This document shows positions 1-32,572 of a stretch of 32,572 nt of DNA, piece by piece; positions within the stretch are counted from its first letter, which is position 1, and each line of letters opens with the position of its first letter. Below the pieces are notes generated by a model. That model worked only from the letters and a program-made list of their open reading frames with translations, had not been told where the DNA came from and searched no databases. This stretch comes from a virus, in IMG/VR virus record IMGVR_UViG_3300035183_001033, positions 1 through 32,572 of that record. The stretch is one strand, 5' to 3'. The position numbers were made by a program, and so were the translations under genes.

Positions 1-124
1 CCAGGTACACGTGCTTGCCCGCGGCCACGGCGTCGGCCGCCTGCATGGGGTGGAAGAATGGCGGGCTCTCGATGGCCACGGCGTCCAGGCCGGGCTGCTC
101 GAGCAGCTTGCGAACTGTCAGGGG
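1..124 (-). CDS. Host Gfo/Idh/MocA-type oxidoreductase, internal fragment
   Basis: The minus-strand frame encodes about 41 residues, including VRKLLEQPGLDAVAIESPP and AADAVAAGKHVYL. This matches the part of NAD(P)-dependent Gfo/Idh/MocA oxidoreductases where a conserved D-V/A-V-x-I-x-[ST]-P strand is followed by AL-x-AGKHV, usually continuing to CEKP. The fragment is cut by the window edge at its C-terminal side and by the phage end at its N-terminal side. The 29 bases beyond the other phage end do not continue this gene in any frame. It may be an interrupted host gene, or host DNA attached to a packaged genome. Confidence 0.75.
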
Positions 125-466
125 TGACCGCGGGAAGGGTAGTGGCGATGCGTGGGAAGGGTAGCGATGAGGAGGGATTGGCGAGCGCGAAAAGGGTGAA
201 GCGAACGGGCAGCGCGGGAGGCGCTCGAGGCGGGCGGAACAGGGGCTGAGGAGGCACCATTCGAGGGCCACGCGGCACATGTCGAGGTGGAGATGAGGAC
301 AGCTAGTGCAGGCTTCTAGGCTAGGGCGATGCGGAGCCAGAGTGGCCCATCCTCTGGAAGATCGCGGGGCTTCGGCGTGGGCACGGCCGAATTGCGGCGC
401 GGGCGTCGCGGCGGGGCCGCCGAGGGGCCGCGGCTGGGCTGGCAGCGCTGGAAAGCGGAAGGTCAT
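1..466 (-). CDS. Open frame running from the phage end into the host oxidoreductase fragment (doubtful)
   Basis: An ATG at 466..464 overlaps the stop of the 1221-residue gene in the ATGA fashion common in this operon. The frame stays open through the phage tip at 125 and enters the oxidoreductase frame without a stop, giving about 114 phage-encoded codons followed by about 41 host codons. The phage part starts MTFRFPALPAQPRPLG and becomes rich in Pro, Ser, Arg and Cys, with no recognisable domain. In G+C-rich DNA open antisense frames are common, so this may be chance. Otherwise 125..462 holds only the end boxes and GC-rich inverted repeats near 405..432. Confidence 0.25.
   Translation of the reverse strand, partial: MTFRFPALPAQPRPLGGPAATPAPQFGRAHAEAPRSSRGWATLAPHRPSLEACTSCPHLHLDMCRVALEWCLLSPCSARLERLPRCPFASPFSRSPIPPHRYPSHASPLPFPRSPLTVRKLLEQPGLDAVAIESPPFFHPMQAADAVAAGKHVYL
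125..197. repeat. Phage late-side terminus with putative transposase-binding boxes
   Basis: GGGAAGGGT boxes start at 132 and 154, exactly 22 bases apart, and each is followed by a GCGAT sequence. A weaker AAAAGGGT box ends at 197. In Mu, MuA binds 22-bp sites arrayed at each genome end, so these are the natural candidates for transposase sites. The first box sits at the same distance from the tip as the box at the opposite end. Binding itself is inferred. Confidence 0.65.
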
Positions 467-3400
467 TCTGTAAGGTCAGCCAGCGGCACCTCGACGTAGG
501 CCCCAGGAAAGGCGAGCAGGGCGAGTACGATGCTGTGTTCTGAGGAGAAAAAGCAGGGGTCGGAGCTGGGCAGGGGCTTGAAGGCGCCGAAGTCCCCCGC
601 GGGCGGCATGGGAGCGGTGAGCGTGCCCGCCTTCACAGCTTCGCAGGTGACGACGTTGTCCAGGAGCCGGTCCTGCTTCCATTTCCATGGGGTGTTCACT
701 CCGCTGCATTGCGTGCGAGGGTATTCATCGATGCGCCGATGGCGGACGCGCTCTTCGACGCGCTGGGCGACGCTGCCGATTGGCGCGATGGCCACGAGAT
801 CGCGGACATGTGGTGATACTGCATCCTCCCATCCAGGCGCGATAGTAACGCGCCATTGCGTGTCGCGGCGGAAGGAGACCAGGCACCAATTCGAGGTGTT
901 CGGGCAGCAGGTGAGGTCAGTGCCGTAGAGCGCCAGGAATGATGGCGGCGTAAAGGATTCGATCCAGCCGGAGTCGGCGATCAGCGTCGTCGCGGGCGGC
1001 GGTGTCTGTGCGTCAATCCAGGCCTGGAAGGTGGAGGAGTCGCAGGAGCCGCTGAGGCTATCCGGGGTGACGGAGCGCGCGCCTTGGTATTCGAGAATGC
1101 GGTATTCCCAGCGAAGTGGGATGTCGAGTCGAAGGCGTGTGAGAAGGTTGACCGCGCGGGCCAGGCGATTGTGGACGTCGGCGTAGATGACGGTATTGGG
1201 CAGCGGGCCGAATCCGATGGGCCGATCCGGGCGGATGGATTCCGGGAATGGGGCGATGGAGCGGTCGGCGAAGGCCTCGAAGAAAAGGGTCTCTCTGGTG
1301 TAATCGTAGAGCCCTGCGTCATTAGGATTACGGCAAGTGCGCTCGGCGCTGCTTGAACCGGCGACGAAGCCTTCGCAGATCGCGTCGAGCACCACCGCGG
1401 CGTGCGTGTAGGTCTCGGCGAGCACGCGGGTGTCGTGAGGATCGAGACGGTCGTTGGCGTCCTCGTAGGCTTCCGGCACCAGCTTTACCAGGATGAACCA
1501 AGGGAACACATTACCGTGCGGGACCGGGTATGGCGAGCCGCCGTAGCCGGTGTCGCCGATCTTCAGCGTGGCGTGCGCGCCGTCGCCGCGGACGTAGCGC
1601 AGGTATTCGCGTATCGCATTGTCGTCAGTTCGGTAATCCTCGGGCGATGTGGGATGAGTGCCGGCCAGGCGGGCCAGGTCATCGGAGGACCAAGTGAGCG
1701 GATTGGCGGGCACTGAGGCCGGGGCGTTTTCATGGCGGCGGAGCGGCGTGGTGAGTTCGAGCACCACGATCTGCTCGCCCGCGGCGTCGAATTCGAGGGT
1801 GCAGCGGCGCAGTTCGTAGGGCTTGGGGTAGAGCTGTCGGCTGCGTCGAAATCGCGTATCCGCGGAGGAGTTGGCTCCCGAGGAGTAGGTATATGCTGAT
1901 GGGGCTTCAGGATTGACGAATGTCGTTTGAATGCTCGGCGGATAAAGGGTCGTTTCGCCGGTGGTTTCGGGGATGGCGAAGGAGTAGGTCGCGTTGATGA
2001 ATTCACGCAGGGCGCCGCTCGATGGACTGCTGAAATGCTCGGGGGCGCCGAAGGTGAAAAAGTCGGCGTAGATGGATGGCTTCCAGAGGCTCGCTTCATC
2101 GGCATCATAGACGTGAGTCTGCAGGAGCATGACCCACTCATTGGTCCAGCCGCGCTTGAGCGCGGCGTGACGGATGCCGTCTTCGACCCAGGGCGCGCAG
2201 TCGCCGATCTGGGTCCATTCGGCGTCGGCGCCGGCGGTGAAAGTCTGGCCGGGGCCGTAGAGGCGGCCCTGGTATTGGACGCCGCCATTTGTGCCGCGTA
2301 CCAGATAGGTTTCGCCTTCGATCAGCTCGCCACTGGCAATCGAATGAGGCGGCGGCGCGATGCCTTCCCAGGGGTCGGCCTGGTCTAGCGGGTAGCCCGG
2401 GAGGCGCCGGCGGAAGCGCAGGCGCGCGGTGCCGAGGTGATCGAGTTCGTAACTGAGGAGCTGTTGGCGGCCGATGACGCGGATGAGGCGCGAGAGTCGG
2501 CGCCAGGCATGGTAGAGCGGGCTGTCCGTGATCTGATCGCCGATGGGGGCCGGGTATTCGCCCGAGATGCAGCCGCGCGCGTAGAGGTCGCGGACAATCC
2601 GCGCCGCGCGGTCGTATTCTGGGCCTTGAGGGTCGCGCGCGCCGTTCGCCGTGGCGAAGCGGGTGACGAGGTATTGGTCCCAGGATTGAGCGCGGTATTC
2701 CTGAATTTCGGCGGCTTCGGCCTGAATGATTCCGCCGCGATCCAAGGCCGGATAGGCGGAGAGCTTCGCAGTGAGGCGCCGGGGCTTGATGCCGTCTGGC
2801 AGCCAGACGAGCTTCGACGCGCGGCCGGAATCGTCAGGGGTAAGGGTTACGCTCGCGACGGCACGGCCGTCGGCGAACCAGGTGACGCCTACCGGCTCGC
2901 GGAGGCCGGTGGCCGAAGCGAGAAAGCCCGCGATGACGAAGCCAGGGTGCGGCGCCCAAGGGCCGGCCTCGCCGATCAGGGGCTGCTCGGCGCCGTTCGA
3001 GCCGCGCTCCCATTGGCAGGTCGGATAGACGGCCTGCAGTTCATTGCCGACGCGCACGCCGTAAGCCGGGGCGAGCGGGTATTGGCGCATCCAGAGTCGC
3101 TGCGTGTCCGCGGCGATCTTTTCGATGGAGAATGTGTCTGGCGTGCGCTGTGAGTCCGCGCCGCGAAATTCCGCGATGTACTGCCAGACATTCAGCAGGA
3201 GGTGAGGGTAAGGCCGATGGCGCGGCGCGGGGGCGCCGTCGTAGGGGCCTTCAACCCATTCCGACTTGTCGAGGCGGTCCACATAGACGCGACAATTTCC
3301 GGCGCTGTCGTAGGTGCCGTCCCAGATATAGAGGTACCAGGCGAACGGGAGATCGGCGACGTATATGACATGGCCGGCCGCGCTGTTGGGCGCGCCGCAT

Positions 3401-4128
3401 GGACAGGAGCCGGCGTAGGTGACGCGCGGACGGCCGCCGACGGTGGAGATGGTGCCGTGCAGTCCGGCGGTGCTTACATCAGCGCTGAGGGCCGTCCAGA
3501 AAAGGATGCGGTTAGGCCAGTTTTCGAAGGCATTTCCGGGCGGGCCACACCAGGGCGTAGTGGAATCCTGCTCGGGCTGCGGCTGCCAGCCGCCGTAGGA
3601 TTTGCCGTGCCACAAGAGCGGATGAAAGGCGAAGCGAAAAACGGTCTGCGCGGCCTCGAAGGCCGGGACGTATTGGGCCGAGCCGTCGGCGGTGATGGCG
3701 CCGCGCTGGAGCGCGCCGAGAATCCAGAGATCGCGATCGGACTGCGGCGGCTGGCCGGCGATGCGCATCGGGAAGAGCGCACTGAGGCGTTCGGCTTCGT
3801 CGGGGAGCTGCGGGTTGCCGAAGATGAACTGCGGCAGGACGGCGCCGAGATTCGCGCCTTCAGGCTCTCCTGGCCCGGCTTCTGGCCATTCGGCCAGAGG
3901 GAAGTGCGAGTAGAAAGACCAGAACTCTCCCTCGGATGGAAAGACCAGGCCGAGCCCATCGGCCGGATTCCGCACCAGGCGCGCGGAGTTGTAGAGCATC
4001 CATGCGACGCGCCAGGGGAAATCGGTGGCGAAGCGGAGGCGGTCGTTGAGCGCGCGGGCGAGCGAGCGCTGCTGGCGGCTGGTGATCGGCTCGCCGGGCG
4101 CGACCTCGATGGCGCGGGTAAAGGACAT
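463..4128 (-). CDS. Very large late structural protein of unknown fold (1221 aa)
   Basis: Last clear gene of the late operon and the longest in the phage; I do not recognise its family. The start MSFTRAIEVAPG leaves a 30-base gap to the upstream gene. The sequence is rich in Trp and Tyr. It has a Cys pair (CPCG, around residue 243) and a segment with GVTWFADGRAVASVTLTPD followed by a beta-rich stretch that could be an Ig-like domain. There is no signal peptide, transmembrane segment or catalytic motif that I can see. Its place downstream of the tape measure is where siphoviruses encode distal tail, tail-tip or receptor-binding proteins, and Mu-type baseplate genes are absent. A tail-tip or baseplate hub role is inferred from position and size only. 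Confidence 0.8.
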   Translation of the reverse strand: MSFTRAIEVAPGEPITSRQQRSLARALNDRLRFATDFPWRVAWMLYNSARLVRNPADGLGLVFPSEGEFWSFYSHFPLAEWPEAGPGEPEGANLGAVLPQFIFGNPQLPDEAERLSALFPMRIAGQPPQSDRDLWILGALQRGAITADGSAQYVPAFEAAQTVFRFAFHPLLWHGKSYGGWQPQPEQDSTTPWCGPPGNAFENWPNRILFWTALSADVSTAGLHGTISTVGGRPRVTYAGSCPCGAPNSAAGHVIYVADLPFAWYLYIWDGTYDSAGNCRVYVDRLDKSEWVEGPYDGAPAPRHRPYPHLLLNVWQYIAEFRGADSQRTPDTFSIEKIAADTQRLWMRQYPLAPAYGVRVGNELQAVYPTCQWERGSNGAEQPLIGEAGPWAPHPGFVIAGFLASATGLREPVGVTWFADGRAVASVTLTPDDSGRASKLVWLPDGIKPRRLTAKLSAYPALDRGGIIQAEAAEIQEYRAQSWDQYLVTRFATANGARDPQGPEYDRAARIVRDLYARGCISGEYPAPIGDQITDSPLYHAWRRLSRLIRVIGRQQLLSYELDHLGTARLRFRRRLPGYPLDQADPWEGIAPPPHSIASGELIEGETYLVRGTNGGVQYQGRLYGPGQTFTAGADAEWTQIGDCAPWVEDGIRHAALKRGWTNEWVMLLQTHVYDADEASLWKPSIYADFFTFGAPEHFSSPSSGALREFINATYSFAIPETTGETTLYPPSIQTTFVNPEAPSAYTYSSGANSSADTRFRRSRQLYPKPYELRRCTLEFDAAGEQIVVLELTTPLRRHENAPASVPANPLTWSSDDLARLAGTHPTSPEDYRTDDNAIREYLRYVRGDGAHATLKIGDTGYGGSPYPVPHGNVFPWFILVKLVPEAYEDANDRLDPHDTRVLAETYTHAAVVLDAICEGFVAGSSSAERTCRNPNDAGLYDYTRETLFFEAFADRSIAPFPESIRPDRPIGFGPLPNTVIYADVHNRLARAVNLLTRLRLDIPLRWEYRILEYQGARSVTPDSLSGSCDSSTFQAWIDAQTPPPATTLIADSGWIESFTPPSFLALYGTDLTCCPNTSNWCLVSFRRDTQWRVTIAPGWEDAVSPHVRDLVAIAPIGSVAQRVEERVRHRRIDEYPRTQCSGVNTPWKWKQDRLLDNVVTCEAVKAGTLTAPMPPAGDFGAFKPLPSSDPCFFSSEHSIVLALLAFPGAYVEVPLADLTE

Positions 4129-4158
4129 GCGCGCGCGGCCCGGTCAGCCGGGCGCGGA

Positions 4159-4575
4159 TCAGAGCGCCGGGTCGCCGGCCTCGATGACGATCACCTCGAC
4201 ATCGCAGGGGGCGGTGTTCGCGATGAGACTGAGCTTCGGGTAGCCCGAAGTCTGCGGCTTGAGACGCGCCATGAAAGGTTCGCCGGGCCGCATTCGGAAA
4301 AGGTCGGCGTAATTCGTGGCGTCCTTATAGGCGCGGGCGTCCACGTAGTTCGTGGCGTCGCGGTTGATCAGGAGGACCCAGTATTCCTTCGCGGTGCTGA
4401 CATCGCCGAGGAGGATGTCCTCGACGGTGGTGCCCACGTGCTGGGTGGTGTGATGCAGCACGGTGAGCGTGCTTTCCATGTTCTGGGTCTTCGAGGCGGG
4501 CGAGCCGTTGTTCGTGACGACCACGCCGTTCTTCGAGCCCTGGAGCTTGAATTGGATGGAGATTTCGTTCGCCAT
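4159..4575 (-). CDS. Small beta-rich tail-region structural protein
   Basis: 138 residues starting MANEISIQFKLQGSKNG, with alternating hydrophobic residues and few charged clusters, as in a virion beta-sandwich. It contains Leu/Ile-rich strands around ILLGDVSTAKEYWVLLINRD and a Pro-containing C-terminal half (KPQTSGYPKLSLIANTAP). No signal peptide or transmembrane segment. It lies between the 68-residue protein and the giant tail protein, in the distal tail block. No family recognised; tail completion or tip protein is a reasonable inference. Confidence 0.75.
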   Translation of the reverse strand: MANEISIQFKLQGSKNGVVVTNNGSPASKTQNMESTLTVLHHTTQHVGTTVEDILLGDVSTAKEYWVLLINRDATNYVDARAYKDATNYADLFRMRPGEPFMARLKPQTSGYPKLSLIANTAPCDVEVIVIEAGDPAL

Positions 4576-4604
4576 AGATATGAGGGTGGAGGTGGATCAA
4601 GAAA

Positions 4605-4811
4605 TCATGCCCAGCGCGCGACGCGGCCGCCGGAGACGGAGTCTTCGGCGGCGGAGCGGCGTTTCGCGGCGAGGGTTGTGCCGAGGGTGGTGCGCGCGGC
4701 GGTCATGCGCGCGCCGGGGCGGAGCGCGGCGCGGCGGATGCCGTCCTGCGCGGCGGAGAGGACCGCGGAGAGGCTGTTTTTTGGGCTGATGCGGCGGAGT
4801 TTGTCGCTCAT
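4605..4811 (-). CDS. Small basic hypothetical protein
   Basis: 68 residues, strongly Arg/Ala-rich (MSDKLRRISPKNSLSAVL...), with no recognised domain. Its ATG overlaps the stop of the upstream 286-residue gene (ATGA at 4811..4808), the translational coupling seen at many junctions in this phage, which is the main argument that it is real. Composition suggests a helical or disordered basic protein. Function unknown; probably a minor tail or assembly factor by position. Confidence 0.6.
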   Translation of the reverse strand: MSDKLRRISPKNSLSAVLSAAQDGIRRAALRPGARMTAARTTLGTTLAAKRRSAAEDSVSGGRVARWA

Positions 4812-5668
4812 GTGATTGGCGGGCCGTAACGCATGATGGTGTTCGGCGCGAGATAGGCGACGCCCTCGTATTCCTGGACGATGAGGAAGCGGCCGCCGCC
4901 GGTCTCTTCAACTTCCGGGCTGGCCTTGAGCCAATACCAGCCCGAGAGTTCGGCGGTGTTGATGATGACGGCGAGGCTCAGGCTGGTTTCGATGCGCTGC
5001 AGCGCATCGTAGGTGAGGATTCGGTTCGTGTTCTCGTGGATGGCGCGCAGGCGCGTCGCGCTGATGACTTCCTCGGTCTTGCGGAGCACCGGAATCGAGG
5101 CCTCATAGTGAGCATCCTCATCCGCGGCGAATTCGCGAAAGAGCCAGACTTCGATGTCCTTGAACTGGTCGCTCGAAAAACCATCCGGCCGCGCGGCAGT
5201 GCGGAATGAATCGGCGTCGGGCTTCTCATCGCGCTCGCCGCGCATGTATTGGCGGAGCGCGATGGCATAGGCCATCGCCTGCAGACGGAGGCGTTCTGGC
5301 CAGTCAGCGTCAGTGTCATGGAGCGGCTTGACGGAAGGATGCGCGAGCAGGCTGATGGGGACGCGATTGGTGTGCTTGGTCCACTTTCGCGAGATGAGGC
5401 CGTAGTCGGGATGCTCTGGCGGCAGGCGATGTCCGTCGGCGCCGGAGATGCCGAAGCCGATCTCCGCGGTGACGACCGAGTTGCCGTCGTCGGTCGGCAA
5501 GGAATGCTCAATTTCGAGGCTGGTGTAGCCGGAGAAATTGGCGAGCCACTGATTGACCGTGGCTTCATTGGGTCCAGCGGGGCCGGTCCAGGTTTCGACC
5601 GTCTCCCATCCGTTCGCGGTGGAAAAGCGGCGGCGCTCGCGGATTTTGGCCCAGGACTCGGGGATCAT
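4808..5668 (-). CDS. Tail-region protein of unknown family (286 aa)
   Basis: Starts MIPESWAKIRERRRFSTANG, one base after the stop of the tape measure gene. The N-terminal half carries NFSGYTSLEIEHSLPTDDG and an Asp/Pro-rich region. The middle, around LRLQAMAYAIALRQYMRGE, is probably helical. The C-terminus (GWYWLKASPEVEETGGGRF, YEGVAYLAPNTIM) reads like beta strands. Position directly after the tape measure is typical of distal tail proteins in siphoviruses. I cannot name the family; distal tail or hub-adaptor function is inferred from synteny. Confidence 0.75.
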   Translation of the reverse strand: MIPESWAKIRERRRFSTANGWETVETWTGPAGPNEATVNQWLANFSGYTSLEIEHSLPTDDGNSVVTAEIGFGISGADGHRLPPEHPDYGLISRKWTKHTNRVPISLLAHPSVKPLHDTDADWPERLRLQAMAYAIALRQYMRGERDEKPDADSFRTAARPDGFSSDQFKDIEVWLFREFAADEDAHYEASIPVLRKTEEVISATRLRAIHENTNRILTYDALQRIETSLSLAVIINTAELSGWYWLKASPEVEETGGGRFLIVQEYEGVAYLAPNTIMRYGPPIT

Positions 5669-5669
5669 G

Positions 5670-6935
5670 TCATTCCTCCCATTCCACCTTGAGACCGCGG
5701 TTCAGGGTGGCGCGGATTTCACGGAGTTCCTCGAGCATAGATTTCGAGGTATTGATCTGCGTGTTCCAGAGGCGCCAATCCTGGGCGTTAAGGAATAGGC
5801 CGCGCGATGCGAGAGCGCTTTCCGGGGCGTTGAAATCGAAGGCGAGTTCGCGCCGTTTTTTTTGCGGCTGCGGCGGCGTGTAAGTGCCGGCGGTGCGCTC
5901 GGGTGGTAGCTCCAATCCTTCGCCGGCCGCTTGACGTTTTATTGCCTCATTTAAATCGGAGAGAGTTTTCAATTTGGGTTCCATAACGCCCTCCCAGAAG
6001 GATTTAAACAAATCCATTACAATTCCAAGACGAAATCCAAAGTTAGGCATTTTGGATTCGGCATTTTTTTGCATGGTTTCCGTCAACAGGCTAACCGATT
6101 TCATCTTGCGGATTTCATTCATTAGGTTTCTGAACTCAATGATGCTGCCGACCCTATCGGCCTGCTTGATGATGTCGTCGAGTTCCCCCAGAGCTCCGGG
6201 GGCCTTTAGAATCGCCGCAAAAAGCTGACGGTACGATTCGCCGAAGATTTTGCGGAGGGCTGGGTCATCTTCAGGGCGCGGGCCGGCGCGGCCTAGGGAT
6301 TGGACAATTCGGCGGGCGAGTGTGAGGTTGGAAACATCGCCCTGGATGTCGGCTTCGGAAAGGCCAAAGGTGGTGAGCAGTTGGACGGCTTCGGCATCCC
6401 CGCCCAGCGCACGGCCGCGAACATTAGCGAGGGAGAACAGCGCGCGCATGACTCCGCGCTGCGGGACGCCTGCGGCGCTCGCTCCGAAGCGAAGCGCGAG
6501 GGCCTCTGCACGATTGGTCCCGATCAGTTCAGCGAGATCGCCCATGGCGTCTGCGAGGCGGAGGCCGGCCTGGATGGCCTCCTCGAAGGCGTTGACCATG
6601 CCATGCACCGTGGAGATGAGCATCTCCCCGGCAGCCGCGCCAATGAAGCCTCCGGCCGCCGCGCCGAGACCAACCGAAGAAATCCGCTCGCGAATAGCGC
6701 CGATTCCCGTGGCATTGATGAGGCCGGAGCCGAAGGCGCGGAAGAAATTGGCCTGCTGACGCGCAAGTTGAGTGGCCTGCTGCTGAGCGCGCACTTGCTG
6801 CTGCCAGGCCTCAGCGATGCCCTGTTGAGCGGGCAGGGCTTGACGCTGCAGTTGCGTGAGTGAAGTGAGGGCCTGGCGCGCGGCCTCGATCTGCGTTTCC
6901 GCCGTGATGACGATTTTGAGTTCGTTGTCGGGCAT
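5670..6935 (-). CDS. Short tail tape measure protein
   Basis: 421 residues. The N-terminus has a Gln/Ala-rich coiled coil (about 12-66: QALTSLTQLQ, QQQVRAQQQATQLARQQ), followed by a Gly/Ala-rich hydrophobic stretch (about 87-117: GLGAAAGGFIGAAAGEML), the usual layout of tape measure proteins. It lies immediately after the frameshifting tail chaperone pair, the most conserved position for this gene in long-tailed phages. At roughly 1.5 angstrom per residue it predicts a tail of about 60 nm, short for a siphovirus. Base composition dips in its C-terminal third (about 5930..6240), which is noticeably more AT-rich than the neighbours and could mark recombination. Confidence 0.85.
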   Translation of the reverse strand: MPDNELKIVITAETQIEAARQALTSLTQLQRQALPAQQGIAEAWQQQVRAQQQATQLARQQANFFRAFGSGLINATGIGAIRERISSVGLGAAAGGFIGAAAGEMLISTVHGMVNAFEEAIQAGLRLADAMGDLAELIGTNRAEALALRFGASAAGVPQRGVMRALFSLANVRGRALGGDAEAVQLLTTFGLSEADIQGDVSNLTLARRIVQSLGRAGPRPEDDPALRKIFGESYRQLFAAILKAPGALGELDDIIKQADRVGSIIEFRNLMNEIRKMKSVSLLTETMQKNAESKMPNFGFRLGIVMDLFKSFWEGVMEPKLKTLSDLNEAIKRQAAGEGLELPPERTAGTYTPPQPQKKRRELAFDFNAPESALASRGLFLNAQDWRLWNTQINTSKSMLEELREIRATLNRGLKVEWEE

Positions 6936-6938
6936 GGC

Positions 6939-7531
6939 TCAGCGGCGGCCGGAGATTTGGTCGCGGAGTTCGTCCCAGAGTTCGCGGAGTTGTTCGCGGC
7001 TGGCGCGGTCGCGGCCAAAGACGGCGACGGCGACGGCGGCGGCCACGCGGAGCATCCGCAGATCGGCCGCGGCCTGTCGGCGGCGCGCGGCGGCGGCGAG
7101 GAGATTGAGTTGGGCGAGGCTCATGCGTGATGCTTCGTCGAGGGAGAGGCCGATGTCGGCGGCGCATTCGGCGACGGCGTCGGCGAGGCCAAGGCGACGA
7201 GCTCCGGCGGCAGGAGATGCCGCTGCAGGCTGATGCGCCGTTGCAACCACTGCCCGAAAAAATCCAGGTTCAATTGGTCGCCGAGGCGCAGGATTTTCGA
7301 GAGTTCAGACCAGGAGAAATTGTCGGCCCAGCCTTTCGGTTTCTCGCAGAGGAATTCGGCGAGCGCCGCGTCATCCATGAGGAGTTCGAGGTAGCGCGGA
7401 TATTCTCGCACTGGCACGAGGCGGACGCGGGCGGTCTCGGATTCTCCGTCGAGGCGCAGCAGGGAGATTTCCTCGCCGCCGAGCAAGGTCTGCATGGGCG
7501 AGGGGCCGACCGGTGACGTGGGGGCGGGCAT
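6939..7531 (-). CDS. Tail assembly chaperone, -1 frameshift fusion product (gpGT-like)
   Basis: Two overlapping minus-strand frames precede the tape measure gene: 7531..7121 (frame 0) and a frame ending at 6939 (-1 relative). They can be joined at the heptamer T-TTT-TTC at 7262..7256. The predicted fusion has 92 residues of the first frame, then RAVVATAHQPAAA and the rest of the second frame, about 197 residues in all. In lambda, gpG and gpGT are made this way and chaperone the tape measure during tail assembly. The second frame has no good start of its own (GTG at 7250 just after the slip site), which favours frameshifting. The C-terminal half is helical and Ala/Arg-rich. Confidence 0.75.
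7121..7531 (-). CDS. Tail assembly chaperone, unshifted product (gpG-like)
   Basis: 136 residues from ATG 7531, four bases after the SGNH hydrolase stop. The body (EISLLRLDGESETARVRL, EYPRYLELLMDDAALAEFL, LSKILRLGDQLNLDFFGQW) has the acidic/helical character of lambda gpG-type chaperones and is similar in length to gpG (140 residues). After residue 92 the unshifted frame ends in a Pro/Ser tail (LASPTPSPNAPPTSASPST) of low complexity. This product would normally be the more abundant one; relative amounts cannot be judged from sequence. Confidence 0.75.
   Translation of the reverse strand: MPAPTSPVGPSPMQTLLGGEEISLLRLDGESETARVRLVPVREYPRYLELLMDDAALAEFLCEKPKGWADNFSWSELSKILRLGDQLNLDFFGQWLQRRISLQRHLLPPELVALASPTPSPNAPPTSASPSTKHHA
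7256..7262 (-). promoter_or_regulatory. -1 ribosomal frameshift slippery heptamer TTTTTTC
   Basis: On the minus strand the sequence reads GAT TTT TTC GGG CAG, so the heptamer is phased X_XXY_YYZ in the frame that starts at 7531 (codons 91 and 92 are both Phe). Slipping back one base leads directly into the open frame that ends at 6939. Phase and position before the tape measure gene fit the conserved tail-gene frameshift. A downstream RNA structure was not resolved. Confidence 0.75.
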
Positions 7532-7535
7532 GGGA

Positions 7536-8837
7536 TCAGAGGAGTTCGGCTGCGATGGCGTTGGCGACTCCGGCGCCGATGGCTGCGTAGCCGGCAGAGT
7601 TCAGATGAACATTGTCGGCATTGTACTCATCCTTGATGTCATCGAGGTTGCCCGGGGGGCCGCCGGGGTCGTTTTTCCCGATGAGCGCGTCAGTGTCCAC
7701 ATAGAGCGCGCGGCCGTAGTAGGTGGTGTTGATGAGATTGAGGAGGGCGGTGTTGGCGGCGCGGCGCTGGTTGTGGGCTTCGCGGTAGGTCGCGTTGCAC
7801 CAGTCGCGGCGAGGCGCGATGCCGAGCAGCACAGGAAAGATGCCGGCGTTGAGCGCGGCATCAATCATCACGATCATGTCGGAGAGCCAGTTGGCCTGGT
7901 TGAAGTTCGGCCATTCGTTCGCGATGTTGTTCGTGCCGCACCAGATGAAAACGAGGCGCGGGGCGAGATTAACCACATCGGCGTTGAAGCGGGTGCGGAT
8001 GTTGGCGCTCGTCTGCGAACTGATGCCCATGTTCTGGACGCTGATGCCGAGTTGTTGTTCGACGGTCCAGGTGTATTGGGCGGTCTCCGTAAAGGTATCG
8101 AAATAGCTCCCGGTGGCCTGTTCGATGAGGCTGCGGGTGCCCGGGCTGCCAGCGGTGAGAGAGTCGCCGATCGCGATGGCGTCGGGGGGCGGGCCGAGGA
8201 GTTGAATGGGGACAGCGGCATCGGGGACGTTCGAGGTGCCGCTGAGCCACATATCATCGCTCGGCGCGGTGGCGGTTTTCGCGACGGTGAGCGCGTAGCT
8301 CGTGGTGGAGGCCGGCACGAGCGGGAAGACGGCGCTCGAACAGGAGAAGCCCCAGCCGATGTGATCGCCGCGGCGGACGCCGAGGATGGGGCGGGCGAAA
8401 GTGACGGTGTTGAGCGAGTTCGCGGTGAGCTGGTAGAGCAGGTTATTCGAGCTTCCTACGATGTACCAGTGGCCGTTGATGCGTCGCCACACGTCAATCT
8501 GGAAGCGGGTGACGTTGGTGAGGGCCTTGAACCAGAATTTGGCGCCCGTGACGATGGGCATATGGCGCTGAACCCGCATCGGATTTCCGAGCAGCAGGGC
8601 TTGAGTGTCATTCGAGGACCCATGAGATCCGGTGCCGTCAGCCGGGGTGAGATAGCCGCCGCCGATGACATGCATGGCGCGGCGATGGATGCTGGACATG
8701 GCGGCGCGATCGGCGAAGGCGCGGCGGAGTCCGGCGGCGGTGAGGCGGCGTGAGCCGCTCGAGGAGTGATCGAGCAGGAGGTTATCCGCGCTGGTGAGAC
8801 CAGGGGCGGAAAAAAGGGAGGAGGGTCGGATGCGCAT
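7536..8837 (-). CDS. SGNH/GDSL-family hydrolase, virion-associated esterase
   Basis: 433 residues. The C-terminal domain has the SGNH blocks in order: AIGDSLTAG (nucleophile Ser226), NMGISSQTS (Gly271), IWCGTNNI (Asn303/304) and DNVHLNSAGY (Asp408, His411, the DxxH pair). Such enzymes cleave ester bonds, often O-acetyl groups on polysaccharides. The N-terminal 200 residues are beta-rich without a recognised domain and could be a virion attachment or carbohydrate-binding module. The gene lies inside the tail block between a small protein and the tail chaperones. The likely role is modifying host surface polysaccharide during adsorption; substrate is unknown. No signal peptide, which fits a virion protein. 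Confidence 0.88.
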   Translation of the reverse strand: MRIRPSSLFSAPGLTSADNLLLDHSSSGSRRLTAAGLRRAFADRAAMSSIHRRAMHVIGGGYLTPADGTGSHGSSNDTQALLLGNPMRVQRHMPIVTGAKFWFKALTNVTRFQIDVWRRINGHWYIVGSSNNLLYQLTANSLNTVTFARPILGVRRGDHIGWGFSCSSAVFPLVPASTTSYALTVAKTATAPSDDMWLSGTSNVPDAAVPIQLLGPPPDAIAIGDSLTAGSPGTRSLIEQATGSYFDTFTETAQYTWTVEQQLGISVQNMGISSQTSANIRTRFNADVVNLAPRLVFIWCGTNNIANEWPNFNQANWLSDMIVMIDAALNAGIFPVLLGIAPRRDWCNATYREAHNQRRAANTALLNLINTTYYGRALYVDTDALIGKNDPGGPPGNLDDIKDEYNADNVHLNSAGYAAIGAGVANAIAAELL

Positions 8838-8840
8838 AAT

Positions 8841-9035
8841 TCAGACAGTGATGGCGAGTTCGTTTCCGTTGTGGTCCATGAGTTCGTCGCCCTGATCGGA
8901 GATGATTAGGAGCGAATGATTGAGCAGGCCGGGCCAGGTGCGCGGCGCGGAGACGTCCTCCGTCCAGGGAAGCTGAGGCGCCGTGCTGGGCGGATTGGTA
9001 TCGGGGGGCCAGGCTTGTGCCGGGTTGGTGGGCAT
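8841..9035 (-). CDS. Small Pro/Trp-rich protein in the tail block
   Basis: 64 residues, tightly packed between the tail tube gene and the SGNH hydrolase (3-base gaps on both sides). The N-terminus is rich in Pro and Trp (MPTNPAQAWPPDTNPPS) and the C-terminus is short and strand-like (LLIISDQGDELMDHNGNEL). No family recognised. It may be a small virion protein or a connector for the esterase; close packing is the main support for it being real. Confidence 0.6.
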   Translation of the reverse strand: MPTNPAQAWPPDTNPPSTAPQLPWTEDVSAPRTWPGLLNHSLLIISDQGDELMDHNGNELAITV

Positions 9036-9038
9036 GGG

Positions 9039-9554
9039 TTAATAGGTGAGATTTTCGAAGGTGCCCGAGTTCAGCGTTGAGTAGAGTTTGCGGCCGGTGA
9101 GGCGGGCCTGGATCAGGCCGTCGCCGATGGTCTGCGCGGTGATGGCGAGGTGGCAGAAAATTTCCACCGTGTCCTGGCGCTGGCCGTTGTTGTCGTATTG
9201 CTGAATCTGCAGCCAGCCGCGAGTGACGAGCGTTTCGCCGGGGGTGTAATTGGCGGTGCCTCCGGAAAGGGTAGGATTGGCGGCGCGGAGGAGCTTCCAG
9301 AAATTCGGCGTGAGTTCGCTGAGAGTGAGGTCGAAGGTCTGGCGGTCGCGCTGGGCGATGACATCGTGGTCAACCCATCTTCCGCCGATTGGTTTGGAGA
9401 ACACGATTTCATCGAGCTCGTTCGTCCAGTTCAGGTCAGTGACGGTGCCGAGCGAGTAGTTGTTCCACGAGGAAGGTTTGGACTCGCGCGCGGCTCCGCC
9501 TTCACCTTCGCGGACAAAGAAGGCGTAAGTTTGGATTAATTTGGGGGCTGGCAT
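9039..9554 (-). CDS. Major tail tube protein (probable)
   Basis: 171 residues, starting MPAPKLIQTYAFF. It carries the beta-rich pattern expected of tail tube proteins (GTVTDLNWTNELDEIVFSK, TFDLTLSELTPNFWKLLRA, DTVEIFCHLAITAQTIGDG). It lies between the gp37-like connector gene and the tail chaperone/tape measure block, exactly where siphoviruses encode the tube. No sheath gene accompanies it, so a non-contractile tail is inferred. The family was recognised by pattern and position, not by a strong motif. Confidence 0.7.
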   Translation of the reverse strand: MPAPKLIQTYAFFVREGEGGAARESKPSSWNNYSLGTVTDLNWTNELDEIVFSKPIGGRWVDHDVIAQRDRQTFDLTLSELTPNFWKLLRAANPTLSGGTANYTPGETLVTRGWLQIQQYDNNGQRQDTVEIFCHLAITAQTIGDGLIQARLTGRKLYSTLNSGTFENLTY

Positions 9555-9572
9555 GGGAGTGAGTGGGTTGGG

Positions 9573-10004
9573 TTAGGCAAGGAGCAGTTGAGCGGCCACG
9601 GTGAGTTCGCAGGAGCGGGTGCCCTCGTCATCGAGGTCCGTGCGATGCGAGAGGATGCGAAAGCGTTGCGGGCTGTTCGGAGCGGCGCTGTCAATGGGCT
9701 GATCCTGGATGGCGCGGATGGCTTCTTCGAGCAGCGTGACGGCGCTGTGGGCGTTATGAAGGCGATGCTGGATGATCGCGACGCGGATGCGCTCATTGAG
9801 AACCGGGCGGGTTGTGCGCTGCGCGGAAGATCCGGGCGATTCGCCCGAGGCGAAGCCAATCGCGACCACGAGGTCCTGGCGGCCGATGGCCTGGGCGACG
9901 GTGTTGACGAAATCTGGACGGTCGTCCGTGTAGATTTTCACGCCAGCGAAGGCTGGGCGCGCTTCGAGCAATTCCTTGAGGCGGGATTGGAGGGCGGTGA
10001 TCAT
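9573..10004 (-). CDS. gp37-like (DUF1834-type) tail terminator/completion protein
   Basis: 143 residues. The N-terminal half (MITALQSRLKELLEARPAFAG) and RIRVAIIQHRLHNAHSAVTLL... resemble the Mu gp37/DUF1834 family and other tail-terminator proteins: an N-terminal helix, then strands, then a helix starting with an AV/LL pattern. Its start overlaps the gp36-like stop (ATGA at 10004..10001), the same gene order as Mu 36-37. The role is probably capping the tail tube or joining it to the head. Assignment rests mainly on order and size. Confidence 0.6.
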   Translation of the reverse strand: MITALQSRLKELLEARPAFAGVKIYTDDRPDFVNTVAQAIGRQDLVVAIGFASGESPGSSAQRTTRPVLNERIRVAIIQHRLHNAHSAVTLLEEAIRAIQDQPIDSAAPNSPQRFRILSHRTDLDDEGTRSCELTVAAQLLLA

Positions 10005-10360
10005 GCGCGGATGCCGATGGGAGAATCGCCGCCGCGGAGTCCGGCGCGGGGATCGTCGGAGAGGATGGGGTCGGCGCGGCGGGTGATGGCGGCGAGTTGT
10101 TCGCGGGCCTGTTGATAGAGTTGGGCAATGTCCTTGGGCACTGGGCCGACCAGGGCGTAGGCATAGTGCAGCGTGAAGGCGCGCACAAGGGCGACGCGGA
10201 GTTCCTCCGGGATGGTGAGGCCGGCGAGTTCGAGGTCGAGGCGTGCTTCGGCCTCGGCGATGAGGACGGGCAATGGGTTCGCGATGCCGGCGTTCGAGAG
10301 CGCCTGAGTGAGTTGGGTCTGGCGCTCGGATGTGAGGAGGAGTTGGTCAGGGGTGATCAT
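10001..10360 (-). CDS. gp36-like (DUF1320-type) head-tail connector protein
   Basis: 119 residues, starting MITPDQLLLTSERQTQLTQ, largely helical, with LIAEAEARLDLELAGLTIPEE and a helix containing LVRAFTLHYAYALVG. The pattern of an N-terminal acidic helix pair and a YAL helix fits Mu gp36-type/head-completion proteins that act at the head-tail joint. It overlaps genes on both sides by ATGA, keeping it in one translational unit. Family assignment is moderate, resting on order 36-37 and composition. Confidence 0.6.
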   Translation of the reverse strand: MITPDQLLLTSERQTQLTQALSNAGIANPLPVLIAEAEARLDLELAGLTIPEELRVALVRAFTLHYAYALVGPVPKDIAQLYQQAREQLAAITRRADPILSDDPRAGLRGGDSPIGIRA

Positions 10361-10599
10361 GGCTTGACGCCGAGCCGGCCCAGGAGGGCTTCAAGTTGGC
10401 TGATCTTTTCCTCGAGGGCTGCCAGCCGGGCCTTCTGGGCTTCGGGAGATTCCGGGTCCGGCGTCGGCTCCGGGGCGCGCCGGGCATCGGCCGGAATTTC
10501 ATCCTCGCGCACGAACCGGCAGCCGGGCGGCAATTTGCCGCGCGGCGCCGTGACGATCGTTACGATCTGATTCTGTTCATTCAGCACGGCCCAGTTCAT
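10357..10599 (-). CDS. Small protein with C-terminal coiled coil
   Basis: 80 residues: a short beta segment (MNWAVLNEQNQIVTIVT), a Pro/Glu-rich linker, then a heptad-like helix (AQKARLAALEEKISQLEALLGRLG). Proteins of this shape are often small virion or fibre-associated factors. It sits between the tail fibre gene and the gp36-like gene, ATGA-coupled to the latter. Function unknown; a fibre-associated assembly factor would suit the position. Confidence 0.65.
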   Translation of the reverse strand: MNWAVLNEQNQIVTIVTAPRGKLPPGCRFVREDEIPADARRAPEPTPDPESPEAQKARLAALEEKISQLEALLGRLGVKP

Positions 10600-10603
10600 A
10601 GAA

Positions 10604-12400
10604 TCAGAAATAGGTGATCACGTAAACGGCGCCATCGCCGCCGTTGCCGCCTGCGCCGCTCGGGAATCCATTTTCGGAAGCCGCACCCCCACCGCCGCCG
10701 CCGCCGGGTTTACCGCCGTTGCCGCCATTGCCGCCAGGCACGCCGAGCCCGCTGCCGCCGCCTCCGCCGCCAGCGCCGGAGAGGAATGTGTTAGCACCGG
10801 TAACGCCATTACCACCGCCAGCTGTTCCTCCGTTACCTCCGTCGGCAGTTCCGACGAGCCTCCATTGAGAGCCTTGCCCGCCGGCGGTAATAGCATTTCC
10901 GCTACTAATTCCGGCGCCACCGCCTCCTGCTCCTGGTCCCATTCCGGAAAGGCCTGCGTTAGGGATGGATGCCCCGGTCCCGCCCGCAGTTCCACCGCGT
11001 CCAATAACAATACCGCAGTTCTCACCGCTTTGAGCGCCTCCTCCCGAAGTGCTCCCACCACCAGCACCTCCGGCTACATTATCAGCTACTATCGTACCAA
11101 AAGCGCTATCCCCACCTTGGATACCTGAATTTCCGTTAGTATCATTGGTGGTCACTGAGGCTCCGCCGGCGCCACCAGCTCCAACGGTGACCGGGACCGT
11201 GGCCCCGAATTGGTCCGCAGGTAAGGTCACATGAACCCAGCAGCCCGGGCATCCACCGGCGCCGCCACCGCGCGTAGTATTTGGTGCGCCGCGTCGCCCC
11301 GAGCCGCCGCCGCTGCCACCGGCGACGATGATTAATTCGACAACCCTGGCTCCGGTTGGCTTGGTCCAGGTGTAACTTCCAGCAACGTCGTAAATGTCAA
11401 TCTTCGCAGGTGTTCCGCCGCCTGAAAGCATAGCAGGCACCCAGGCGCTCCCATTCCATTGAGGTACCTGTCCGGTTGCTGCCCCGCTTTGTTCAAGTTG
11501 CGAAAGCGGATGCGTGTGTGAGGCCGCGGCGGCGCCGATGTCGGCGAGCACTTGGGATGGCGTACGCTCTTGGAGCACGCCGCCGGAGCGACGCAGCATA
11601 TTGCCGTCAGTAGTGAGATTCAGGCGCGCGGCGGGGACGGTGCCCGAAGTAAGATCGCTAGCGCTTCCGCTGTTGGCGATGGCCGCGAGACCGGTGACGG
11701 CCACTACAGGATTTCCGGCCACGCCATCTCCGTTCGTCACGGAAATGTTAGCTCCGGCGGTGATGGTGCGGGCGGCGACAGTGCCGGGGCCAGTGCGGGC
11801 GATCAAGCCGTCCGTGGCCAGATTGTGCAGCGCCGCGGCCTGTCCGGTGAGGGCGAATGAACGGTCGGCGGAGAGATCGCCGCCGCCGGTGAGGCCGGTG
11901 CCGGCGCTGATCTGGCGAGCGGGCGGGACGTAGCGCGTATCGGCATTGATCCAGCCGGCGTTGCGGCGCGCGTAGGCGAATCCATCCTGAGGCGCTTCCG
12001 GGATGCCGCCGCCGCCGCCGGTGGGAGTCTTCCAGGAAACGTCGTAGTCAGTGGCGGAATTCTTCGCGAGGACCTGGTCCGTGGCACCGCCGGGCGGGAG
12101 GCCGACGATGGCGGGGGTGATGTTGGCGAAGCCGGTGCCGATCTGTGAGATGTCCACCGTGCCTGAGCCTGATGGCACGGTCATCTCGATGAGACGAGTG
12201 GGCGGTGATGTGGTGACGCGGTAATTGCCGGCGGCGAGTTCGATGTCGAGGAGGCCGCCGGTAAGCGTCACGTCCACCGTGATTGGATCGGAGAGAATCA
12301 CCTGGCCGCCGATCAGGCGCGGGTCGGGCAACGGACGGATGATGACCTTGCCCGCGAAGGGCGCGCCTTCGGAGGTCTTGAAGGTGCCGGTGACTCTCAC
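10604..12400 (-). CDS. Tail fibre / receptor-binding protein with polyglycine C-terminal domain
   Basis: 598 residues. The N-terminus (about 1-90) is a beta domain (GTFKTSEGAPFAGKVIIRP). Residues 90-330 hold fibre-type repeats such as ISAGTGLTGGGDLSADRSF and SHTHPLSQLEQSG. Residues 333-598 form a glycine-rich domain that starts YTWTKPTGARVVELIIVAG and continues with many GG-x-GG runs, like the glycine-rich adhesin domains of some phage fibre tips that pack as polyglycine helices. Such tips bind surface receptors and vary quickly. The start is GTG at 12400 with no clear ribosome-binding site, 10 bases downstream of a palindrome. The gene sits between head genes and connector genes instead of at the end of the tail block, which is unusual. 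Confidence 0.85.
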   Translation of the reverse strand: MRVTGTFKTSEGAPFAGKVIIRPLPDPRLIGGQVILSDPITVDVTLTGGLLDIELAAGNYRVTTSPPTRLIEMTVPSGSGTVDISQIGTGFANITPAIVGLPPGGATDQVLAKNSATDYDVSWKTPTGGGGGIPEAPQDGFAYARRNAGWINADTRYVPPARQISAGTGLTGGGDLSADRSFALTGQAAALHNLATDGLIARTGPGTVAARTITAGANISVTNGDGVAGNPVVAVTGLAAIANSGSASDLTSGTVPAARLNLTTDGNMLRRSGGVLQERTPSQVLADIGAAAASHTHPLSQLEQSGAATGQVPQWNGSAWVPAMLSGGGTPAKIDIYDVAGSYTWTKPTGARVVELIIVAGGSGGGSGRRGAPNTTRGGGAGGCPGCWVHVTLPADQFGATVPVTVGAGGAGGASVTTNDTNGNSGIQGGDSAFGTIVADNVAGGAGGGSTSGGGAQSGENCGIVIGRGGTAGGTGASIPNAGLSGMGPGAGGGGAGISSGNAITAGGQGSQWRLVGTADGGNGGTAGGGNGVTGANTFLSGAGGGGGGSGLGVPGGNGGNGGKPGGGGGGGAASENGFPSGAGGNGGDGAVYVITYF

Positions 12401-12410
12401 TTGGGGTCAG

Positions 12411-12439
12411 AAAAAGTGCGCACTGAGTGCGCACTTTTT
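12411..12439. repeat. Palindrome copy 1 (terminator-like, AAAAAGTGCGCACT arms)
   Basis: A perfect 14-base inverted repeat around one central G: arm AAAAAGTGCGCACT and its complement. A-run and T-run flanks make it look like a bidirectional intrinsic terminator. It is preceded by GGGTCAG and followed by GAAAAAGGGTG. It lies in the 176-base gap ahead of the tail fibre, 10 bases upstream of the fibre start codon. Related copies are at 12477..12505 and 31199..31227. Confidence 0.85.
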
Positions 12440-12476
12440 GAAAAAGGGTGCGCGCGTGAGTTGGTTAAGTTCGGCG

Positions 12477-12505
12477 AAAAAGTGGTAACTGAGTGACCAC
12501 CTTTT
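12477..12505. repeat. Palindrome copy 2 (imperfect)
   Basis: Same 29-base design as copy 1, shifted by exactly 66 bases, with arm AAAAAGTGGTAACT against AGTGACCACCTTTT (two mismatched pairs). Like copy 1 it is followed by GAAAAAGGGTG, so the two form a short tandem duplication. The inner arm follows the GGTC/GACC version found in copy 3, not the GCGC version of copy 1. Confidence 0.8.
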
Positions 12506-12518
12506 GAAAAAGGGTGAG

Positions 12519-12550
12519 CGGGTGGCGCAGAGGCGGGGCTGCGCCACCCG
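12519..12550 (-). terminator. Hairpin with 12-bp GC stem, possible terminator
   Basis: CGGGTGGCGCAG and CTGCGCCACCCG form a perfect 12-bp stem with an 8-base loop. On the minus strand, the direction of late transcription, a T-run (CTTTTTC) follows only about 10 bases later, so it is not a canonical terminator. It lies 26 bases after the stop of the small structural gene. It may attenuate late transcription before the tail fibre and tail genes. Confidence 0.5.
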
Positions 12551-12576
12551 CGGGTTGCCGTGGTGAGGCCGGAGGC

Positions 12577-12939
12577 TCACGAGACGATTGCGGCCCAGTT
12601 CGTGGAACTGGTGGCGATGAAAAGAGCGAGCGTGAGCCCGCTTTGCGTGACGGCGGCGTTTGCGGCACCGCCGTTGATCGTTCCGCCGGTTGGCGGATAG
12701 ACCTTCAATGCCTGCGCGGAGGTGGCGTTGTAGACGGCCACTATCTGGCCGGGCTGGGCGATGGCTGGCAGGCGCACGCCCTTCGTGCCGTCCGCGCCAG
12801 TGACGTGGTTGACGGAGGCGGTCAGTGGCGTGGCCGTGGCCTGGGTGGAGCCAGCGGCGGCCGCAGTGGCGGCGTTGAATGAAACCGGAATTGGGCCGCC
12901 GAGCCTGAGCCCGGCGGCGGTGCGGCGTACTCCCATCAT
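12577..12939 (-). CDS. Small structural protein, capsid decoration-like (probable)
   Basis: 120 residues, low in charge and rich in Ala, Thr and Gly. The C-terminal half (GQIVAVYNATSAQALKVYP, TGGTINGGAANAAV, LALFIATSSTNWAAIV) is a pattern I know from small phage beta-sandwich virion proteins, with conserved N-x-x-x-x-x-L-x-V-Y-P, G-x-x-I-N-G and a TxW-type ending. It follows the capsid gene by 21 bases, the usual place of a decoration protein. Two ATG codons (12939 and 12936) are possible starts and neither has a clear ribosome-binding site. Confidence 0.65.
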   Translation of the reverse strand: MMGVRRTAAGLRLGGPIPVSFNAATAAAAGSTQATATPLTASVNHVTGADGTKGVRLPAIAQPGQIVAVYNATSAQALKVYPPTGGTINGGAANAAVTQSGLTLALFIATSSTNWAAIVS

Positions 12940-12960
12940 GGCGAGTCAGGGGATGGAGGA

Positions 12961-14943
12961 TTAGGCGCTCACGAAGCGGTGACCGCAGGCGGTGGAGCCG
13001 CGGGCCACGCCGTAGATGACGTCGAGGCGCGTGTTGAGCGCGCGGGTGTTCGGGTCAATCCAGCGATCGCTCAGGAGCGAGAGGCCGGTATTGGGATCGC
13101 GGATGACCTGGAGGTTGCCGATGTAGTTCGCGCCGATGAGGCGCTCCGGATTGTCGGCGATGCGCGTGGCGAGGACCAGCGCGGAGCGTTGGAAGGCGAA
13201 GCCGATGAGGTTGATGCCGTTGTTGGGCAGCGCGGGGTATTCCCAGATCGCGTCGAACCCTTTCACGTTTCGCCATTGGGCGTAGGCGCTGGCGTTGTTC
13301 GCGAGGCCCGGGGTGCTGATCAGGATTTCATCCTTGCCGAGCGCCTCGGCGAAATCAGAGTTGACCCACATATTGCGGCCGAACGGCGGGGCGCCGTTCG
13401 AGTTGAGGGCCTTCGCGGCGGTGGCGATGTCATCGTAGCTCTTGAGGTTCGCCGCGCCGGTGGTGACGCTGGTGAAGGCGGTGGTGATGAGCGCGGCCAG
13501 GGCGTCCACGATGGAGTTACCGAGGGCGACGCTCTGGGCTTCGGCGTGCTCTTCGACCAGGTTGCGCGCGGTGGCCAGGTACTCGGCCGCCGTGAAGGCG
13601 TAGAGGACCTGCTTGTGATTCGAGAGCTGGACGGAGACGTCGGTGTCGGCGGTGTCCGTGGCGGCGGAGCCGAAGTTGGCCACGGTAGGAACGCCGATGA
13701 TGCGGGTGATGATGGTCTGGTTGAGGCGAGCCTGCTCGTCGCTGAGGTCGAGGGTGACGCCCAGGAGGTAGGGCCGGCGCGCTACGATGAGATCGAGCGT
13801 GCGCTGGGCGATGAGGCTCGAAGCGAGGGTGCCGAGGACGTTGGCCGCGGCGATCGCGCCGTCTTTCGCGCGGTAGCGCTCGAAAGGAATGCGCTCGCCC
13901 TTGTCGAGCAGGGGCTTGAATTCTTTCAGGTAGATGTGGCCGGCTTCGAGGGGATCCTTTTGGAGGGCGTCCTGGTAGCCGGTGAAGGCGGCCTCGATAG
14001 CTTCGCGCGTGATTGAGGCGCGCGGCGTGGCGGTGATGGCCTCGCCGCGTGCGGCCGTGACGGCGTCACGCACGGGCAGAGATTCGAGGAGCTTGGCGTT
14101 CTCGGGATCGGCCAGGATGAGTTTGGCCCAGCGGTCCTGAGTGTCTTTGTCCTGCGGCGCGATGGCGCCGCGACGGACATGAGAGGCCACGATGGCCTCG
14201 GCTTCGGATTTGCGCTTCGCCTCTAAGGCGGCGCGAGTTTTTTCGAGTTCAGCTTTCAGGGCGGCGATCTCGGCCTCGCGATCCGGCGCGGGGGTGGGCT
14301 GGTTGGCCGCGGCCACGGGCGCCGGGGCGGGGGTATTGTTCGGGGGTGTTTGTTCGGGCATGGGGGTGACGGAGGGTTGTTGTTTTTCGGGTGAAGGATT
14401 TTTCGCCCAAATGGGGGCGATGCTTCGGAAAGCCGGGTCGTTAGTGAGGGCCCCCATGTTCAGGGGCGCGCCGGCGATGCCCGCGGGATCGCCCGGGGCA
14501 TCGTAGAATTTGGGAGAGAAGGCGCGATAGGTGCGGCCGGCGATGGCCTCTCGGCCGGCGGCGCTCCATTCGACGCGCGCCCAGATGCCGGGCTCGGGTT
14601 GGTCGCGCCAGGCGAATTCGAGCGGCCAGCCGCTCGCGGCCTTGTTCTCGTGGTCGAAGTCGAAAAAGGGTCGCTGGCGGCTCTCGCTTGAAAGGTTACG
14701 GCGCGCGGCTTCGACGGCAGCAGCGCCGGAAGGGTCAACGCGGATGCGGAGAGAGACCGGCACCCCGGCGCGGGAAGCGGTGATGGCGTGTTCGCCAGCG
14801 GGCATCCACATGATCCATTCCGGGACGGGCGCGGCCTCGGCGCCGAAAGGGAGGGCGAAGCGGGCGTCGAGCGGCGGGCGCTCAGCGTCGGGCGGGTTGG
14901 TGCCGGCCGGCGCGGGCGGCGGGGTCGAGACGTTCTCCGGCAT
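12961..14943 (-). CDS. Fused Mu I-like protease, scaffold and major capsid protein
   Basis: 660 residues in one uninterrupted frame from ATG 14943 (upstream codons of the longer frame look non-coding). Residues about 40-180 resemble the Mu I prohead protease (DFDHENKAASGWPLEF with His98, WARVEWSAAGREAI, YRAFSPKF with Ser143, GALTNDPAF). Residues 195-300 are Pro-rich, then a coiled coil (EIAALKAELEKTRAALEAK) as expected of a scaffold. From about 310 a major capsid domain follows (TREAIEAAFTGYQDAL, KQVLYAFTAAEYLATARNL, FGRNMWVNSDFAEALG). In Mu these are separate I/Z and T genes. Met195 could be an internal start for a scaffold-capsid form, as Z is in Mu, but lacks a visible ribosome-binding site. 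The protease would have to release the capsid domain. Confidence 0.8.
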   Translation of the reverse strand: MPENVSTPPPAPAGTNPPDAERPPLDARFALPFGAEAAPVPEWIMWMPAGEHAITASRAGVPVSLRIRVDPSGAAAVEAARRNLSSESRQRPFFDFDHENKAASGWPLEFAWRDQPEPGIWARVEWSAAGREAIAGRTYRAFSPKFYDAPGDPAGIAGAPLNMGALTNDPAFRSIAPIWAKNPSPEKQQPSVTPMPEQTPPNNTPAPAPVAAANQPTPAPDREAEIAALKAELEKTRAALEAKRKSEAEAIVASHVRRGAIAPQDKDTQDRWAKLILADPENAKLLESLPVRDAVTAARGEAITATPRASITREAIEAAFTGYQDALQKDPLEAGHIYLKEFKPLLDKGERIPFERYRAKDGAIAAANVLGTLASSLIAQRTLDLIVARRPYLLGVTLDLSDEQARLNQTIITRIIGVPTVANFGSAATDTADTDVSVQLSNHKQVLYAFTAAEYLATARNLVEEHAEAQSVALGNSIVDALAALITTAFTSVTTGAANLKSYDDIATAAKALNSNGAPPFGRNMWVNSDFAEALGKDEILISTPGLANNASAYAQWRNVKGFDAIWEYPALPNNGINLIGFAFQRSALVLATRIADNPERLIGANYIGNLQVIRDPNTGLSLLSDRWIDPNTRALNTRLDVIYGVARGSTACGHRFVSA

Positions 14944-14982
14944 GGCGTTGGTGATGATAGTAGCGCGGCTCGCGCGCGCAAG

Positions 14983-14993
14983 TGACCTGGTCA
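14983..14993 (-). promoter_or_regulatory. Dyad TGACCTGGTCA upstream of the capsid gene, candidate late operator
   Basis: An 11-base palindrome 40 bases before the capsid start. On the minus strand it is followed after 20 bases by TACTAT, a possible -10 element, with no good -35, as in activator-dependent Mu late promoters. The same dyad with conserved flanks (CTGACCAGGTCA then TTGC and CGCGCG) occurs at 21755..21765. The activator that binds it is not known. Confidence 0.55.
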
Positions 14994-14996
14994 GAG

Positions 14997-15515
14997 TTAA
15001 GCGAGCGGCGACGCGCCAGGCTCTGGTTCGGAGAGGAGGCGTTGCAGGGCGCGGATGCCCGCGCGGAGCATGAGGTCGGCGGCGTCTTTGGTGAGCCGGC
15101 CGGAGTCGTCGAGCGGCACGAAGGGGCGCGCGGGGATGGTGACCTGCTTGACCGACCACCAGCGGCCGCCTGATTGGAAGCGCAGCAGTGGCTTGTCCTT
15201 CGGCTTGATGGTGCCGCCGAATTGATGAATGGCGGCGTAGATGGTTGGGTTGCCGAGGGTGACAGAGTTCGATGAGACGTCGAGGGTGAAGGATTTGGCT
15301 AGCGTGCCGGAGGCTTGAAGATTCGAGGCGGAGCCGTCGCGCTTGGGGGGCCAGGGCTTGGGGCGGAAGTCGGCACCGACGGAGTTGAAGGCGCCCTCGG
15401 TGATGGACTTCAACGTGGTGCCGATGGAGCGAAGCACGGGCTCCTGATTCTGATTGAGTTCGTCCAGGCGGCGCAGGAAGCGGGCGATCTGGGCGGTGTT
15501 GATGTTGATGCGCAT
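14997..15515 (-). CDS. G: G-like virion morphogenesis protein
   Basis: 172 residues from MRININTAQIARFLRRLDE; the 30 upstream codons of the longer frame overlap the F gene and look non-coding. The order of segments fits the Mu G / phage virion morphogenesis family: an N-terminal helix, ITEGAFNSVGADFRPKPWPP, LQASGTLAKSFTLDV, then YAAIHQFGGTIKPKD and IPARPFVPLDD. The AxIHQFGG and PARPF motifs are hallmarks. These proteins act in head completion/tail joining. It follows the F-like gene by 8 bases and precedes the capsid promoter region. Confidence 0.85.
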   Translation of the reverse strand: MRININTAQIARFLRRLDELNQNQEPVLRSIGTTLKSITEGAFNSVGADFRPKPWPPKRDGSASNLQASGTLAKSFTLDVSSNSVTLGNPTIYAAIHQFGGTIKPKDKPLLRFQSGGRWWSVKQVTIPARPFVPLDDSGRLTKDAADLMLRAGIRALQRLLSEPEPGASPLA

Positions 15516-15523
15516 GGAGCGGC

Positions 15524-16402
15524 TCAGGTGTTTTCGATCCAGTCGAGGACGGTCTGGTCTGGGGTGATCTTGGTGCGGCGCGCCCAGGCGGTGAATTGTT
15601 TCCACTCGTCTTCAGAGTAGCGCGCGCGGAGGGTCTTCGCGTCGAGGCGCAGATTGTCGGGATGCCATTGGTAGGCGCCGGGCTCGCCTCGGGCGGCGGG
15701 GGCGGTGACGTCGTGCGTACCCATTGAGACGACGCGCCCGTTGCGGTCGCGGAGTTCGCCGCGCGTGATTTGGCCCTGGCGGAGTTTTTCGAGGGCGGGG
15801 CCTTCGAGGACGAGGCGGTCTTCGGGTTTGCGCTTCAGGTCGCGGGCGCGTTCGAGTTCGAGGAGGTCTGGATTGATCGGGCGGACGCGGCAGCGGCAGC
15901 CCCAATCCCAGGGCGGAAAGTGGTCATTCCAAAACGGGTCATCCTTCGGGAGGATGATGCCGTTGAGCGCGAGGTGAGAGTCGCGGACGCGGTCGTCTTC
16001 CGTGGCGAGATACTGCAGGTGCGTGGTGTCGTCATCTTCCTGGGCGACGCGCCAGTTGGCGGCCTGGTAGGCCTGGAAGGCGTGCGTGCGGAGAAGCAGA
16101 GTGGCGCGCGTGGCGGCGGCTTCTTCGGAGCCGAAGGCGGCGGCGAGGGTGTCGGCGATGCGCTGCTTGGCCTCATTCCAGGTGACCGGTTCGCCCCCGG
16201 TGGTTTGGCCGCGCGTGAAGTCTTCGATCTCGGCGCGGATGCGCTCGATTTGATTCAGGCCTTCGAGGCCGGTGACGGTGATCGCGCGCGCGCGCAGCTC
16301 GGGCAGGAGCTTGTCGAAGACGGCGCGGGTGACCGCGGGCTTCGAGCGGAGGATGGCCGCGGCCTCTTCGTGGGGCTGGAAGAATTCGACCTGGGCAGCC
16401 AT
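15524..16402 (-). CDS. F: Mu F-like minor head / head morphogenesis protein
   Basis: 292 residues. The signature of the Mu F (gp30) family is complete: helix HAFQAYQAANWRVAQ, then YLATEDDRVRDSHLALNG (Asp136/137, His143), PKDDPFWNDHFPPWDWG and the CRC triad at 169-171. The family makes a minor head protein packed near the portal and needed for head assembly; in some relatives the domain is fused to toxins or ADP-ribosyltransferases, but none is seen here. It starts 3 bases after the portal stop, as in Mu 29-30. Confidence 0.92.
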   Translation of the reverse strand: MAAQVEFFQPHEEAAAILRSKPAVTRAVFDKLLPELRARAITVTGLEGLNQIERIRAEIEDFTRGQTTGGEPVTWNEAKQRIADTLAAAFGSEEAAATRATLLLRTHAFQAYQAANWRVAQEDDDTTHLQYLATEDDRVRDSHLALNGIILPKDDPFWNDHFPPWDWGCRCRVRPINPDLLELERARDLKRKPEDRLVLEGPALEKLRQGQITRGELRDRNGRVVSMGTHDVTAPAARGEPGAYQWHPDNLRLDAKTLRARYSEDEWKQFTAWARRTKITPDQTVLDWIENT

Positions 16403-16405
16403 GAG

Positions 16406-18244
16406 TCAGGATGGCTTCGCAGCCGCGGCGCCCGCGGCGGCGGCGATTTGGAGGGCGGCGTCAAGCTCGGCCTGCAGGCGTTCCGGCGACCAGTCGGCGT
16501 AGAGTTCGCGGACGCGCCGCAGGGCGTCGGCGGGGGAGTCGCTGGCGAGGATGGCTTCGAGAAAAGGGCGCATCGCGCCCGAGTAGGCGGCGGCGAGGGC
16601 GGCGCGGCGCTCGGGAGAGATGTGCATCTCCGGGGGTGGCGGGGTGGGGGCGGAATCGGGCGCGGCGCCGGCGGCGGCGAGAGGGGCGGCGGCGGGATGG
16701 GGCGGCGCTTGGCGCGGCGCGCCACTAGCACCCTCCGCGATGTCGCGCAGTTCGGTTGTGGGCGCGCTTTTCGGCGCGGAGGTGTGCGGATAGCGGACGG
16801 TTGGTTCGGCAGCTCCTGGCGGCGTTTGGGCGGCGGTGAGGGCGCGGGCGGCGGCCAGGCCCGGGAATGGGGTTGGGGCCGGCTTCGCGATCACGTCGTC
16901 TTCGGGGCCGGGTAGCGGGATGTCGAGATGGTCGTAGAGCCATTCGCGCGGGAGCGGGATTCCGGCGCTGAGGAGCGTGGCGACACGCTGGGCGTCGGCG
17001 GCTCGGTCGGGCTCGCGCGCGGGCTCGGCGTGGATTTCGGGACAGAGATCATCCGAGCCGTAGTTGAGTTCGCAAATCCAGGGGATGAGCTGGCGATTGA
17101 GGACGCCGGCGGCCCAGTCGGCGGCGGCGCGGAGGATGTCTTCGCGGACGCGCTCGTGGACGCGGCCGAGGGCCTGAGAGCCGACGCCCTGAGTGTCTGA
17201 GGTTAGCGATTGCCCTAGGATGAGCAGGACGCAGGCGCGGTCGGCACGATCGAGGATGCCGTCCTGCGGAGAATTGCCGGCGCTCGTCTTCGACTCGAAA
17301 AGCTGCAGAGTCGTGCCTTCTGGTACGGCGAGCCAGCCGGCGCTGCCGGCATTGGTCAGGGCCTCGCCGATGCGGCGGATGAGGGCGTCGCTGGCGCCGG
17401 TCGGATAGGTGGCGAAGCGGAAGGGTATGCCGAAAATCTGCGCGTGGTTCAGAAGCCAGGAGGCGGAGAAGTTCGCCGCGGCCCACCACCAGGCGAGAGG
17501 CCGGAGTAGAGCAGCGCCCAGGTAGTGCGAGGTTTTCTGTCGGGCGATGCCGACGATGAATTTGTATGGGGGCAGCTCGGCGAGGCGGGTTGGAGCCGCG
17601 CCGCGCGCCGCGTTCTTGAGGCCGATGCGGCCGTCTTCGGCCACGCCGTAGTTCGAAGGGTGAACCCATTGCCCCGCGCGGGGCACGATGATCAGGCCGT
17701 AATCGGGGTGCTCGCGCTCTTCCCAGAGCAGCTCGATCAAGGAGATGCCCTTGCCCCATGCATCGAGCAGATCGAAGAGCAGGCCGCCGAAGTCGAGTTC
17801 ATCCAAATCGGGACGCGGGCGCATGCGCCAGATCGCGTAGCTGACCAGGGCCGCGCGCTGCTCGGCTTCCGGTTCGGGCGACTGGCCTTCTTCGGCCCAG
17901 GGCCGGAGCGTCCATTTCATGGCGGCGACCTGGCGGCGCAGCTCGGCGAGACATTTGGCGAGCATGGGCCAGGTTTCCTCCATCAAGTCGAACAGCTCCC
18001 ATTGCGAGAGGAGGTCGCCGGCGAGGCCCTGAAGGAGGGTCTGTTCGACGTATTGCGGCGTGAAAGTGGAGACGCGCGCGGAGCGCCAGTGCGGCGCGAC
18101 TTCGGGGCGGAGGATGGAGGAGAGCGAAGGGTCGAGGCGCGGCAGGCTGGCGGGCGCGGCGAGAATCGGGGCGCGGGCCATCGCGGCGGCCAACGAGATG
18201 CCGGGCGGCGCGTGCTGTCGCCAGAGAGGAACCAAGGTGCTCAT
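16406..18244 (-). CDS. Portal protein, Mu gp29-like (DUF935)
   Basis: 612 residues. The core (about 20-480) follows the gp29 family: SLSSILRPEVAPHWRSA, WELFDLMEETWPMLAKCLAE, VAAMKWTLRPW, DAWGKGISLIELLW, VIGQSLT-like LLILGQSLTSDTQG, ALGRVHERVREDILRAA and WICELNYG. The portal is the dodecameric channel for DNA entry and exit at one capsid vertex. The last 130 residues form a Pro/Ala-rich linker and an acidic helix (SPERRAALAAAYSGAM), longer than the core family, maybe a contact to the F protein. ATG at 18244 overlaps the terminase stop (ATGA). Confidence 0.9.
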   Translation of the reverse strand: MSTLVPLWRQHAPPGISLAAAMARAPILAAPASLPRLDPSLSSILRPEVAPHWRSARVSTFTPQYVEQTLLQGLAGDLLSQWELFDLMEETWPMLAKCLAELRRQVAAMKWTLRPWAEEGQSPEPEAEQRAALVSYAIWRMRPRPDLDELDFGGLLFDLLDAWGKGISLIELLWEEREHPDYGLIIVPRAGQWVHPSNYGVAEDGRIGLKNAARGAAPTRLAELPPYKFIVGIARQKTSHYLGAALLRPLAWWWAAANFSASWLLNHAQIFGIPFRFATYPTGASDALIRRIGEALTNAGSAGWLAVPEGTTLQLFESKTSAGNSPQDGILDRADRACVLLILGQSLTSDTQGVGSQALGRVHERVREDILRAAADWAAGVLNRQLIPWICELNYGSDDLCPEIHAEPAREPDRAADAQRVATLLSAGIPLPREWLYDHLDIPLPGPEDDVIAKPAPTPFPGLAAARALTAAQTPPGAAEPTVRYPHTSAPKSAPTTELRDIAEGASGAPRQAPPHPAAAPLAAAGAAPDSAPTPPPPEMHISPERRAALAAAYSGAMRPFLEAILASDSPADALRRVRELYADWSPERLQAELDAALQIAAAAGAAAAKPS

Positions 18245-19653
18245 GGGGTTGGGGCGAGATATTCGGGGGTATAGCGGCGCGGCAGGTAGCGCGCGCCAGT
18301 GAGGATCGAGGAAGGGTCCGTGATGGCCCCGCCGGCCCCGGCCGCGGCGGCGCGAAGAGCGAGGGCCAATGCGGTGGCGCGGTCGGCGTGGCCATCGGCG
18401 GTGTGAGGGGCGCGGTAGGTGACGCCGCCGCCGGCGAGCGCGACGCGCTGCACGGCGTGCAGGTCTTCGCGGATTTCGCGCGCGGTCGGGATGCGTAGGC
18501 GTAGATTTTCGCAGGCCATGCGGAGCTTGCTGAAGAGTTCGACCTTCACCGGGTTGGTGAAGGTCACCAACTCGACGCGGCCGTAGGTGTGTTTGGATGG
18601 GTCCCAGGCGCCGAATTGGCGAGCCAGGTAATCGCCGAGGCCCACGCCGGGGCCGGTGTAGTCGAGGCAGACGCGGTGCGCGCGGGCGATGCGCGGGGCG
18701 AGCATCTCGACCTGGGCCGGGGTGTCGAGTCCTCGTAGTTCGAGGACTTCGCGGGTGTGGAGGACGTCGCCGACTTTTTCGAGCGTCCAGCAGACAGTCA
18801 GATCGCGGCGGCGCGCGAAGTCAATGCCGATGTAGCGCGGGGCGCGGGCGGGGTCAGCGCTGGCCCAGTAATCCGGCGGCGCGATGGCGGTGGCTTCGGG
18901 GCTTTCGATCTTCGCGATGAGATCGTAGGGCAGCAAGATGGAGGCAGCGTCGAGAAACTGGCATTCGTACTCCTGCGCCCAACCCTCGGGATCGGCGAGG
19001 CCGGAGCGAAGGGCCTCGATGTCCACTGGCAGGCCGCGCGCGACGGCGTCATGGATGTCCACGCGATGCTTGGACCAGAGCGGATTTTCAGCGTGCCAGA
19101 GCGTGGCGAAGGTGTTGCCCAGGCCGTTCGGCGTAGAAACCACGCGCAGGCGGAGCTCGCCGCGCAGCGGGTTAGTGACGGAGGGATAGATCGCGCGCCA
19201 GATGGCTTCGGGCCGCTCGTGGAATGCGAACTCATCCAGGGTGAGATTCGCCGAATAGCCGCGCGCGGTGTCGGGGTTCGCTGGAATGGCGATCAGGCGC
19301 GAGCCGTTGGGCCAGCGGATTTCGGCGGATTTCAGCAGGGCCTCGGCATGGTCGCGGAGTTCTTGATACTGCTCGACCGCGGCCTTGAAGGCTTCGGCCC
19401 ATTCGCGGGCTTTCACCATCCATTCGAGGGCCTGGCGCTCGCCGGCGCTGAGGGTTACCCAGGTGGTTTTTCGTGCGAGGCAATCGGCGACGGCTTCGGC
19501 GGCGGTGACGAAGGATTTGCCGGTTTGGCGCGCCCAGAGGCCGATTTTGAAGCGGGCGCGGTCATTGAACCAGTCGCGCTGATAGGGCAGGAGGAGATCG
19601 AGCGGCGAGGCGGGCGGCCGGTTCGGAGCGCGACTGGATCGGCGCGGAGGCAT
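18241..19653 (-). CDS. Terminase large subunit, Mu gp28-like
   Basis: 470 residues from ATG 19653, 2 bases after the small subunit stop; the extra 152 codons upstream in this frame are Arg/Pro-rich shadow sequence over the gp27-like gene and were rejected. ATPase: Walker A ARQTGKS (41-47), Walker B NLTLDEFAFHE (Asp140, Glu141), coupling motif VVSTPNG (171-177). The nuclease domain begins with YIGIDFARRRDLTV (Asp278, Asp284) and ends with DGHADRATALALAL. The enzyme packages DNA through the portal and cuts it after a headful, so short host flanks on packaged genomes are expected for this type. Confidence 0.93.
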   Translation of the reverse strand: MPPRRSSRAPNRPPASPLDLLLPYQRDWFNDRARFKIGLWARQTGKSFVTAAEAVADCLARKTTWVTLSAGERQALEWMVKAREWAEAFKAAVEQYQELRDHAEALLKSAEIRWPNGSRLIAIPANPDTARGYSANLTLDEFAFHERPEAIWRAIYPSVTNPLRGELRLRVVSTPNGLGNTFATLWHAENPLWSKHRVDIHDAVARGLPVDIEALRSGLADPEGWAQEYECQFLDAASILLPYDLIAKIESPEATAIAPPDYWASADPARAPRYIGIDFARRRDLTVCWTLEKVGDVLHTREVLELRGLDTPAQVEMLAPRIARAHRVCLDYTGPGVGLGDYLARQFGAWDPSKHTYGRVELVTFTNPVKVELFSKLRMACENLRLRIPTAREIREDLHAVQRVALAGGGVTYRAPHTADGHADRATALALALRAAAAGAGGAITDPSSILTGARYLPRRYTPEYLAPTP

Positions 19654-19655
19654 GG

Positions 19656-20177
19656 TCAGGCGAGCCCGAAAATCTCGCGATAACGCTGCTGTTTCTGCTC
19701 GGGCGTAAGCTCGGGATTTTGGGCCACGGCTTCGGCGGCTTCGGCCTGGGCGGCGCGGCGCTTGAGCAATTCGAGGCGCTCGCGGTCGAGCTCGAGTTCG
19801 CGGTCGCGCTGCGAGAGTTTGCGCAATGCGGCGAACATCTCGGGATTCTGCGAGGCGACCGCGGCGGCGGTGAAGACGGCCTGGCCGACGGCTTCGATCT
19901 GTTCGGCTTTCAGGCCGAGATCGGGAGTTTCTCGGAGGGCGCGCTTGGCGGCTTCGGCGACGGAGCCGAATTCGAGGAAGGCGCGGCGCAGCGGCCATTC
20001 GCTCCACCAGCGAGAGAGGGCGGTGTCGCTGGGCGGTCGGGGCAGGCCGAATTCGCGGGCGATGACCGGCGCGGCTTCGCGGAGGCCGAGCTTCGCGCAG
20101 AGCTCCCAAGCGCGCTGCTGTTGCTCGGCCGTCAGGCCGGCATGCCAGGCATCGGCGCGTGGTTTGCGCGTGCGCAT
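19656..20177 (-). CDS. Terminase small subunit, Mu gp27-like (DUF3486)
   Basis: 173 residues. The N-terminal half has a Trp-rich helical DNA-binding region (LREAAPVIAREFGLPRPPS, DTALSRWWSEWP), followed by an acidic helix and a long charged coiled coil (LRKLSQRDRELELDRERLE, LKRRAAQAEAAEAVA), as in the DUF3486/Mu gp27 family. Small subunits recognise the packaging site and form an oligomer that recruits the large subunit. Order gp25-gp26-gp27-gp28 is as in Mu. Confidence 0.85.
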   Translation of the reverse strand: MRTRKPRADAWHAGLTAEQQQRAWELCAKLGLREAAPVIAREFGLPRPPSDTALSRWWSEWPLRRAFLEFGSVAEAAKRALRETPDLGLKAEQIEAVGQAVFTAAAVASQNPEMFAALRKLSQRDRELELDRERLELLKRRAAQAEAAEAVAQNPELTPEQKQQRYREIFGLA

Positions 20178-20178
20178 G

Positions 20179-20454
20179 TTAGTCGAGGCCGCGGAGTGCG
20201 AGAAAGTCGCGGCCTTGCTTGGTGATGCGCCAGGCGGTGTTCTCGGGGCTTACGGGCTTGTCCACGGAGGCCACGAGGCCGGCGTCGCGCAGGTACAGCA
20301 TTTCCGCTTCGACGTCCTGGCGCGTGAGCCAGGGCCGGCCTTCGGCGATGAGCAGAGAACGGAGAAAGGTGAGCGGCGTGCCGTAGGGCGTGACGTTCGC
20401 GGCCAACACGCGAAGGATGCTGAGGCGGAGTTGTTCGCGCTGCTCGGGGGTCAT
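20179..20454 (-). CDS. gp26-like winged-helix protein
   Basis: 91 residues, with a winged-helix pattern: LRLSILRVLAANVTPYG, a recognition region TRQDVEAEMLYLRDAGLVASVD, and wing AWRITKQGRDFLA. It lies 1 base after the gp27-like start side and 2 bases after the stop of the DUF2730-like gene, the place of Mu gp26, small proteins often labelled ArsR-like. It may bind DNA in packaging initiation or late control; role is not established. Confidence 0.7.
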   Translation of the reverse strand: MTPEQREQLRLSILRVLAANVTPYGTPLTFLRSLLIAEGRPWLTRQDVEAEMLYLRDAGLVASVDKPVSPENTAWRITKQGRDFLALRGLD

Positions 20455-20456
20455 GG

Positions 20457-20882
20457 TTATTTGATCGCGCCGGTGTTGCGCAAAAGAGTCACCACCTCAA
20501 GCGGCATGTTGTCCACGCGCTCATGGACGCGCCTCAGGCTGTCGCTCATTTCGAGGCGGAATTCGGCGAGGCGTTCGTCGAGTTTTGCCAGAATTTCTCG
20601 CTGGCCATTTTCGAGCGCGGTAACGCGGGCTTTGAGGTCTTCGAGGTCGCCTTCGATGGCGCGCTGCGTCTCGGCATAGAGCTCGCGGGTGATGAGCTGC
20701 GGGGCCGCGCGCACGTCCAGCGGCTGGGGGTCGAGCGTGACGCGGCCGCGGCGGCCGAGCCAGAGGCCGAGCAGCGTGGCGGCCGGAGTGGCGAGGGCCA
20801 GCACGATGACGAGGAACCATTTGAGGTGATCGGCCGGGACGTCGGCCAGGTCGGCGAGCAGCATGGCGGGCGCGTTGGACAT
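20457..20882 (-). CDS. gp25-like (DUF2730-type) membrane-anchored coiled-coil protein
   Basis: 141 residues: one transmembrane helix (about 22-42, FLVIVLALATPAATLLGLWL), a short Arg-rich stretch, then a long coiled coil (LEDLKARVTALENGQREIL, LDERLAEFRLEMSDSLRRV). This is the layout of Mu gp25/DUF2730 proteins, found just upstream of gp26-gp28. An inner-membrane spanin would have a similar shape, so a lysis role remains possible given the lipoprotein encoded two genes upstream. Confidence 0.7.
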   Translation of the reverse strand: MSNAPAMLLADLADVPADHLKWFLVIVLALATPAATLLGLWLGRRGRVTLDPQPLDVRAAPQLITRELYAETQRAIEGDLEDLKARVTALENGQREILAKLDERLAEFRLEMSDSLRRVHERVDNMPLEVVTLLRNTGAIK

Positions 20883-20888
20883 CGAGGC

Positions 20889-21074
20889 TCAGGGCGCGTG
20901 CTGAGAGTTGCCGGGGCGCGGCTGCCAGTGCGGAGACTTGAAGGCTTCCTCCCAGGCGGCGCGGATTGCGGCCTCTTGTTCCGGGGTCCAGACCTCGGTG
21001 CGGCGGGCCTCGGCGATGAGACGGCCCGCGAGGCGTAAGGCCTCGATGATGGCGAGCAGCACGGTGGGGTTCAT
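20889..21074 (-). CDS. Small hypothetical protein in the lysis region
   Basis: 61 residues with a hydrophobic N-terminal helix (MNPTVLLAIIEALRLAGRL) followed by an amphipathic Trp/Glu helix (VWTPEQEAAIRAAWEEAF). Its ATG overlaps the stop of the lipoprotein gene (21074..21071). Not recognised. The short hydrophobic helix could associate with the membrane. It belongs to the holin-lipoprotein cluster by coupling. Confidence 0.6.
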   Translation of the reverse strand: MNPTVLLAIIEALRLAGRLIAEARRTEVWTPEQEAAIRAAWEEAFKSPHWQPRPGNSQHAP

Positions 21075-21451
21075 TGCGGCGAGAGTTGGTGCTTCAGTTG
21101 TTCGCGAGCCATGTCTTCGAGCTCGGCCAGGAGCTTGAGCGCGCGGTCGAGGGCGTCGCGATTGTCGGGCGTGCGCGATGCCTGCCAGGCGCGGAGCAAC
21201 TGCGCGGCCAGGCGGTGGGCGGATGGGAAGTCGCGGCGGAGTGTTTCGGCGGCGGCGTGGATTTCGGGGTCCGCGGGCTGGGAGGCGTATTCCCAGGCGA
21301 GGAAGGCGTCCACGATGGCGAAGCTGGAAGAAAGGGTCTGCTGCGCGCGCAGGGTGAGTTCGTCTTGCCCGGGCGCGGGGGCGCGGCAGGCGGAGAGCGC
21401 GGCGGCGGCGAAGGCCGCGAGGAAGAGGCGATGGAGCGGGTGCATGATCAT
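21071..21451 (-). CDS. Phage lipoprotein, possible outer-membrane spanin
   Basis: 126 residues. The N-terminus MIMHPLHRLFLAAFAAAALS ends in Cys22 within the lipobox ALSAC, so cleavage by lipoprotein signal peptidase is predicted. The mature part is helical, with LLRAWQASRTPDNRDALDR and LLAELEDMAREQLKHQLS. In Mu the spanin genes lie in the same place, between lysis genes and gp25. An outer-membrane spanin is usually shorter and Pro-rich, so this is only a possibility. Start overlaps the holin stop by ATGA. Confidence 0.7.
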   Translation of the reverse strand: MIMHPLHRLFLAAFAAAALSACRAPAPGQDELTLRAQQTLSSSFAIVDAFLAWEYASQPADPEIHAAAETLRRDFPSAHRLAAQLLRAWQASRTPDNRDALDRALKLLAELEDMAREQLKHQLSPQ

Positions 21452-21612
21452 TCAGGGCGCGGGCGCTTGACCCACCAGGACCAGAGGATGCCGATGATCA
21501 CGGCCAGGGCAGAGCCGAGGCGCGTCAGATCGTCTTCCGCGATGGCGAGGCCCGCGCCACCGGCGGTGGTGAGGGTATGGCGGATGAGGCCAGCGACTTG
21601 TTCAGAGTTCAT
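21448..21612 (-). CDS. Holin-like single-span membrane protein
   Basis: 54 residues from MNSEQVAGLIRHTLTTAGG; upstream codons of the longer frame run through the regulatory gap and were rejected. An amphipathic N-terminal half is followed by one membrane helix (RLGSALAVIIGILWSWWV) and the basic tail KRPRPE. The WSWWVKR ending is shared by many short phage holins. Holins trigger lysis by permeabilising the inner membrane. It is the first gene of the late operon; no endolysin is visible next to it. Confidence 0.7.
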   Translation of the reverse strand: MNSEQVAGLIRHTLTTAGGAGLAIAEDDLTRLGSALAVIIGILWSWWVKRPRPE

Positions 21613-21716
21613 CGGATGAAAGGTTGAAAGGTGACCGGGGCCGGTGGGGAATCGCGACGGGAGAGCGGCGTCGCCCGGCCCCGGAGTGGGGATGATGGAG
21701 GGTCCCCGAAAACATT

Positions 21717-21747
21717 GCGCGCCGAGCGTACTGGCCGCTCGGCGCGC
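21717..21747 (-). terminator. Strong hairpin upstream of the lysis genes, terminator-like
   Basis: GCGCGCCGAGCG and CGCTCGGCGCGC form a perfect 12-bp stem with a 7-base loop. On the minus strand it is followed by AATGTTTTCGG, a weak T-tract, so it could end the transcript of the HTH gene (stop at 21768). It lies between the late dyad and the holin start within the 155-base gap. The rest of the gap holds a short TGAAAGGT repeat (about 21616..21634). Confidence 0.55.
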
Positions 21748-21753
21748 GTGCAA

Positions 21754-21766
21754 CTGACCTGGTCAG
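21754..21766 (-). promoter_or_regulatory. Dyad CTGACCTGGTCAG, candidate late-activator site
   Basis: A 13-base palindrome directly after the HTH gene and upstream of the lysis/packaging operon. It shares more than its core with the dyad ahead of the capsid gene: on the minus strand both read TCTGACCAGGTCA, then TTGC, then CGCGCG. Position at the start of the late region mirrors Mu, where Mor and C bind dyads upstream of middle and late promoters. Identity of the binding protein is unknown. Confidence 0.6.
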
Positions 21767-21767
21767 A

Positions 21768-22223
21768 CTATGCGCGGCCGCCGATCCATCGGTCTGTGAG
21801 GAACCGATGGAGCGCGTAGCGCGGGATGCGGAGGCCGCTGTCAGTAGAGACGGCCTCGATGGTTCCGGTGCGGATGAATCGGTATACCGTCGTGACTCGG
21901 ATGGCGAGGATGTCCGCGACGGCCAGGGGGTGGAGCGGGAATTCGGGGTCACCGGGATCGAGGAGCCGGAGCACCTGGGGGAGCTCCATGTCGCGGTGGT
22001 GGCGGGGCATCAGGAGTTCCCCGAGCCAGAATCTTAGCTCCCTGCGGGAGCGTGTCTGGGCGATGTCCCAGACCCACAGGAGCGCGCCGGCCTCAACGGC
22101 CTCGACTACGGCCTCGTATGGGAGGTACAGCGCCTCCATAGCCCGCTCGATGGGGACGAGCACCGGGCGGTAGACCCGGTGCGTCGAGGGAATGGCTGGA
22201 ATTGGAGATGTGGCGGTGGTCAT
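21768..22223 (-). CDS. Helix-turn-helix protein, candidate late-gene activator
   Basis: 151 residues. The C-terminal part (about 98-141: HPLAVADILAIRVTTVYRF, IRTGTIEAVSTDSGLRIPR, YALHRFLTDRW) is an excisionase/MerR-like helix-turn-helix with the typical V-x-x-x-T-V-Y-R-F-I-x-x-G-x-I pattern and a strand R-I-P-R. The N-terminal half is helical and unassigned. It is the last gene before the late operon, the position of the Mu late activator C, and its stop lies 2 bases from the CTGACCTGGTCAG dyad. It is not a Mor/C homologue that I can recognise. Role as activator is inference. Its ATG overlaps the upstream stop (ATGA). Confidence 0.7.
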   Translation of the reverse strand: MTTATSPIPAIPSTHRVYRPVLVPIERAMEALYLPYEAVVEAVEAGALLWVWDIAQTRSRRELRFWLGELLMPRHHRDMELPQVLRLLDPGDPEFPLHPLAVADILAIRVTTVYRFIRTGTIEAVSTDSGLRIPRYALHRFLTDRWIGGRA

Positions 22224-22636
22224 GGTCTGATTTGGCCGATTCGTCCGGCCGCAGTGCTGAGGAGGTCAGGGGAGACGGCCTTTTGGCCCGCGCACTGGGA
22301 GCGGGCGCCAGCCGGTGGCGGCTGTCCAGATAGCAGCGCCCTCCAATGGGCGGGCTGGGAAGGCCTCAATCTCCTCAAGCCCGGGGAGGACATGGAGCAA
22401 GCGCCTGGCAGCCGCCAGAGCCGCGGGCGCCGCTCATGGATCGGACACTTTCCAGTAGCACAAACGTTAGCGATGCGAACGCGGCGCGGCCCGCGTGGAT
22501 ATTCGGATCGAGCCCAGATATGCACCCAGATTCTTCCTCCGTCCATTTCTATGGTGATATCACCCCATGGGTCAATCTCGGGTGAATAACCTGCACTCTC
22601 AAGCATTTCCACCGCTGCTTTTCGATTTTGGATCAT
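22220..22636 (-). CDS. Hypothetical protein, possibly binding-domain plus variable tail
   Basis: 138 residues from ATG 22636 (MIQNRKAAVEMLESAGY), right after repeat copy A. The N-terminal 60 residues look like a compact alpha/beta domain (SAGYSPEIDPWGDITIEMDGG, RIWVHIWARSEYPRG). The C-terminal 75 residues are Pro/Arg/Ser-rich and may be disordered. Its stop overlaps the HTH gene start (ATGA at 22223..22220), which supports the whole frame. The DNA of the N-terminal part (about 22500..22636) is more AT-rich than its surroundings. Not recognised. A longer frame from ATG 22747 across repeat A is possible. Confidence 0.55.
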   Translation of the reverse strand: MIQNRKAAVEMLESAGYSPEIDPWGDITIEMDGGRIWVHIWARSEYPRGPRRVRIANVCATGKCPIHERRPRLWRLPGACSMSSPGLRRLRPSQPAHWRALLSGQPPPAGARSQCAGQKAVSPDLLSTAAGRIGQIRP

Positions 22637-22644
22637 ATTGGTGT

Positions 22645-22745
22645 GCGGGCCGCTCCCGCTTGGCCAGGCCAGGCGCTGGCTCGCCCCGGCGGATTGGTTG
22701 TGCCCAGCGCCCGCCTGCCGGTCGGCTGGCGCGGGTTGGGGCCAC
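22645..22745 (-). repeat. Dispersed leader repeat, copy A
   Basis: The first 46 bases (22645..22690) match 24103..24148 at 43 of 46 positions, and similarity continues more weakly for about 50 bases with a 2-base indel. On the minus strand it contains the hairpin GCGGGAGCGGCCCGC, whose only stem-loop difference from copy B is in the loop. It fills the gap between two genes and ends just before the ATG at 22636. Copy B holds the same position before another gene. Confidence 0.75.
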
Positions 22746-22764
22746 ATGCCCTCAGAGGGCGGGC

Positions 22765-23754
22765 CTACGCCCTGGCCTGGCGCAGGCGCGCCAGGCGTTC
22801 TGCAGCACGGATACGACGCCGTATCCGTGGTGCCGCCTTTATCACCTCAGGCGGCACCTGCCACCGCGGGTCTTCAGCCCATGCCTCAGGCGGCACTTTC
22901 GGCCACCATTCCACCAGCAGGCGGCGGCCGGAGATCAGGGCCATCCGGCCCTGAGCGCTCCAACGGCCCACCATCAGTAGGCCGCGCTCAACGGCCTGCC
23001 GGATTTCAGCGGCCAGTTCGGAAGCTGCCTTATCGGCAGCCTGCGCGCGCGCGATTTCGTCGGCGCAGGCGGCGCTCACGTCCTCGCCTTTTTCGGCGCG
23101 GGCGATTGCGCGCTTCGCCCAGGCGGCCCACTCCCACTCCTCCCAATCGGCGAAGTCGCCGCCGCCGAGGCCGCCAAATGCCTCGTCGTGGCCGACCCAC
23201 TCGCCACGGTGCTTCACCATCTTCCCCGCCGGGTATCCGGCGGCCTCACCGGCGGCCTTCACCGCCTCCAGGATCTCCTTTCGGCGGCGCTTGGCATCCA
23301 ACTCGGCCTGAATTGGCCGAGCCTTGGAGATGATCGACTCCACGTCACCCGGCTCGACCTGTCGGCCGCCGATGCCGACGGCCAGGCCGGAGGCAAACAT
23401 CCGGCCCACAACGGGGGACCCGTCAACGGTGATGGGGATGTGCCATGTGAACTCCAGTGCGGCTGGCGAAATGCCCGCCGCTTGGAGGCGGGCGTTCAAC
23501 TCCGCCGCAGCCTCCCGCCCGGCCGCATTGGCGGCCTCGACCGGAGCCCGCTCCGCTTGGAGGCGAGCGGGTTCGAATCCAAGCCGCTCTCGGCTCGGTC
23601 CCTCGTCCGGCTCAACGAGAATCCGGACGACCCGGTAAGGCTCCGTGAGCCGCTCGCCGGAGGCGAAATGCCATCCGGCCGGGATGATGTCCCCTTCGCC
23701 GACCCAGCGGGGTCGGCGATGGGCGTCGAGGACCTTAATTTTCATTCTCTCCAT
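22765..23754 (-). CDS. Unrecognised early/middle phage protein (about 329 aa)
   Basis: Starts at ATG 23754 or 23745 (MERMKIKVLDAHRRPRW); the ribosome-binding sites are ambiguous and codons further upstream in the frame overlap the previous gene. N-terminal residues form a small beta region (VGEGDIIPAGWHFASGERL, YRVVRILVEPDEG). A mixed middle follows (FTWHIPITVDGSPVVGRMF), then a long acidic helical part (EWVGHDEAFGGLGGGDFAD, EEWEWAAWAKRAIARAEKG) and a basic C-terminus (RIRRRIRAAERLARLRQ). No catalytic motif or transmembrane segment was found. The alternating charge suggests a nucleic-acid-associated or assembly protein; function unknown. Confidence 0.65.
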   Translation of the reverse strand: MERMKIKVLDAHRRPRWVGEGDIIPAGWHFASGERLTEPYRVVRILVEPDEGPSRERLGFEPARLQAERAPVEAANAAGREAAAELNARLQAAGISPAALEFTWHIPITVDGSPVVGRMFASGLAVGIGGRQVEPGDVESIISKARPIQAELDAKRRRKEILEAVKAAGEAAGYPAGKMVKHRGEWVGHDEAFGGLGGGDFADWEEWEWAAWAKRAIARAEKGEDVSAACADEIARAQAADKAASELAAEIRQAVERGLLMVGRWSAQGRMALISGRRLLVEWWPKVPPEAWAEDPRWQVPPEVIKAAPRIRRRIRAAERLARLRQARA

Positions 23755-23782
23755 TGCCTTTCTGTGTTGGTTGCTCGAATGG

Positions 23783-24094
23783 TCAGGTGGCCCGGACGAA
23801 GCCGGGCACGGAGATGATCTGACCGTTTTGGTCCCGCCTGGCCAGCGGGTGGCCGGTGGCGGGGCTGACGACGTCAGCCCTCTTGGCCGCCTGCGCGACC
23901 AAGGCGCTGACGATGTAGATGACCCCCGGCTGGGGGTCGGGAAGGTTCTGTACCGGACCGAAAACGGCCCGGCACACCCAGTTCTCATCGAACGGGGTGT
24001 ATGTGGCGGCGACTCGTGCCACCACCCCGCTGGGCGGGAATTCCCGCCCGTCGTTCAGACGGACGGGGTGGGGGGTGAGGTTGATGTGTTTAAT
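23783..24094 (-). CDS. NLTPHP-type phage protein with probable ATT start codon
   Basis: About 103 residues if it begins at ATT 24094 (read as fMet: MKHINLTPHPVRLNDG). GGAG lies 4 bases upstream. The family I recognise starts with M-K-x-I-N-L-T-P-H-P, then PPSGVVARVAATYT, and ends with IYIVSALVAQAAKRADVVS and SPATGHPLARRDQNGQI. Function unknown; such proteins recur in phage and bacterial genomes. The frame is open further upstream to GTG 24199 through repeat copy B, giving a 138-residue alternative whose extra part (NQTAGASQRQAWPSGS) is encoded by the repeat. The ATT start is inferred from family alignment and the ribosome-binding site. Confidence 0.65.
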   Translation of the reverse strand: MKHINLTPHPVRLNDGREFPPSGVVARVAATYTPFDENWVCRAVFGPVQNLPDPQPGVIYIVSALVAQAAKRADVVSPATGHPLARRDQNGQIISVPGFVRAT

Positions 24095-24215
24095 CTCTCT
24101 CCGCGGGCTGCTCCCGCTCGGCCAGGCCTGGCGCTGGCTCGCCCCGGCCGTTTGGTTTTCTCGGGCCGGGCTGCCGGTGGCCTGGCTCGGGTGCGGCACA
24201 GTGGCCGCTGTTCAT
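24090..24215 (-). CDS. Possible 41-residue leader peptide across repeat B (doubtful)
   Basis: An ATG at 24215 opens a frame (MNSGHCAAPEPGHRQPG...) that crosses repeat B in a different frame from the gene downstream and ends at TAA 24092..24090, overlapping the ATT start by sharing ATTAA. That arrangement would couple translation to the non-canonical start. In repeat copy A the same frame encodes a similar stretch (GEPAPGLAKRERPA against GEPAPGLAEREQPA), but from a GTG and running past the next start. Both readings follow from the DNA repeat, so coding is not proven. Confidence 0.3.
   Translation of the reverse strand: MNSGHCAAPEPGHRQPGPRKPNGRGEPAPGLAEREQPAERD
24103..24199 (-). repeat. Dispersed leader repeat, copy B
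   Basis: Near-identical to copy A over 24103..24148. On the minus strand it includes the palindrome GCCAGGCCTGGC and the hairpin GCGGGAGCAGCCCGC, immediately followed by the GGAGAGAG ribosome-binding region of the downstream gene. Location between promoter-like sequence and start codon suggests a transcribed 5' leader. Confidence 0.75.
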
Positions 24216-24224
24216 GGAATGACT

Positions 24225-24251
24225 GTATTACGACGCACAAGCGGGGCGCAA
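24225..24251 (-). promoter_or_regulatory. Possible middle promoter
   Basis: On the minus strand TTGCGC (24251..24246) and TAATAC (24230..24225) are separated by 15 bases, in an AT-rich gap (24200..24278) that follows the end of the early operon. It would transcribe repeat B and the middle genes. Spacing is short and the match moderate, so this is a weak call. Confidence 0.35.
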
Positions 24252-24278
24252 TAAAAAAGTGCAAGAAAATTCGCCTGA

Positions 24279-24572
24279 TTACCAATGACTTAGAAAAGGG
24301 TCGCAATTTTTTGTGGGTTGCGTTGTGTCCAGGTCATCGGGTTCGGTCGGCGGTGGCGGCTCGATCAGGCGGTACTCGGTGCAGACAACTCGGCCGCGCC
24401 GGGTGATCCGCGGCGGCGGGATGTGGTGCCCGAGCCTTCTTAGTTCAGCGATGCGCGAATGCACCGCGTAAGCGCCCGAACACGCGGCGAGCTCGGGCAT
24501 CGGAACCCAGTCGCCGCGCGCGGCGCGGAGGCGCGCGAGGATGGCCTGGGCTTGGGTTGGGTTAGAGTTCAT
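24279..24572 (-). CDS. Winged-helix domain protein
   Basis: 97 residues. The N-terminal two thirds match a small winged-helix domain seen in many prophages: QAILARLRAARGDWVPMPE, LAACSGAYAVHSRIAELRR, LGHHIPPPRITRRG, then a beta wing with EYRL. The C-terminus is Pro/Thr-rich. It probably binds DNA. Last gene of the early operon, ATGA-coupled to the gene before it, so it may take part in the early-middle switch, although the HTH gene at 21768 is the better activator candidate. Confidence 0.7.
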   Translation of the reverse strand: MNSNPTQAQAILARLRAARGDWVPMPELAACSGAYAVHSRIAELRRLGHHIPPPRITRRGRVVCTEYRLIEPPPPTEPDDLDTTQPTKNCDPFLSHW

Positions 24573-25144
24573 GTCTGGACTGGATGGACGGGGTGGACGG
24601 GGGCGGCGGCGCGGCTCGTTCGGCGCGCGCCAGGGCGATGCCGGAGAGTCGCGTAGAGCCGGCCGATTTCTTCATGATCGAGGCGCGACAGATCAGCGTG
24701 GCCATACACATCATTCATGACTTCTCGGAGGTAGTGAGGATGGACGCGGCGGCGAAGCCACCATTCGCGACGGCGTCGTTCACCGGCGCTGCGGTCCTGC
24801 CATTGGATCATGGCTTCGAGGTCATCTGGGTCGGCGAGGAGTCGGAATGCAGCGAGCACGCGGTCGAGTTCGAGGTCGAGCAGTTCACGCGAGGAGCGGT
24901 CGTAGCCGAGCGCGGCGATGTGAGTGGCGTGTCTGAGGTCGTCTGGCGTGGGCGCGCGATGGAAGGCGCGGGCGCGGAGTTCGGCGAGGCGCCAGATTTC
25001 GGCGAGTAGCGAGGTGGTGATGGGGCCGCCCCAGAGGGCGCGCGGGGGCGCGGCGAGGCGTCCGCGGACCAGCCGCCAGCCCTGCGCGCGCGCGGCGCGA
25101 TTCCATGCGGGCCAGTAGAGGCGGAGGAGTTGGCGGCGGGTCAT
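24569..25144 (-). CDS. Phage protein, weakly GemA/gp16-like C-terminus
   Basis: 191 residues, Arg- and Leu-rich and mostly helical. The N-terminus (RRQLLRLYWPAWNRAARAQ) and the part around VHPHYLREVMNDVYG, LSRLDHEEIGRLYATLRHR (135-170) resemble the arrangement in Mu GemA/gp16 (DUF1018): a final sequence of P-x-Y-L/V-R, a ND/N-x-x-G turn and an E-x-x-x-L-x-x-x-L helix. GemA modulates host gene expression in Mu. Similarity is faint and may be misleading; the gene could be unique. ATGA-coupled to the winged-helix gene. Confidence 0.6.
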   Translation of the reverse strand: MTRRQLLRLYWPAWNRAARAQGWRLVRGRLAAPPRALWGGPITTSLLAEIWRLAELRARAFHRAPTPDDLRHATHIAALGYDRSSRELLDLELDRVLAAFRLLADPDDLEAMIQWQDRSAGERRRREWWLRRRVHPHYLREVMNDVYGHADLSRLDHEEIGRLYATLRHRPGARRTSRAAAPVHPVHPVQT

Positions 25145-25198
25145 TGGGGTAAGAGTGAAGCGTGAAGGGTGAAGCGTGAAATGGTCTGAGAGAAAAAA
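25145..25198. repeat. Short tandem repeat GTGAAGCGTGAAGG
   Basis: The 54-base gap between the PolX gene and the next gene has two tandem copies of GTGAAGCGTGAA at 14-base spacing (AGTGAAGCGTGAAGG, GTGAAGCGTGAAATGG). Similar GGGTGAAGCG sequence occurs near the left end of the phage (about 194..203) and a TGAAAGGT version at 21616..21634. Function unknown; heptamer-based intergenic repeats of this type are common in some bacteria. Confidence 0.55.
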
Positions 25199-25879
25199 TC
25201 AGGCTTTGGGAGGTGAAAGGGCATTGAGGCGTTCGCGCGCGGCGGCGAGGATGGCGCGGGCTTTTTCGATGCTGACCGGCGTGGGCGCGGGCGGTTGCGG
25301 CGGCGGCGGGGCTTTGGCGAGTTCGCGGAATTGCTCCCAGTCACAGTCGGCCTCGCGGAAGGCGGGCGGGATGAATGGGAGGTCGAGGGCCTTGAAAACA
25401 TCGTGCTCGGTGGCGCTGGCCAGGAGAGTGTCGCCGCGAAAGACGCCCTGGTGCGGATTCCAATGGAGGCCGAGTTGTTGGGCGCGGCCGGCGAGGCGGA
25501 TGTTGTGTTCGCGGCTGCCGGTGCGCGCGAGGAGCAGGGTGCCCCAATTCGTGGGGCGGGTGCTGAGGAGGTCGCGCTGTTCGGGCTGAGCGAACCAGAG
25601 GTCGAGTTGGATATGATCGCCGGAGTGCTGGTATTTCCCGGGAGGGAGTGGCAGGGCGGCGATGAGGGTGGCGTTGCCTTCGACCATCGGCCGGGCGCGG
25701 CGCAGGACGCGAGCGCGAAGGTCGCGCTCGCGTCCTGGCTTGGGCAGGATCACCAGGTCAATGTCGCCGACGGTGGGGCGGCCGCGCCGAATGGAGCCGG
25801 CGATCTCGATGCGCTCGCAGAATTCGGCTAGGGCCTGCACGATGATTTCGGCGAGAGTCAGGGCCTGGTGGAGGAGCAT
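25199..25879 (-). CDS. Minimal family X DNA polymerase (palm and thumb only)
   Basis: 226 residues. The nucleotidyltransferase signature AGSIRRGRPTVGDIDLVI gives Gly28-Ser29 and catalytic Asp39 and Asp41; the third carboxylate is Asp93 in HIQLDLWF. The segment LLLARTGSREHNIRLAGRA followed by HQGVF matches the pol beta/PolX thumb pattern (TGS-x-x-HN-x-x-L-R-x-x-A), and EHDVFKALDLPFIPPAFRE is the family's C-terminal motif ending IPPxxRE. The 8-kDa lyase domain, helix-hairpin-helix and PHP domain of bacterial PolX are absent, so this is a shortened enzyme. The C-terminal 40 residues are a Pro-rich linker and helix. PolX enzymes fill short gaps. The early-operon position between Gam and the DNA-binding genes suggests repair of transposition gaps or end processing. 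Activity is not shown. Confidence 0.85.
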   Translation of the reverse strand: MLLHQALTLAEIIVQALAEFCERIEIAGSIRRGRPTVGDIDLVILPKPGRERDLRARVLRRARPMVEGNATLIAALPLPPGKYQHSGDHIQLDLWFAQPEQRDLLSTRPTNWGTLLLARTGSREHNIRLAGRAQQLGLHWNPHQGVFRGDTLLASATEHDVFKALDLPFIPPAFREADCDWEQFRELAKAPPPPQPPAPTPVSIEKARAILAAARERLNALSPPKA

Positions 25880-25891
25880 GGAGGCGAGAAG

Positions 25892-26245
25892 TTAGGAGTG
25901 AGAATTGGGAATTGAGCCGGCGCGGCGGGCCTGGATGGCGCGCAGGTCGCCGGCGCGCCAGGCGAGGCGATGGGGGCCGAGATGAATCTGGCAGTTCTGT
26001 GCGCGGAGCCAGGTTTCGCTCACGCCGATCAAGGAGGCGGCCTGTTTGGCGCCGATGACGAGGGCATCGTCATCGGCCGGGATTTCGCCGAGCGGCTCGC
26101 GCTGCGCCCAGGGATCGGGCGGCGTGGGGTCGGGCAGAGATACCCAGCCGCGCTCGATGGCGCGCGCGACCAGCGGGCGCGGGTCAAAGCCGAGATAGGA
26201 GATCACCCGGTTGAGTGTGATTTCGATTTCGATGGCGAGGTTCAT
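25892..26245 (-). CDS. Small protein with excisionase-like DNA-binding C-terminus
   Basis: 117 residues. The C-terminal half (LVIGAKQAASLIGVSETWL, RAQNCQIHLGPHRLAWRAG, DLRAIQARRA) has the AlpA/excisionase-type pattern: K-Q-A-A-x-L-I-G-V-S-x-x-W-L, then a short wing and a basic end. The N-terminal half starts with alternating hydrophobics (MNLAIEIEITLNRVISYLG). The C-terminal DNA region overlaps an AT-rich stretch. It sits after PolX in the early operon; DNA binding is inferred, role unknown. Confidence 0.6.
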   Translation of the reverse strand: MNLAIEIEITLNRVISYLGFDPRPLVARAIERGWVSLPDPTPPDPWAQREPLGEIPADDDALVIGAKQAASLIGVSETWLRAQNCQIHLGPHRLAWRAGDLRAIQARRAGSIPNSHS

Positions 26246-26263
26246 TGGAGTGCCGATTGACGT

Positions 26264-26506
26264 TCAGTTTTTTGAGAGGAACTGTGGGGCGCGGCGAGCG
26301 CCTGGCCGTGTAGCCGGAGCGATGGGTTGAGGCGGGACGGCGACCAGGCAGCCGGTATCGCAGTCCAACTGAATGGCGGCCCGGCCTTCAAGCCAGGCGC
26401 GCAGGTCCTCCCGACGTTCCGGGTCGGCGAACAGGCCGGTGATTTCGTCAAGCGCCCACATTTCCTGGGGCGCCAGGTTGGCGAGTTTGAGCGTGTAGGT
26501 GTTCAT
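26264..26506 (-). CDS. Hypothetical early protein
   Basis: 80 residues beginning MNTYTLKLANLAPQEMWAL, followed by an acidic helical segment (FADPERREDLRAWLEGR) and a strand IQLDCDTGCLVAV with two Cys residues. No family recognised and no membrane segment. It is ATGA-coupled to the upstream 65-residue membrane protein and belongs to the early operon by position. Confidence 0.6.
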   Translation of the reverse strand: MNTYTLKLANLAPQEMWALDEITGLFADPERREDLRAWLEGRAAIQLDCDTGCLVAVPPQPIAPATRPGARRAPQFLSKN

Positions 26507-26700
26507 CTTTCCATTGGGTTGTGCCGCGCGATGCGCGGCGGGGTTTTGGTTTCCGCGTTGGCCGGCGCGGGCTCGACACTCTTGACGATCCCGCGCAGGT
26601 CAAAGCTGTGGATGACACGGATTTCGATGGCGCTGTCGCGGCACATCCAGGTGATGAGGATGGCCGCGGCGGCGAGGATCGCGGCGGTGAGCGGTTTCAT
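26503..26700 (-). CDS. Small single-span membrane protein
   Basis: 65 residues. The N-terminus MKPLTAAILAAAAILITWM is a membrane helix or uncleaved signal, followed by a soluble part with VIHSFDLRGIVKSVEP and a Pro-rich end. Function unknown. It starts inside the Gam stop (ATGA) and ends in the next start, so it is a real member of the early operon. Confidence 0.65.
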   Translation of the reverse strand: MKPLTAAILAAAAILITWMCRDSAIEIRVIHSFDLRGIVKSVEPAPANAETKTPPRIARHNPMER

Positions 26701-27242
26701 GAGGCTTGAGAGGGTGAGGTTTCACGCTGCTTGACCGGCGTTATTTCCGGCTCGACAAAGAACTCCTCGGCCTGCTCGACGCGGCAGCCTAGCGCGCGGA
26801 GGTCCTCGTGCTCGCGCGCGGCGAGCAGGGCTTCGCGGTCAGGCTCTTCCTTGACGCGGATGAACTCTCGTCGGCCCAGGCGGCGGAGCGTTTCGAGCAC
26901 GTCATTCCAGGTGAGGCCGCGCAGGGGCTTAATTGATGGAGGATTGGTGCGCCAGCCGATACGGCCGTGGAGCATGACTAGGCTGCGGAGGCGGCCAAAG
27001 AGCGATTGGTTTCGCTCGGCCCAGAGTTCGAGGGCCTGCACGGCGCTGGCGATCTGCGCCGCGATTTCTGCCAGTTCGTCCTGGTACATCTCGCGTAACA
27101 GTAAGAGTTCGGCGTCCATCGCCACCTTGGTCGCGGCTTCGGCGGATTTGAGTTCGGCCACGCGGAGCAGTACGGCTTCGGCCTGCTCGCGTGAGGTCGG
27201 AACTTCGACGGTGGGTTTCGGCGCTTTGATGCGGGCTTTCAT
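26697..27242 (-). CDS. gam: Gam-like host-nuclease inhibitor (Ku-fold)
   Basis: 181 residues from MKARIKAPKPTVEVP; 20 further codons upstream in the longer frame overlap the previous gene and were left out. The Mu Gam family pattern is present: REQAEAVLLRVAELKSAEA and LLLREMYQDELAEIAAQIA form the long paired helices, then LELWAERNQSLF, the beta segment LHGRIGWRTNPPSIKPLRG and FIRVKEEPDREALLAAREH. Gam binds DNA ends and blocks RecBCD-type nucleases; it shares ancestry with bacterial Ku. Its start overlaps the stop of the zinc-ribbon gene. Confidence 0.88.
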   Translation of the reverse strand: MKARIKAPKPTVEVPTSREQAEAVLLRVAELKSAEAATKVAMDAELLLLREMYQDELAEIAAQIASAVQALELWAERNQSLFGRLRSLVMLHGRIGWRTNPPSIKPLRGLTWNDVLETLRRLGRREFIRVKEEPDREALLAAREHEDLRALGCRVEQAEEFFVEPEITPVKQRETSPSQAS

Positions 27243-27493
27243 GAGTATGGTTGGAGTTTGGGGGTGCTGCGGGGCGGGCGGTGCCCAAGGCAACGCGGGC
27301 AAAGGCGTGTGCCCACGACCCAGGGACGCTCCGGATGGAGCGCGTCAATCGAATCTCCTGGGCGATGAAATCGGCCGCAGCTAGGACAGCGATAGCAGTC
27401 TTGTCGGTAGAGCGGGGCGAGGCCCCAGATGAGGAGCGCGACGCCGATCGCGCCGATGGCGAGGGCGATGATGGAGCCGAGTGTGGGGTTCAT
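27239..27493 (-). CDS. Membrane protein with a zinc-ribbon-like CxxC pair
   Basis: 84 residues: one membrane helix (about 7-29, SIIALAIGAIGVALLIWGL), then Cys33, CPSC (36-39) and CPRC (65-68), which could bind one zinc ion. The basic C-terminus is Pro-rich. It lies between the MuB-like and Gam genes and is coupled to both by ATGA overlaps. Not recognised as a family; might tether early functions to the membrane. Confidence 0.65.
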   Translation of the reverse strand: MNPTLGSIIALAIGAIGVALLIWGLAPLYRQDCYRCPSCGRFHRPGDSIDALHPERPWVVGTRLCPRCLGHRPPRSTPKLQPYS

Positions 27494-28512
27494 TCTTCCT
27501 CCTGGTTCTGGTTCTGCGGTTTGATGCTCGCGGGGTCAAGCCCGGCCATGCCGATCGCGTGGGCAAGGATGGCATCGGGCGCGATTTCTCCGTTCTCCGC
27601 GGCGGCTTCGGCGGCGGCGATGGCGTCCGCGAGCAGGCGGAGATTTCCGTGCTGCTGCAGCACTGGCGTGAGTCGCGCGGCGAGGCCGGAGGCGACGGCG
27701 GCGTCCAGTTCGGCGGCTTCTCGCAGGTAGGCGCTTACGTCGCGGGGCTGCGTGCCGGAGCGGTAGTTGTCGAAGATCGGCTTGAGACAGCGGCCGCGAA
27801 AGGCCTGCGCTTCGATGAGGGCGTCCGTGGTGGCTACCATGACGCGCCGGTAGGCCGTGTCGTAGCCCAGGTACACGAAGCGCGACGGCGTCTCATCCAC
27901 CAGCACGCGCAGCAGGTGCATGAGCGCCGGCCCGCCCTCGTGGGCCTGATCGAGGAATACCGTGCGGGCCTGGCCTCGGAGCATCGAGATGAGGCGCTCT
28001 TCGGCGGTGGCGGCGTTCGGCAGGTCAGTGTCCGCGCCGAGAGCGCGCGCGATGCCGTTGGCGATGTGGATCAACTTGTTTCGCCAGCTATCGCGAATCT
28101 GACAGTAGGCGCGGTCGCCTGGCGATTGAGCAACGCACCAGCGGGCGGTGGTGGACTTACCGCAGCCGGTGGGCGCGAGGACCACGAGGATTCGGCGGTC
28201 ATTGGCCTGGCGTTCGAGCAGGGATACGCGCGCGATGAGTTCGCGCGTGAACGGGAGGTCGCGGAAGAACTCGGCCTCGGGTAGGCCGCCATCAAGAATG
28301 GTGGCGATTCGGCGCAGGCGCTTGAGCATGCGCTCCGGCCTGAGCTGATCCCAGGCGCCGGCCATTAGGCGCTGACGCCAGGTGCGTGTGCTGCCGAGGT
28401 CTGGGAATTGTCGGACGAGGCGGACGTCCGACAGGCCTGCGGTTTTCTGATAGGCCGCGAGGCGGTTAATAACCGCCTGGGCCTCCTCTCTCTGTGCTGT
28501 GTTCCATGTCAT
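27490..28512 (-). CDS. B: MuB-like transposition ATPase
   Basis: 340 residues. The N-terminus carries a helix-turn-helix-like region (LSDVRLVRQFPDLGSTRTW), then an AAA+ ATPase domain: Walker A APTGCGKST (113-121), Walker B TVFLDQAH (184-191, Asp188) and DQAHEGG, typical of MuB/TniB/IS21 helper ATPases. The role is to choose target DNA and stimulate the transposase. GGAGAG lies 5 bases before the ATG at 28512. It follows the transposase gene by 27 bases, as A-B in Mu. The acidic C-terminus ends in EEE. Confidence 0.9.
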   Translation of the reverse strand: MTWNTAQREEAQAVINRLAAYQKTAGLSDVRLVRQFPDLGSTRTWRQRLMAGAWDQLRPERMLKRLRRIATILDGGLPEAEFFRDLPFTRELIARVSLLERQANDRRILVVLAPTGCGKSTTARWCVAQSPGDRAYCQIRDSWRNKLIHIANGIARALGADTDLPNAATAEERLISMLRGQARTVFLDQAHEGGPALMHLLRVLVDETPSRFVYLGYDTAYRRVMVATTDALIEAQAFRGRCLKPIFDNYRSGTQPRDVSAYLREAAELDAAVASGLAARLTPVLQQHGNLRLLADAIAAAEAAAENGEIAPDAILAHAIGMAGLDPASIKPQNQNQEEE

Positions 28513-28539
28513 GGTTGCTCTCCATTGTGGCCTCCTGGG

Positions 28540-30651
28540 TCATTCCAGTTCGGCCAAAGCTTCTGCAAGGCGAGGGTCAGTGTAGCGCGGCGCGATGTCG
28601 CGGCGCGTCGGCATGTGGGCTCCAGCTTCGTGGCCCGGATCGAGGCGGGAGCGCGGCGCTGGATCACCAGCCTGGGTGCGATCCAGCGCTGCCGGCGCGG
28701 CGGCCAGGCCGCGATCCGGTGCTGCCCCCGTGGTTACGCCGTTGGACTGCGAAAGCGGCGCGGCGGCGCGCACGGCGCGCACATCGGCGACGAGTTGTCG
28801 CGCGGCCAGGCTGGCGGCTTCTCGGCCGATGTCTGGATCGAGACCGTAGCCGAGGGCGCGGCGCGTGTAGCGCGTGAGGCGGTCAATCTGTTCGAGCGTG
28901 CCGAGCACGGTGCCCGCGCGGTGGCCCTGAAAATCCTGTGCGAGCACGGCCGTGGCGGAACACTCGGGCGCGAGCGGGTCGAAAAAGAGCTTCACTTTAG
29001 CGCCGTGCCAGTCGCCAAGCCAAGGCGCGGAAAAGGTGAATTGCTCGCTGCGGCCGGGGATGAGAGTGAGGCTGGTGCGCACCTGCGTCCATTCGACGGT
29101 GACCTGGGCGATGCGCGGCGCGAACATCCAGAGGTCGCGCGCTGGGATGCGGCGGGTGGCCGATTGTCTGGCCCACCAAGCGGCCGGCTGCCAGCGGCCC
29201 TGGCGGCCGTCAACCCAGCGTTGATTCACGCGTTCGATGGCGGCGTCGAGCGCGCGCAGGAAATCGGGGAGCGCCATGAGTTCACCGCGCGGATCGCGGC
29301 GGCCTTCGCGATAGGCGGTCCAGAGTCGGTTGCCCGCCTCATCTTCGCCGCGGAATCGGCCCACTTGGCCGGGCAGAGTGCTTAAAGCGGTCCAGAGTGA
29401 ATTGAAGACCGACTCGACGATTTTCTGGTGCGGTGAGCTGGCGCGGATGATTTGGACGCCGAGCGCGGCCATGGTGTCGCTGATTTGGCGTGCGGAGCTG
29501 ATGCCGCGTTCGAGCACGATTTCTCGAGGCGCACCGTGCGCGGCGATGCAGGCGTGAAGCGCGGAGGTGATGTCTTCGGCGCGGTAGCTGTCGCGCGGGC
29601 GCGCGGTGTAGCTGCGGCCGATGATGCAGCGGGTGCGGTGATCCACCGTAAGGAGAAGCTGGAAGCGGCCCACGACCACGCCCCATTTTTCCCAGCATGC
29701 GTCGCCAGGAATTTCGAGGCCTGGAACAACCACGAGCATGTTGATGCTGCCGTCGTCTATGGTCCAGCGGGCGCCTGGTGGAATGTGAGCCTCGCCGGTG
29801 TCGGGGTCGGTTTCGAGTTGGAGCGCGCCCGGAGCAGAGACGTTTTCGAGCCAGGCGCGGCGCGGCGCGCGGGCAGCTTGGTGGACCGGGGCTGGCAGGC
29901 GGATTTCAGCGAGTTGACGCGGTGAGAGAGGCGGCCGGCCGGCGGCGAGGCGCGCACGGATGAGGTCGGAGATTTCGGGTCGGAGCAGTCCCTGTTCGAT
30001 GGCCTGCAGGCAGGCTTCGATGATTGAGCCGTCGGCGCGGGTGCGGTTGGTGGCGAGGTAGATGGCGCGGAGGGCGTCGAGTTCGTCGGCGGCGAGGCGC
30101 GGCAGGCGAGCGCGAGAGCCGTTAGCCCAGGTGCGGTCGGCGAGCGCCTGGGCGTCGAGGTGCTCGGCTTGGTCGGCGCGTTGAAGCCAGCGGTGGAGCG
30201 TGCTCGTAGGAATGCCGAGGGCTGAGGCGATCTTTGGAAGGGGCTGGCCTGCGGCGCGAAGTTCGCGCGCGCGGAGGACGGCGGCGAGGCGCATGGCTCC
30301 AGCGCGGAGATGGCGCTCGCGCGGCGCCGGGGCGCGAGCGTTGAGAGTAGCCGCCAGATGCCTGGACTCTGATTCATGGGGTCCACAATAGGGCGTCGGC
30401 TCACCCCGAGTGCATGGCACTCTAACCCTGCCGGAAATCTCTTCCGGCAACACAACGTCCGCGACGTGAGTCGCTACCGGGGAACCAAATGAACCCGGAT
30501 CGGCATCTGGCGAAATCGAAATCGGCACGGCGGCCCGGCCGGCAGGGGCCGCCGCGATGAAGCGGGTCGAACCCGCGATTGGTCCGGGTACCGACGCTGG
30601 CGCCGGCGCGTCGGCCTCGGATTGGGCAGGCTGCTCGAGGCGGGAATTCAT
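28540..30651 (-). CDS. A: MuA-type DDE transposase with Glu at the second catalytic position
   Basis: 703 residues. Residues 1-115 are Pro/Ala-rich. A helix-turn-helix follows (LRAAGQPLPKIASALGIPT and STLHRWLQRADQ, 131-162). The RNase H-like core has WTIDDGSINMLVVVPG (Asp299/300), VDHRTRCIIGRS (337-347), PREIVLERGISSARQI (Glu381 where the second catalytic Asp is expected), and SPHQKIVESVFNSLW (Glu413, the E of DDE). A beta-barrel-like region and a basic C-terminus follow (QFTFSAPWLGDWHGAKVKL). The start ATG overlaps the ParB-like stop (ATGA). MuA-type enzymes join phage ends to target DNA. The MuA N-terminal enhancer-binding domain is not recognised. Confidence 0.88.
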   Translation of the reverse strand: MNSRLEQPAQSEADAPAPASVPGPIAGSTRFIAAAPAGRAAVPISISPDADPGSFGSPVATHVADVVLPEEISGRVRVPCTRGEPTPYCGPHESESRHLAATLNARAPAPRERHLRAGAMRLAAVLRARELRAAGQPLPKIASALGIPTSTLHRWLQRADQAEHLDAQALADRTWANGSRARLPRLAADELDALRAIYLATNRTRADGSIIEACLQAIEQGLLRPEISDLIRARLAAGRPPLSPRQLAEIRLPAPVHQAARAPRRAWLENVSAPGALQLETDPDTGEAHIPPGARWTIDDGSINMLVVVPGLEIPGDACWEKWGVVVGRFQLLLTVDHRTRCIIGRSYTARPRDSYRAEDITSALHACIAAHGAPREIVLERGISSARQISDTMAALGVQIIRASSPHQKIVESVFNSLWTALSTLPGQVGRFRGEDEAGNRLWTAYREGRRDPRGELMALPDFLRALDAAIERVNQRWVDGRQGRWQPAAWWARQSATRRIPARDLWMFAPRIAQVTVEWTQVRTSLTLIPGRSEQFTFSAPWLGDWHGAKVKLFFDPLAPECSATAVLAQDFQGHRAGTVLGTLEQIDRLTRYTRRALGYGLDPDIGREAASLAARQLVADVRAVRAAAPLSQSNGVTTGAAPDRGLAAAPAALDRTQAGDPAPRSRLDPGHEAGAHMPTRRDIAPRYTDPRLAEALAELE

Positions 30652-31622
30652 GGCTCGCTTGGAGCGAAATCGGTTTCGGCCGGCGCGGCGGGCGCGGCTG
30701 GATCAGGCGGCGGTTCGCTATCGGCTACGGCCGGCTCCGGCTCGGCCTGATCGGCGTGGAGCAGCGCGTCCGCGATCTGTTCGCGGAGGTCGCGCGGCCA
30801 CGCGGCGGCGCGGCGGCGAAGGTCGGCCAGGATGCGCTCGCGGAGAGGCTGCGGCGTGCGTTGCCACCGCGTGGCCTGGAAGGTGGTATGGAGTTGCTCT
30901 ACCGCGCGCTCGAAGAGCTCGATCTGCGTGGCCGGATTGACGCCGCGAGGCTTCGCCTCTGTGGCTTCCTGGCCTGCGATTCCGGCGAGCGCGGCCCCCA
31001 GGCCGATGGGCTTGTCCCAATCGAGTATCTTCGGTTCCCACTCGGCGCGGATTTCCGCGGCCGGGCGGGTGAGTTTGACGAGGCTGACTTTTCGTCGCTC
31101 GCCCGAGAAGATCTCGTGAAGTTCGCGCGCGTATTCGAGGAGGCCCTCGGATACGCCGATAGTCTGGGCGAGGAGAGCGCGTGCCCGATTAGGGTCAGAA
31201 AAAGTGGTCACTGAGTGACCACTTTTTTGCAACCCGCTGCCAACTACCGCTTTCTGCAATTCAACAATACGGGTGTACGCCCGTTCTTCGATCCACTGGC
31301 CGACGAGCGGCCAGGCCAGGTAGGCGCGCTGGCCCTTCGTCAGATTCCGCCTCAGGCACATTTCGCGGAGGATGACCTGGGCGGCCTCGTTGGGCTGGAC
31401 TTCTTCGGCCTCGATCTCGGGGAGCTGGAGGTCGCGGGCCGCCAGGACACGCGTCCAGCCGTCAATCACGAGGCCGTCGCCAGCGGCCACCTGGATGGGG
31501 TGGCGAATGCCGTGCGCGCGGATGTCCTCCACGAAAGCCGCCCATTCCTCGCTGGTCTTGTCCCAGCGTGGCATGGAGGCGATTGCGGGATGGGGGCGGA
31601 GGAGTGCAGGGTCAAGCTTCAT
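30648..31622 (-). CDS. ParB/Spo0J-like nuclease-domain protein with HTH
   Basis: 324 residues. The N-terminal ParB-like domain shows DIRAHGIRHPIQVAAGDG and LVIDGWTRVLAARDLQLPE (the G-x-R-HP-I and I-D-G-x-x-R motifs). A helical part contains QRAYLAWPLVGQWIEERAY, and a helix-turn-helix (RARALLAQTIGVSEGLLEY, 146-164) precedes a variable C-terminus with Pro/Glu-rich tail. Between these domains, residues 132-142 are encoded by the palindrome at 31199..31227. The gene overlaps the RHH gene upstream and the transposase downstream. In phages such proteins may act as early regulators, partition-like DNA-binding factors or nucleases; which applies is unknown. Confidence 0.85.
   Translation of the reverse strand: MKLDPALLRPHPAIASMPRWDKTSEEWAAFVEDIRAHGIRHPIQVAAGDGLVIDGWTRVLAARDLQLPEIEAEEVQPNEAAQVILREMCLRRNLTKGQRAYLAWPLVGQWIEERAYTRIVELQKAVVGSGLQKSGHSVTTFSDPNRARALLAQTIGVSEGLLEYARELHEIFSGERRKVSLVKLTRPAAEIRAEWEPKILDWDKPIGLGAALAGIAGQEATEAKPRGVNPATQIELFERAVEQLHTTFQATRWQRTPQPLRERILADLRRRAAAWPRDLREQIADALLHADQAEPEPAVADSEPPPDPAAPAAPAETDFAPSEP
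31199..31227. repeat. Palindrome copy 3, inside the ParB-like gene
   Basis: A perfect 14-base inverted repeat around one central G with arm AAAAAGTGGTCACT, preceded by GGGTCAG as in copy 1. Read on the minus strand it encodes QKSGHSVTTFS in the linker before the HTH. Copy 1 has GCGCACT where this one has GGTCACT; both arms changed together, so base pairing was kept. Confidence 0.85.
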
Positions 31623-31770
31623 GGGTGGTTTCAGGGGTGTTTGGTTTTTCGGTTTGGCCCAACTCGTGGCGCAGGGCGCGCCGCGCGAGTTGGCTGAATG
31701 TGGTGTCGGTGCGCTCGCAAAACTCGTAGGCCCGGTCGAGCAGGTCTTGGGGAATCCGAAACGTGGCCAT
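31612..31770 (-). CDS. Ribbon-helix-helix DNA-binding protein, first early gene
   Basis: 52 residues from MATFRIPQDLLDRAYEF; the strand and two helices (DLLDRAYEFCERTDT, TFSQLARRALRHELG) are a full CopG/Arc-type ribbon-helix-helix, with an acidic Pro/Thr tail. The ATG at 31770 has AGGGGG 9 bases upstream; ATG 31776 and 31815 are further in-frame starts, the last lying almost at the predicted transcription start. RHH proteins bind operators as dimers and usually repress. Place and orientation match the ner/A side of Mu early control. Confidence 0.8.
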   Translation of the reverse strand: MATFRIPQDLLDRAYEFCERTDTTFSQLARRALRHELGQTEKPNTPETTHEA

Positions 31771-31823
31771 TGTCATCGGCCCCCTGCGAGCTTTCGTAAG
31801 TCGAGTTTTCCGCATCGGCAGTC

Positions 31824-31851
31824 ATCGTATAACTGCGGCAGGCGATGTCAA
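31824..31851 (-). promoter_or_regulatory. Early promoter P(early), minus strand
   Basis: TTGACA (31851..31846) and TACGAT (31829..31824) with a 16-base spacer give a sigma-70 promoter with a perfect -35. Expected transcription start is near 31816, giving a leader of about 46 bases before ATG 31770. TTTTCCGC at 31806..31813 and its complement GCGGAAAA at 31859..31866 flank the promoter and may form operators for an RHH repressor. Confidence 0.65.
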
Positions 31852-31912
31852 GCGGTAAGCGGAAAATTTTTTGAGGTGAAATTTTGCTAGTATTGACGCG
31901 CTAAAATTCTCC

Positions 31913-31940
31913 TTGACCATTTAGGCGGATGCCGTATAAA
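31913..31940 (+). promoter_or_regulatory. Divergent promoter, likely giving a leaderless mRNA
   Basis: TTGACC (31913..31918), 16-base spacer and TATAAA (31935..31940). The ATG of the next gene is at 31947, only 7 bases beyond the -10, so transcription would begin at or next to the start codon. No ribosome-binding site fits between them. An inverted repeat with arms AATTTT lies just upstream (31880..31908). Confidence 0.65.
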
Positions 31941-31946
31941 TAAATC

Positions 31947-32252
31947 ATGCGAACCAAAACTTGGAGAGCTTCGACAGAACGAGTGGATGCCTTCACGGCC
32001 CCGAAGTCCTTGTTGATGCGCGCGTGGGCCGAAGCCCTGCGCCGCGGCTGGACCAAGTCAGGATTCTACCGATATTGCCTGGCCAAGGAAATCGGGATGA
32101 CGGAAGAGGAGGCACTTCGTTACGCGCAGCATCGTGGTGTGCGCCGCTCCCTGGCCGCGCTCGCGGAAAACGTCCAGACCTGCGCGGAGCAGGCCACCGC
32201 GCTCAATGAATCAGCGCCGGAATATGGCGCGCCAAAAAAGGGTCAGCCATGA
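31947..32252 (+). CDS. RHH-like candidate lysogeny repressor
   Basis: 101 residues. The segment RVDAFTAPKSLLMRAWAEA then LRRGWTKSGFYRYCLAKEIG has the strand-helix-turn-helix layout of ribbon-helix-helix proteins: a basic strand, a helix beginning P-K-S-L, and a second helix beginning S-G-F-Y-R. The rest is helical and ends in a Lys/Gly tail. It is divergent from the early operon, where Mu encodes its c repressor. The messenger is probably leaderless. It is coupled to the membrane protein gene by ATGA. A repressor role is inference; I know no named relative. Confidence 0.65.
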   Translation: MRTKTWRASTERVDAFTAPKSLLMRAWAEALRRGWTKSGFYRYCLAKEIGMTEEEALRYAQHRGVRRSLAALAENVQTCAEQATALNESAPEYGAPKKGQP

Positions 32253-32500
32253 TTCTCCTACCTGAACCTGTGTATCGCATTGTCAGGGCGGTCCTCGTGA
32301 CCGCTATCGCGATCATCCTGGCCGTCTCGCTGTGGACTGGGCTGGGCGTTCTCGGCCCATTCGCGGCCCTCCTCACGCTCATCCTCATTGGCCTGATCTA
32401 CCTCCTGGCCACTCAGAAGATCGAGTTCCGCATCTCCTGGTGGCGCCTCGCTCTGATCGGCCTCATCCTCTATGGATTCTACCGCCTCGCTAATGAATAG
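32249..32500 (+). CDS. Three-span small membrane protein, possible exclusion factor
   Basis: 83 residues with three hydrophobic segments: about 10-30 (VRAVLVTAIAIILAVSLW), 34-53 (VLGPFAALLTLILIGLIYLL) and 62-80 (WRLALIGLILYGFYRL). It is co-transcribed with the RHH-like gene and ends 5 bases before the terminal binding boxes. Prophage-expressed membrane proteins next to a repressor often block superinfection; this is a suggestion from position only. Confidence 0.65.
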   Translation: MILLPEPVYRIVRAVLVTAIAIILAVSLWTGLGVLGPFAALLTLILIGLIYLLATQKIEFRISWWRLALIGLILYGFYRLANE

Positions 32501-32504
32501 CCAT

Positions 32505-32543
32505 ACCCTTTTTCGCAGCGAGCGATGACCCTTCCCACAGTCA
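32505..32543. repeat. Phage early-side terminus with putative transposase-binding boxes
   Basis: ACCCTTCCC at 32528..32536 is the reverse complement of GGGAAGGGT and lies at the same distance from the tip as the box at the other end. A second box, ACCCTTTTT at 32505..32513, lies 23 bases away. The tip is TGACTGTGGG on the minus strand. Boxes end directly after the stop of the membrane gene. Confidence 0.65.
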
Positions 32544-32572
32544 AAGCATAGCCAGGCATGTCATGCTTCAGC
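32544..32572. other. Flanking sequence outside the phage, unassigned
   Basis: Twenty-nine bases beyond the early-side tip. They do not repeat the 5 bases on the other flank and do not continue the oxidoreductase frame. They are too short to identify. They may be host DNA from another insertion or an assembly junction. Confidence 0.5.

Follow-up and report, generated by a model that had tools for sequence, protein, structure and literature searches.

What role a family X DNA polymerase (PolX) might play in a Mu-like phage, whose early operon encodes it close to the Ku-related end-binding protein Gam, is the question raised by the ORF at nt 25199–25879 (minus strand, ATG start) of the window, an IMG/VR virus record covered in full (32,572 bases). 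The first-pass annotation had read its 226-residue product as a PolX with catalytic residues D39, D41 and D93 and a TGSREHN motif. All of these are present, and the protein matches both the DNA_pol_B_thumb (1.4e-13) and DNA_pol_B_palm (6.2e-6) families of Pfam, passing the curated cut-off of each, while none of the PHROG profiles matched it. The nearest solved relative, by phmmer search of the PDB, is Thermus PolX (3.9e-17), and a profile built from the PolX alignment matches Thermus PolX (1.7e-31), human Pol lambda (4.5e-20) and the PolX of African swine fever virus (ASFV; 5.9e-18), covering nearly the full length (174 aa) of the last. The structure prediction that had been proposed as a check agrees with the profile searches in returning a PolX fold: the AlphaFold2 model (pLDDT 84) has as its top Foldseek match 3auo, a complex of Thermus PolX with gapped DNA (1.3e-14). 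As judged from profile matches and the predicted model, the ORF encodes a genuine family X nucleotidyltransferase reduced to its palm and thumb.

No 8-kDa, fingers or PHP domain could be recognised in the window PolX from its sequence, its open frame or the model, and Pfam gave no PHP match. The open frame spans 230 codons, just four more than the ORF, so that there is no room for a hidden N-terminal 8-kDa domain, and the protein begins at the palm. At the other end, the motif IPPAFRE had been taken as the terminus of the protein; it is indeed found, at residues 170–176, but there it ends the thumb, and the protein continues for another 50 residues. This C-terminal tail (residues 177–226; nt 25202–25351, minus strand) consists of a Pro-rich linker and a predicted helix (residues 204–221 of the model), and the nearest relative (L125:10001-10792) has a tail like it.

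That the gene belongs to an early operon of the Mu type is borne out by profile matches to MuA, MuB and Gam, all encoded upstream on the same (minus) strand; these are the features by which a Mu-like transposable phage is recognised. The operon is headed by a ParB-like gene (nt 30648–31622; phrog_4715, 7e-7), followed by genes for a MuA-like transposase (nt 28540–30651; phrog_310, 9.1e-26), a MuB-like AAA ATPase (nt 27490–28512; phrog_296, 1.5e-12), a small zinc-ribbon-like protein (nt 27239–27493; weak Pfam match, 0.027, and a homologue in L125) and Mu Gam (nt 26697–27242; Phage_Mu_Gam, 2.1e-30, and phrog_491, 1.3e-29). Three small genes then precede PolX, which makes it the fourth gene downstream of Gam rather than the fifth, as previously counted. 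The product of the one directly after gam (nt 26503–26700) has a hydrophobic N-terminus, and L019 likewise has a small hydrophobic ORF between its gam and PolX genes. The other two (nt 26264–26506 and 25892–26245) have homologues in L125, that of the latter in the equivalent relative place. From the ParB-like gene through to PolX the operon is tightly packed, neighbouring genes overlapping or lying at most 27 bp apart. The next gene downstream of PolX (nt 24569–25144, minus strand), in the position of gemA of Mu, has no Pfam match and is common to several Mu-like contigs that carry PolX. As had been noted before, no ligase is visible: neither of two DNA ligase profiles matches the window, nor do they match two related contigs (G002 and G010). 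A weak ligase match in a further contig, G006, was not accepted (14 bits, below the cut-off).

The late region of the window carries terminase, portal, MuF-like and capsid genes. A 732-aa ORF in the window (nt 12961–15159, minus strand) matches a head maturation protease (residues 106–328) and a major head protein (residues 439–637), which suggests a protease-capsid fusion. A 433-aa ORF of the tail region (nt 7536–8837, minus strand) has a lipase/SGNH-like C-terminal half (phrog_6102, 9.4e-11).

Pol beta binds the incoming dNTP by means of two motifs, GSFRR and YFTGSDIFN (PMC13252658). Their counterparts in the window PolX are GSIRR (residues 28–32; nt 25784–25798, minus strand) and ARTGSREHN (residues 118–126; nt 25502–25528, minus strand), TGSREHN itself occupying residues 120–126. 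The first two catalytic residues, D39-I-D41, are encoded at nt 25757–25765 and the third, D93, at nt 25601–25603 (both minus strand). A GSxRR motif is found in all rows of the PolX alignment, and the catalytic acidic residues are present in all 13 Mu-like PolX proteins (DxD plus D in 11, DxE plus D in two); 11 of the 13 retain the full set of triad, GSxRR, TGS and thumb-motif Asn. The chemistry of the enzyme should, from these residues, work. R283 of Pol beta helps to hold the template in place and is important for accurate synthesis. In the thumb of the window PolX, the TGS and the Asn are kept, but the Tyr-Phe pair (Y271 and F272 of Pol beta) is replaced by A118-R119, and the counterpart of R283 is A130. 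These three residues have no counterparts in the whole clade; an Arg at the R283 position is absent from all 13 Mu-like proteins and from the other members of the subfamily, whereas it is present in every cellular and lytic-phage row sampled for the alignment. Since the missing residues bind dNTP or template in other PolX enzymes, templated filling of DNA gaps is not assured, and the fidelity, the choice of sugar and even the templating of this clade may be unusual.

How widely this PolX accompanies Mu genes was examined in IMG/VR, where an alignment of three PolX sequences retrieved 34 loci. Scans of viral contigs with single sequences (the PolX queries P0001 and P0009, and MuB) found nothing, while scans with alignments succeeded. 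The decisive scan was built on patterns from Mu-like members, a choice that inflates the proportion of Mu-like contigs among those with PolX; MuA, MuB and Gam were called with locally built as well as library profiles, a procedure by which a Gam too diverged for its profile would count as absent, and most of the PolX contigs are fragments. At least 13 Mu-like contigs carry PolX, namely the window (G000), G002, G010, G090–G096, G100, G108 and G117, with G095, whose contig ends near PolX, counted through its close kinship with G094 and G096. PolX lies on the same strand as MuB and Gam in these contigs, and downstream of one or the other where they are present on the contig. The survey of Mu-like contigs for PolX near gam, proposed with the first-pass annotation, gave a divided result. 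Gam lies upstream of PolX on the same strand in nine of the 13, at distances ranging from about 65 bp (G091) or a single small gene (G010, in which the early block is rearranged to Gam, PolX, ParB and then MuA, MuB) up to about 4 kb (G002, G090). In three others with both MuB and PolX (G100, G092 and G117), no Gam was detected by profile. One of these, G100, carries the PolX nearest to that of the window (62% identity over 176 residues) and matches the window in gene order. Between MuB and PolX of this Gam-less relative is a gene for a 150-aa protein without Pfam match (L125:8131-8583), which could replace Gam.

Seen from the side of Gam, the pairing is rare: only one of the 80 IMG/VR contigs with the Gam proteins nearest to that of the window carries PolX, which indicates that growth of the Mu type does not generally require PolX. 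Most contigs with this PolX subfamily are without Gam, and in about 23 of them none of MuA, MuB and Gam was detected by these profiles; several of the latter encode tyrosine integrases. Some gene contexts deserve mention in their own right. In G090, which also has MuB, a tyrosine integrase gene lies between Gam and PolX (G090:C1:27853-28416). Two Mu-like contigs have a DUF2786/DUF7168 gene shortly before PolX (L006:8453-9990 and L117:9312-9998), and in the former a phosphoadenosine phosphosulfate reductase-like gene intervenes. A 153-aa PolX of the same subfamily occurs in a contig of an Aenigmatarchaeota MAG (L001:2421-2882), where an IS200 transposase and a family B polymerase are encoded nearby. 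Among named phages, 148 records have a match to Gam and four to the PolX query P0001, while query P0009 added other large lytic phages; no Mu-like phage is among the named-phage records listed with PolX, and a tblastn search of named phages with the transposase gave no match. Listeria phage LM 4-14-1 (L005, OR848551.1) was rejected as a case of phage PolX, as the record resembles a fragment of a bacterial chromosome, with a full-length PolX beside MutS2. A search of a literature library found no paper that joins Mu-like, PolX and prophage.

The PolX proteins of the relatives are 29–62% identical to that of the window, and most of those in Mu-like contigs fall at about 46–53% whether their Gam is 49% or about 25% identical to the window Gam; MuB of the same relatives ranges from 61% down to barely alignable. 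The groupings conflict as well, G090 going with G091 by PolX, with G094 and G096 by Gam, and with G092 by MuB. As the divergence of PolX is decoupled from that of Gam and MuB, and the groupings are discordant, PolX is probably an accessory gene that passes between the early regions of Mu-like phages. The PolX tree places 11 of the 13 Mu-like proteins near each other, which does not demonstrate a single clade, while G108 and G117 fall within a second subfamily in which Asp-Ile-Glu replaces Asp-Ile-Asp; by its starred branches, the Mu label must have changed at least twice. Ratios of dN/dS, estimated by plain Nei-Gojobori counting from just three closely related sequences per set, are 0.06–0.12 for PolX of G094–G096 and 0.17 for L007–L009, indicating that the gene has been kept functional under strong purifying selection. 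A single recent acquisition of PolX can be rejected, given its diversity, the purifying selection and the repeated changes of Mu label. Strict co-inheritance of PolX and gam is likewise rejected, by the discordant groupings and the Gam-less members.

We consider that the chances are about even that PolX is an early-expressed accessory polymerase for short gaps, serving general repair and not Gam-dependent end joining, with a host ligase as the sealing enzyme. We infer that it would be a catalytically competent, stand-alone palm and thumb enzyme, produced early along with the MuA, MuB and Gam proteins, and that it would add a few nucleotides to 3' ends, whether in short gaps or at phage DNA ends that are nicked or broken, after which a host ligase would close the DNA. 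Among its natural substrates in Mu-like phages would be the 5-nt gaps that strand transfer leaves where phage and target DNA are joined. That temperate phages in which no Mu genes were detected also keep PolX favours such a general role over Gam-dependent end joining. The latter had been suggested, as a reduced end-joining or gap-repair module, from the presence of the two genes in one operon and the Ku fold of Gam; in such a module Gam would act as a Ku-like end clamp, PolX would fill or tail the ends and a host ligase would seal them. The pairing does recur, in nine contigs, with the two genes adjoining in G091 and separated by a single small gene in G010, and Gam is reported to stimulate the joining of ends by E. 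coli ligase (Bhattacharyya 2018, cited in PMC8136500). Against this stand the three Mu-like contigs with no detectable Gam, the closest relative included, the differing positions of G090 in the PolX and Gam trees, the decoupled divergence, the single PolX among 80 Gam-bearing contigs, and the prevalence of contigs without Gam, including the roughly 23 with no Mu genes detected, in the subfamily. The association is too loose for end joining by Gam and PolX to be favoured, and we regard it as improbable.

A dedicated filler of transposition gaps, acting only at MuA strand-transfer joints in place of the host PriA/RecABC route, would account for the position of PolX downstream of MuB in nearly every Mu-like contig with MuB (the order is rearranged in G010). 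Repair of the 5-bp gaps is moreover a known problem: those of Mu insertions in E. coli are repaired by host PriA-DnaT and RecABC, and not by a gap-filling polymerase (PMC3325207). But contigs that encode tyrosine integrases, and in which no Mu genes were detected, contain the same subfamily, and most of the Gam-bearing contigs examined are without PolX, so exclusive action at these joints seems unlikely. The residues lost from the clade raise another alternative, that of a PolX-derived nucleotidyltransferase which has lost templated, dNTP-selective synthesis and is template-free, NTP-preferring or strongly mutagenic. The clade-wide loss of the Y271/F272 pair and of R283, the last kept by all sampled cellular and lytic-phage rows, and the lack of 8-kDa and fingers domains are consistent with such a change; the intact triad, GSxRR, TGS and thumb Asn of 11 of the 13 Mu-like members, and a fold nearest to a gap-bound PolX, point the other way, and we think this rather unlikely. 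If the favoured role as a general short-gap polymerase is correct, gap closure after transposition would be one of its uses. The stronger proposal, that a distinct palm-thumb-only subfamily of Mu-like and other temperate phages, its dNTP pocket rebuilt, enables a transposing phage to close integration gaps by itself without host recombination, is a doubtful one. Closure of these gaps is a poorly solved step of transposition, for which Mu uses an unexpected host recombination route (PMC3325207), and with a minimal polymerase encoded within a transposition operon, the idea of an alternative supplied by the phage can be put directly to the test. The window protein would also offer a small, naturally occurring PolX whose nucleotide pocket is altered.

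Among known systems, bacterial Ku-LigD end joining has an end binder and a polymerase in one pathway (PMC1378119); Ku-type systems link an end binder to a polymerase and a ligase, whereas the window has no ligase profile match, and Gam is not a constant companion of PolX. The order ParB-like, MuA, MuB and Gam in the window is like that of other Mu-like phages and recalls the early region of Mu itself (A, B, gam, gemA). PolX is also encoded by large lytic phages, such as Escherichia phage IME392 and phages of Yersinia and Rhizobium, and the named-phage records found with PolX are not the Gam-bearing Mu-like ones. The PolX proteins of the lytic phages are longer (252–318 aa) and retain the R283 counterpart in the rows sampled; those included in the large tree group with cellular PolX on a branch of their own (100/98). 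In IME392 the PolX gene is directly followed by a DNA ligase gene (L104:1147-3402). The best match in both sequence and fold is to the bacterial and archaeal enzymes, as represented by Thermus thermophilus PolX (PDB 3AU2/3AUO), which shares the triad and the TGS motif with the window protein but, unlike it, has 8-kDa, fingers and PHP domains and retains the counterpart of R283. In architecture the closest precedents are the ASFV PolX (174 aa, PDB 1JAJ), likewise a palm and thumb without 8-kDa or fingers domains and of similar size, and a truncated FvPolX (PMC13252658). The phage clade has no close sequence relation to the ASFV enzyme and has its own [A/C]RTGS motif, and the window protein carries an additional C-terminal tail. 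The minimal PolX is a known kind of enzyme, which is found here as a phage subfamily that recurs in Mu-like transposition operons.
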